From Chromera velia (taxonomy: Eukaryota; Sar; Chromeraceae): a stretch of 64,000 nucleotides of DNA. Where the stretch lies: the NCBI GenBank assembly GCA_018398765.1, contig JAHBMJ010000488.1:62001-126000 (forward strand), written 5' to 3'. The position numbers were made by a program, and so were the translations under genes. The notes under the pieces are model-generated. The model was not told the DNA's origin and did no database searches. It was given only the letters and a program-made list of their open reading frames with translations. The stretch's first letter is position 1, and each line of letters opens with the position of its first letter. Shown piece by piece: positions 1 to 64,000 of this stretch.

Positions 1-211
1 GGATTCGAAGGTCAAAAAACGAAAATGGAGCGAAATCTCCTGAACGAAGACATGAAGAAGAGAGGCACTTGAACCCACTGAATGCTGGCAGAAAAAAACA
101 AATTGAATTAATAAGAGGCTGCTGTTCAACAAAACGAAAACCGGCGGCGCTTCTTTGCTTCTTTCCATGTGATGCACACACCCCATCTGACTGCCTGCCT
201 GGCTGACCGAC

Positions 212-3200
212 CTCTCCGGGCAGGTCGATGTCCTTGTCGAGGTTGCACTGCCTGGCGGTAGCAACGATGGAGTTGCAGATGGAGGGTCCTCTTGCTTCGT
301 TCTCTCTGAGGGCCTGGTAGGACTTGACCAACTCGGAAAGCTCCTTCAGACCCTTGTACAGCCCGGCGTTCTCAGCAGGGGGGGTCAGGTAAGAGATCGT
401 GGCGGCGTAGGAGCTGCATTCATTCGTGTTTTCATTCATTCATTCATTCATTGATTCATTCATTCATTCACTCATTCATTCATTCACTCGTTCGTCATTC
501 ATTCACTCGTTCGTCATTCATTCATTCATTCATTCATTCATTCATTCATTCATTCACTCGTTCGTCATTCATTCATTCATCCATCCATACATTCATTCAC
601 TCATCCATTCATCCGTTCCTTCATTCATCCAGTGCTTTCACTTGTTTAGTCAGTTTCGGAGGGAGGGAGGGAGGCAGGGAGGGAGAAAGGGAGATTTCGT
701 GTCAACAGCTGCAGTGAAGCACGTGGAGAGAGACAGATAGGCGCATGCAATGCAAGGGCATGCCTCGAGGAGGAACTCAAGAAGCTGTGTTCCCTTTCTT
801 TTGGGGACAGGACACACACGCACACACGCACACATACACACACGGCCAACAGGCTGCTGACCGTCTCTTGGCGATTGTGGCTTCGGAGGGGTTGTTGGCG
901 GCGTAGTAGTAGAGGTTCGGGGTTGTGCCGATGAGTTTGTCGGGGTAGCATCCTTCGGACATGCCCACCTGCTTGCCGGGCATGAACTCCAGAGAACCGT
1001 GGGTACCGAAGTGGAGGACTGCGTCGGCACCGAAAACCTGCAATTTCAATTCCAATGTAAGTGCGTCCGTTGACGGGGGGCGGGGGCTTCGGGGAAGGCA
1101 CCAAAAAAACACAATACATCAGACGTGCTTGGGGGAAGGAAATTCAGGGTGCACCGAATAACCAATCGGCCTGCGGGGCGTTCAAGACTCAGGGCAGCCG
1201 TCTCTCTTTCTCTTTCTGACTTATGCACGATACACAAGTTGGCAAGAAGGCGATTCGCTCTGTAGATTCATGTATCGGTTCCTCGGTGATTGCTTTTGTT
1301 TGCCTGTATTTACTTTCATACAGAATTCTTTTTCTGGATGAAAGTAAATACAAAAACAATTAAAACGGGTTCCTCGGTGATTGCTTTTGTTTGCCTGCCG
1401 ACCTTCTCGAGATAGGTGTAGTAGGCGGCAAATCCGTGGTGGGGGGAGGCGGACTTTGCGAAGAGGAGTCTCATCGGATCGCCCTCGTACCCGAAGGTCG
1501 GCTGGATGCCAATGAAGACGTTGCCGAACTTGACACCAAGCACCAGCATGTTCTGACCGTCGCTGTTCAAGTTCCCGGGAGCAGGGCCCCAGTTCTCCTC
1601 CAACTCCTGAAAGAAGGAAAATTACATGCGTTTATTTTCATCCAGAAATGAAAAATGAAAATAAAAAATGAATTCTGTATGAAAATAAACGCAAGCAGGG
1701 CCCCAGTTCTCCTCGAGCTCCTGGAAGAAGAAAGAGAGAAAGAAGGAAGGAAAAAGGGCAAGAGATTTCATTCATACTGTGAGTGAAAAGGGAACCAGTC
1801 CAGTTCCTCGGCAGCCACGGGAACGGCGAGGGCGTAGATGGATTAGCAAGAAGGGCAGACAGAGTGTTAGGCAGAAACATCGGAACGGATGCTGACTGAA
1901 GAGAGAGAAGCAGACCGACCGACCGACCGACCTTGTAGTAGGGTGTGAGTTCCTTGTACTCCTTCACGGGCATTTTGTACGCCACGTTGAGTGTGGGGGA
2001 GTCGAACTTGGCCTCCTTGTCATGGAGGACAGAGTTCATCAACGCCTCAGGGGATTCGGGGAGGGTCTCGCCGAGATCGTACCCTCTCTCCTTCAGCTCA
2101 CCCAGAACCTGATCGCGGGAAGCAAATAAACAGAGGCAGATATACAATGAGTTAACGTTATCATACACGCAAAGGTGCTCCAGATCGCTCCTGCTGCGCA
2201 CACCCAGAGCCTGGACACGAAACATGAAAGGGAAGGGCGAACCCAGAGAGCCTTGAGACGTCCGACGGAAGAACTCACTCACGGAGGCAGCAGGAAAGGA
2301 ACACTATGCATGCGCCAAAACAAAAAAACAACAGACAGACAGACAGACCTGATAGATGGAGTTGAACACGTCCAGGTAGGCCGCCGTGCCGACGTTTCCC
2401 TTGTCGGGAGGGAAGGAGAAAACCGTCACTGCAACCTTCTTGTCCTTGTTGGGCTTCCGGCGAAGGGAAGACCACTTGGCAACGCGCTCAGCGAGGAGAG
2501 AAATACGGTCCTGCAGGTGAGTGAGGAGAGGAGATGGATGCATGTTTGTTCGTTCATTCATGAAGATCGATCAAGAAAGTAAACGTCTCCCTCTGTTCAA
2601 CCGGGCTAGGAACCTCCCTCGGTGATGGTAGACAGCGGGAGAGGAACCTTGTGGGCAACTAGGTATGAAAGCCGTTTGCAAAATGGCATGAAGAGACCGA
2701 GACAGAGTCACACACAGAGATCCCAAAAAGAAAGGAAAGGAGCCCTTTCGCCCCCCCCTCTTCTCAACAAAACGACCGACCAACCGCCATCGGGACGTTC
2801 CTTCCAGTCACACCCTCACGTCCAGCGAAGATGAGAGGCTCGATAGCACCATCGATCTCGGGCAGAGAGACCTGAAGGGAACGGAAGGGAAAGGAGAGAG
2901 AGCACAAAAGAGGTGGAGGCCCAAAAAGAAAGAAAGAAAAGACGTCCAAAAAAGAAAGAAAAAAAAGGATGACCCGGGATTTGGGAAAGAAAAGAGCCTC
3001 GCATCCTTTCTTCTTGCTTTCACGGACCAACTAATGAAAGCCCACTCTGCATGCGTGTACCTGTCTGCCCTGTGCACATCCCCCTCCCCCCCCCCCCCNN
3101 NNNNNNNNNCCCCCCCCCCCCCCCCCGACCTGCAATGCCACTTGCACAGGGTGGAGTCCGAGCTCGCTCTTCTTCCACTCCTCGAAGGTCTGAAACACAA

Positions 3201-6200
3201 GAGGCAGAGCGCACAGGTAGGGCCTGTTCAGTTTCTGCAGCACCTTCACGGCCTTCGTATGGTCCTGAGACGCTGGCCCCCCCACGAGTGCGAATCCCGT
3301 CAGGTTCACCACAGAGTCCACAGTCGGCTTCCCGTTTTTGTCGTAAAAAAATTCCTCCAGAGGACCAGAGTAATCGAGACCTGAGAAGAAATCAATAGAG
3401 GGGGGCGGAGGGAGGGAGAACAATCAACATGAAGCCGGGGCCTAACAAAACAAAAGAGACCCCCCCTCCATCTCTTGAGGCAAGTCGGCAGTCAGAACAG
3501 AGGTGTCCTCTTCTCATTCCACCACGCACTCTGATCAATCAAGAACACAAATTGATTGACAGTCCATCCCCGTCACACACTCACTTTCTCCATCCATCCA
3601 TCCCACCCAGCAGACCCACCAGCAGAGTAGATGGTGACCACACGGAGTCCCATCGCCTCCAGCTCTGCGATGAAGGACGTGTAGTGAGCTGCGTCCTTGG
3701 TGTTGATATGGGACTTCTGCACCAGCACGCCCACGGTCGGGGCTCTGTCGACGTCAATGCCTGCCTCGGGGCAGTGCACCTTGTCGTACCACTCCAGATA
3801 GGCCTCCGTGGACTCGAACACCTCATCGGCCACAGGGTGCCAGATTCCCTTGGAGGGAAGGAGGACGGGCTTGGTGATGCCGGAACGGTCAACCAGTTCC
3901 TGGCCGGCAATTCCCTGAAAATAATGGAGGGAAAAGGAGAAAGAGAAAAGAGAAGAGATCAGAGACAGAAGAAGGGAAGGAAAATGAAAGAAAGCGAAGA
4001 CGGGAAGGAGTTTTTCGTTTCACGTTTTCCCTCTCTCTCACCTGACGGTCGTTCTGCAAAGTGTCTGGCTGGTTCTCTTGGAGGAAGCAGAAGCAACAGA
4101 AGGAAAAAGATATCAAACATGAAAGCCGATGTGGCAAAGAGAGGTCAGCGTACAGACATGCAAACTTTGGGTGAACACAAGCCCGCAAGACTTTCTGGCT
4201 GCAGACACTGCGTCATGACGTCAAGGCAGGCCCTTTGTTTGTTTGGGTATCTGTCTGTGTGCATGGTCTTCTTTCTCTTCTAGCTGACTGACCTTGCAGT
4301 AGGAGTCGGCGACGTTCAGCAACAGAGCGCTGAGGTTCTCGGGGGAACCATCAAGCCAGTACTGCAACGAATACACAGACACAGGAGGAATAACCAGTGG
4401 AAGCAGCAGTCTAGAGAGGAGAGAGACGAGCGGAGCGTATGAATTCGTTCAAAGATGCAAATCCAGTCGAAGGCTAAATTAATAAAGAAGACGGAACAAA
4501 CGAGAAAGCTCAGGACAGACACGGACGAACGAAGAAGAAACAAACGGACCTGAAAGGAGGTGATGAAGTTCCGAGCGTCCTTCGCCTTTTCCATCGGGAG
4601 GTACTTCAGGACCTGCATGCAGCATGGGTGGAGAAACGTGAATTGAGAAAGAAAGAAAGAAACAAAGAACTGGACGTCCACGACATACATACATTCAATT
4701 TGACGATGGTTTTCTGAATGACTTCCTATCACATTCCTTAGATTTCTGTCCAGAACGATCCCTTTCACTCCGTGCTCTCACCGACCTCACCAAACTAGAG
4801 GCAGGCATCGGTGCCTCATCGCTTGTTTGTCTGTCTGATGTTGTTGGACCTCCAGCTACCTCGGCGGTTGTGCAGCCACACAAAACGTTTTCTATACAGC
4901 TAACGAACACGCCGAGACGTGCTCATAGACTAGGCTGGGTCAACAAATTCATGACCGGTAAATTTGCGTGCGTTGGTTTCTGTACACACAGAGGGTGGGT
5001 GGGGGCCTAGGGGCCTACCTGAGGGAGCGTGCGGACGAGCTTGAGCATGTCTTCCTCAAATTTGGATCCTCCCTTTGCCTTCATTTTCTTCATGAAGTCG
5101 CCGATGGGGCTCTTCTTCTTCCCGGCGTTGCTCATCGAGAAGTTTCCCACCTGCGTGCACTCACTCGTTCATTAATTGCATGCTTCGCTCGTTAATTCGT
5201 TCAACTAGTTACGAGGAAAGACACTAGTCCTTAGTGAGAGAAGGGGCAGAAGCAGTAGGCTACAAAGTTGTCAACACACAACCGCACACACAAACTTCCA
5301 CACAGGCGAAAGGGAGCCAAGAGCCAAAGAGAAAAAGAGGCGGCCATCACCTGTCGACACAAAAAAGGGGCTCTTTCTTCTTTTCTCATCTCATGCGACC
5401 AGCTCCTTTCATTGACCGGTGTCAGGAGTGCTTTGCTGCCTCTTCCTCCCCCCGTCCCTGCCAACCCAACCCAAACCAAGCCAAACCAAACGAACCTTCT
5501 GCAACCTCATCACCTCAGGAAGGGACGGGAAGATCAGACACGTGTCAAGCTGATCTCTGAAGGGAGTCACTGCCTCAACCACCTTCTCCGCCAGCTCCTG
5601 AATAAAAATCAGGGACCTGCACACACAGCCAGCCCAGAGAGAAGAAACAAGGGGACCATCATGCTCAGTGGACACAAAGCCTCAATCAAGCACGATGCAT
5701 GGATGAACGCAAACGTGAATACTGGCTGAGTCCGAGTCCTAGCAGGAAGGAAGGAGCCGATGGAGGAGGAGAGAGAGGGTAAAAGCGGGGGGTGGTGCGT
5801 GTATGCATGTGAGGGATCGATGAGATGGAGGATCTGAGGACAGAGGGAGCCGTGGGGTGGAAAGTTCAATTTTATCGCTTTCGCATTCACCCTGTTGAAT
5901 CTCTCTCGCGTTTGGAAGGAATGATCTTGGCCTCTCTTTCCGCAAACGCCTGAGACCACCTACCCCGCTCCCCTCCCGCCACCACCTGCGCCCCCACACT
6001 CCTCTCTTCCCCCTTTCTCATGCCCCCACGCCATTCATCCCTCTGCCCCCTCTTCTCTTTTCCCTTCACGCATGTCCCTCGGGCCCTTCACGCATGTCCA
6101 GCATGTCCCTCGGGCCCTTCCCCTTTCCGGCCGTGGGCTCTTCAGGCGACACACACACCTCCTCCCGTTCCTCCTTCCACGCGAACCCGAAGAAAAGCCG

Positions 6201-7025
6201 CTGAGAGACGGATGCGGTCGTCCCGGGCAGTCTGCGACTGAGACCCAGCTCACACCCACCCCCAACGTTCCTCGCTAGCTTCTCCGTGCAGCTTCCTCTC
6301 CACATCCCCTCCGCGACGTAAAAAGGCTGAAAGAAGCCTTGGCGTCTCTCTGCCCGTCTCTGCCCCTGGACTTCAAGTCCAGTCTTCGAAGTGACGTTTC
6401 CCAAGACTTTCATGGGCAGAACAGCTGGAAATGCAAGCCAAGTGACCCCATTCTTTTGCTCTCGTACCAAAATCACATGCGAAATGCAACCAACCACCCA
6501 AGCCTAGAAGGCCAAGAGAAAGGAAAGAAGGACTTACCCGATGAAAACATTGGCATCAGAAAGGTCGGCCTTCAACCTCTCCACGTTCTCAGGATCTCTC
6601 AACTCCTCAAGCAGATAACCAACGCACTCAACAGACACCCCCTTCTGTGAAGCGTTAATCTTCTGGCAAGCCTTGGTGAGGGAAGATTGATACTGAGACT
6701 CGAGAACAATGTAGACGACCTTGAACTTTTGCCTTGTGTCTGTCTCTGCAGGTTTTACCCTTCTTGCCTCCGGAGAAGACTCTGTGAACAGCCCTTTCGA
6801 TGGAGCAAGGCTCAAAGCTTCTTTTTTCTTTCCCTTTCTTTGGGTCTTTTTCTCAAGTACTGAAGTTGCTGCAAGAACAGTCTCCTCAGAGTCCCTTACT
6901 GAGGAAGTTACAGAACGAATCGGAGACAAAGCACTTCGACTGCCACCAAAGTCAACAGGTCGAAAGCGAAAGGCCTCCGATCCTGTAAAGAAGGCACCAG
7001 CCAAAAAGGGTGCGAAGAACCTCAT
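212..7025 (-). CDS. chlH: Magnesium-chelatase subunit H, 3' end outside window
   Basis: This is the large subunit of Mg-chelatase, which binds protoporphyrin IX while Mg2+ is inserted; it acts in the plastid stroma. Thirteen exons read in frame, 5' to 3': 7025-6538, 5616-5496, 5150-5019, 4612-4550, 4361-4293, 3914-3620, 3380-3130, 2871-2785, 2510-2349, 2108-1932, 1606-1403, 1037-862 and 413-212. Together they give 809 codons of a protein usually near 1,300-1,400 residues. Family hallmarks seen include [69 protein letters not shown] and [17 protein letters not shown]. The ATG at 7025 opens [13 protein letters not shown]...SEAFRF, a hydrophobic signal followed by an AF-type cleavage motif, then a basic/Ser-rich stretch, which fits a bipartite complex-plastid pre-sequence. 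An upstream in-frame TTG at 7043 is not needed. Every junction is GT-AG and phases agree. The remaining C-terminal part lies left of base 1; bases 1-211 are intron. Confidence 0.95.
420..640. repeat. (ATTC)n microsatellite in chlH intron
   Basis: Tetranucleotide tract with interspersed ACTCGTTCGT units, just upstream (gene sense) of the exon 13 acceptor at 413. Long open frames on the plus strand here are artefacts of the repeat. Confidence 0.9.
1277..1397. mobile_element. Introner-like hairpin element 1 (chlH intron)
   Basis: A perfect 30-bp direct repeat (1277-1306 and 1368-1397) brackets a 61-bp insert. The insert holds inverted arms 1307-1325 and 1332-1350, which match at 18 of 19 positions around a 6-bp loop. 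It lies in the chlH intron between exons 11 and 12, and the second repeat copy ends five bases from the exon 11 donor. In the gene's sense the core reads GAATTCTGTATGAAAGTAAA, shared with elements at 1628-1692 and 30487-30520. The structure is seen directly; the mobile origin is inferred. Confidence 0.65.
1580..1730. mobile_element. Introner-like hairpin element 2 (chlH 3' splice site)
   Basis: Inverted arms 1628-1647 and 1673-1692 match at 19 of 20 positions around a 25-bp AT-rich loop. The element is flanked by about 36-bp direct repeats (1580-1616 and 1694-1730) that differ at three or four positions. The repeat covers the 3' splice site and first bases of chlH exon 11 (residues ELEENWGPA). 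The gene-proximal copy continues the real exon; the other copy is a decoy acceptor. The element is in opposite orientation to element 1 relative to the gene. Confidence 0.65.
3099..3109. other. Assembly gap inside poly-C tract
   Basis: Eleven N bases flanked on both sides by long C runs, in the chlH intron between exons 7 and 8. True gap length is unknown; a G-rich strand of this kind often blocks sequencing. Confidence 0.95.
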
Positions 7026-8090
7026 TACAACAAACACGCACAAGCAGAATTAAGCAGCAGGAAAGAAAAACTGCACCGAAAGCGGGCAGAGAAAGAGCTG
7101 CTTTCTGCACTAAGTTTTCGAAGCAGCTTTTCTGAAAGCAGATCAACTACTTCGAAAACGTGGACACGGCACGAAAGGAAAACTGTTCTGCAGTCCGATC
7201 ACAAGACCCTATACGTACGTAGAGCAGTATGAATGTTAGCGCCGGAGCAGTTTCTTCCTACGAAGAGTGGAGGAACAGAGTTTTTAGAACACCTTCAAGA
7301 GACTGGAGCTCAGAAGAGACCACTTTACTTGCAATTAAGGTGAAGCGCGGCCGCGCCGCAAAATCACGGAAAAAAAGGCCTCGGAGCGCAGCTCAACTTC
7401 TTTGTTTGGGCCCCAGAAAAAATTTTCCCGCATAACGAACTCCGACGAAGCTATATATATTTATATATATAATTAATTAATTAATTAATATTAATTAAAG
7501 CATGCCTGCATTTATTAATAATTAATCATGGTCAATTGGATAATCGTCTTTTGAATTTTGTCATTTCGGCACTCACCCCTTCCAAACGCGGTGTATCACG
7601 TCGTCTCGGAGGAGGGGCCCCGCGGCCCCGCGGCATGCATTTCAGTGTGTCTCCCCTAAAAAAAAAAAGTCCTTTTCAGTCGCGGCCGGATCCGTCACGC
7701 ATCAACGCGTGCGCGACACGCGGCATGCGAACGGCACAAAAAACGACCGGCACGTTCATACAAAGAGGAGAAAATCGAAGATTTCAATCTTTGAGGGAGT
7801 TTGGTAGGGTGAAGACAGCTCTCTGTCTTGAGCAAGGGTGCATGAGGAATGCGCGTCGAAGATGGGCTTTAAGTTCCCGCTGTCGGCAGCGTGTGAGTCT
7901 AGTCAGAGGAGAGAGCAGTTGAACCGGACGGCCATCTGCAATCGGGGTTGACTTCGTATGTCTGTCTCAACAATCTCCGATTTGTTGATCGAAACACCCG
8001 ATCAGTTAGCCGCTTGAGCAAGCTTCTTCCATTGCCTTGTCGGCTGTGCTTAACTTAGGCTCTGTTTCTGGTCTCATCTCGCGCGGCAAA
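7026..8090. promoter_or_regulatory. Divergent intergenic region chlH / CCCH gene
   Basis: About 1.06 kb separates the start codons of two diverging genes, so it should hold both promoters. An AT-only stretch (about 7450-7500, TATATA plus repeated TTAATTAA) sits between GC-rich segments with GCGGCC-type palindromes near 7350 and 7620. No defined motif can be assigned, and no ORF here looks coding. Confidence 0.45.
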
Positions 8091-10154
8091 ATGGCCCACC
8101 AGCAAAAAGGAACTACTTCGACTCCGAATGCTAGTAGGGAGGTGAAATACGCGTTTCTGGAAAAGACCTCCATCTGTCGCCATTACCTTGTGGGCAGATG
8201 TGAGTTTTAGTGCAGCCAGATCGTAGCTTCACTCTCTTATGCGTTCATTCGATCCGTTTGTCGGTTTGTTTTCTGTCCCTTCTCCCTTTTATATCTTTAA
8301 CATCTATCTGTCTCGTCTCCTCGTTTACGTGCATGTGTATTTCGAATATTTGTGTCGGGTGCAGGTCGTATGGGAAGAGTCTGCAGATTCGCTCACACGG
8401 ACACGGAGTTGAGGGACAAACCGAATCTGGAGCGCACAAACCTCTGCTTCTCTGTCACGAAGGTCAGTACGAGCCACTGGCAGTCTCCTCGTGTGTTCTG
8501 AAAAGCAGTTTGCTCCCCGCCTCTCTTTTAGTGTACAACCATCCAAGACTTTTGTGCAAGGACATGCGTACGACTGTTTGAATGAAAAGACCCCTTCGTA
8601 CGACCGTGAAGGAAAACTATTACCAAAATGTAACGCATTTGAATCGATCCTTGATTCAACGTATTTTTGCCACTGACTGCAGGGAATCGCATGCAAGAGG
8701 GGTGAAGAGTGCAAGTACGCCCACTCTACGGATGGTGAGTCAGTCTTCTTTTCTTCTTTTTTGGTCTTCTCTTTTCTTCTTTTTTTGTCTGCTCTGCCTG
8801 TCCGCAAGAAGACAGGTCCATTTCTTTCTCTGTTACCCACTCTTCCTCCCCTCTTCGGCAATTTTGACCCTCCTCTCTTCTCTTGTGCTCCTGTCCCTCT
8901 GTTCGTCTTCTCCTCCTGTCCGTCTGTTCGTCTTTCTTTGCTCCGACGGCACTCTTTCTCCGTCCTTGTTTTGTCATAGAAGGATCGTCGTAGAAGAGTC
9001 GGGTAGTCTTTTCTTTCGATCGTTCTCCCTGTCCCGCTCCATTGCAGAGGCATAAGAGTGCCCGACCGAACATCACTGTTTTGTTTGCGGTCTGTCTACA
9101 TTCAAATCATTCCTTCATCAATCCACCCCTTGGTTCACTGGTCATGTTGGTGAGTGCAGAACTGCAAGAGGGGCGCGACAAGTTGGCAGGCACGAACCCC
9201 GCCCTCCTGTCGCGACTCTCCTCTGCCGCTGGAAGGGAGGAGGAAGAGGGAGACGAACAAGAAGAAGGGAGGGAGGAGACATGGGTTCAAGGAGTGAACG
9301 GGAAGGGGTCACCTGTCGATCCCTCCTCTCTCAAACACGTTCCTTCTTCTTCAACTAGTCCGACAGACACTGTAGACTCTGTCGACGGTCCAGGCTCCGC
9401 TTCCACTTTCATCAGTCGCACGACGAGCAGAGCACCCGAAGAACATCTGTCGAAACAGCAAAAGCAGAAAGATGGCCCGGAAAAGCAAAAGGGCGTGCAT
9501 GCGAAGGGAAAGGTGGAGAAACACCAGAAAAGCTCTCTTTCTTCTCTCATCATCGAGAACCCGGAAAACGTGGTCAACGGGGGTGTTTCCCATCAGTCTT
9601 CCCTTTCTCTCGAAGACACATTTGCTCTCTCTCGAGGTCTGTCCTTCGCAGCTCATCAGCAGCCTCCCGGGGGTTCTGCAAACGATTGGTTCCAGCAAAA
9701 GCAGTGTGTGGAGACGGAAAAGCCGTCCTTCTCAGGACAGCAGAGAGAGGGGACGGGGATGAAAACGGCGGTCCCCTCTGCCTCTGTGACTTCGTCCGAC
9801 GAGAACTCGCCCTCACCTCTGCATGAAGAAAAGATGGGGAGGTTGTGTGATCTTCCTCGAGTTCTGCCGTCCCCTGTGCGGCCTGTTCAGGCAGGAGCAG
9901 GGGAGGTGGGGGGGCGAGGTCAAGGAAAGCCGTCTTGTTCGTCTTCGCCTTCCCCCCATTTGCCTTCAGGATGGCAACGTTTGTTCGGTCCTGCGATTGT
10001 CCTTCCCGAGGGAGTGGACCCCGACAGCGGGTGCCAGAAACAAATCGGGGAGTACCTGGCAGACGCTTTTCTTGCCCAACAAAAGGAAAGCTCGATGAGC
10101 ATGCACAGGACAAACTCACGCACTGCTGGTGGGGAAAGGAAGATAAAGGAGTAA
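8091..10154 (+). CDS. Tandem CCCH zinc-finger protein
   Basis: Probable RNA-binding regulator of mRNA fate. Four exons: 8091-8199, 8365-8462, 8683-8734 and 9160-10154, giving 417 aa with GT-AG junctions and consistent phases. Finger 1 (residues ~27-45) is C-X7-C-X5-C-X3-H, starting CRHYLVGRC. Then comes ELRDKPNLERTNLC, the linker typical of an alveolate/apicomplexan CCCH family (ELR-PNL-KT-LC). Finger 2 is C-X8-C-X5-C-X3-H, ending CKRGEECKYAH. The remaining roughly 330 residues are hydrophilic, Ser/Glu/Gln-rich and look disordered, with no third finger. The start is the first ATG, 14 codons before the conserved VKYAFLEKTSIC segment. Zinc ligands are all present. The specific RNA target cannot be read from the sequence. 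Confidence 0.85.
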
Positions 10155-12665
10155 CGACGGGAAAGGGAAAAAGAAAAAGGGTGACCCTCCTCCCCGTCTC
10201 TAGTGAAGAGAAGAGAAGGGTGGGCGAGTGTCATCGAAGCGATCACGTAGGGTCGGAAGTCAATGAAAATGAAAAGGAGAGATTGAAGAGGACCTGCTTG
10301 CCTGTCTGGTAGGACTCTAGAGGAAGGGGAAGGATTGTTGGTGGATGGACTATGAAGTTGCTTGCTTGCTTGCTTGTTTGAATGAATGAATGATTGAATG
10401 AAAGAGAGAGGGAGAGAGAAACAGAAACCCCCCGCGGGAAAAAGAATAGTCAAGCAGAAGAAAGACAAACCGGGCTCTTGTTCCACTTTTTTCTTTTTCG
10501 TGACGAAGCGCATGGCACAGACACACGCAGAAGAGAAGGAAGAGCGAAAGGCAGAAATGACGAGTGAACAGAGGAGGAGAGGAACGAAGCGTTCCTTGCT
10601 TCCCAGGGGAAGAGAGAAAAGAAAGAAAGCAGGGACGGCAGGGGACCCAAACTATCCACCCATACGCATGAGGGCTTCTTTAATCGAGCATGCATACCTT
10701 AAAAAGGCGAACGTGTCTTTCTTGTCTTCCCGCCTTCCTCCCTTCACTACACAAAGCTCGATGTGGCCATGGAAAGAAAGAGAGTAGGAGGAATACCCGC
10801 GGAGAGAGGGGGAAGGATGGAAAAGATGTCATTTGTAAGGGAGACGAAGGATTGGGAACGGCTGTCTTTTCTTTCTGTCTGTCTGTCTCGGCACGCGGTG
10901 TTGGAGTAAAAGGAAGGAGGAAGAGAAAAAGGAAAAACGGGAGGGCGAACTCAATGTGACTGCAAATAGGAGGGGTAGAGATGTAGGTGAGTGAAGGCAT
11001 CGAGGAAGAGCAAAAGCAGACCACCTCGATCGGAAGAGTGGAAGGTCGAAGGATTGCAAAAAATCAGTTCAGTAGTAGTGGGCGGGAAAAGGGCAGAAAA
11101 AGAGTTGGTGGGTCATGAATCGAAAAGGAGACAGTCGGAAAGAAATGGAAGGAGAAAAAAAGACCAAATAACGTGTGATGACGATCTTGTGTCGATTTTC
11201 TCTCTTTCTTTCCCGCTGCTTTTTTCTTTCCCGTCCCGACTGCCTGCCCCTGTCCCCTCCCCAGGATCCCATTCAGATGATCCGATCCTCGCGAGGCCTT
11301 TCATTCTCGTCTGTGTTCGTCCCTCGCGAGCAGAGTCGGCGAAGGTCGACGCCGACACTGCTTGCGTTGTTGTTGTTGTTTCGACGCTTGCTTTGCTTTG
11401 CTTTGCTTTGCTTTGGTAGTCGTTCTCTCCCTCTCTCCCTCCAACTCCACCTGCATGTATCCATCCATACATTCATGTGAGCTCTTTTTGTCCGTCGGTG
11501 CCACTCTGTAAGTACCTATGCTGATGTGTTAATTTTGTGCATGTGTCGGTGCCGTCGGCTCTGCTCGGCGGTTTTCTTGAAGAGTAACCGAAAAGAGGCA
11601 AGAAAGACGACAAAAAATTCCTGGAGAAGGAAAGGAAGGAGAGGGAGGGCATGCATGCACAAGGAAAGAAAGGAAAAGAAGGAGGGGTTCTTCCTTCCTT
11701 CATTCCAACGATCGATGCATGGGGGAGAATTAAACGGAAGGGGGGGAATGGGGCGTCCTTCTTGATGGCCTGCCTGCTTGCTTGCCTATGATGATTGATA
11801 CAGTGAGTGAGTGAAGAAGTAAACGAAAGAAAGAATGAATGGCAGACTGTGGTTGAGGAAGGAAGAAGAAGTGAGGAGAGGAGAGGAAAGAGGGCGGGGC
11901 ACTTCATTCTGCCTGCAGGCTGATGGTATGGGAATAGGCAGTTGTCTCGTCAGGAAAGCTTCTTCGATTTAAAATGGGCTGGCGTTGCTGCTCTACTTTC
12001 GGTCTGCGGGGAGAAAGAGGTGTTTCCGTTCCTTTCTATTCTTTCTGCCACCGTTTTTTCCTTCCGGTTCCTTCGTACTTTCGTCTTTCCCACCATCCTA
12101 TCTCATCCTTCGTTGAGGTTCTCTTATCGGTTTCAGGCCAGAATGCCGAAGACAGAATCTTCCTCGTTCAGATGCGTCATCTAATCTATTAGTCACTCAC
12201 TCCACCTATTCATTCATTCAGTCATTCATCCTCATGTCAACAGTTGGGTCCGGAGGGGGCAGAGCTCGGGGTGTGCCCGCCCTTTCTACTCTGTCTGCCT
12301 GCGTCCCGGTGCGCGCACGAGGCTGACGGAGAGGACCAGTAGTCTCTCTCTCTCTTCCTTTTTTATCGGTCTGTCTGTCTGACTGTCTTAGCTACCTACG
12401 TCACGATAAATTGATTGATTATTGAGTGATTGATGCGTGTACTCGCGGAAGGATGAGCGAAGGATTCCCCACCCCATTCAACGCCCTAAACAGACACACA
12501 AGCAGGAAGGCACGTACGCACGCAATTAAGCAGGTAGGCGGCAGGCTTGATTGATTGATCAATGGCATCATCCATCATACCAAGTAGTCCTTTTTTTACC
12601 TTACAAAACAAAAAATCCTCGTTTCGTCCTCTTTCTTCTCTTTTTCTTACTGACTAACTTTCTTC

Positions 12666-12696
<31 letters not shown>

Positions 12697-13849
12697 TTCT
12701 TTCTTTCCTTCCTTCCTTCCTCCCTCTCTCTCTTTCTCTCTTTGTGCTTCCTGTAGCTCCACCTCGATCATTCGTCTGCCTGCTTGTCTGGCGGGTGGCT
12801 GCTCTCCCTCTTCATCGACTATCTGCCTGCCTGCCTTTCAACTATGTGTCGTCATGAGTCAACGAACGTGTTTTCTTAACGGTCGTTCGCAACTCTAACC
12901 GTTCTTCCTTTCGTTGGTTTTGATCGAATTTTGGCATTTTTTTCTCCTTTCTTCGTATCTTTTCTGATCCACCTTTGTCCACCTTGTGAGCCCTGTCGGT
13001 CTGTAGTTTGTTCCAGGTTCGGTCATTCACGCAGTCGGCCAACTATTCTCTCAATCTTTTCCTGCTTCCTCATTGCATTCAGTCAAGAAGAGACGCGAGG
13101 GTGAAGAGAAGGGGGAGTGTGTTGGTCGCTGCGTGAGGATGGACAGACTCGTGAGAGACCAATTGATTGATATGACGTGAACGAGATGAATGGACGGACA
13201 AACAAGGAGAGAGAGAGAAGACATCAAGCAAGCAAGAGCCATTACGTCGATGCTATTCCTTTCTTTTCGTTTCGAGGACCTTTTGCTTCACTGCATACTG
13301 CATCTGGTCAGGTGTGTCTCCCTCACTCTTCAATCAAGCAACTGCATCTTGTCGATCGTTTTTTGCAGTTTCCTTCCTTTCTTTCTGTCTGTGGTTCTAC
13401 CTGTAGTCCTGTTCTTCCCCCCTTGAAGAAGCTCAGTGAGCTCTTCCCTTCCCTTTCATGCATGTCGGCCCGCTTTCCTTCCATTCCGGCGAAGGCAACA
13501 CGGGCCTGTAGTAAGCGCAACTGCATCCGTTCCCTTTTGTAGCTTCTTGTGCTTGCAGACAAATGAAATGAAAGACAGGGTGCGAGTCTCTCCGTTCCCC
13601 CTTTCTTCGTTCGTTCGTTCGTTGCTGCATGATGCATGAATTGAATGAAGGGCGTCTGCGTCCTCCCTCATATTTTTGCGTAGTCGGCAGGCTGAAATGA
13701 TGCCATGCCAGGTAGTCTTTTTTTTCAAGCGAAATTAAGATCTGTTCGTACGTCTGTCTCATCTCTTGCATCGTTTTTTGTCTTTCTTTCTTTCTTTCTG
13801 TCTCTTTTGGCTGCCGCTGGCGCGTTGGGCATAAGACACAATGTCTCCC

Positions 13850-13880
<31 letters not shown>

Positions 13881-15780
13881 GTGATTGCATTCTTTCGTCT
13901 GTATGCGCCTTCCTTCGTATCGTGCCTGCCTGCCTTTCAAGCTCGGAAGAAGTTTCTGTCTGGCTTTGCAAGAGACTTTTTCTTTCTGTTTGATCGATCG
14001 AGGGAAAGGAAGCACGGAACGCTCTGGGGTAGAAGAGGTGGAGTGGCTCAGCGAGAGAGGGAGAGAGAACGGCGCCTCGTCTCTGTGTGCGTGTTCATGA
14101 GACAGGACGAAGATATCGATGGTCGTCTGAGTGGATGGATGGGTGGATCCGTTTTTGAAAAGTCTGCCTGCCTGCCTGCCTGCCTGACCTGGCCGAAAGA
14201 CGAAAGAAAGAAGAGGGAAGACAACGGATGGGACGGAGAAGCGGAAGGAAGACTGCAGTTTGTGCATGATTTGACTGGGTTTTCTTATCTTCCTTCCTCA
14301 TTTCGAAGTCGAGAAGTCAATTTGTCCGTCCCTCGGGTCTCCCTTCACGTCGCTCCCCGTCCATTTCTCCCTCTGTTCCCGCTTGTGGCAGAACACTCAG
14401 ATTCACCCACAAGCGGGTAGCGAAGGGAAAGAAAGGACGGGGTTCGATCGATCATCGAGATAGGGGAAAGAATGGTTGCGGCAGGGGGTTGCGGCATAAC
14501 GGCCAAGGGAATAAGGGGGGAAGAAGAGAAAAATGCTGGGCTGGCGTGCGTAAGGTAGGGGAGGAGAAGAAAAAGAAAGATATGAGGACAAGAAATGCGA
14601 GGCGGGCGTGGCCAAGAGGGAAAAAAGGAAAGAGGGCATGAAGTATCGCGTGAGGTAAGGGCTCGACATCCTCCCCTCTCTTCTCTTCTCCGGCTGGATT
14701 CGAATTTCTTCCCAGTGGCTGGCACCCCACCCCTTAATTCCACCATCCATGGTTCAATCGGCCTCATCCACTGTCCGTGTCCTGGTTGGGAAGGAATCAC
14801 TGAAATAAAGCTGGTGGAGTGTTTGTATGCTTTACCGAAGGGCGGAATTCATTATCTGTCTGTGGTTTTGAGTCAATTTGTCCGTCGACATGCAACCAAA
14901 CCCTTTAATTTTCTTCTTGTACTTCTTCTGAGTGGACCGACCGATCGAGGGGGCTTTGGGTGTCCGATTCGGATTAACTTTTTTTTTGTTTTTTTCTTTT
15001 TTGTGTGTGTCGGATCGCTCTCCAAGTCTCTTCAGCATACTCTCTCTCTCTTCTACGTCGGATTCCAAAAAATGGGTCCGTCAGTTCGTGTGGTCTCGAT
15101 CGTCTCTCTCCTGCATGCGGTCTTCTTCATTTTGTTTTTTTGTTCTCACTTTTAGTCTCTGGCAGATGTGCAGGCAGGCAGAGAGAGCCTCATCGAATCG
15201 AGAGATGCAGAGGGAGATACGATCGAAAAGAGAGGAAAGAGAAGGAACGAAAGGCAGAGGTCCATGTGTCGGATCGACTCCGAGCTCCTCAACTGACTGA
15301 CTTACCGCTTTGGGTTGTGATCTTTTCAAGTTCTTGAAGTTTCTTCACCTTTGGATTGAACGAACTAACGCCTTTCTATGGATAATGAGGGACCGATGAA
15401 TCAATCGGATCTCCACCTTAGTAGCAACCGTTTTTGAATCTGGAAACGCTCTGTCTTTCTTTCATTCATTCTTTCTTTCTTCTTTCTTTTCTTTCATTCT
15501 TTTGCTCTCAAGTTGTCGAACAGATGTACGGCCGGCCTAGCGGCCGGCACGGCAGTGGGGCGGGAGCAAGTCTCAGAGCGAAGTCCGATCTAGCAAATTG
15601 CGACAGCAGATTTCACTTTGTTTGTCCAATTCATCCATTAATTGTGCAGGCGTATATCCATGCATGTGTGCGTTGCGAGTCTTGCTTCATGCATGCGTCA
15701 AAGCATCGAACGATGTGGTTGCTTGAGGTGCTTGTCCTTCTAGTTGCCAGTGCAGGGATTCTGGAGTGAGCCAGTGACGT
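10155..15780. other. Low-complexity region without convincing gene
   Basis: This stretch of over 5 kb is dominated by purine- or pyrimidine-skewed tracts (CTTT, GGAAA, TGTC, GCCT repeats). Open frames are biased to Ser/Phe/Leu or Lys/Arg/Glu and carry no family motif. Isolated pyrimidine-tract acceptors (for example before 11264 and 12137) could be splice sites of a non-coding transcript. A GC-rich perfect palindrome (GCCGGCC-TAGC-GGCCGGC) lies near 15532-15552. I see no supportable coding gene. Confidence 0.5.
12655..12722. repeat. (TTTC)n/(TTCC)n microsatellite
   Basis: A run of CTTT units grading into CCTT units, within the gene-poor region between the CCCH gene and the membrane-protein gene. 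Confidence 0.9.
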
Positions 15781-16530
15781 CGGACTATCGTTGGACTTCG
15801 CATTGATGTGCATCTTCAAGATGGCATGCAAAGAGCATTTCGACGATGAAGACATGCAGACGCATTTGGCCAGCCGTGTCTTCTCGAAGTACGCAAAATT
15901 CATCACAAGTTCTTTATGAAATCGATCTTGTTATGGACGGTATCTATATAAATTAATATAATTGGACTTTATATTACTCTGTGTGTCTAGCTATGTTGAA
16001 CGTCTCCATTACTAACAAAAGGGTGAAAGGTATCTTACTACGATAGAATTTATGTTCCCAGTAGTTTTTTTAGGTTTACTATGAGGAAGTTATGAGGAAA
16101 TTTGTATAGAAATGGAATGAATAGTTTTCAGAATAGTTGTAAAACGAAGGTCCTAATATTTAATCTGACAATCTGCTTTACATGTTGTGATCTGCCGAAC
16201 GCTAGAGCTGCCGTTGCCGGGGGTGACCTCTACAAAACAAAACAGTGACTGAGCTTAAAGGCATCAATAAATCACTTATCACTTATCTCTTAAACCCTTA
16301 GCTAGACGCTTATTATGGGCCGCTGGGCGGCGCTGGCAATGACGTATGATCATGATGATAGATGATGACGATAATCACACTGACAGGCCTCTATGCCCCC
16401 CCAATTCACCAAATTATACACTATAATTTAATGAATATAAACTTGAAGTATGCTTTATAGTGAATATCACTAAATAACAAACAGACAACTCTAGAGGCAA
16501 CTTTCATTTATTTTGTAAATCATCTTTTTT
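15781..16530. other. AT-rich island
   Basis: Base composition shifts sharply to AT-rich, with no open frame of note. It contains a LINE-like tail (16200-16292). From 16,536 to 17,300 there are short open frames, but none shows a recognisable domain. Confidence 0.4.
16200..16292 (+). mobile_element. LINE-like 3' tail remnant
   Basis: Shares with 59905-60012 the ordered blocks GCCGTT-GC-GGG, GACCTCTACAA, AAAAC and AATAAATCACTTATCACTTA. A shared 3' end finishing in short tandem ACTTATC repeats is typical of 5'-truncated non-LTR retrotransposons or tailed SINEs. No coding part is visible here. Confidence 0.4.
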
Positions 16531-17412
16531 ACTTCATGAATTTTCATTGTTTTCATTTTCTGAAACCTCATCAGGAGACGAATCCACCTGGGATTCCACC
16601 GTGTCTCGGACCTACATGGGGCTGTGCATGTTGCTGCATGTGCAATACGAAAGTGTGTATGCTCAACCCCCTCCAGACGTCACGGCTTCTCAAACGTCCA
16701 CCTTCCTTCGTAATCTTTGCACACCTTTTAGTCCTGTGTCATGTCTCTTTTTTTTAAAATTCCTTCGATCACCGGATTTGCCGTTACAATCCCTTGCAGC
16801 TAGACGGATGGACATCCAATTTCGATCCTCCGCGAAGGAGAGAGGGATGCCTGAAAGAACTTGAAGAAAGAAAGTGCGGAGGAAATGACGGTAGGCGCCG
16901 CTACTAGGCGGGACGGCCTCTCCCTTCTCCTCGGTCTCTCTTTCACGTCCGTTGTCTCTTCTCTATTGTTTGACCTATCGATGCTTTCTCAATCAGCCGG
17001 CTGGAAGGAAGTGTTTTCGATTTTTTACTGGAGACGGCAAAAAGGCAGGCAGAAAGGCAGGCATCAGATCGGGTCTCTTGCTTGAAATGCGCTCAGGGAA
17101 GGAGAGCGGACTCACGCAGAAAGAGAAGGAGCAAGATTTGATCAAGGCGATTCTTATTTGTTTTTTCCGTCAACGGACAGAACAGAGGCAGAAACTGGAA
17201 ATAGAGAAGAAAACAGAACGAACCTAGCTTCCTCCCCACTGCCCCTGCTGTTGCCTGCATAGGCCTGTCCTAACTCCTCTCTTGACGCTGCCTTATGATT
17301 CATTTCATTTCATTTGCTTCCCTCCTCCCTCCCCTCGACTCATTCGTTGCAGAAGAGAACTCCTCCGATCCCCAGACAAGCCTTCACACCCACCCGCCCC
17401 GTCTCCTTCCCC

Positions 17413-20400
17413 TCAGCCTCCCTCTCCCTCTTTTTCTTTTTCTTCTTGGGGGGGGACAGGGGGAGCCTCCTGAGAGGACGACGACGCAGCCGCGGCGTCG
17501 GTCGACCCTCTGGCGCTCCCCCTCACATTTTCTTTTTCTGTTAAGGACATGTCTCCCCCTCCCCCCGCATCAACTGTCTGCGATTCTCCACCCGGATCCC
17601 CCTCCGCCCCCGGGGTGCTCTGTGCTGCTGCTGCTCCAGTTTCCCCTCCCCCTCCCCCCCCTCCCCCGAAGAAACTTCCAAAATACCCACTGGCTGCCGC
17701 GACATTCGATCTCGCAGCGTCTCCCGCTGCTGAGGAGATCATCCCGACAGCTGTCTCATTCAACCCCTTTGCCGTTTCGTTCAATCCTTCCTGTGCGTAT
17801 TTGAACATCTCACCCGCATTCTCTGCTGCCTTCTCTTGCAGGAGGGCTGCCTGCTGTTCAAGATACTGCCTCGCTATCTGCCCCTCTGCCACCGCCGTCT
17901 CTACCCACGGGTTGGCAACTGTCATCAACGCAGCCACCTGTGCCTCGCTCCTTTCAACGAAAAGGTCGGCATCATTCCCATCATCTATCAAATGCTGGGC
18001 CTGCAGCTTGGCTGCCTCGACTCGGAGGTTGGCTGAGTCAAGCCCTTCATCGAGCTCTTTGATTTGTTCTTGGAGCTTTTCTTTCTGCTCCGTCAGCACT
18101 GCGACCTCGCAGAAAGCCGCACGGAGGTCTGCTTCTGCGTTATCGGATGCATCTCGGAGGAAAAAAGCACGAACGAGAATCGTGTAAAGGGGGAAACCCA
18201 ATTGGGCATCGTCGGCTCTTTTTGCCCCTTTCATTAACGCAGTCGCGAGACCTTTACTGCTCAACGCCAGGTTCACAACTGTCAAAATGAAGGCAATGAG
18301 AATGGGCAGGAGACTGAGGAAAAAGAGAACGGCATAGAATTCAATGAAACCCCATAAATGCACAGCCTTGCAAGATTGAGCCCGGACAAACAGACTCAAA
18401 TTGATCGGCACACTCCAACCCCCCACAATGACAATGAAGATAGTCAGAAACCACGCCAGGGTGGTCAACCCAGTGCGCATCAAGAGATCGTACTCGTACA
18501 ATGTACGAAACAACCCGCCCAGCGTTCTGCCCCCCATCACCCCCTGAGCCTCGAGGGTTGATTTCACCCTGTGCGACAGGGTGCCTTCTGTCTTCTTCAC
18601 CGTCTCTGCAACCTTCCCGTAGATGCCCGAGATCTTCGCACAAATGATCAGACGGACAACCAACTCCAAAAACAAGAGGGCGGTCATCGTGAGAGCCCAC
18701 GGCCAACCGTACCTGCCAGGGGCATCAGGAAAAAGAAAATGAAAAAGATGAATAAAACAACTTACCGAAAGCCAGTCACAACTCACCTCTCTCTCTTTCT
18801 CTGCCTCTCTCTCACGCACACACTCACTCAGATATGACCAAAAAAAGACAGAAAGAAAGAAAGAAATGAACGAAAGAAAAAAAGAAGAAAAAACAAAAGA
18901 GGCAAACATGCACGCACACAAAAAAAATGAGCAAGCAAGACAGACTGACAGAAAGAAAGAAAAGGAAAAAAGAAACGAACGAACGAGCGAACGAAAGGAA
19001 GAAAGGAAGAAAAAAAAATGAAAGAAGAAAGGGGGGGCGGCAGTGGGGCGTGCGAATAGAAAGAAAGAGAAAGAGAAACAAGGGGCGTGGGATGATCCTT
19101 CCTTCCTGTCTCTTCCTTTCTCCTTCTCTTGTCTGCATTCGAATTCCTCTGTCGATTCTTGATGAATCCCTCTCCTGATCTCTGCTCAGTCCGATCCACA
19201 GCGTGCACCCTTTTCTATCTTGGTAACATATTTCTTTTCTGTCCCTTGTCGTTCCCCTGTCTGCCTGTGCTGTTTTTTGCCAATCGGCACCCCGTCTTTT
19301 GTCGTCTTGCCGTTCTCTTGTCTCCTTTTTTCTTCTTTTTTCTTTCTCCTTCCGGGATTCCCGTTGCCTGCTTCCCCCTCTGTCTCCTCTTCTCTGCATA
19401 GAATGACTGACGGACCTCCCAAAACAGGCAATCACAGATACCAATACGTAACTTGTCTATGGCCTCTCCCATGTAAAGCGTACAATTTTCCTTAAACCGA
19501 AAAAAAAAACCATACACAAAGACACACATTTACACCCAAAAGATAAAGCCAGCCGGACTGACGCACGCACGCACCTTCCACAAGGCTCTGCCCAGTCGAG
19601 CCAGGTGACAGTGGCCAGGCCGAGCATGAGGCAGATGACGATGACGAGGAAGATCTTGTTGGTGGTGTCTGTCATCCTCAGGAAGATGGGAGACGCCAGA
19701 GCGGCAATCATGAGGGTGACTGGAGGGGGACCTGGCTTAATCCCCTCCCCTCCCCCCAACAACTCGTCCACATATTTCTTTGCCTCTCGCCCGTCGACAC
19801 GCTTCCCTGCAACCACCTGCGCATCCACCAGAAGTTGACGGAATTCTCCCGACAACATCTCTCTGGTTGCTTCTTGGAGCTTCTTCCCTCTTTCAACGAG
19901 AAGCAACTCAAGGTGTTTGCGCTTTGCCAACAAGGGAGCCACAATCATGGCTGCCTCGTGGACTTTCTCCTGTGCCATCCTCTCCGTCTCCCTTGCAGCG
20001 GCGGCGGCGGCATCCGCGTCGGGGTCCTCCTCCACTTCTGGTGGGAGGGGGACGGGGGCCTCGGGGGGGGATACACCTACACCCTCTGCAGGCTCTCCCT
20101 CTCTTCCTTCTGCCTCGAGGGCCAGCCCTCCGGCCTCTCCTTCTCCTTCTCTCTCTCCCTCTTCCTTCTCAACCCCCTCTGCTTCTGCTGCTATCGCTGA
20201 TGCTTCTGTGTCCCCCCCTACCACCTCCTGTGTTTCCCCCGCTTTTGCCTTCTCTGCCTCAATCCTTTTTTCAACTTCAAGGAGCTCTTCTCTGAGAACT
20301 TCCATCCGTTGTGTCAGCTCTTCTTCTGACGCTTTGTGGGGGTCAAACTCCTTCGGCTTCCGTTTGAACACACAGAAACCGATGAGCACCCCTATGGTGA

Positions 20401-20668
20401 TCGCACATGAGATGGCCAAGAGGGCAAAAATGTGACGGTTATTGGGGCCGAAGATCATCTCAGGAGATCTGGGGTCTGCCTCTGCCTTCTGATTCTCCTT
20501 CTCATTCTGACGTAAGTCAAGGAGAATGCTCTGCTTGTGAGAGGGGCTGTGGGAGGGGAGGCGGGGACTCCACCCGTGGGCCCCCTGGCGAGACAACCGG
20601 GGCCGCACACGGACCCCGACCACCACAGCCAGGAGCAGAGCACCCAGGATCAGCCTTGGCATCGGCAT
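17413..20668 (-). CDS. Unrecognised multi-pass membrane protein with coiled coils
   Basis: I do not recognise the family. Two exons, 20668-19575 and 18712-17413, join in frame (AG|G across the intron) into 797 aa. The start at 20668 gives MPMPRLILGALLLAVVVGV, a signal peptide or anchor; the frame further upstream opens only at a TTG. Visible in order: a second hydrophobic segment (HIFALLAISCAITIGVLIGF), a Glu/Lys coiled coil, an acidic Ala/Glu/Gly linker, another charged helix, then about five hydrophobic spans either side of the exon junction. After these come a second heptad-rich region (LTEQKEKLQEQIKELDEGL) and a poly-Gly/Ser/Glu tail. The C-terminus has alternating NETAKGLNETAVGMISSAAG-like amphipathic segments. 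Both exon products have coding character and the intron (18713-19574) is low complexity. It may be a scaffold or channel-like protein of an internal membrane, but function is unknown. Confidence 0.7.
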
Positions 20669-21860
20669 GAGGGCAGAACTCTTCGTCGCCGTGAAGGACA
20701 AAGCTCCTTTACCCTACCAGGCACAGGTTGGTATCAGGAAGATACACAGGCCCTGCTCGGGGATCCTGCATGGGTGTCTAGCACTTCTCTTCGGAGGGAT
20801 AAGCTTGTTACCAACAAAAGATGGTCATCGAACGAAATTTGTCAACACATCGTTCTTTGCCTTTCTGTGTGGTCGTCTTGCCGCGGGTCTCTCTCGTTCT
20901 GTTTTTGTGCGTACGTCAAGGACCCTGGCTAGACCCGTCAAGCCCTGCTGCTCTGCTTTCAGAATGTTTTAGCGACGCAATCCACTCCCCCGAAATCTGT
21001 ATGCAAATGTTTGAGCTACACAGGGGCGGAAGCGTTCCATGGCGATCGAGGCCTTTTGATGCCAGTCGCCTATAACTCCGGACGACGACTCTGGCCTTTT
21101 TCTTTGACTTTGTTTGTTGACAACAGACCTGTGTATCGGTCAAACAAATTTCGCGATCGCGCGCATGCATGCATGATCCTGCCAAGCAAAAATTTTGGCA
21201 TCGGGGCCGGCCCTTAATTACCGTGGCCCCCGGCCATGGTATCTGTTAAGGCCCTTAGCCGCACCTATGGAAAAAAAAAAGTCGAATTACCAATAAATCG
21301 GGTTACATTTGCCTTTCGGGACCCGCTTTCCGGCAACTGTATACAGCGCGTGGCGAACATGCATGCACCTTTTGTCTAACCTTGATGTATCAGTACATAT
21401 ATGTAAAAACACACATGGAAAAGAATTGTACGTAGCTAGATTCGATCATCTGTATAGTTTTCGAGGAAGGCGATAAAACACACCGTCTAAGTGAAACTGT
21501 TCTGAATTGCTCCGTTGTTTGACTATGCTACCAAGCTCAGTGGCAAGTTAAGACATGCCAACTTACAGAGTCAGGAGTAAGCCGCACCATGACTGAGTGC
21601 ACTTGACAAAGAGGAAAAACAGTTAATTTGATCTGCAGGAACCTCTTTTTGCCCGTCTTCTTTCTCTCTACTTGGCCTCTCTTATTGTTCTTCAGCACCT
21701 AGTTTTTCGACTTCCTTCTACCTCCACTTGAGGATTTGGGACGCAAAATAACGCAAAATACTGTCTATATATAGTGTGTATCGCTGTGGATCCTGTAGTA
21801 TTTGCTTTGAAATATTGTGGAGAGGCTCACCGCATATGGGTCTAGCGCTTGGTGAGTTCA
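20669..21860. other. Intergenic, upstream of membrane-protein gene
   Basis: No coding signal found. It holds the probable 5' leader and promoter of the minus-strand membrane-protein gene, then sequence of mixed composition with GGCCGG-rich patches near 21210. Confidence 0.4.
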
Positions 21861-21867
21861 AGAGGGA

Positions 21868-23230
21868 GAGATGTGAGCAGAAGCCATTTGGGCCTGTGGA
21901 TAAAGCTAGGTAAGTAAATCTATGAACAGAAGCCGTTTGGGGGTGTGGGTGAATGTTTGGGCATGTAGGTGCACAAGCACAGAAAGTGTGTGTGCAGTAA
22001 CAGAATCCGCTTAGGCCTGCAGATGGATGAATGAAGAGAGACAGAGAGAGCGAGCGTGTTTATGAGTATGTATGAGTTTGTGAACAGAAGCCGTTTGGGC
22101 GTGCGGGCAAGACAAGGAGAACAAATATGTGAACAGAAGCTACTTAGGCCCATGGATGAATGAAGAGAGATCAATTGTGTGTCATTGAAGAAAAGCCGCT
22201 TGGGTCGCTGGTTAGGCCTGTGGATGAATGAAGAGAGATCAACTGTGTGAACAGAAACATACAGAAGCTGCTTGGGCCTGTGGATGAGTGAAGAGAGACA
22301 GGGAGAACGAGTGTATGAACAGAAGCCGTTTAGGCGTGTGGGTGAATGAAGGGAGAAAAGGAGATACAAGGAGAGCGAGTGTGTAAATAGAAGCCGTTTG
22401 AGTGTGTGGGTGAATGAAGGGAGACAAGGAGATACAAGGAGAGCGAGTGTGTGAACAGAAGCCGCTTGGGCATGCAGGCAAAGAAAGAGAGATAAGGAGA
22501 ACGAGCATATAAATAGAAGTTAGGAACAGGAGCCGTTTGGGCCCATAGATGAATGAAGAGGGATCAATGGTGTGTTATTGAACAAAAGCCACTCGAGCCT
22601 ATGGCTAGGCCTGTGGATGAATGAAGAGATATCAAGTGCGTAAACAGAAGCCGCTTGGGCCTACTGATGAATTAAGAGAGACAGGGAGAGTGGGTGTGTG
22701 AACAGAAGCCGTTTGGGCATGTGGGTGAATGAAGAGAGACAAGGAGATACAAGGAGAGCGAGTGTGTGAATAGAAGCCGCTTGGGCCTCATGCAGTGAAT
22801 CAATGAAGAATAATGCTAGGAATAATGAAGAGAGACATGGAGAGCGAATGTGTAAACAGAAGCCGTTTTGGGTGTTACGACGGTGTGGGTGAATGAACAC
22901 AGGCAGGGAAAGCGAGTCTGTGAAGCGGTGTGAGCAGGCTAGGTGAAGAGGAGCCGTTTGGGCGTGTGGGTGAATGAAGAGGGATAAGAACTCGCATAAG
23001 CATAATGTTTGCATGGGCGTGTGGGTACCTGAATGAATAGAGACAGCCTGTCACTAGGAGAGAATGAGACTCAGTGTGTAAACAGAACTTCAAGCCGCTA
23101 GGGCCTGAAATAGAAATAAATGAAGAGAGACAAAGAGAGCGAGTGTGTGAACAAAAGCTGTTCGGGCGTATGGATGTGAGAGTATTAATAGAAGCCGTCA
23201 ACTTTGGGCATGTGGGGAAGTGATCGAAGA
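21868..23230. repeat. Degenerate minisatellite, about 20 units
   Basis: The word GAACAGAAGCCG, or close variants, recurs about 20 times at spacings of mostly 54-70 bp. Each copy is followed by TTTGGGCGTGTGGGTGAATG or CTTGGGCCTGTGGATGAATG and by GAGAGACAAGGAGA. At least two unit types alternate, so the array has higher-order structure. Unit length is not a multiple of three, and minus-strand open frames drift between frames, which argues against a repeat protein. Confidence 0.85.
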
Positions 23231-24495
23231 CAGACAGGGAAAATGAGGGAGTAAGTGAGTGAGTAAGTGAGACAGTGAGTGAGTAAATGAGTGAAGAAAG
23301 CAAGAATGACTCAATGAGTCAGTGACTAAGTATGTTAGTGAGTGAGTAAGTGGGCACAGTCAACTACAGCAACTAATACAGCAAGCGTAGCAAGCATGTA
23401 GTTTTGGTCTTGTATAACGTTGTGTTCAAACATTTTATAGACTAGCTAAGACTAGCTCACAATCTCAGTCACAGATGATTTAAAAGAGCAAGTTGATAAT
23501 AGAAGGCGTATATAATGTTTGGCTACTACTAGAATGATCTATAAATGAAAGTAAATGAAAGATAATGAAAGAAACTTTAAGATTATAGCATGTGTGTCTA
23601 TATGTAAAAGACCTATATATATATTGACTCCATAAATAAAAAATAAAAATGTAAGTAGATTTAAGCGGGGAGCATTGTGATTTTTATTTTATATATTTTT
23701 TATTTTTTTTATATAAGCAAAAATAATTTGTTAAAGATTTATCAATAATGTGTTGGTGCGGTTACAATTTGATGATTGTGGTTTTTGTTATGCATGCCGC
23801 GTCCCCGTGTATGAGGGGTGGATCTAGCCTAGTCTGTTACAAGGTTCCGGTTCGTCCCATCTGTTCTAAATCTAGGAACACTGCTCATTGATCAATTTCA
23901 TTTTCTTTTTCACGCTTATTCACGTTAGCACCATGTGTTAGCGAAGTCCTTGTACGTCATTAATTTTCTTATTAGCAAACATATCTAATAGCAGAGCTCT
24001 TCTTATTTTTTCGATCTTCTCAATCGCCTTGAAGCCCGTCCAGCCGTCTCCGGCCCTCTGCGGCATTTACAGATACCGCGGCTACGCCTTTGCGCGGCCA
24101 ACAACCTATTGCATGTACCACGATTGAATGAGCGCACCTCTCACCCTATCTCACCCATGGGGGCCACGGCATGTCCCGTAGGGACATTACAATGTGCAAT
24201 ATTAGTTGTGCGAACTTTTACGGGCCGCAGAGACGGAGGTGAGTTGAACTGAGCTTAGTGAGGTTGTCCTTCACACTACATTCGCAATCAAGGGGAAGGG
24301 AAGGGTAACCACTGAGTGCAATTCTGTGACTCAAGACTGTGCTACTCCCACAGCTCTCCGCAGTGACGTGTGTTGTCATCAGAGTCCCGAAACCTGCGCA
24401 ACAAGAAACTTAATTGCTTCGGAAGACTTCATGGACATCTTTGTGTGCTCCTGCAACGGCTCGAGTCTTTTGAACGTTTAAAGCGGGGCCACTCT
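23231..24495. other. AT-rich spacer and kinase upstream region
   Basis: GTGAGTGAGT-like simple sequence (to about 23350) passes into an AT-rich island (23440-23780) and then more balanced DNA before the kinase ATG. The region probably contains the kinase promoter. No gene is supported. Confidence 0.4.
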
Positions 24496-27400
24496 ATGAC
24501 GGCTCCTGCTGTGTTTGCCATGTCAAGATGGCTAGTTGTCTTTGGTTGTTTCATGTGTGCCGTTTGTGTGGGAGCAAGTAGACGGGAAGAGGAGACGGCG
24601 GAGACGGAGAATCCAGAGGCGCTGGCAGAGACGGGTAGAAGTGAACAACCACAACCTCTGGACGAAGACCTTGAGCTGTCCCTCAGCCTTCGTGCCAAGG
24701 CCGCAGAAACATTGGAGCCTGGCTCGATCATTGACGGGCGGTTTCGTCTGGTTGAAAAGATTCACGAGTTCGGGGCCTCCCGGCAATTCAAACAACTCCC
24801 TGACCCATTCGACCAATTACACAGCACGTAAGTCGATCAGCCAAGAGAAAAACTGGCTTTGCCTTCGATCAGATGGGTGTGTGGACTCTCCAAGAGTTCA
24901 TTCAGAATCCCACCGACACTCTCTGATCTTGAACGGAAGAGCGTAGCCTCTCCTTTCTGTCATCTCCAGCTGCGGACTGCTGAGCCTCTCTCATTTTAAG
25001 GCCCACAACACTAAGTTCCGCGCCCAATCACACCTTCTAGCCACCCTTTTCCCGTGGCTTTTACAGAGACGTCAGTACAGTGATGACAGAAACATTCGTG
25101 CTGCCTGCAGAGAAGAAGGCCAGTGGCCCCTATGGCCTGCCACCCTGGACTTGAAGGCTCTCCAAGAGAGAGGGAGAGGGTCTGCATCCTTCAACTACCC
25201 CCTCGCCTTCAGAAGAGACAACTACACACCCTATAAGAGACTGGGAAAGGGGGCGTTTGGGGAGGTCCGTCGGTCTGCCTGGAATGTTTGCAGTGGAGCG
25301 CCATGAGTTTGGATGGACTGTGAAGTTGTGAAGTAGTACGTGAGCTGGTGTAGGTCTGCCGTCGAGTTTTAGGCAGGGACTTCAGGGAAAGGGGGGGAGG
25401 AGGGTCCGGTTTCGGGTCTATCGGTCTGGAAAGGTTGCAATCTTCCCTTCTGTTTGGCTTCTTCCTGTCTGTTTTGTTTCGTTTAGGTTTGGCGTGCTGT
25501 GGCTCTGGACGGCGTCCATGGGTACAAGTTGGTGGTCCTGAAGCGGCTGTTGGTGGAAATTGGGGGGGAGAGGGTGCGGCTGTCTGGGGAAAGAGAGGTG
25601 AGGTTGGGCAGTAGGGGGGGAAGAGAAGAGTTTGAATGAGTAAGGGCGATGGATTGGCTGACTGACAGACTGACTGATAGAGAGATAGGGGGATATTGAT
25701 CGATGCATTGATTAATTGAATCTACATATTCTGTCTTTTGTCTTTTTTTGTTCGTCTGCTTCTCCCCCATTGCCTCTATCCTCGACTTTTCTTCCCTTTC
25801 TCCGTCTCATCATGACAGAGACGGGACGTCTGACAGAGCAGAGGGGACCTGTGTGTGTAACCTGACAGACAGGAGGAACAAAGAGGACAAGCCCGGTGGC
25901 TGTGTCCAGTCGTCTCCGTGCCCCCGCCAGGAAAGAGGAAAAAAAAGATGGAAGGAAAAATGGCTGCATAGAAGGAGCGTTCTGCCAGGCCTCTCGCGTT
26001 CCGTCTCAAATCAATCCTGTTGCCAATGACTATTTTTGTTCTCGTTCGTATTTGAAGTGAGAGTCAAACAACTATTCATTCTGATGAGTGGATGCATGGA
26101 TGGATGGATGCAGATCTACTTCGGCGAATTGTTCCGTGGTGCCCCTCACGTCTCTCGTTTTCTGGATTGGTTTGTGAAGCCGGCGAGTGGGCGTTCTTCA
26201 TGGGCAAATGGAAAAGAGAAGAATAAAAAGAAACGGGCAACGGGAAAGAAAACAAAAGGGATGTCAGGAAAGAAAAACCAGCAGGAGAACTCCACAGAAA
26301 ACTTGAGCCTCCAGAGAAGCGACGGTGGCTCGTGGATGAGGTGGATGCCTTCCTTCTCTTTCTCGTTCTCGTTCTCGTTCTCTTCTTTTCTGCCTGTTCC
26401 TTCCGTGCCCTCCCTCCCTGCACTGCCTTCCTTCCCTCGACTTCTTCAACTAGGCCCCTCGTTCTCCTCTTCCTCGGTGCCGGAGTCCATGCTCAGACTT
26501 CTGCCGTTCCGTGAGACCTTCACGGGGCTTGTGCCGGCACCTCTGAAAGCCTGGTGGAATCAACAGAGAGTTGTAAACGGCGGGCATGGGCAAATGATTG
26601 AGAGACGGAGTGGGTGGGCAGCTGAGCGAGAGGGGTGGGGGGCAAATTCAGAAGGCTCCCGAAAGCAAACACCTCCAGGAGACACAGGGTCCCCTTTCGA
26701 AGGGGAGGAGGATGATGACCTCTGGCTTGTGTTTGCTGATGAGGGCAATTCGTTGTATAATCAGATTTTCGTTGCAGAGGAAGCGAAGGGAGGGGCACTA
26801 AGCAGGTCTTCCTTCTGGTGGTCTCTGAAATCAAGTCCCTTCGGACAACAGGTCAGAGACAGACAGACAGAGTAGGGAGGACTCAGGATCAAATTCAATG
26901 CACTTCGCGATCTTCTGTGTTGTTTTCCCATTCAGGACTCTGTGCTGTCCTTTGAAATCCTCTCAGTAGTTGTTTCCAGTCCGTGTGCAGATGCACTGTC
27001 CTGAGTGCACGATGCTATAGCAAGGTGTATGCTCTTCAGTGGTCAAAGACTCTGGCCGTCTCGCCTGATTCAATTTGTTTGCTTCCCTTCCCTTTCCTCC
27101 CTTCCCTTCTGACGCACGCAGGTTTTCCGACAGATCGCCAGGCAGACACTTGAAGGACTCGCGCTCCTCCATTCGCGAAACGTAACGCACCGGGACGTGA
27201 AGCTGGCCAACCTGCTGATCTCCACACCAAAAGGACGCCTCTCGATTCGGCTGGCAGACTTCGGGTCTGCTGTGCAACGGACGAGAGAAGGGCCTGTCAA
27301 TTTACATGTGGCCTCCCTCTACGGACAGGTCTGCCTGCCTGCCTGCCCGCCTCTCCCACGCCCCTCCGCCCCTCCTACGTACCCCGAATCATCTGTACAC

Positions 27401-30400
27401 GGATGCGTGGCCAACACATAAACTTCTTTCGTTTGATACTTTATACACGCAGAGACAAGTGAACCATTTCAAGAATATCTCCAGGTCGAATCGTCGCCGG
27501 ACCGGAGATGGAAGACTTCGAGTGTCGTGTGTGTGAATGTATGTACCTATATCTGTATGCATATCTGTGTGAATGATATGTATGTAGAGACGTGCACCGA
27601 ACGCATTTTGTTTTTTCTGGAATACGTATCTACCTCATGTAATGTGACTCTATGTGCAGGTGGGGCCTTCCGAGGATGAGGAGACGGAAGGGTACCGGAG
27701 TCCGGAGGCACTCTTCCCTGAGTTCTATCTTGGGCAGGGGGGGCAGCATTCGTACTCTTCTGCTTCGTCTTCGTCAGGGGAAGACGGGACGGTGGACGGA
27801 GGAGGTTTTGAGGAGGAGGGAGAGAGTTTCAAAGGGAGAGAGAATGTGATGGGTTCGTTAGAGGAAGAGGAAGAGGGGGGGCACTCTGGGTGGCGGCAGC
27901 CGTCGTATGACTTGTGGTCGCTTGGAGTGGTACTGCTAGAGATTGTCCTGGGAGAAATTGGCGTGTTTGAAATGGGGGACGAGAGGAAACGAGCCAAGGT
28001 AATAGTGACTCACGTAGAGATTTGCCGGATGCTTTGATTTGTAATGTGTGACGGGGGAGGAGGGCAGCTAGGAGACACAGAAGTTATGAAGGCCGAGTTT
28101 GTTGGTTGAGTCTATAGCGGGGACCTATTAAGTTGGTGATGTCTGGGGAAGGGCAGACAGGATGTATGAGAGGAGAGGAGAGGAGAGGAGAGGAGAGGAG
28201 AGAAATGGACAAGCGAGGGAGTGGGAGAACGCTTTCTTTCGGACCTCGTTCTTGTTGTGGAGCCTATTTTTTATTTTTTCTTTCTGGAGACGGAATGAGT
28301 CTTATTGCATTCGTTTTGGTTTGTCTCTGTCGTTCGGAATCGGACGAAGAAGAGTGGGAGTGTGGAGAGAAAGTGCGGGCTGGTTCCTTTGATTGCCTAC
28401 TTGTCCTTTGCTCGTTTTTCTGTTTGACTTTTTGAATGAATGAATGAATGAATGAGTCTGTCAGTCTGTCTGTTGGTCCGTTCGTCAGTCATTCTTCCGC
28501 CCTCTTTGTGTTTTCGTCTGGTCACTCTGTCCTTGCATGCACCAAATTCTTGAACCTTCTATTTGAAATTCTCTGGATAGCGAACGGAGTGGGTCTCTTT
28601 TCTGCCTCTCTCATGTTCTTATTCGCCTCTCTCCTCTCTTCTCCTCTCTGAATTGAGTGTGTGTGTGTGTGTGTGTGTGTCTGTGTGTGTGTGCAGATCG
28701 AAAAACTATTGGAGGATGATGAACGTCTAAGGCAGCACGTTCTCTTCCTTCACGCACTCCAGGGTAAGGTAGACAGATCGAATTAATTATGTTCTCTCAG
28801 ATCGATGCATGCCGTGCTTCTGTTTTCTCGCATTGTTTTTTCTTCTTCTCTTCTCTTCTCTTCTCTTCTCTTCGTTCGTCATTCTTCTTCTTCTTCTTCT
28901 TCTTCTTCTTCTTCTTCCTCTTCTGTTATTCCTCCCTTCTTCCCTACCCCCCTCTCTTCTTCTTTCTGCTGCCTGCAGAGATGTGCCTGGGGCCCCTACC
29001 TGCGATGCCCCTGCATGAGAGACCGCGGTGGAGACAGAGCCGGGACAAGAAGAGAGAGGAAGGAAACAACGGCAACGAGGGGCAACAACAAGAAGGGGGT
29101 CTGGAAAGCGACACAGGGGAGTCATCTCTGTCTCTCTCTCGACGGGCACGGACAGCGGAAAGGGAAGACACCGAGAGCAGCTCAGAGAATGAGAAGTGGG
29201 AGGGAGATGATGGAGATGTGGTGTCATTTGAACCTTCAAAGGACTATAGGGCTTCGAAACAATCGGGTGACTGGGGGGACTTGAATGAAAATGACGAATG
29301 GCCTGCGGCAGGAAAAGAAATCGAATCTTCTCCTGCTGCTGCTTCTGCGTCTTCTACCTCTGTATGTGCTACTGAGGGGCCTGTAAATCGTGTCGGTGAA
29401 GAAAGTCCTGCTCCAACCGAAATGACTGCTGACGAATCTGTTTGTATCTTTCAGGGAGAACCGATGACCATCGCATGGGCTGATCACGGAGGTGATTCTA
29501 ATTCAGGGAATGTTGTAACGATAGTCTCAGCTGAGAGATACGGTAGCGCTCCACAGTGTACAGAGAGAGAAGGATCCGGTTTCCCCGATCCTTCTCTCGT
29601 TGTGTCAGAAACAGACACAGCATTCATGTCCTCGTCATCTGCTCCTGGCCTTACTTTATCATGGCAAGACTTCGAGGAGGAGGATGGAGGTTTGCTTTTT
29701 CTTCCCGACAGCCCCCGAACACAGCATTCCTTTTCCAGTTCGTCCAACACACAACAGTCTGGTAGATCCCGCGGTGAGGGAACGGACGTGACTCCTCTGC
29801 CCCTTTCGGGTCGAAATTTTCGACCTGTGCTTCCTGCGGGGGCTTCTTCCTTTTTGGAAATGAAATCCTCCACATCGATCTCGCCCTCAAAATCCCCCGT
29901 GTCGCTTGATGAAAGCGCTATGAAAGATCCAAAGGAGACAAAAAGATTTGAATTGGAGGGGGGAGAGGAGGACCGAGGCGGACAGGCGGGAGATGAAGGA
30001 GGCACAACAACAAGAGGGAGAGGAGGACCAAAAATGGAAGTCCCAAAACACTGCTCAGACCCCCAGGTGAGGAGAAGGGAAGAGACAAACGAAATTCGAA
30101 ATGGAAGGAGAGACAGGCCTGTCTGCTCAATGACCGTTCTTGTCTGAATGAATCAATCCTCCGGCTTTTGTTTCAACAATAATCTTCGCCGTCATGCAAT
30201 GTGTCTCTTCCCTTTTTCCCTTCATTCTGGGGTGTGTTCGTCCATTCACCCTGTCCTTTTCTCCACCCCAGGGAGCCGGTCCGCCCCTTTGGCCTGCGTC
30301 CCATAAAAGAAAAAGAAAAAAGAAGGGTCCCTCCCTGGAAAAAACAGAAGGGAAGGGAAGACACGCAATCTGATATTCAAATGCAAAGAACAGGAACGGC

Positions 30401-30668
30401 GGAACCTCTTCTGTCCATCTTTTTGTTTTCTATCTCTCCTTTTCGTTCTTTTCAGTTTGCTGAAGCTTTGAGGAGCCGCGATCCCTGAAAAGAATTCTGT
30501 ACGAAAATAAATGCATGCATCTTTTCAGTTTGCTGAAGCTTTGAGGAGCCGCGATCCCTCTGGCGTCGGGCTCCCCGTCTCTCTGGCTCGGGATCTTCTG
30601 AGGAAACTGCTCGAGGTGCAGCCCCAAGTGAGCAGCCAGACAGCGAGTTGCCACAAGCACTCGATTGA

Positions 30669-30700
<32 letters not shown>

Positions 30701-31521
30701 TTTTTCTTTTTTTCTGTTCTATTTTTGCATTCATTGTATCGATATAATTGACTTGTCTGTGGATAATCTATTGTCCTTTATCCCTTGCTTTGGTCGCCCT
30801 GCTTTTGATTTAATCGAGTCTTCGTGTTGTTCCCCTTTTCTTCTTTCCTTTTAGTGATTTTCTCTTTTTGGTCCCAAGTTCGCTCCAGCTGTCTCAGAGA
30901 CTCACCTGACACTTGTGCAGAAACGCATCACGGCCAAGCAGGCGCTCGAGCATCCCTACTTCAGTTTGACTGATGAGGAGGTCGGTTTTCCTTTTTCGCA
31001 GCTTTCTTTTCTTTTCTTACCCTTTCTTTGCCGAGTTGCTTGCCTCTATTGCCTGTGAGTCCGGACACTTTTTTGTTCGGCTGATTTCCTCAGCTGATCG
31101 TTCGACTGACTTCCTCATCTGATCAGTGATCATAGAGCGAGCGATCCGATTCACGGTTGACATTGTGTTTTTTTCTTTGGAGTGTCTGCATGGTTCCCAG
31201 CCCTAAGACTGACGCGTGTCCAAACTTTTGTGCACATGCGAGCTTCTTTGTGGTCAGTATTAGGCAGAGGTGAACAATTGCAGCCGTGCACGAAGTTTTA
31301 CTTACAGTCGTGCAACGGTGTATGTAATTGAATTCGGGCCTAACGCCTTTATAGTTCTGTTAGCTGATCATCTTTGCATCTTTGAATGGGACTGCGAATT
31401 CTTTTTGTCTACTGGATCTTCTCACTTGCTCTGACAATTCATGTCATTGGCTGGCTGCGTGCAGTTGCGTTGGATGGCGTCGGAGGAACTGGCTGTTGCT
31501 CACGCAGCATCCTCGGCATGA
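24496..31521 (+). CDS. Signal-peptide Ser/Thr protein kinase with large acidic insert
   Basis: Eleven exons: 24496-24827, 25069-25264, 25487-25597, 26114-26851, 27122-27328, 27660-27998, 28697-28763, 28979-30066, 30529-30627, 30921-30980 and 31465-31521, about 1,097 aa. The N-terminus ([28 protein letters not shown]) looks like a secretory signal. Kinase elements in order: Gly loop LGKGAFGEV (~169-177), VVLK lysine (~195), [10 protein letters not shown] with Asp ~484, DFG Asp ~505, GYRSPEALF in place of [15 protein letters not shown], then [13 protein letters not shown]. All catalytic residues are present, so it should be active. A basic Ser/Phe-rich insert (exon 4) splits the N lobe, and a 362-aa acidic Ser/Glu-rich exon 8 separates subdomains IX and X. 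The exon 2 acceptor (ACAGAG|A) and the final short exon are the least certain. With a signal peptide it may act in the endomembrane system or be secreted; that is inference. Confidence 0.82.
28164..28203 (+). repeat. (GAGAG)n pentanucleotide repeat
   Basis: Seven or so GAGAG units in the kinase intron between exons 6 and 7. Confidence 0.85.
28652..28694 (+). repeat. (TG)n tract abutting kinase exon 7 acceptor
   Basis: A TG dinucleotide run ends directly at the GCAG acceptor before 28697. UG repeats next to 3' splice sites are known to affect exon use in other eukaryotes; an effect here is inference. Confidence 0.85.
28840..28922 (+). repeat. (TTCTC)n and (TTC)n tracts in kinase intron
   Basis: Pyrimidine microsatellites form an extended tract ahead of the large acidic exon 8 (acceptor at 28978). 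Confidence 0.85.
30448..30559 (+). mobile_element. Introner-like element 3, truncated (kinase 3' splice site)
   Basis: A perfect 39-bp direct repeat (30448-30486 and 30521-30559) brackets 34 bp that contain GAATTCTGTACGAAAATAAA, the core of the elements in chlH. Only one arm of the hairpin remains. The repeat includes CTTTTCAG and the first 31 bases of kinase exon 9. The first copy, if used as an acceptor, meets TGA after ten codons, so the second copy must be the working exon start. Confidence 0.65.
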
Positions 31522-31874
31522 AGGGCTACATTCATCAGTGCAGAGAGATGCACAGAAAAAATACTGCATATTACTGCATCCTACCTAGCATCCTACTTCA
31601 CGAAACGGAATATGCGCGAAAGTTTAATAAGTTACTTTATAACCAAGAAGAAAATCGTGATAAAATAAAACATTCAATACCGTATAACAATATAGCATTA
31701 ATTAATGATCCATGTTATTTTCGCGATCCGGCCGGGTAGTCACCCCGTATATAAGTTTTTTTGTGTTTTTCTTTTTTTTTGAATGATATATACCATTATG
31801 TTTTTAAAAACATATTTATGCGGAGAACGGACATGCAGACATCATCATGTTAGTGCACATTACACCATCGCCTC
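31522..31874. other. Kinase 3' flank, AT-rich
   Basis: Probably holds the kinase 3' untranslated region followed by AT-rich DNA. No coding signal seen. Confidence 0.4.
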
Positions 31875-34800
31875 TATAACGGGCGTACTATAAGGGCTCA
31901 TAACTTGCACTGCCTTCTAGAGCTAAAGACAATCCTTATGATAACGTCCAGAGAGCTCTCACTATTGGAGGGAGAAGTCCATCGGTAAGTCTGACAGTCT
32001 AACCTCATACGATGACTTTTTGAATCAGGCCCACTCTTATGCTTGATCTATTGATTACATCACTGCGCATGCATGCTCATCTATCGATCAGTCAGTCTAC
32101 GCGCGCGCCCGCGAGCCATTCCGTTCTCACACAGGCCGAGGCCGCCGAACTAAGCGATACCAATTCTAGTTAAGTCACCTTAAGTACCCTACAAGACTCC
32201 TGGCAATCACCTCACACATGCCCGCCCACCAAACCAACGTCCACGCTTGGTTGAAATGCAAGCATGCACCTCACACATGCTCGCTCACAGGGCGGGTGGT
32301 TGGGAAAATCCACACAACAAACAATTTCAGACACTCTGACTCGTAACTCTTACCTGAGAGTCTCCTTGTGCAGTCTCTGAAAAACACACAAGCGAGATCA
32401 AAGATTAATTGATTAAGTGTTCGCATGCAATGCATCGTGAACTTCAAGTCCAAGCACTCATACGTATGACTTGTCTCAGGGGATTCATGTGATTTCTGGC
32501 TGGACCAATACGATTGGATGCACTCTGTTTCTCTCCCTCTTGTTCCAGACTCTTCCCATCAAGGGTCACTGGATGAATGCATTAGGTGCATTATCTAAGC
32601 GATTGAAGAATAAGACTCGAGTCACCCTGGTTCTATGGATCGCGATCTTTCCCTTCCTATGAATAGATACCGAGTAGGTATCATACCATGCAGCCTGTCA
32701 TAAATCTAGAAGGCACACACAATGCGGCCACTACTGTGTACACCCTGGGCACCCCCCCCACGCAGCACACACACACTCGCTGAGAGCATAAAGAAGCTCA
32801 ACTCTGCGCACTCAGAAGACTCGAGACTTTGAAACTCCATAGCCGACTACCTGCTGACTGAGCAAGGCAATCAACTCAGAGGTCAACAAGAACACACTTT
32901 CCAGCCAGACCAAAAGCAGAGAGCAATTCAAGGCACACACATTCAGAACAAAAGCAAACTGGAGTGCTGCGCTGGCTTGCATATGGATATCATTCGCAGG
33001 GTTTGACTCCCTGATACGAATGACCAAAACGCCTTCCACCCGCCGGCCTATAACACATACAACGTGCGCTGCACGCTCACCCCCAATGCTCCTCACAGCG
33101 GCTTCCCGCGATGTGTCAAAACTATCTGAATGACCCTGGTGTTTTCGGCTACCCTGTGATCACCTCTTCCTTTTCTACTTCATACAGCGACCACCTGTCT
33201 CTATACAGAGACAGCCCAACCTCACTGCAGAATCTGTGCCCCAAACTGCACACCAGATTCAAAAACATGAACGCTCGGGCGACTTCCTCAATTGAAATCA
33301 AGGCAACTCAACCAGAGCACAAGTCGACGCGACCGAAATGTACTACACGCATGCTGCTTCAATTGATGCGCAGTCTTCTTCTGCAGCAAGTGCATGAATA
33401 CATCCGATCTCACTCGGGCTTCGACCGTCTCGTTGCATCAACTTGAAGACACCCCATGCTTCGATCACAGTTTCTCATTCAGACAGCTCGATCGATTCTT
33501 CTCTCACATGTGCCCCTTTTATTAGAATGTTTAGCATGTTCTCTTCTCTTCTCAGGAATTAAAGAAAAACTAAAATCCACAGATCGACACACCCAACTTC
33601 CTGGCACCAAACCAAGCTCTCCGTCTGGCGTGAATGGCAATCGCCCGCTGCAATTTGAAGACATGTAGCTCACCGCAGCTTGCCCAACTGCGGGGGCAAA
33701 GAACTGTATACCCTCTTGAGCAGTCTGACCCAACATCCGAACACAGTGCGTGCTACTCTCGAAAACTCTCTAACCAAACATTGGAGATCCGATGTGCCGA
33801 CCTCTCACCCTTCTTTTCCCTTCTCTCCATCTCCTTGTTTTTCAGGGTGTCTGTTTCTCTTTGCTTTGAGTCTCGGAAGTCCATCTCCCCTTAAAGTTCC
33901 CTCTTTCTTTTCTCTGCATTATCCTCCCACACCCAGACGAACAGAGGGAAAGGTCAGAGAACAGATAGAAATAAAACACATTCACCCTCACGACATCACC
34001 TTGCCTCCTGTCTCTCTCCCCTTCTTTCAATTTTTCTTTCATTTTCTTTTCTCTCCAACTATCTTCAACCCCCATTCATCTTTCACAAATAGAGAAAAAA
34101 AACAGTTAGAGAGATTCAGAGAGACACACAAATGAGAGACGATAGACAAATACACCGGCCACCACCAACCATCATCATGAGTCTCACCCCCCACACACCA
34201 CCTCCATCTCCCCTCCAAATAAATTCCTCCAAACACAACAGAAACAGAAAAGTTCTAACAAGTTTCCAAACCTCCAAGAATCTATCTGCAATAATAGCTC
34301 CTATGTCGTGTGCTTCCGTGTGATGCAACCGCCGTGCCCCCATGGCACTTCTGCGCAGTTAGAAGGCGGCTTGAGACTCCTGGTGATGTCCAATAAATCA
34401 GACTGAGCACGAAAGAACTTTTCTCTCAACCAAAAGGTCGCTGTACCTTGATGAAGCTCCTCTGTTTCAATGTGCACAAGAAAAACACTCCTGCACAGTG
34501 GCCAAGAGATCCTGCTTCTCTCCTTGGGGCACTTTCTCCGTGGGCAACAGCGTCTCTGCTTGATGACGTCATCAGGGGTCAAAGTTAGTCTCCTCAATCT
34601 TCTCCCTCACTTCTCCCTACTTCAAGCTCCAAGTTCTCCTTCACTCCTTCTAGCAAGGTTCCATGAATACTGCTCTCCCGCCACAAGCGGCAGAAAGCAG
34701 AAACACCTCTCAGACCTCTTCAGCTCCTCATCTTCCCTCGCAACGCCATAAAATTCATGACAGAATGAAACAACACAACGGAGCTGAAAACTGTCTGAAT

Positions 34801-35268
34801 CGATCAATCCTGCGGCTGTCACTGCATAGTGTACTACTCATTTCATTGAGTGGACAGCCCACGTCTTTACTGAAAGCTCTAATAGATCTCAACAGGCTCC
34901 ATCACACTGTCTGCCCCTGTGCAACCAAAAGCTCTGCTAAACCACATATAAGGGGCGTACTATAAGGGCTCATAACTTGTACTGCCAGAGAGCTCTCACT
35001 GTTGGAGGGAGAAGTCCATCGGTAAGTCTAACAGTCTAACCTTATACGATGACTCTTTGAATCAGGCCATATCAGGCCCACTCTTATGCTTGATCTATTG
35101 ATTACATCACTGCGCATGCATGCTTGTCTATCGATCAGTCAGTCTACGCGTGCGCCCGCGAGCCATTCCGTTCTCACGCAGGCCGAGGCCGCCGAGCTAA
35201 GCAATGCCAATTCTAGTAAAGTCACCTTAAGTGCCCCACAAGCTCAGACTCCTCGCAATCACCTCACA
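31875..35268. mobile_element. LTR-like element, about 3.4 kb
   Basis: Two long direct repeats, 31875-32216 and about 34947-35268, are near-identical apart from a roughly 30-bp block present only in the left copy. They bound about 2.7 kb. GCCTC sits immediately outside both ends (31870-31874 and 35269-35273), consistent with a 5-bp target duplication. The unit begins TATAA and ends CTCACA rather than TG...CA. The inside shows no recognisable gag, protease, reverse transcriptase or integrase, nor a clear primer site or polypurine tract, so it would be non-autonomous or decayed. The close similarity of the ends suggests a fairly recent origin. It could instead be an ordinary dispersed duplication. 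Confidence 0.45.
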
Positions 35269-36019
35269 GCCTCTAGCATCGTCATCCGTTTGTAGTAGTA
35301 CGCATTAAATATTTAATGTTTGAGGTCAGCCTAGTAGGTAGTATTAGATCGACAGAGTTTAGGAGAGAGTACGTAACAGGACATTCAAAAAGTTTCCAGT
35401 CGGAGAATTTACTAGGCGGGACCGCGGCGCTGGTCCATCTGTATGGTAGTGATTACAATGGTAAACCACACCTATTTCCAATATTAAATCATCAATTTAA
35501 ATACATGCAGCTCTAGATACAGCTAGGCACGCAGTGGTGCAAGAACCATTCACCATATTGATTTAAATTATGAGAAGGCAATGTTTCAAGGCATATGCAC
35601 TAACTGAATTTTATTTATTATTAATTAATCATTGATCGAGTTAGATTGACTGATCGGAGGCCGACTGCCACTACACCTGTCCAAAGTTGTCCTGAAGATC
35701 CATCACGTGATTGAAGGATGCATCATTGTCGGGGTGACAGCGCGCAGCTTGGGCGGGCAACGGCTCTACCTCTCAGAGCTATAGACGAGCACATACAGAC
35801 GAGCATGCATCGATCAAGATAGACGCATGCATCCATTGTTCCTTCCTCTCATCCTCATGTGCCTCCATTTGTGCATGCATGCGTGCGTGCACACACCGTT
35901 CCATTCCTCGCGAGTGACACTCTTCACATGCTCATGCATGCATTGGATTGATATTGCAGTGCGTGTACAAGCATCGTCTATGATAGGCACGCACCCCATT
36001 TTCCACACAAAGTCACACA

Positions 36020-36059
<40 letters not shown>

Positions 36060-36268
36060 AAGGAGGGAGGGAGTACAGGCACATGCACACGATTTCACAA
36101 AGGCAGTCAGGAAAGTCAGTAAAAAGGAAACCGTGTAAACACACAAGAACACCAAGATGCACCTACCTACATTTCCAGCCATGCAGTGACGTGATCAAAC
36201 AGACAACGGATCGACCGATCTAATATACGCACTCCTTTTTACACCTCCCTCCCCCCCTTTCCCCCCTT
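35269..36268. other. Intergenic with AT-rich patch and CA/GA microsatellite
   Basis: AT-rich from about 35300 to 35640. Then GCATGC-rich sequence and a (CA)n(GA)n microsatellite at about 36015-36060 lie downstream of the PAM stop codon. No gene seen. Confidence 0.5.
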
Positions 36269-37517
36269 CTACCTGTACCCCAACCACGAGAGATCCAACT
36301 GAAACTGGCGCACTTGTTTGCTGTCCAGTTCTGCAACCATCAACACAGGCTCCTTAGCATTCACCCCCAAATCAATATCGTGCGGCCAACCGTCCTCTTT
36401 TAGCCACTCCCAGGATTTCACCACCGTGCCCGAGTCTGGCCGGCGTGTGACAACAGTGGAGCCCTCTATTGAGAAAAGCAAATCAAAGAAACCACTGTAT
36501 GCCACTGCAGACAGGTGAGCTGGCCACGGTCGTTCTCTGTTCATCCTTGCAGAGGGCGTAACAAACTCAGAAGGCCAAACAGCGACAAGTTCGCCATCTG
36601 TTCGGAACACCTGAATCCTCCCGTTCTCTCTATCTGCAACAAACACCTGCCGACGGTGGGTGTCGAAGGCAACACCATGTACAATATTGAACTCCCCCTC
36701 TTTGGTCCCCCTTCTGCCCCCCCATTCTCTCAAAAACCTCCCCGTCCTCCCATCAAACACAGCAACACGCGAATTCCCGTACCCGTCAGAGATAAACACC
36801 TCCCCCGTCTCTGAGTCCTCTGCAACATCAGTAGGCGCACTGAACAACTCCCCCTCCCCACGTCTCCCTGCCTCCCCCAACCGCAAAACAACCTCCCCCG
36901 TCTGCCCGCTCAGTTTCACGACGACATTCTGACCCGAGTCCGCCACCCACACGTCTCCTTTGCTGTCACAAGTCAACCCGTGGGGCGTCACAAACAGACC
37001 GGCCCCGAACGAACCGACCACACGATTCGTGTGTGCATCGATCTGCAGAAACAAAAGAAGAGATCGAGGAAAGGCCCCGCGGGTGAAAACGGCAAAGGGT
37101 ACTATGAGAATGAGAAACGAAATGAGAGGATTTCGTTGTCGATATGCGAAAGATTTACAGAGCATATATTGTCTTTTTCGCTTCTCCTTCTCCATGCAGC
37201 ATGACAGGCAAGCCGCCGAGTAAGCAGGAAGGCCTAAGCGTACAACCGGACTCACAACAGCGGCACAGAGAGCGAAGACAAACAGGTCACGAGCAAAGCA
37301 AAATTCTCCAAAACAAAATCCGAAGAGACCCTCCCACCACACCCTAATCGAGACGGAAACTTCGACAAGCACGCAGACACAGTATCTATCTCTCAGCCAC
37401 ACCCTTCACGTCTCTCCTCATGTCCACACACACATACATACACACAGTCTACGTACCTTGAAGACATACACACAATCTACATACACAATAATAACAAAAC
37501 TGAAGCTTGTTCTCTTT

Positions 37518-37555
<38 letters not shown>

Positions 37556-39362
37556 ACAGTCTACGTACCTTGAAGACTGTGTCCTCATCAATCACTCCCA
37601 TCGAGTCAAATTCATTTGCCCTTCGCGCCAGCACAAACAGCCACGCGCCATCAACACTCGCTGCCACCGCGCTGACTTGACCGAGAGACTCTGCGGGAGG
37701 CAACCCGACAATTTCCCATGCCCCCCCTCCTGCAGACGCAGGCAAGGCGAATGGGACGAAGTCACGCGGTGGCGGCACGTCTTTGCTGTCCACTGACAGA
37801 CACACAGGCACATACCCCCACTCTTTGACAGTCTCTGGCGTTGAGGGAAAGTGGGGGTGGAACATCAAATACTGATTGCACATCTCCTCCCCCTTCGACA
37901 AGTCGGCCCCTACCGTTGTTGTGAAATTCCGCTCTCTTGTGTCGTACTCACAGTGCAACTGAATCATATCCCCGGCCCTCAACTGAACGCCCTTTGCTGC
38001 TCCCTCATTTATCTGATTGAAAATTTGCGGCTCTTGCACGCTTCTGTCCAGTACTGGACCCGTGTCAAGGCCGTCTCGAAAAACGTGAGTGCGCCACCGT
38101 CGTCCAATCTCGTGGCCGTGATTTCGGTACGCGAAGATCGAGACGTCTCTCGACAACACACACGTGTCAGTGGCCTCCGTCATCTCCTTGCCAGGGGGGA
38201 GCCGGAAGGTGTAGTTCAATAACATTTGAATGGCTATGCCCGCAAGGGGGGGAGGCTCAAGCCCTGCAGGCGGGGGGGGTGCAATCTCGCCTACAGCGAA
38301 TTCCAGCGCCTCGAGTGGGCGCGTGGAATGTTTCTTATGGTGTCTGTGAGGAGACGGGCCCTGGTGGGCGTCTCGCAGCGCCTCTGCGTATCCCCTCCAT
38401 CCGACAGGGATCTTCGGATCCAGGGGCACTGCTGAGACTTCGATGGCGGCTGTGACAAGCTCATTGTTTTGCACAACGGCTTCAGGGACCTCAAAGTGGA
38501 TGTTCAGAATCAGGGACAAGGCGTCTGTGCCAGGGCCCACAAAGAGCCCCAGACCGTGGGGGAAGGCAAAGGGAAGGGCCACGTCATTGCCTGTACGGGC
38601 CCAGGCAAAGACTTCTCCAACGGGTGAGAGCCTCGAGAAAGAGTGGTATTTGGCTTCACTGTCTGTGCTGAGGGATTTGTACACCACAAGGTGATGCACA
38701 TAGGTCATGTTGACGACAGGCAAGATGGACGTGACCAGTCTGGGCTCGTCGTAAACAAACGGACCGAAGAAAACCAAATTTTCGCCTTTTTTAGGTTTCA
38801 TAGGGTCCAGCTTCATCAGCCTCTTCTCATAAACTCGGGCGGACGGGGAGGGGGAGAAAGGGAAAGGGAGCGAGTCGGAATTTTCTGCTTCTTCTTTCGC
38901 AGAGGCGGGAGGGACAGCCGCTGGTGGCTGTATGGAAGCGTCTGCGGTGGCAGAGGTGGGGTCGATGTCAGAGTCCGTCTTCTCTGCTTCTGTTGACGAT
39001 GGGCGAGGAGGAGGATCAACCGGCATCTCCTTCTGTTTAGCTGCAGACGCTCTGACCTGCCCCCTGAGCTCAGGAGAGCCCGAAGCGCTTGCTGATGAAA
39101 GAAGAAATATGACAGAAATGAATACGAAGAGGAAGGCAAGAATTCCAGTGGTCCAGATCATGTATTGTCGGACTGTCTGGGAGTCTTCTGAGGGTTTGAC
39201 TTCAGTCTCATCAGTCAATTTTTGTCTCTCCCCCCCCTTCCTGCCTCTACCTGGGCTCTTCGGACGGCTTGGAGAGGCTCGGGGAGAGGGGTTGCTCCTC
39301 GGGGAGCTGGAGAGGTCAAAGTCGGAGTGCCGCATGGCCTCCTCGTCTCTGTCTCGCCACAT
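36269..39362 (-). CDS. PAM: Bifunctional peptidylglycine alpha-amidating monooxygenase (PHM-PAL)
   Basis: The enzyme turns Gly-extended peptides into C-terminal amides: copper-dependent hydroxylation (PHM), then cleavage to amide plus glyoxylate (PAL). It works in the secretory lumen. Two exons, 39362-37569 and 37042-36269, join in phase 0 to about 855 aa. A Ser/Pro/Arg-rich cytosolic-looking N-terminus precedes one membrane span (MIWTTGILAFLFVFISVIFL), so it is a type II protein with luminal catalytic domains. PHM copper ligands are visible: the HH of YVHHLVVY, the His of LNIHF, HGH in RNHGHEIG, and Met in EEMCNQYLMFHP. PAL shows TPHGL, APTDVAEDS, FISDGYGNSRV, VHGVAFD, VADRENGRIQVF and WPHDI, i.e. 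the three zinc His and the catalytic-type Tyr/Arg regions. Compared with animal PAL, DGYCNSR is DGYGNSR (a disulfide Cys is missing) and MPHD is WPHD. The ATG at 39362 directly follows a TGCAG, so an upstream non-coding exon is possible. Confidence 0.88.
37436..37577 (-). repeat. 30-bp duplication spanning a 5' splice site (PAM)
   Basis: Identical 30-bp copies at 37436-37465 and 37548-37577 each contain the exon end and donor CTTCAAG|GTACGTAG. A (CA)n tract and unique sequence lie between them. The exon-side copy (donor after 37569) keeps the frame into exon 2. The second donor would add 112 bases and shift the frame. Confidence 0.75.
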
Positions 39363-39878
39363 CTGCACGCTCTGTGTGGTTTCAGGAAATTCAGTCAGGA
39401 GGGATGGTCAATTAACAGACGTGTGAAGGGATAATCGTTTTGTTTTTGGAAAAACCCGGATTTCCGTAACTGACTCCAAGAGAATTCAACAGAGACGCCT
39501 TGAATTTGTTGCCGTGAAAGAATTTCGCGGGTCTGACCTTCGTCAGCTATAGGTCGTCCGCGCGGAGCTTTGCGTGCGTCAGTCGTACGCGTGGCGACCG
39601 CAAAGTATGGTGGTCCCGGAAAGGCTTGGCCGTGGCCCCGGAAAGCGACTCAGATACTTTTAGGCATAATGATCGAAGTCCAAACACTGACTTACATTCA
39701 GAGGGTATAAGCAAAGTCCCTCGTACAAGGCGTACATGGTAGGAGCCCCTGGATTTGAAAGCTACAGATGTTTGAGCGCAAAATTTCTGGAGAAATTCGT
39801 GCGCTTGTTTAAGACGGCCGCCCTCCGACCTTCGGTTTGTGTGTCCGTCTCCTCTCTGAGTTCTCCTTCTGATCGATC
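39363..39878. promoter_or_regulatory. Divergent promoter region PAM / TTC4
   Basis: Only about 0.5 kb separates the two opposite start codons, so both promoters, or a shared one, should lie here. No TATA box or other named motif is clear. Confidence 0.45.
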
Positions 39879-40996
39879 ATGGAGAACCTTCAGACAACTC
39901 TGGCACCCAAGGCGGAGATCACCACTGGGGTGTCAGAACTGGATGACTTCTTTGACTTTGACCTGACAGAAGAGCAGCTTGCAAAGCTCAATGAGAAGTA
40001 TGGGGACAAGGAACACCCTCTGTTCATGGATGAGCTTCCAAGTCAGTCAGCCGTGTGTGTACCCTGTCAGATCATGTGATCGAGCTACCCTCTCACACAC
40101 CCTGCTCTGATCCCGTGCAGCAAACCTGGAGGATTACCCTGAGCTGGAAGCGCTACAGCAGCTCATCTACGCAGAGGGGGAGACGCCTGACTCTATTGCA
40201 GCGAACTTCAAGGTCGGTTAGCCGTCTCCTTTAATCGGCTTTTCTGTCATGCCATTTAGCGGACCGACGACATGGTATCCCTCCCTGCGTGCAGCAACAC
40301 GGCAATGAATTTGTGAAAGAGGGCCCCAAGAAGTACCGAGAAGCGCTTCACTGCTACACACAAGCGCTGGACCAACCAACAACGGATACAAAGTTGAGAT
40401 CGGTTCTGCACTCCAACCGCGCACATGTCCGTCTCCACCTGAAGAACTATCCGGGTGCTGTTGATGACGCACGCCACGCGATTCGGTCAGATGTGTCAAA
40501 TGTGAAAGCCTACTGGCGGGGTGCGAAGGCGAGTACGGAACTCGGACTCTACAAGCAGGTCATTGGATTTTGTGACGCTGGGTTGAAACAGGATGGAGAG
40601 AACGCAGAACTGAAGAAGCTCAAAGCCCAGGCGGCCGAGAGGTTGGAGGAGGCAGAGGTGCAGAAGGAGAAGGTGGCACAAGCAGAGAAGGTTGAGGAGA
40701 AAAAGGTGGGCTGAGTGAATCCGCAGGGCGGCATCCAGCTCACTAGGCTTCATCCTTCCTTCAGATTGAATGAATTAAAGGCTGGAAGAAAAAGGCAATG
40801 AAAAACCGGTCGGGCGAAAGCACTTCAATCAGGCCTCGTCCAATTCACAGAGGACGGAGCGTCTTTCTCTCTTTTGCCCTCGGCACTGTTCGGCGGTGTT
40901 TCGTCTTGTTGTGTCCCAGGTGGTCGTGGGACTGGTGCTGCCTGCTTTCTCTTGCTTTTGTGTTTGTCCTTCGGTTTCTGCTCGTGTGTGTGTGAG

Positions 40997-41058
<62 letters not shown>

Positions 41059-42261
41059 TGTACTTTTGGAGCTCCCGTCGGCATGACGCATGCATCGGTC
41101 TCTTCGCACGCAGAAGGAAACCACTCAGGAGAAGGTTGCTCGGACATTTAAAGAAAGAGGTGGGTGATAGAAAGGAGAAAACACATTGTCATGAGGGAGG
41201 GAGACGAAGCAGCAGCAGGCCTAGAAAGCAGTGAGAGGCGCGTAGTCTGTTTATGGAGAATTGCGTGGATGGATGGGTGAGAGGGTGACAAAGATAAAAA
41301 CAGGGGCAGAAAGACCTTTTTTTCCCCTTCTGCTTCACTGGTTTTTGGACTTATGCATGCAAGCACGATGGTAAAGCCTCCTCTGTAGAGATCAAACCAT
41401 CTCAGCGTCATGTCAAGAGTGAAAATATGGCTCAAAGTCATGTCATTTTTCACAGCCGTGGATGGTGAGAGAAAGTCGCCCTGCTGCTGTATGACTTTGG
41501 GAACACAGATTCCTCACACCAACACATTCCATCCTCCCTCTCTGCAGGCATCCAGGTCGAGGCCCCCCTGTATGACATGGGAGCACGGTACTCTGGGAAG
41601 GCGTCTGTTGACCTGATGGGCAGGTTGAAGATGCCCGTGGCGTTTCTGTACGATGAGAGTCTGCAGTCGGACTTCATAGAGGAGTTTGGAGAGGAGGATC
41701 TGATTGAGGAACACCTGCAGGTAGGTGCGTTGGGGGGTGCATGCATGATGTTCTGTTTAGGTTTCCCGCCTTTTCTCAGGAGGGACGGGAGTCACACAGC
41801 CCGTCTTTTTGGTGCAACAAGGGGTGACCGTGTGACGGCAGACGATTCTACTCCTCTGCTTTTGTGAGTATCAAACATTCTCCCTCTGCATGCAGACCAT
41901 GTTCCCTGGTGACAGATTTGTTGAGTGGGACTCCGAGAAGAAATACGTCTGGGACAAATTGGCTGTTTACTTCGAACCGGGGGGGCCTGAGACGGGTCTG
42001 ATGGTGCGGGTGTCTCGAGACTGGAGTCTCAAACAAGTGCTCTTCAAAAGAAAGAGGACGGCACACATTCCTGTCTTCCACATTCTGGTCAGTCAACCAG
42101 GCAGTCAGTGAGAAGACAGGAAGTCATTGAATGGGAAGTCATTCAATGAACACTAAAGTGAGCTCCCGTGATCCCAGTGACTTGCTTCTCAGGTGGAGTA
42201 CTTCCCCTACCTGAGGCTCTCGTCTGATTTCTTCTCTTCCCTCAAGCAATTACGTGTCTGA
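39879..42261 (+). CDS. TTC4: TTC4/Cns1-type Hsp90 co-chaperone
   Basis: A TPR protein that binds the EEVD tails of Hsp90/Hsp70 in cytosol or nucleus. Seven exons: 39879-40041, 40121-40212, 40295-40705, 41114-41159, 41548-41720, 41896-42087 and 42193-42261, giving 381 aa, close to human TTC4 (about 387). All junctions are GT-AG with agreeing phases. The N-terminus has the family's acidic lead and HPLFMDELP. Residues ~86-200 hold TPRs (QHGNEFVKEGPKKYREALHCY, VLHSNRAHVRLHLKNYPGAV, NVKAYWRGAKASTELGLY) with the N...N...K/R carboxylate-clamp pattern. A charged helix follows. The C-terminal 'wheel' domain is present (GARYSGKASVDLMGRLKMPV, VFHIL, YFPYLRLSSDFFSSL). The gene is intact. It converges with the DGAT2-family gene. 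Confidence 0.93.
40983..41055 (+). repeat. (TG)n microsatellite in TTC4 intron
   Basis: A long TG run within the intron between exons 3 and 4, about 60 bases before the acceptor. Confidence 0.9.
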
Positions 42262-43184
42262 GCGGTTTTTTACCAAACTGTGTGTAAGTCTCCTTCTGTT
42301 TAATTGTGTCTCTCCCAGCTGACTTGCATCTTCTCCCTGCCCACTCGCCTTCCATTAAATTACTCATGCAGGCAAAAGATGTTTTGTTCTCTCTTTCTTG
42401 TTGCAGGTAGAAAATTCACCAGCACACAGAGCCTTTTTGGAAGCAAATCACTGCGAAGACGCAATAAGAAAGAAATAAAAGAATTGATCGTTCACAAATT
42501 CAGCGCGCTTGCAACAACTTAAAAAGAGATGCGCATAAAAAGTCATATTGTGTGCAAGTTGTAGGTATATGTTTATGACAGAAATATGAATTTTTATATT
42601 ATTTTTCTTTTCAATTTTTCATTAGCTAGTGAAAGTTTATTGGACTAAATCACTACATCTATTATTTTTCTACCATTTAGCAACTTTTCTAAAATTATCC
42701 TAATCTTTTAGCCTAATCTTATGGAACGGCCCCGTGTTGAATTGAAATCTAGATTGAAATTTGTGTGAAATTATAAATTTAGTACATACACAAAAATATG
42801 GATAAGATGAGGTTTATGTCAAAGCGACGGTCCCGCATGTGTACAAGTATAGGTTTACAAGATAAAATTCATCGAACGTAGCATTGAATACCTTACTTTA
42901 GAAAACAATTATCTACACATTCTATATATGTACAATTATGTTTTCTAGTATATTTTTTTTAGACATGTATAAATCAACTGCTTGTAAAAATATTTTCGTT
43001 GGGAAATGGTTTTGCTAGTGGTTTTACAATTGAAAGCTACCATTAATTAAAAACGATACAAACAGTTACTTTAATAGATAGCGTCTGACAAGTCACACGC
43101 GCGTATGACATGTCCAGGAGGCCGCCTGAGGCGGTCTACGCCGGTGTTTTCTCAGGGCCAGCCGATTGAATTCCAATTTCTAAA
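42262..43184. other. Convergent 3' region, AT-rich
   Basis: Contains the 3' ends of TTC4 and of the acyltransferase gene. From about 42540 to 43080 the DNA is strongly AT-rich without a coding signal. Confidence 0.5.
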
Positions 43185-44282
43185 TCAAATCACTTGAAGC
43201 TCTCTCGAACCGTATCCATACTCTCCTTTGAATGTGTCGAACGTCTCCGTGAGTCTCCTCATGAACTCTGCATGGCATGCCTCAATGAGCTCTTTGGGTG
43301 GCTCCGCTTCTTTCCCCTTACCTCTCCACTTGTCGATGTCAACACCCTCAGCATCCTTCCCCTTCTTCTTGATCCATTCGCGTGCAAATGTAGCGGCATC
43401 CAGAGGGTCCCCAAAGACCACATTCTGGGCAACTTTCTGGCTGTGGATGGGGGACCAGCTGCCCCAAGAGAGGGTGAAGCACATGCGTAGATTCTTCACA
43501 ATCCACGTTCGTAGACCGAGAAGAAAAGTAGTGGTCTCGAAGCAATCGTTCTGACCAAACACGTATTGGGGAATGACTTTGGCCTGAAATTTCAGAGCCA
43601 GTCTGATGAAACCTGTTCTGCGCTTCAGGTACACCGTCTCTTTCCCTTTATGAGTCAACACCTGTTCCATCTCTCCCCCCGGGATCAATTGGATCGAGAA
43701 CCCCTTCCTCAAACAAAACTCCGCTGTATCCCTCGACGCATCCACACAATGGGTGAACAGTGCAACCTCTCGCAAAAAGGGAACGCGAAAGAGAACGGAA
43801 GCCGCAAGAGACCGCCAGGGACCAAGGAACGGCAGTGCACGGTAAAGCAGCCCATCAACCAGCAGACGGTAATTGCACTCCACCCCGTGAGGAAAGGAGG
43901 CAATGATCCATTGCTGTTTTTGGATCTCCCTCCTCTCTTCTTCCGACGCCTTGTGGAACGTTTCTGCAAGATTCCACAGCCCGTCTGTGAGTGTCACCGT
44001 GAGGGGGAAGAATCGCCTTCCCAGTCCGATGAAATAGAAGTTCTCTGTGAACTCTCGCCAAGGTGCACCCTCCTTTGTCGAGTCTGCGTACGCACACGTG
44101 GCTGCAATATACAGCAGCACCAACAAAAATGCATACAGACGAAAGCTAGAAAACGCCAAGCACAGACTACCAAAAATCGCAACGTGGATGGTGCAGTAGA
44201 AGACGATCAACCAGATATCCAATACGATCCGCTCGAAGAGTTTCAGAGGCTTCGAGCACTCAATAACCGTTTTTCCAGGCAT
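43185..44282 (-). CDS. DGAT2-family acyl-CoA:acylglycerol acyltransferase
   Basis: Probable acyl-CoA:diacylglycerol (or monoacylglycerol/wax) acyltransferase, an ER-membrane enzyme of storage-lipid synthesis. Single exon, 365 aa, starting at the ATG at 44282 (the frame upstream opens only at TTG). Length fits DGAT2 (about 330-390). Two hydrophobic segments lie near the N-terminus (residues ~25-70). Family blocks are seen in order: IIASFPHGVECNYR (HPHG site), LIPGGEMEQV (PGG block), YLKRRTGFIRLALKF (RxGFxxLAL block), VIPQYVFGQND and NVVFGDPLD. The usual HPHG is FPHG here: the first His is replaced by Phe while the second His is kept. The acceptor substrate cannot be told from sequence. It lacks introns, unlike its neighbours. 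Confidence 0.88.
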   Translation of the reverse strand: MPGKTVIECSKPLKLFERIVLDIWLIVFYCTIHVAIFGSLCLAFSSFRLYAFLLVLLYIAATCAYADSTKEGAPWREFTENFYFIGLGRRFFPLTVTLTDGLWNLAETFHKASEEERREIQKQQWIIASFPHGVECNYRLLVDGLLYRALPFLGPWRSLAASVLFRVPFLREVALFTHCVDASRDTAEFCLRKGFSIQLIPGGEMEQVLTHKGKETVYLKRRTGFIRLALKFQAKVIPQYVFGQNDCFETTTFLLGLRTWIVKNLRMCFTLSWGSWSPIHSQKVAQNVVFGDPLDAATFAREWIKKKGKDAEGVDIDKWRGKGKEAEPPKELIEACHAEFMRRLTETFDTFKGEYGYGSRELQVI

Positions 44283-45035
44283 TCTTTCAATCAAATGGCC
44301 TTCAATCAAGATAATGTTAATGAAACGACCGAGTAACCCCCTTTCTCAGAGAGCACGGTTTCCCCTTTTTACATGAAAACTTTTCGAGGAGACGAGACGG
44401 CTTATAGAGTGTCAACAAAAAACCTTCGGACTGCTGAATCTTCCGGACAAACTTCTGTCAACGCGCACACTAGTCGTCACTCTACTCCCAAGTTGATTAG
44501 GTAAGGAAACGCTGTTCGGCTTCTGAAATGCTATCACTTTCTGCTGTCAGAGGAAAGTCACGGACTGGAAAGTTTGAGAGGGAAGATCCGATTCAAGATT
44601 GAGACGGGACTCCATCCTCAGTCTGCTGACTCGATCGATCAGTGCGAAATTGCGCGAATCATTGCGAGCCGCCCCCGGAAAGCGAAAACACCAGAAAATG
44701 GCCCCGCAAATTAAATTTCTGAGGCACTTTTCAGGAACAGATCGATCGCGACCCTGCCGCGAACAACAACCTCAAAGTCAGATCTACTAGCTCCACACAG
44801 CTAGCCAAAGTGTCAGACTGTTTTCCGAAACAAAGTGGTCTTTTCGCTCATGGAATTCAATTTGTCAGCCCCATTATCTGTGCACGACAAGCAGACAGCG
44901 TTGGCGTTCAGTAATTAAGTCTTTGTTTGGTCTTTGTTCTTTTACTGGCTTCTTTTTTCTTTTCCTGTGACGACGTCAACGCTTTCGGCTCCCTTCCTCC
45001 TCTTCGGGCAGTCTTGAAGCAATCCTCGAACAAGA
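44283..45035. promoter_or_regulatory. Divergent intergenic region DGAT2-like / coiled-coil gene
   Basis: About 0.75 kb between opposite start codons, likely containing both promoters. No specific motif recognised. Confidence 0.4.
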
Positions 45036-48000
45036 ATGAAGACAGCAGAAATCGGGCGAGCCCTCTGCACAGGGAACTTGCTTCCTGTTCGTAGAGCTAC
45101 TCTCGGGTGAGTTTCTTTCCCGTTGATCATACGCTTTGATCGATTTCTTCCCTTATTTTCTCTGGGTGTTGTGGGCTGGTATCCTTTTCAAGTGTGGCGT
45201 CTCTTCAACTTTTTTCGTCGCTTTCTTCGCTGCAATCTCACCCTGTTTCTTCCCCCTCTTCTTGACTGTTGTGCAGATACGCGGCTGCTCGGCTTGCGAG
45301 AGACGTAAGTTTCCTCCCTTCTGCCTTCTGTGCCTGCAACATCAGTTTTCTTTCAAGTGACCCACCGACATTTTCAGCTAAACCGACCTCCATCTGCAAG
45401 AGATGTCAGAGTTTTCTCTCCCCTTTCCGCAGTACAGCTCCTTTATTCCACACTTCACAACTGTGATCATTATGCACTTCCTGTACAACGTCATTTCTAA
45501 TCTTCGTTCGGGGCAAGAATGTGCCGATCTCCTCAGTTTCTTTGACTCTCTCCTCCCATCGAGTCTCAATGTGCGAGAAATCAGTGTCGACCCTCACCTC
45601 TTTGAGTGCTTGCACCTCCTCAATACTCCGCATCCTTCCTTCCTTTCTTTGTGCAGTTCTCCCAATGTCCTGCTGGCTGGCGTCCCGTCCAAGTGATCAC
45701 TCGGGGCTCTATCGGGGCGTCTGGGGGAGACGATCACAGAGAGCACTTCCAGTCCGCCTTCCTCGCCAGGGAGTCTCCCTTCGAGAGGGGGTACCAGATC
45801 AAGGCCGTACAGGCAGTCGGAAGCCCCAGGGGAGGCGGGAGCATGCACGCGACCGCCAACCTGACCCTCATGAAGACCTCCTCTGCCTCTGGGGCCTCTG
45901 CTACCGCCACTGCGACCACAGGAGGACACCCAGGCGAGCTCTCTGCCCAGATCCGGGGTATGCTGGACTCTCTTGAGCGCATCTCCCGTCTCTCTACTGG
46001 CCAGGTGCCCGCCACTGTGGAGCGTCTCTCTCAGACGGAGACGGCACTTCGCAGCGCTCTGAAGGAGAAAGGGGACCTTGTGGAGGTCGGTCTGTCTGTC
46101 TGTCTGTTTCATTGTTGCTGCTTTGTTCGTAAGCTTGTTTTTTGAAGTTTCAAGATGTCGATACTGAGGCAAGTGCAGAAGGGACGTGGAGAGCAGGTGC
46201 TTTTTGCTCTCGCATTGACTCGTTTGTCTGTTTTCCCTTTTTTTCCTTTCTGTCAGGAAGCTGTCCTGATTAGGAGTTCAGGTAATGTGTGGAGTCAGCG
46301 CCAAAAAAACGGCTCGCTTAATGATCTTGTCACTTCTTTCGTTTTTGTTTCCCATCGTTTTGCGTTTCCCTGACGTGTTTCCTTGCTTATTTTCTTTGCA
46401 GAGGCTGCACCACCTCGAGAAGAGCAGGAGGGAGCTGCACCACCAGGTGGAGGACCTGAAGGTGAAGCAGGCGCAGGCGCTGTCGAGGCTCCAGGAGGAG
46501 AGGGAGAGACTCGTGAAGGCCCAGAAGGATACCGTCACAAGGCTCCAGTCGGAATTCAACAAAGAGAGAAAGAACCTCGCAGAGAACCTCCAGGGAGTCG
46601 AGGAGGTGAGTGAGTCGGGGGAAAGGCTTTCGAGCTCTCTATGCGTGTGTGCACGTGTGTGTGAAACCACCTTTTTTGTTTGCGTCTCTTTCTCTTTCTT
46701 GTTTGGCCCATCCTTCTCTGTCGATTAGGAAGCCCTCTTGTCGGAACTTTCCCCTCGCTCTGTGGGTCTGGATGTCTGTGTGTGTGTACGTATATGGACA
46801 TGTAAGTGTATGTACATGTATATGTATGTGTGTGAGCATGTGCAGGCGTACGCATCCCAGGCCAAGACAGGACAGCGACTGCAGTCAGAGGTGACCGGGC
46901 TCAAGACGGCACTGCAGGTGTGCCTGCTGCTCTTTCTTTTTGTTCTCTTCTCTTCTATTTTCCTTCTCTTCTCTTCCTTTCTCTTCTCTTCTCTTCTCTT
47001 CCTTTCTCTTCTTCCTTCCTTCCTTCCTTCTTCGTTCGTTGCTTCCCATCTTCCTCCCCCCTCTCCTTCCTGCCTTCGTTTCTTCACATCGCCTTTCGTC
47101 ACATCTTTCTTGATTCCGTTCTGTTCTGTTTTTGCTTCCGATTCCATTGCGTTTGTCCTTCTGACTCCAGTCTGTGGTCTCTCTCGATTTTGTATCCTAG
47201 TCTGAGTGACGCGACTCAACTCAACCCCCTGATTGCAGAAGGAGGGCGAGGAGAAGAGGAAGTATGAGGACAAGGTGAAGGACCTGCAGAAGGTCGGTCT
47301 TTCTGTCTGTCTGTCGTGTGCGTGGGCCTTCTCATTCTCCTTTCCCTTCTTTGCGTTTTGATGTTCCGGTATGCATTCCGGTCCTTGGCCTGCCTGGCTG
47401 TCCTAGCTGTTCCTCCATTTACCGTCTCTATGCCGGGAGGGGAGAGAAGGAAGTGAGGGGGGGAGGGTGGAAGTATATGAAAGTCCGTCTCAGAGCGTTT
47501 TTCTACGCACCACCTTTGTCTCTCTATCCATCCTTCCTTGAGCTCCTTTTCCTTCTGTTTTTCTGCTTGACTGACTCGACGCATGGTTGCTGAATTGTCT
47601 GCACGGCTCCCTCCCTCCCCCTTGTTTCTTCCTTGCTTGTTGCTGTTGCAGCTCCTGAACGAGACCGTCATGGCCGGACAGAAGACTGCGGTGGAATGGA
47701 AGGCGGTGAGTGAGTCAGTCATTCAGTGCCCCCGCCCTCCACACACACACACACACACACACATACACACACACGAAGGGATGGATCTGTGTGTCATAAA
47801 AGCATCAGCAAAAAGCCTAGAAGGGAGGGACAGAGGAGCTTCGAGACCCGTCCTTTTGAGCGACAAGTGACTTTGCTGGGGGGATCTGTTTGACTCTGAC
47901 GTCCTCCGACCATGGATGTCTGAATGTTCTATCCCCTCCCTTGTTTTTCCCGTTTCAGAGAGAGACAAAGATTTTTTTTTCTCTCTTTCCATTCGAATGC

Positions 48001-51000
48001 GTTTTCTCTCCTCTTTGCGTTTCCCACTCCTTCCATGTCTTGCCCGCACTCCGCAACACTCCTAAAAAAGTCTTCTCTTTTCATTTGCATTCATTTATTG
48101 CACCCACACCGGCATGAATGTGTCTCTCTCTTGCTTGAATCTGGGTGTTGCAGAAGTGCGACGAGATCGAGACAGCCAAGAGAGGAGTCGAGAGGGTTCT
48201 GCAGGAGGCACAGAAGGTCAGGCAGCCTGGCAGCAGTCGGTGTGTGTGGCCGGCCGATCTTCGGGCCTCTCTGTCTATGTATGTCCCTTGGACGATTGAA
48301 GGTATCTGTTGTGTTGGTTGACATTTCTATTTCCGTTTCTCTCCTTCTAGGAGGTCCTCTCTTTTGGATGGGTTCTAGCATCATTCGAATGTTTCTTTCT
48401 GCGTACCCTCATTCAACTCACTGCATGGGCGCTGCTTTCCTTCTTTGGTTTGTCTACAGGAACTGATCCACGTGAAGACCGACAACGCCGCTGCAGCACA
48501 GCAGTCCAAGCAGGTTAGGGGGGGAGGCTCCCGCCGTCATTCGGTCCTTTTCTCTTTCCCTTCCGTTTCTGCTGCTGCTATGTTTACTTCCTTCTCTACT
48601 GCTTTGCCCAGAAATGGTCTGCGCTCCACCCCACACCCCCACAGACAAACAGACAGACACACACACACACACACACACACATACAGATGCACGAAGGAAG
48701 GAAACAGGGACACGGCTCAAATTGTTCCGTCTCCGTCTGTCTCGTTCATTGGGTTGTTGATAGGGCGGATGGTCGGTGTGCGTGTGTGTGTTCGCAAAGG
48801 TGTATGCAATTCTGATTGTACCTGTGTGTGTGTGTGTGTGTATTTTCATTAAGATGTATACAATTCTGATTGTACTTGTGAATATGTGTGCAGGCCGTGC
48901 GCTTCCTGAACGACGAGAGAAAGCAGCTCGAGAACAGGGTGCAGTTCCTCGAAGAGGTCAGTCACTATTCTTCTTCTTTGTGTGTCTGTCAGTCTGCCTG
49001 AATATACTTTGCTTCCTATCGGTAGAAGTTTTCCCCTGTGTGTCTCCCTGTCCCCCCCCCCCCCCCCCCNNNNNNNNNNNNNNNCCCCCCCCCTTTCCTT
49101 CCTCTGTCTGAATGTGCGCACGTGCGTGTTTCCAAAGTGTGAGTCTAGCTCACGTAAGAAAACGAGCGCGTCATTTCGGTCTTCGGATGTCTAAATGACA
49201 GACACAAAGACACCAAATGTCCCGCCCCTCTCTCCCTCTTTCTCTTTCTCTTTCTGCCTCTTCCTTCAGGATCTGGCCACGGAGAAGGAGGCGAGAGAGA
49301 AGCTGGTGGACAAGTGCGAAACACTGAACAAGGTCTGTCTGTCGGTGTGACCGTCTTTCTCTTTGTTTGCAAATACCTGTTTTGCTTCCTGTACCGTTTT
49401 TCTTTTTTTGCGTTGTCTTCTGCAGTCCTGTAATTCACCCATTCACTCGCTCTTTGCACCCCTTTTTCTATGTCTGCTCTCCTCCCGTCTCTGTCTCTCT
49501 CTGTCTCTTGTCCCTCTGGATCCCCCCCCCCCTGCGTTTCCCTCCCTGTTTCGCTGTCTTGTTTTCTGCGTACGCCTTAGAGTATTGTTCTTTCCTGCCT
49601 GTGCACTCATTTATGTATTCATTCATTCATTCATTCATTTGTGCGCGCAGTCTCTCCAGTCGAGAGCTCCGGTGTCGGTGGAAGACCACGCAAAGATGGC
49701 AGAGGTCGGTGGAAGGGGGGAAAGCGGGAGGGGAGGGGAGAAGAGAAGGGGTGACATTATGGAAGAATCGAAAAGCTTATCACGAGGAGGATTTCAATGC
49801 CCTCCCTGTCTGCTAAAGCCACCCACCAAGCCAAACGCCTGCCTAACCGTCGAATTTCATTTGTCCATCTATTTTTATATCTCGATTCTGATCGTTTTCT
49901 CTGTTTTGTCTGTCTACCTCTGTCGAAGAACAACAAAGACTTTCTGTCTGTCTGCCTGACTTGCACTTCTGCAGGAACTCGACCGGCTGAAGACAGAGCG
50001 CGACTCTCTCAGAGGAGACATCGGACTCTACAGAAAGGTGGGTCAGTTCATCCCGGGGTGAGGAGAGCTCAGAAGTCTTTGCAGTGCAACGTTGATTCTT
50101 CCCATTTTTGTCTATCTGCCCTGGCTTTTTCGTCTTCCCCAGTGACAGGCGCACTCTGGATCAACTCCTCGAGCAGTCTTGTTTCTTCTTTCTGGCTTCT
50201 ATTTCCCTTCGGACAGTGAAGCCCGCATTTCACAGTTTCAACGATTCTCACGAAACAGTTCTTCCCTCCCCCCCCGGTGTGTGGTGGCTGCTGCCTGGTG
50301 TTCTGCAGGAGACGGGAGACTACAAAGTTCGCATTGCAGAGCTCACGGGAACCTCCAGCCGTCTCCAGAGGGTCGGTTTCTGTTTTTCTTTTCTTTGGGT
50401 TTTCAGAGGGTTGATTGGTTCGCTTGTTGGTTGATAGATTCACGGGTGGGTATTTGCTATTTCGTCGCCGTCTCTCTGCATTGGCTGTTTGTTTCCCCCC
50501 TCAGCTTTCTTTTCGTGTCTACCGGCGTCTTTTGCTCTCTTCTTTCTTGTGAATACTTCCTTCCTGCTTACTCTTGTTCTCTTTGCTCTGCCCACCCTTC
50601 GAGAAATGAATTTTCCAAAAGCAGGGGAGGAGGAAGTCAAAAAGGAACGAGGAAGTACATGCAGGGGGAACGAATGAGCAAATGGACATTTCGACACTGG
50701 GATGAGTGAGCGACAAAATGACTGACTTAAAGATTGAATGAATGAATGAATAAATGAACGAATGAATGTATGGATGACTCAATGAATAGACGAGTGAGTG
50801 AGTGAGTGAGTGAGTGCAGGACTGCGACCTTCTCCAGAAGTCCATGAGTTCCTTCAGAGAGGTGGCCACCAAGTCAAAGGAGAAGGTGGCGGCCCTCGAG
50901 AGTGAGTGCGAACAGCTGCGAAAGGAGAAGGAGCAAGCTGAGGAGGTCAGCAGTGCTCACTGTCTCGTTCTGTTCGTCGTCACTGTCTCTTTGTGGCCGG

Positions 51001-52284
51001 GAGGCCCTCTGTTTCCATACCTCACCCTGGCTTGACGTCTGTAAGCTCCGTGATGATCGTAGAGCTACCTTCTTCCCACGGGACTTCGAGGAAATCCACT
51101 GAGTGTGCCCTATTTTTATCACTCCCGTCTGCCCTGGTTGCTCATTTTTGTTGGCCTGCATCCCTGCCTGCCTGCCTACTCGTCTGTCTGCAGGCCCTGA
51201 AAGAAGTCGAGAGTGAGAAGACCCGCCTTCTCGAATTGAACAACGGCCTCCGAAAGGTGAGGAGAGGAGAGGGTGCACACACACAAACACACGCACTTGC
51301 TTCAGTGGAATGAGGAGAGGAGAGAGGGAAGAAAGGGAATTGCGTGCCTTCCTGTCTTGCTCTCATTGCTCTCCTTCCTTCTTGGGTGTCCTGTCTACAC
51401 TCCGTTCCCTCAAATGTGACTGCACGGAGGAAGCCAAAGACTTCTTTCTGTAACAGTCCAGAAAGATGCATGCGTGAGAACCTTTGTATGAAGTGCATGC
51501 ACCGTTCGATTTTGTCCCCATGTGACCCCCTAGCTCTCTCTCTCTATCAACAGCTCAAAGTTCCAACACGACTTCCCTACCTCTTCTTCTTCGCTCTCTC
51601 CTTACCTGCCTATCTATCTATTCTACAGGATCTCTGCGGATTCCGCGACCGTCTTGACAACTTGGAGCGACAGATCAAGAGCGTCAGTCAGGCAGGCAGG
51701 CAGGCAGGGAGTGAGAGGGGGGGAGGGTACGGGGGAAACTTCTTTTGTGGGTGTACAGTAGCAAGACTGACTCTGGGAACCGCGTGTATTCAAACCAATT
51801 ATTCTGGTGCGAGAGGGCTGTCAGCAGGAAAAGAGCGAGGAAGGAAAGGGATTGGAAGACAGAAAGCATGGAGTTGAAAAGAGTGAAGAAGATTTGAAAG
51901 GGAAAAAGCCAGGCAATTTGGTTGTTGCAACATCATACCTCCTTCTGCCTCTCTCTGTCGTTCCCTTATTTCCTCACCTCTCTCTTTCCCCCCCGTTCTC
52001 TCTCTTGCAGAGTCTCACCCCTCCATCCCCCGACGCGGCGGCACCCTCTTCTTCTTCTTCTACCTCTTCCTCTTCCTCCAAGGAGGCCCCCTCCTCCCTT
52101 CCCCTCTCGGCCGCACAGACCCAAAAGATCACCGACGTCATCAAAAACAGGGGACACAAGGTGCTCTCCTCAGACGCTCCCTCTTCCTCATCCTCATCAG
52201 ACTCCGACCGTGCGAGTCACCAGGCCTCCTGGCAGCACAACTGGAGAGTTTTGGCAGGGGACAAGAAAGCAAAGTTCCACCCTG

Positions 52285-52319
<35 letters not shown>

Positions 52320-53713
52320 GCAGCCGCAAAGACGCGTGAACCTTCGCCGTCTGCGAAGACGCCCGTGAAGGTAGGTGAGTGGGTGTGAGGATTCGATTCT
52401 TCTGTTCTTTTTGTGGTGATGGCCAGAGGTGAAGGCAGAGAGAATGAATGCGTTGTCTCATCTGCATCTCCAGTCGAGAGGGGGGGAGAGAGAACAAAGA
52501 GAGGGAGAACCCCCCTTCAGCTTTGCTGAGACCTGATGAGTCGTTGATGTCTGTCTCTCTTGTTCTCCAAAACTGTCGATTTTCAACAGAACCAGAAAGA
52601 CGTACAGACAGAAAATCTCGGTATTGACTCTCTGGGGTCTTCTTTGCGTCTCTTTATGCTTCGCTTCATGCCAGGATTGCGTTTTCTTCTCTTCCCTTTT
52701 TTCCCTTTCTTTTTCTGTTTTTCTCTCTTCGTGTGTGAGTGTCTCTCTCTGCAGCCCTCTGAGACCTTCCTTCGTCGTCTGTCTCTGTACGGAGACCTCA
52801 GACGTCCCGAGTCCCTCAGCAACGAAGACGCATGGGCCATGATGGTGGATGCGGGTGAGAACGGGAGCGTTGAAGAGCTGCAGTGGCTGAGTGAGACGAG
52901 TGGATTCTCGAGATTCAGGGGCTTCTCTCGTTTCCCTAGAGGGGTCGAGGGGTCTTCTTCGTCTTCCGGGGTTGAAGAGGAGAAGGAGAAAGACGGAGAA
53001 AAGAGAGCACTGAACGCCCTCTTGATCGGGGCCGCGCAGGGCAACAGGGTAGACAACCTTCGTTGGGCTCTCGAGAGGGGTGCACGTGTGTCGTCTTTGG
53101 GTTTGATGTTGATGATCTTGGCGTCTATGCGGGGGCACTTCGGGGTGATCCACTTCTGCCACAAAACGGCCGGCATCAACTGGTACCCCCAGTGTGCGGA
53201 GTATGCAGCCAAGAGGGGACACCTCGAGCTCCTCAAGGTGAGTCAGTGGGTTTTTTTTTTTCCTCTTCCTTTTTTGTTTTTATCTTCACTCCCTTTTTCC
53301 TTTCTTTCTTCCGTGCGTGCACCCGTTCGTTCCTTTCTTCTTGGCTCTCTTTTAGGTTTTCTGAAAGGGCGCGGGCAGGTCTTTTGGAGTTATTTTTGCT
53401 CTACTGTCGATCTTTCTTCACGTCTTTCAGCGTTTCGTGTACGGAGATCCTACAAGACGAACTTTGACCAAGCCCAAATGGGGGCATGCAATATAGGCGC
53501 GCTCTCCTCGTTGCGACATCGATCCTTTTTTTTTCCCTTGCTCGCTTTGTGTAACGCGTCTCTCTGCAGACCCTGAGAGCGAACGGCTACGAGCTCCGTT
53601 TGGATTCGCTTCGTCAGGCAGCGCTCCAAGAAGCAGAGAAGAAGGAGAGAGCGTCAGAGAAGTCGGCCCAGGAGTCCGTTGTGCAGTGGGTGGACAGCCT
53701 CCAGCAGAATTAA
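45036..53713 (+). CDS. Coiled-coil protein with C-terminal ankyrin-like repeats, many short exons
   Basis: Function not recognised. Exons: 45036-45106, 45277-45304, 45657-46085, 46402-46605, 46846-46917, 47239-47292, 47652-47705, 48154-48216, 48460-48513, 48894-48956, 49270-49332, 49651-49704, 49975-50037, 50309-50371, 50820-50945, 51194-51256, 51629-51682, 52011-52370, a short one from 52590, 52755-53237 and 53570-53713. About 855 aa. A basic N-terminus (MKTAEIGRALCTGNLLPVRR) is followed by a globular region with PAGWRPVQVITRGSIGASGG. Then comes roughly 300 residues of heptad coiled coil (LHHLEKSRRELHHQVEDLK onward), a Ser-rich stretch, an 11-residue Gln run, and ankyrin-like helices (NALLIGAAQGNRVDNLRWAL, AEYAAKRGHLELLKTLRANG). 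From exon 5 onward almost all exons are 54 or 63 bp and phase 0. The donor of the exon from 52590 is uncertain (GAC|GTACAG after 52601 keeps phase 0). A possible extra exon near 46257 does not fit the phase. Likely a structural or scaffold protein. Confidence 0.8.
49070..49084. other. Assembly gap inside poly-C tract
   Basis: Fifteen N bases within a C run, in an intron of the coiled-coil gene. The same type of gap occurs at 3099-3109. Confidence 0.95.
52286..52320 (+). repeat. CAG/CAA run encoding poly-Gln
   Basis: In-frame triplet run of about 11 Gln codons in the coiled-coil gene's Ser-rich exon (52011-52370). Length is likely polymorphic. Confidence 0.9.
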
Positions 53714-54000
53714 ATCAAAGCAATCATTTGACGATATCATGTATGAAAGACAGTGCTGAAGCAACGGCACGATTATTCTAATTGAATGAGAAGGATGGGA
53801 TTGTTTGAGAGAGACTGTTCTCTCTTCTCTTTTCTGCTGGGAGGGAAGGGGAGGGAAAAGGGTTCAAATGGTTCGTTCGTTTGTATCTCTCCTTTCTCCC
53901 GTTCCTCCCTCCCTTCTATCTTATGCTTGTTTGCGTGTCTGTCCATGCCGTCATTCCTTCATGTCCGTCCGTCTGTCCGTGCTTTGACTGTTTGTCATAG

Positions 54001-54880
54001 GTTCTTGAAGGTGGAGAGGGCTTATAGGAGGGCGTTGGGTGTGCAGGTTGAAAGAAAGAAAGATTGGCGGTCCGTCACGGTGCAAAGCTTCGGCGCCTGT
54101 GCAGATTGAGGTGTGTGGTTGAAAGGAGAGAGAAGGGGAAACTCTCGATACGTGCAACAACTAGTTGCACAATGCCGGAAAGAAGAGAAAAACTTCGGGT
54201 CTTTCACGTGTGTGTGTGTGTGTGTGTGTGTGTCAGTCAACACAAAAGAAGCTAGTAACAAATTCTTAGTGCTCTCTTTCTCTTTCTCTTTCCCTTTTGT
54301 GGGTTGGGGAGGGTAGAGGGAAACGGTGGCGATTTGTCCCTTCCTTCCCTTTCTTCTCTTCTCCAGCCAGGGCTCTTTCCTTTCTGTGATGGTGACGATG
54401 CAGATCGAGGGAGAAGCGAGAGAGAGAGAAAGCAAGAAAGAAAGAAAGGTACAGAGAAGTGGAGAGAAAAGAAAGTCCAGTTGGAACCCTGACTCCTTCC
54501 CTCACGCCTCCGTCCCCCTCACGAATTATTTCGTTCCTTCAACAATTATACTTCCACTCCTTGCGTTGCCAACTTCCTTCAATCGTTCGTTCCCTACCTC
54601 TCCCTCTCTTCTGTAAGTAAAATCGTGCGTGTCCGTGAGTTTGCCTGTGTGTCTGCATAACTGTAAGTGTCCACTGTGCGCGTAGGAAGAAGGAAGAGGT
54701 CGATGCAAAGAGAGAAGAAGAGCTCAACGGAGCCCCACTGCAGCCGTACCGAGGCGTGTGTCCTTGTTGTCCCTCTGTTAATTGTTTGTGTGTACAAGAG
54801 AGAGAAAGAGAAAGTGAGCAGGTTTGTGTTTGTCTACCAGACCTACTTCTAGAAAAAGCTGGCGCCACGATGTACAAGTA
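54001..54880 (+). CDS. Possible exons of an unrecognised gene
   Basis: Weak evidence. Three short stretches have acceptor, open frame and donor. 54001-54046 reads FLKVERAYRRALGVQ, like a TPR helix. 54404-54448 is 15 codons in phase 0, EGEARERESKKERK-like. About 54690-54755 reads KEEVDAKREEELNGAPLQPYRG. A fourth near 54853-54880 ends at GTAAGT. Their charged helical character resembles the preceding coiled-coil gene, but neither start nor stop is placed and they may be chance. They could also be 3' exons of an alternative transcript. Confidence 0.22.
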
Positions 54881-57800
54881 AGTGAGTCAAAGGTTGGAGC
54901 GTTCTCGCTCGCTTATGGCTGTCTGTTTGGCACTTCGGTCGGTTAGTTGAGCATAGATCTGTCTGTCTAACCTACAGCCGTCCCATGGGTTTCTTGGGAG
55001 GAGGCATTTTGGCTTGATGCGGTGGCATTGCACGGCTGACACGTTTGTGTGTCATCGTGCTTTGCCGACAGTCTCTCTCTGTCTCTGTCGGGTCGGCTGC
55101 TTGCAGAGAAGGGAAGGATGGAGCAGAGACGAGTAGGCAGGCAAAAGTGATTTGGGGAGTGAAGGTAAGAAGACTGGAGTCCCCCTGTAATGCCGAAAGT
55201 AACTAAAGGAGAAGAAAGGATGCTCGAAAGAATAACTAAATAACTAAATATTAAATAACGAGGAAGGGCGTGTTGAGGAGGTGAGAACAAGCAGAGGAAG
55301 AAAGCTCCAAAAGAGAAGAGAGACGCACAGCAAGGGAAAAGAAGAGCAAGAGAATAACTTCCTCCCTGCCTGTCTGCCTGCCTGTCGGTGTTGTCCTCTT
55401 TGAGACACACGAAAAAGAGAAAAGAACCAACAAGAAAAAAGACATCAGCAGGCAGAGAGACTGACAAGGGGAGAGAAGGCTCTCTCTCTCTCCACACCCC
55501 CTCCTCATCGATGCCTGACCAGACGATAGAGCGGAAGTTTGAGGAGGAAGAAGAGGGAAGAAGGAAAAGAAGAGAGGGCGTGCGAGAAAAGGAAGGAAGG
55601 AAGGAAGAAAGGAAGGCGGGAATGAGGGAAGGAAGGAAAGAACGAGCAAACAACTCAGAGAAAAGCCGAAACAAAAAGGAATGAAATAAATGGAGGCCCG
55701 CAGGTGGGTGTTAGAGATATGCTGGACATCCCTTCCCCTCCAGAACGTCTCGTTAGTTAACTTTCTGTCCGTCTGTCCAGATTTATTTCCCTGCTTCCTT
55801 TCCTTCCTTCCTTCTTCCGCATCGTCCTTTCTTTCTGTCCTTTGAGCCTTCTCTTCTTTTCTTTCTTTTCTCTTCATTCTCTTTTCTGTGAAGTCCCGCG
55901 GGACCTGTACTCATACAAACAAAGCCGTTAATGCATTCACGTGGTGTGTTGCGTGGACAGAGTGAGTGGTGAAGTGGATGCAACTAGAGAGAGAGAACAG
56001 ACGGACAGTAGAGAGCATGTGTGCCAGAGGGAATAACACAGACGCTCAGAGAAGACCAGAAGGGAACGAAAAGCGGGAATTAAGAAAGCCTCTTCCAGGA
56101 AGAGGGAGAAAGGGAGAGGGGTTGCCGATGCCCCCCTTCCCTTCCAACGACTCACTCACTTATTCATTCTCTCTCTCTCACACACACACACACGGACACA
56201 CAGAATTGTGAGAGAGGAAGGGCGCCTCTCTTCTCGTTCCCCTTTGTCCTCTCCCCCCTCAAGCTCGGCTTTATGAAAAATTCGGAAGAAAGGGAGAGGG
56301 GAAGTGCTGGAGGAGAGGTGAAGGTGAGCGTCCTGGAAACAAGGACGGACGGTGCGTGCTCTCTGTCTGTGTTCCCTCTACCTTTCGTCTGTCAGTCTGT
56401 CTGTCTGTCTGCATTGAAGGGTGAGGGATAGCGACAAGAGAAGGTGGGTGGGAAGGATGTAGTGAAGGAAAGGGTTTTTTTCAAATCGAGAGAGCCTCCT
56501 TCGTTCACTTCTTCCTTCCTTGCAAGAGTGGAAGAAAGGAGGTTATACGTGTGCAGAGAGACAGAGAGAGATTCGAAGGAAGGGAGTGCTAGCTGGCTGG
56601 ATGAAAGGAAATCGTTTGTTTTCTTTCTTTCGGGGCGACTTGCAGGTTTGCACTCCTTGAGGTGTCCAGTGTGAAGGGGAGCTCCTCCCAAAACACAACA
56701 GACACAAAGACAGAGAGAGACACAATGAGCCCTCTTTGTACCATCCACTCAGTCACCTACTTGCCCTGTGTTTGACACGACATGATGTGGCGTGATTGGC
56801 TTTTGGCTGTTTCTTCTCTCTCTCTCTCTTTCTTAGAGCTCTCTATCTCTCTTTTTCATTGTACTTCTAGTTCAGCTTGCTGCAAGAAGGTGTTTTGTGT
56901 CCATTTGTGTGTGCATGTACGTGCCTTTGTGTATCCGTGTGTGTCCGAGTGTTTGTGTCTGACTCAAGAGACAGACAGACCGTCGGTGTGTTAGAAAGAA
57001 AGAAAGAAACCAATCCGGAATTCGGGGTGTGTCTGTCTCCTTTCGAATTTGCCTTCCTTCTTCCTCTGTCCCTTCTAGAAGTCCTCTCTCTTTGCCTCTA
57101 TCTCTCTCTTTCTCTTCTCTTTCTCTGTCTGTCGTTTCGCCTCCATGCAGGCGAAATGGTCTGTTTGGTCTGCCACGAATTTGAATTTGCTCAAATCAGT
57201 CAATCAATCAATGCGTGAAGGCGGGGGTGGGTTGACGAAGTAAATAATGGAGGGTTGACGGTCCTTTCGAGGGTGCGTGGTCGCATGAAGGAAGCCCTGC
57301 CTGTCCGGCAAAGGTATCCATCCATCCATCCATCCAGCTGGCCGCCTCCATGCATCCAGCCGACTGACCAGTGAGAGAAAGGGAGGAAGGAGACAGAGGG
57401 GGGAAAGGACAGGCAGATGGAAAGGAAGGAAGGAAATAAGGACATGCAGCGTCGCGATCGGTGGTCATCCGATATGATCTGTTCGAAGAGGACGATGAGA
57501 GAGAACGAGGAGGAGAGAGAGCGTGCTCCTGCCTGCCTGCCTGTCTGTCTGTTCCTGGCTCTTCGATTTTGATCAATCGATCCATTCCTCCAACCATCCA
57601 AGGGGTGTTTCTTTTCCTTTTCTTCCTCCCTTTCACGGACATCAGCTTGCTTCCCTTTCTCTCCTTCGAACGAAGAAAAGAGAAGAGAGCGCGCCTGACA
57701 CCAGTCCTGCCTTCCTGCCTGCTTGACTGTTTGTCTTACTTGAGAACAAGTTTTGATCGAGTGAAAGGGTCCCTCCCTCCCTCCCTCCCGAAAACGTGGC

Positions 57801-58527
57801 ACTGGCAGACAGTGAAAAGAAGGAGGGAGAGACGGATTTTCGCTGTTTTGACTTGACACACTCGGAGATGAAAAGAAACGGAGGAAAGTGTGGAGGGTAA
57901 TGATTCATCCGAAGGAAGAGAAGAGAAGAAGAAGAAGAAGAAGGAGGAGGAGGAGGAGACAGATTGTCATTCTGCACTTCCCCCATGCGCCTGCCTGCAT
58001 TTGAAAACGTCCATCCATACATCCATGCAGCAGTCAGTCTGGCAGTCAGTCCAGGCCGGAACAGAAGAGCCGCAAGAAGAAAGGAAGGAAGGATGCGTTC
58101 TTGCATTGATGGAGTCTTCTGTCTCTCTCATGACCTCGAGGTTGCCTTGCAGCAAGAGAAAGAATACAGGAGTATTCCCCTCTGCTTTCCGCCTCTCTCT
58201 TGTCTGCGACTGGAAGAGGAGAAAAGGTACAAGAAAAAGAATGGCCTGAGGAAGAGGGAAAACATTAGAAGAGAAAATAGAATGGAGAGGAGAGGAGACA
58301 CCGGGGTGTGGTTCTCCCTTCCTTTTCCGCCGGAGGCTCCACCTTCGTCCCTCGATCTCTGTGTGTGTGTCCCTTTCTCAACTGATTTGTGGAGAGACGC
58401 AGGTCCGTCCGAAAAGCGAGAGAGAGCAAGAAGCTGGGGCGGGCAGCTGACTGGCTGGGTGGTTGGGTGGGTGTGCAGAGAGTAGAATGAAAATCTTCCT
58501 TCCTTTCATTCTCTCGCTTGTGCAAAG

Positions 58528-58781
58528 AACGCAAACGGCTGAAGGTGAACTGAAGGTGGAGCTGAGGCTGATCGAGTCCTTGCATGAAGGACATTGCAGG
58601 TAGGTCGCTTGCTCGATCGAGCAGTCGCTTTAATTGTAAATGGACTCGGATGATTCGGCCCTCTCTTCTCAATTCGATCTTGTCTACTTTCTACCACAGT
58701 CAGCGTTGGAGCAGGCAGGCAGGCGCAGGCAGCAGCTACAGGGATCGGACCCCAGATGAAACCCCGCGAAAGATGAATTAG
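58528..58781 (+). CDS. Possible terminal exons of an unrecognised gene
   Basis: Exon candidate 58528-58599 reads TQTAEGELKVELRLIESLHE and ends at GTAGGT in phase 2. Candidate 58700-58781, after CTACCACAG, completes the codon and runs 26 codons to TAG (QRWSRQAGAGSSYRDRTPDE...). Phases agree and splice sites are good, but there is no recognisable domain and no upstream exon was found. Confidence 0.22.
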
Positions 58782-58950
58782 ATGATTGATTAACCCCTAG
58801 ATTAACCCTTAACTGTAGCAGTATTCTGCAGCTACACAAATGTATTACTTCTTTCAGCTAGGCTTTCAGTTTGCACTGCTCTTAACCTAAATTCGAGCTC
58901 TACTTAATCTTATAGCACGCAGCTAATTCATGTATAACTAAGCGTTAGCT

Positions 58951-59192
58951 CTAGGCGACGCACAGTGAAAAAAAAAAAGAGAAAAAAAATCTTGAGAAGC
59001 CTAATCTTTTTTATTTTTATTTTTTATTAGAAGTGCCAAATATATAACAAAAACACATCTAACTACAAAACCTACCTTTACTAAGTTTGCTTGGACCTTT
59101 GATCACCAGACTAAAAAAAAAAAAGAAAGAAAAAAAAAATCTTGACATGCATGTCTATTCTTTTTTTTTTTTTACCACTGTGCATCGCCTAG
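58951..59192. mobile_element. hAT-like MITE with 8-bp target duplication
   Basis: Terminal inverted repeats CTAGGCGACGCACAGTG (58951-58967) and CACTGTGCATCGCCTAG (59176-59192) match at 16 of 17 positions. CGTTAGCT flanks both ends exactly (58943-58950 and 59193-59200). An 8-bp duplication with a (C)TAGGCG terminus is typical of hAT-family miniature elements. The 242-bp body is AT-rich, with A-runs inside the left arm, T-runs inside the right arm, and no coding capacity. Confidence 0.85.
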
Positions 59193-59200
59193 CGTTAGCT

Positions 59201-59630
59201 ATGTATAAAAAAAGAAAAAAAAACCAATTAAAAAAGCTTTTAAATTATATTTTTTTACTGTTTTTCCCAGTCAAACAATTAACTCTTCTTTGAGTGTTGC
59301 ACAAGTATTATTCATGTGTTGCGCAACTGTTCTTAAGTGTTGTTGATCGAGGAACTATAAATTTAAATAATTCTATAATAGTTCAAAAAAGAAAAAAAAA
59401 TTCTCTGGTTACTCTCATAAATGCTTAATTTAAATACTTTTATTTTTTTCTCCTTCTAGTTCCCCTTCTTTTAATAGCTGACACCTATAGATATATATAA
59501 CTAGTACCAATTTAATTAACTAATCAATCCAATCTATATACCAATCTCTAGATACCATATAGTACCATACAGCAAAATAAAATATTAATAATGGTATACA
59601 CGACTTTTGTTAAGTCAGTAAGAAAGCAAC
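59201..59630. other. AT-rich island
   Basis: Strongly AT-rich DNA with A- and T-runs; no gene seen. Its composition matches the MITE and the LINE-like copy on either side. Confidence 0.5.
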
Positions 59631-59633
59631 TAT

Positions 59634-60012
59634 ATGAAGGGGTTTAAAGAGGTTTTTGATTTTGATCGTACATTAATTAATTGTGATGCGAATAATAATG
59701 AATCGACGATCGTGCCTTTTCTGGTTAAAATTAAAGGAAACGTAATATGTAAAGCACGTCACATACAAAGGTATGCAAAGCCTCAGGCCATGTGCGTACA
59801 AGTTACAACAAATGAGTTGATTGAAAACGGCCTGGAAGAGATTCCAGGTGGGCCACGGCCCACGGGATGTGGTCTAAGCCTCAACAATGGGGCACACACC
59901 CCTGCCGTTTGCAGGGACGACCTCTACAACATAAAACGGCGACAACCTAGCCTGAGCTGAATGCTAGCGACACTGCTGAAAGGCACCAATAAATCACTTA
60001 TCACTTATCACT
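59634..60012 (+). mobile_element. LINE-like 3' fragment
   Basis: An open frame (59634-59960, no recognisable domain) runs into a 3' end that shares ordered blocks with 16200-16292 and finishes in AATAAATCACTTATCACTTATCACT. A reverse-transcriptase core is not visible, so a 5'-truncated non-LTR element or a tailed SINE is likely. Assignment rests on the shared tail. Confidence 0.4.
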
Positions 60013-60765
60013 AACGTACTTATATAAGCTTCGGGTAATAACCTCGATCTGTACATCCATATCTAGATCTATGTACTATCCCTCTTAAAATTATATATTG
60101 AACGTTAAGTCCATCTTTCTATACCCCCGTCAGATATAAAAATACAACATCCTAGACAAAATCATGTACAGTATGATCAAATCAGATCGATTGTAATTTG
60201 TAAAAGAAATTTATTTTATGCCAGTTTATGAGTCTATGTTTCTCGTATTCGTTGCCAAATAGTTGGGTAAAGTAGCTGTGCATATAATAGTTTGCTTGAG
60301 ATTTTCTCATTCCTACTATCCACCGACTGATGTATTCATATGTATTCCACTCCATGCTGACAGCTCCTCAACGGAGCGCTAGTGCCAGAGCATGGAGGGA
60401 GAGACAAGGCAATGGCTAGCGATAGATAGAGAGAGGAGACGCAAGGTGAATGAAGTCATAGAAAGGAAATAAGGCCCGGCCAGGGACTGCACCATAAGCG
60501 CCGGTTGCAGTGCAGTCTCCCATCCTGCATAGCAGGAACCTACAGCTACATACTGTCTGTCTGTCGCGTCTGTGATCAGCTTACTAGGCAGAGCTCACAA
60601 CAGAGATGCAGCAGGCTGACACTCATCGATCAATATTTGTTCAGGCGTGCCGGGACGTTGCGTGACGGAATGGTGGGCGCGTCGTGCTCCATATGCGTCC
60701 GTATATAGGCCTGCTGCGGGGCGGTGTGCGCCGCCCGTGCCTCTTTGTGCCCGATCGTGCGTGCG
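60013..60765. other. Intergenic, no gene seen
   Basis: AT-rich to about 60320, then balanced composition. Likely includes the 3' flank of the minus-strand gene at 60766-62874. Confidence 0.4.
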
Positions 60766-62874
60766 TCACGTCGGTGGGACTCTGTGTGCCGCCACTGGCA
60801 CACAACACCGACTCCACTCCTCCATCATCAAGCGCGAGTGTTCTTCCGTTAAGCATTTCAGGATCTCTCTAAGGAGTTTCTTGTTCTTCCTGTTTGGCCC
60901 AGCTTCGTACTGTCCGCCTTTCTCCTTCACCCTCAGATGTAACTTCGCAAGTTGACCCCGTTCTTCTCTGCACCAGGCGCATGTTGTATGAAAATTTCTG
61001 TCTACATCAATAGAATCATGCATAAGAGAGTCGATGCGTATGCGCAAAAAAAATAAAAGATGAATAGAAAAGATGTCCACCAAACTAAGCACCAAAAGAA
61101 CCGCAGGGGAAGATCTTCTCGTCAGGACGCCTGCCCGCGTTGTCATGACACAACAAGAGTAACAGTGAAAATTGGTAGCTAGGAGGACAAGAAATGCATA
61201 TAGCCACATGCATCAGCAGTGGCAATGTGAAAAGCACGAGACGTTGAAAGCAGTTATTTTCTGGACAGATGAGATGAGAGGAGAGGGGAGGAGAGGAGTC
61301 TCAGAGGGGAGAAGCGGATCGATCGAGTGGACAGGAGGCGTAAATGAAAAGAAATAGAAGAGGACACAAAAGACTCGAACAAGAGAAATAGACAAGGAAA
61401 GCAAGACAATCAATCCTAGCAATCAGTCAGAGATTAGGCAGTGACTGCGGAAGTCAAGGACAAGGAAGCGAAAAGGTAGTACCTAACTCACTTCTCACTC
61501 ACTCCGACTCACTCACTCACCGATTCAGCTTCTCGATTATCTGCTGGTACCGAAATCCTGAACTTTCCAGACCGTGGACGAAAGAAGGCCCCTGAAGCAG
61601 ATGGGTGAACTCACACTCATTTGTTCGGATCAACCATTGCACATGAATCTCATCTTTGCCCCCCCCCTTCCCTCCCCCTCCAGATGGACTCAAGGCGGGC
61701 CACCTTGAAGTTCCTGAAAACATATGGGACCACAACGCAAAGAGAGCAACAAGGAAGAACATCAAGCCAAAGCCACAAAACGAACACAAAGGTTCATATG
61801 GCGAATTTCTGAATTGATTTGTAGAAATGTCACCGTGCATTGCAATGTTCTGAATGTCACCGTGGACATAGCCAAACCGTAGCCAAACCATGTGTGCAAA
61901 CAGACAAATACACGCGCAGACCAACTCAGGACAGGAGAAAGAACAGATACCCCCTCCTGACCAGTCTTTTCACCCACCAACCAAGAAAACCCCTCCACTC
62001 ACTCGAATTCATCCAATTTGTTAGAGTGCAGATGATTCCATGCATCAATTCATCAATTCATCCATCCATCCATTCCTTCTCTCTGTCACTTTTCTTACAC
62101 CTCTGCTCCTCTCTTCACCCTCTGCTCGAGTCGACATGATGCGAATGACAGACAGTCAGTCGCTCATTACCTCGCAACCCTTCTGGACGATCTCTGCGCG
62201 TTTGGGAGGGAGTTTTGTCCCGCGATCTTCTTATGAAATCACCCCCTGTCTCCTCCCCCCCACAGAGACAGGGAGAAGAGAATAATCATTAGTTATCATC
62301 TTTGCCCTCCAGGCAGCCAGCTTCATTTCACGCGCGTTCAGGTACGTATTCCCGTCAGAGGCACAAACATGAGAGCGAACGGGAAGACACACAAACGAAC
62401 AATCCTGCACTTCTTCTGCTATTTGCCCCCCCCGTCCCTTTGCTCATCACCTCGGAACCCTCCTGGAGGATCTCTGCGTGTTTGGGCGGGAGTTGTGTCC
62501 CTTGATCTCCTGCAATCAAATGAGCGGAACGGTAAAGTGAAGGTGAAAAAAGAATCCTCACCTCATTACTTCAAATGATGCACCCAGCTGGGTCCAGCAA
62601 GCTTCGTGGTTCGGAATGCGCAAGCATGAAGGACAAAGAAATGACATGACGATGCACTTGCGGGGAAAGGAGGCAAGAAAGGAGGGCGATTCAACAGGGA
62701 AAGGTCAGAAGGAGGATGCTTGCATGATTGAACATCTCAACAAGCATCCCAACTTTCAATGCGCATGACGAATAAACCAATCGACAGAGAAATGCTACAC
62801 ATGTAGAGACAGGCCGAATACACTACTTCCAGCCCACTTACCTGCTTTCTTGTCTTCCGCGCACCTTGAAGTCC
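60766..62874 (-). CDS. Unrecognised gene, 3' part, with duplicated exon
   Basis: Family not recognised. Minus-strand exons read in frame: 62874-62842 (33 bp, GTAAGT donor), 62509-62451 (59 bp), 61591-61521 (71 bp) and terminal 60967-60766 with TGA, about 120 codons. Protein features: LPPKHAEILQEGSE, GLESSGFRYQQIIEKLNR (amphipathic helix) and REERGQLAKLHLRVKEKGGQ followed by a basic helical segment, LLREILKCLTEEHSRLMMEE. A second 59-bp exon copy at 62229-62171 has the same phases (enters phase 1, leaves phase 0) and encodes a related peptide with LPPKRAEIVQKGCE. Only one of the two can be used in frame, so they could be mutually exclusive exons or the remains of a tandem duplication. The 5' exons were not found and may lie beyond the window. 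The terminal exon might instead donate at 60809. Confidence 0.5.
61698..61892. repeat. Duplicated segment, copy A
   Basis: About 190 bp from CACCTTGAAGT to CCAAACCATGTG, closely matching 62861-63036. It contains a copy of the CAG acceptor before the 33-bp exon, but the exon copy here lacks the GTAAGT donor. Confidence 0.8.
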
Positions 62875-63036
62875 CTGAAAACACACGGGACCACAACGCA
62901 AAGAGAGTAACAAGGAACCACATCAAGCCACAAAACCAACACAAAGGTTCATGTGGCGAATTTCTGAATTGATTTGTAGAAATGTCACCGTGCATTGCAA
63001 TTTTCTGAATGTCACCGGAGACATAGCCAAACCATG
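62861..63036. repeat. Duplicated segment, copy B
   Basis: Partner of 61698-61892, in direct orientation about 1.15 kb away. It carries the intact 33-bp exon (62842-62874) and its acceptor. Small indels separate the copies. Confidence 0.8.
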
Positions 63037-63239
63037 TGTTTCTTTCGCATTCTCTCGATCGTTTCTTCTTTCTATGTATGCAGCACAAAGAGAAACAAAG
63101 ACAGACAGACAATGAGAAAAGAAAGAGAGACGAAAAAGAACGACACGGTCAGTCAGACAAATTGAGTGTGGGCAGACAGACTGTATGCAGTGCTTCTATC
63201 CTTTCTTCTTTCTGTCCAGTTACACGATTGTAGACAGAC

Positions 63240-63445
63240 ACGCACATAGGCAAACAGACAAATACACGCGCAAAGATGCGTACACACCCATTGCACACAC
63301 ACACACACGCGCGCGCGCGCGCGCACGCACGCACACACACATAGAGAGAGAGAGAGAGAGACATACAAACATACACAGACATACGCACACACACACACAT
63401 ACGCACACATACACACAGACATACATACACACACACGCACGCACA

Positions 63446-63499
<54 letters not shown>

Positions 63500-63576
63500 G
63501 ACAGACAGACAGACACACACACACACACGCACACTCTTACACACACACACACACAAAAACACTCATACCTACGCTT

Positions 63577-63607
<31 letters not shown>

Positions 63608-63623
63608 GTCACACACACACACA

Positions 63624-63655
<32 letters not shown>

Positions 63656-63683
63656 CTCACACACACACACACACATACACACT

Positions 63684-63715
<32 letters not shown>

Positions 63716-63847
63716 CACACACACATAGAGAGAGAGAGAGAGAGACATACAAACATACACAGACATACGCACACACACACACATACGCACACATACACAC
63801 AGACAGACATACACACACACACACACACACATACATACACACGCACA

Positions 63848-63888
<41 letters not shown>

Positions 63889-63892
63889 NACA

Positions 63893-63927
<35 letters not shown>

Positions 63928-64000
63928 TCACACTCACTCACACACACACACACATACACACTCACACACACACGCACATACACACACACACACACACACA
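63240..64000. repeat. Long (CA)n/(GA)n compound microsatellite
   Basis: Alternating CA, CGCA, TACA and GAGA runs fill the last 0.75 kb, including a short CG-repeat stretch near 63310 and one N at 63889. A block containing AGAGAGAGACATACAAACATA recurs near 63345 and 63725, a higher-order repeat. Minus-strand Cys/Val/Leu/Ser frames are repeat artefacts. Confidence 0.95.

Follow-up and report, generated by a model that had tools for sequence, protein, structure and literature searches.

MITEs are short and AT-rich with inverted arms, features they have in common with the Chromera velia inserts described here. In Daphnia, intron gain by staggered-break repair has been proposed, where fill-in generates direct repeats around inserted DNA; the inserts of these proposed gains are mutually unrelated and their repeats are short. 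R2-type enzymes jump from RNA to RNA.

Introner elements of Amoebophrya are themselves the introns, and direct repeats of 3-5 nt overlap the intron ends, according to the accessible text of PMC7789003. For introners more widely, the accessible text of PMC9860276 gives duplications of 3-9 bp, and Chromera is absent from its main text. Non-LTR reverse transcriptases can jump between templates and produce inverted copies, and human L1 duplications peak at 14-16 bp, as far as the accessible text of PMC2912911 goes.

At the chlH locus of C. velia, probably a photosynthetic relative of apicomplexans, small hairpins are flanked by host-sequence repeats of 30 and 37 bp. A literature search covering open-access papers returned no title or abstract that describes such elements.

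Three inserts in the window

The window is the whole stretch of DNA that was analysed, 64,000 nucleotides long. Its chlH gene was identified from three exon stretches matching CobN/Mg-chelatase in Pfam (E 2.6e-15, 3.2e-23 and 3.1e-34), of which the E 3.2e-23 match is CobN-Mg_chel at 1391-1615 on the minus strand. The relevant features are as follows.

1277-1306, no strand: element 1, first direct repeat copy, 30/30 identical to 1368-1397
1307-1367, minus strand (of the motif): element 1, 61-bp hairpin insert in a chlH intron, from repeats, motif and folding
1368-1397, no strand: element 1, second direct repeat copy, about 6 nt into the intron on the minus strand of the gene (donor position by eye)
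1403-1606 (ends by eye), minus strand: chlH exon between elements 1 and 2, from coding HMM (1366-1607) and Pfam CobN-Mg_chel
1580-1616, no strand: element 2, direct repeat copy with 3′ splice site and exon start, 34/37 identical to 1694-1730
1617-1693, plus strand: element 2, 77-bp hairpin insert, from repeats, motif and folding
1694-1730, no strand: element 2, second direct repeat copy, within the intron (34/37 identity)
30447-30486, no strand: element 3, direct repeat copy with 3′ splice site (by eye) and exon start, 40/40 identical to 30520-30559
30487-30519, plus strand: element 3, 33-bp single-armed (half) insert, from repeats, arm count and folding
30520-30559, no strand: element 3, second direct repeat copy, running on into a kinase-like exon (by eye)

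The original prediction had placed two hairpin elements in neighbouring chlH introns, in opposite orientations and each bracketed by a long copy of host sequence, and they are found as described. The inverted arms lie at 1305-1325 and 1332-1352 in element 1 and at 1627-1647 and 1673-1693 in element 2, each pair being 21 nt long and 95% complementary. Element 1 has the CTGTAT arm form on the minus strand and element 2 has it on the plus strand, which makes their orientations opposite. When folded as single-stranded DNA, elements 1 and 2 have z scores of -7.37 and -7.20, respectively, with 0/200 shuffles equally good in either case.

Ungapped extension of the element 2 repeat reaches 40 nt at 90% identity. 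As had also been predicted, this repeat spans the 3′ splice site (by eye) and the start of the chlH exon, the latter agreeing with the CobN-Mg_chel match. The element 1 repeat starts at about intron position 6, and the donor lies outside it (by eye). The predicted core motif is indeed present genome-wide (545 exact matches), but its sequence had to be amended for element 1, which carries TTTACTTTCATACAGAA rather than TTTATTTTCATACAGAA.

Element 3 is a third family member in the window and was missing from the original prediction. Past its first repeat copy, the reading frame runs into a TGA at the insert (frame by eye). The insert does not fold beyond its shuffles (z 0.71; 141/200 equally good).

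No Rfam family reached the gathering score within the window. Permissive Rfam matches in three other loci, mostly to microRNA-precursor models, were all below the gathering score and were taken as hairpin look-alikes. The chlH gene region also contains a TTCA-type simple repeat at 420-620 and a C-run interrupted by a short N run at 3085-3127.

A genome-wide family of short inserts

The genome searched comprises 177.8 Mb in 4,040 contigs; the published assembly is given as 193.66 Mb in 5,953 scaffolds in the accessible text of PMC4501334. The 545 exact matches of the core motif compare with 0 for the reversed motif, which rules out chance, and 1,981 matches with up to two mismatches compare with 2. 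Because a two-armed copy can count twice, elements are fewer than motif matches. A 24-nt form of the motif has 0 matches in viral contigs.

Eighty loci (L009-L088) were inspected together with the window. This sample is non-random, because L009-L048 are the top of the contig-ordered list of exact matches and L049-L088 were drawn from 63 places matching a longer arm pattern. With up to one mismatch allowed, the motif forms 93 clusters, which come from the window and from 76 of these loci; L051, L052, L054 and L056 gave none and were left out. Eighty of the 93 clusters are simple, having at most two motif matches.

Using a score of at least 15 as the threshold for a flanking repeat, 84/93 clusters have one. 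Locus-specific direct repeats flank 72 of the 80 simple clusters, with a median repeat of 33.5 bp (5-95% range, 18.5-53) and a median insert of 70 bp. The same score is reached by 2/400 cross-paired flanks of different elements and by 22/346 random positions. The two chlH hairpins are thus members of a dispersed, genome-wide family of tiny, often palindromic inserts that look like mobile DNA, and the flanking repeats foreseen for it do recur.

Repeat lengths run from 15 to ~65 bp with no single fixed size, and G+C content is 0.30 in inserts, 0.55 in repeats and 0.48 in loci. The nine clusters below threshold include near misses at L074 (17-19 bp, allowing a gap of two bases) and L088 (a half unit between 14-bp copies), and also L023 and L085, where no clear flanking repeat is seen. 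Self-BLAST among the sampled loci returned no convincing insert-free copy.

Some other repeats were noted. At L013:900-1020, two 33-bp repeats ending in CACAGGT surround a 50-bp motif-free insert, possibly a tandem-duplication intron. At L020:90-270, 44-bp repeats surround a 90-bp insert, AT-rich and without relation to the motif; this repeat resembles EGF-type coding sequence ending at a donor (by eye), and it is perhaps a second insert family of the same architecture. L024:4552-5166 is a tandem array adjoining an N run, with a ~103-bp unit consisting of repeat and element.

When the inserts are aligned, their longest form emerges as a near-perfect palindrome of ~82 bp with AGCGCT at its centre. 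Its 56-bp core is found at one place only in the genome with up to three mismatches, the centre being lost or rearranged in other copies; short-read assembly may drop further palindrome centres. Among 73 non-array inserts with repeats, all shorter than 125 bp, two arms are seen in 44 and one in 27, and the rule of the script left 2 unassigned; some of the 27 retain a degenerate second arm. The predicted hairpin form is thus not universal.

In 24/38 two-armed elements both arms carry the same 5-mer next to their core, while 5,000 permutations average 11.5 such elements and never exceed 19. Such matching of variable positions is as expected if both arms derive from one template. Head-to-tail joins at or near unit ends occur inside single repeat pairs at seven loci (L057, L065, L071, L074, L077, L079 and L084); the scan for unit joins gave 20 matches, six of which were unrelated by eye. 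Half units are present as well (for example, L059 and L088). Taken with the joins, these halves suggest that what is copied is a unit of ~41 nt.

The insert ends are ragged with many stop points, [TC]GCA following the arm in 70/128 ends and [TC]GCATGCA in 21/128. Where half elements are seen, any constancy of the 3′ end is subject to preselection of one end by the search motif and to masking of polarity by the palindrome.

Possible mechanism of insertion

We estimate a probability of roughly 45% that these inserts were copied from a very short mobile element, non-autonomous and with a ~41-nt unit, a free template being copied at a staggered break. The copied unit would be roughly GGAGCGCTCCCTGAAAAAGAATTCTGTATGAAA[G/A]TAAA[C/T]GCA. 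The template, most likely RNA, would be copied at a staggered chromosomal break, perhaps by target-primed reverse transcription, and is predicted to be ~41-46 nt long, starting near GGAGCGCUCC and ending near AAACGCA.

Several features of the inserts could follow from such copying. Copying that halts after one unit would leave a half element, and copying that switches templates on reaching an end would make a head-to-tail join. Because the far end GGAGCGCTCC is self-complementary, snap-back copying would yield a palindrome with matching arms. Filling in of the staggered break would create direct repeats of 15-60 bp. The RNA template, the reverse transcriptase and the staggered nick are all inferred.

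The genome contains at least 150 scored RVT_1 matches. At L089:703-1800, a reading frame open for at least 366 aa holds a reverse transcriptase fragment closest to R2 (E 1.5e-26) and LINE-1 (E 8.9e-17) proteins; this LINE/R2-like fragment is no more than a candidate for a link to the inserts. Neither an A-tail nor a source gene or partner element turned up for the inserts, and no nick consensus is obvious in the 29 oriented ones.

With no nick consensus, tail, source gene or partner found, the rival to be taken seriously is break repair with captured filler, which we regard as possible but on the doubtful side. Staggered breaks would be filled in to give the repeats, and abundant short nucleic acid would be ligated or copied in as a passenger of repair with no dedicated enzyme. 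Variable repeat length, ragged ends and rearranged inserts are all consistent with this, as are the few repeats that flank motif-free inserts (L013:900 and L020:90). However, one sequence at hundreds of loci is odd for random filler, and the clear cases in the 64-kb window are all motif-bearing (3/3 by eye, the rest being low-complexity or tandem repeats).

The inserts might instead be MITEs, that is, transposase-mobilised miniature DNA transposons bounded by terminal inverted repeats, as they are palindromic, AT-rich and dispersed. We consider this unlikely, since the repeats have no one size, the ends are imprecise, and half elements and unit joins are common. Repeats of varying length and imprecise ends speak against cut-and-paste movement of a MITE; they suggest instead that a short free template is copied at a staggered break.

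Exon boundaries and known systems

Coding sequence around the inserts was predicted by a coding HMM without splice signals, which was trained on the same loci and applied to the rejoined sites. Its sensitivity is limited, as it recovers the chlH exons but puts the exon near 30529 on the wrong strand. A boundary was called when a predicted exon boundary fell within the repeat ± 12 bp.

Exon boundaries occur in 32/84 repeats versus 226/2,309 control windows (OR 5.7, p 2e-11), in agreement with the splice-site enrichment that was anticipated. Restricted to the 10-kb loci and the window, the counts are 10/30 versus 418/3,596 (OR 3.8, p 0.0016), and in shorter loci they are 22/54 versus 107/1,425; an earlier run with other controls gave 32/84 versus 90/876.

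Predicted coding sequence lies within 60 bp on at least one side of 47/84 inserts. It is on one side only in 42/84 (control 14.8%), on both sides, or mid-exon, in 5/84 (17.8%), and on neither side in 37/84 (67.4%). The one-sided share of 42/79 against ~18% expected under uniform insertion with exon purging points to targeting, or to exon preference followed by rescue.

The coding HMM gives a stronger signal than a generic splice-site matrix, which shows only a weak excess in the repeats, with donors in 20/84 versus 172/952 (p 0.19) and acceptors in 33/84 versus 250/952 (p 0.015). TGCAG is raised within 7 nt of the junctions (17/1176 versus 17/5880 far away); its similar rise at repeat edges in boundary and other loci, together with the 37/84 inserts away from predicted coding sequence, suggests that location may partly be plain sequence preference.

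Among boundary loci, recognised Pfam domains are EGF (L015), trypsin-like (L064) and TPR (L059); epimerase (L026) and CAP (L034) matches are below the Pfam cut-off, and L086 has no Pfam match. At L082:432-830, inserts are found at both edges of one predicted exon, with one repeat over the acceptor side and the other ending in CAG|GT.

Two candidate signals were dropped. The intact arm of half elements does not always face the intron (11/16, not significant). Open frames through the rejoined sites are uninformative, as a length of 100 aa is attained by 63/72 of them and likewise by 82.6% of 344 control windows.

The original prediction also raised the possibility that the elements create or rebuild introns. 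As an introner, the insert would carry or recruit splice sites and turn into a new intron. Inserts are near splice sites above expectation, and GTATGA, GTAAAT and T-rich stretches with a CAG after them can be read in their arms (by eye). On the other hand, the mid-exon share falls below that of controls, and AGGT proto-splice sites show no clear enrichment in the repeats (25/84 with AGGT on either strand, ~20.9 sites expected at even base composition). Many inserts lie at boundaries of already existing introns, and the chlH and kinase-like cases of the window are in introns or at existing splice sites. The introner reading is therefore only partly supported; judged by sequence, the inserts mostly do not seem to make new introns, and introners as the explanation appear very unlikely.

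A tandem-repeat or assembly artefact, with minisatellites or misassembly in place of insertions, is highly improbable. In its favour, some loci (L024 with its 103-bp unit, and L037) are true tandem arrays in which repeat and element are amplified together, and short-read assembly copes badly with palindromes; but the repeat differs per locus while the insert is common to loci, and repeat copies carry point changes (mean identity 0.962 over 84 pairs, 30/84 identical).

Returning to the mobile element with a ~41-nt unit, we tentatively suggest a fuller course, which we hold to be less than an even bet by some way. The unit would be copied, snapped back and concatenated at staggered breaks with a preference for exon edges, and the duplication, by copying the splice site, would supply its own rescue. 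Judging from the anatomy, a long duplication that includes the splice site and the edge of the exon would keep that exon spliceable, which could be why insertion is tolerated; duplicated splice sites would thereby rescue the host gene.

If so, tandem splice sites left by insertion would be raw material for intron-end shifts and alternative splicing. By duplicating the edge of an exon along with its splice site, insertions would offer a way, different from that of introners, for mobile elements to produce duplicated splice sites and shifted intron ends. How copying was done may be recorded in the short unit, the joins and the palindromes.

Compared with MITEs, the Chromera inserts have neither a fixed duplication length nor precise ends. 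They also differ from the proposed staggered-break intron gains of Daphnia in having one recurring insert sequence.

SINEs, 5′-inverted L1 and tailless TPRT retrocopies are alike in variable duplications, truncated or inverted copies and junction microhomology, and the putative copying of a free-ended template in Chromera resembles that by non-LTR reverse transcriptases; compared with L1, the Chromera repeats are longer, and no tail, nick consensus or partner was found (PMC2912911, accessible text). Introners in general share the form of short repeated elements in genes, where target duplications can supply splice sites (PMC9860276, accessible text). The introners of Amoebophrya are similar in their foldable inverted arms, direct repeats, genome-wide spread in an alveolate and lack of an internal transposase, whereas the Chromera repeats are 15-65 bp and lie mostly where an already present intron ends or away from predicted coding sequence (PMC7789003, accessible text).
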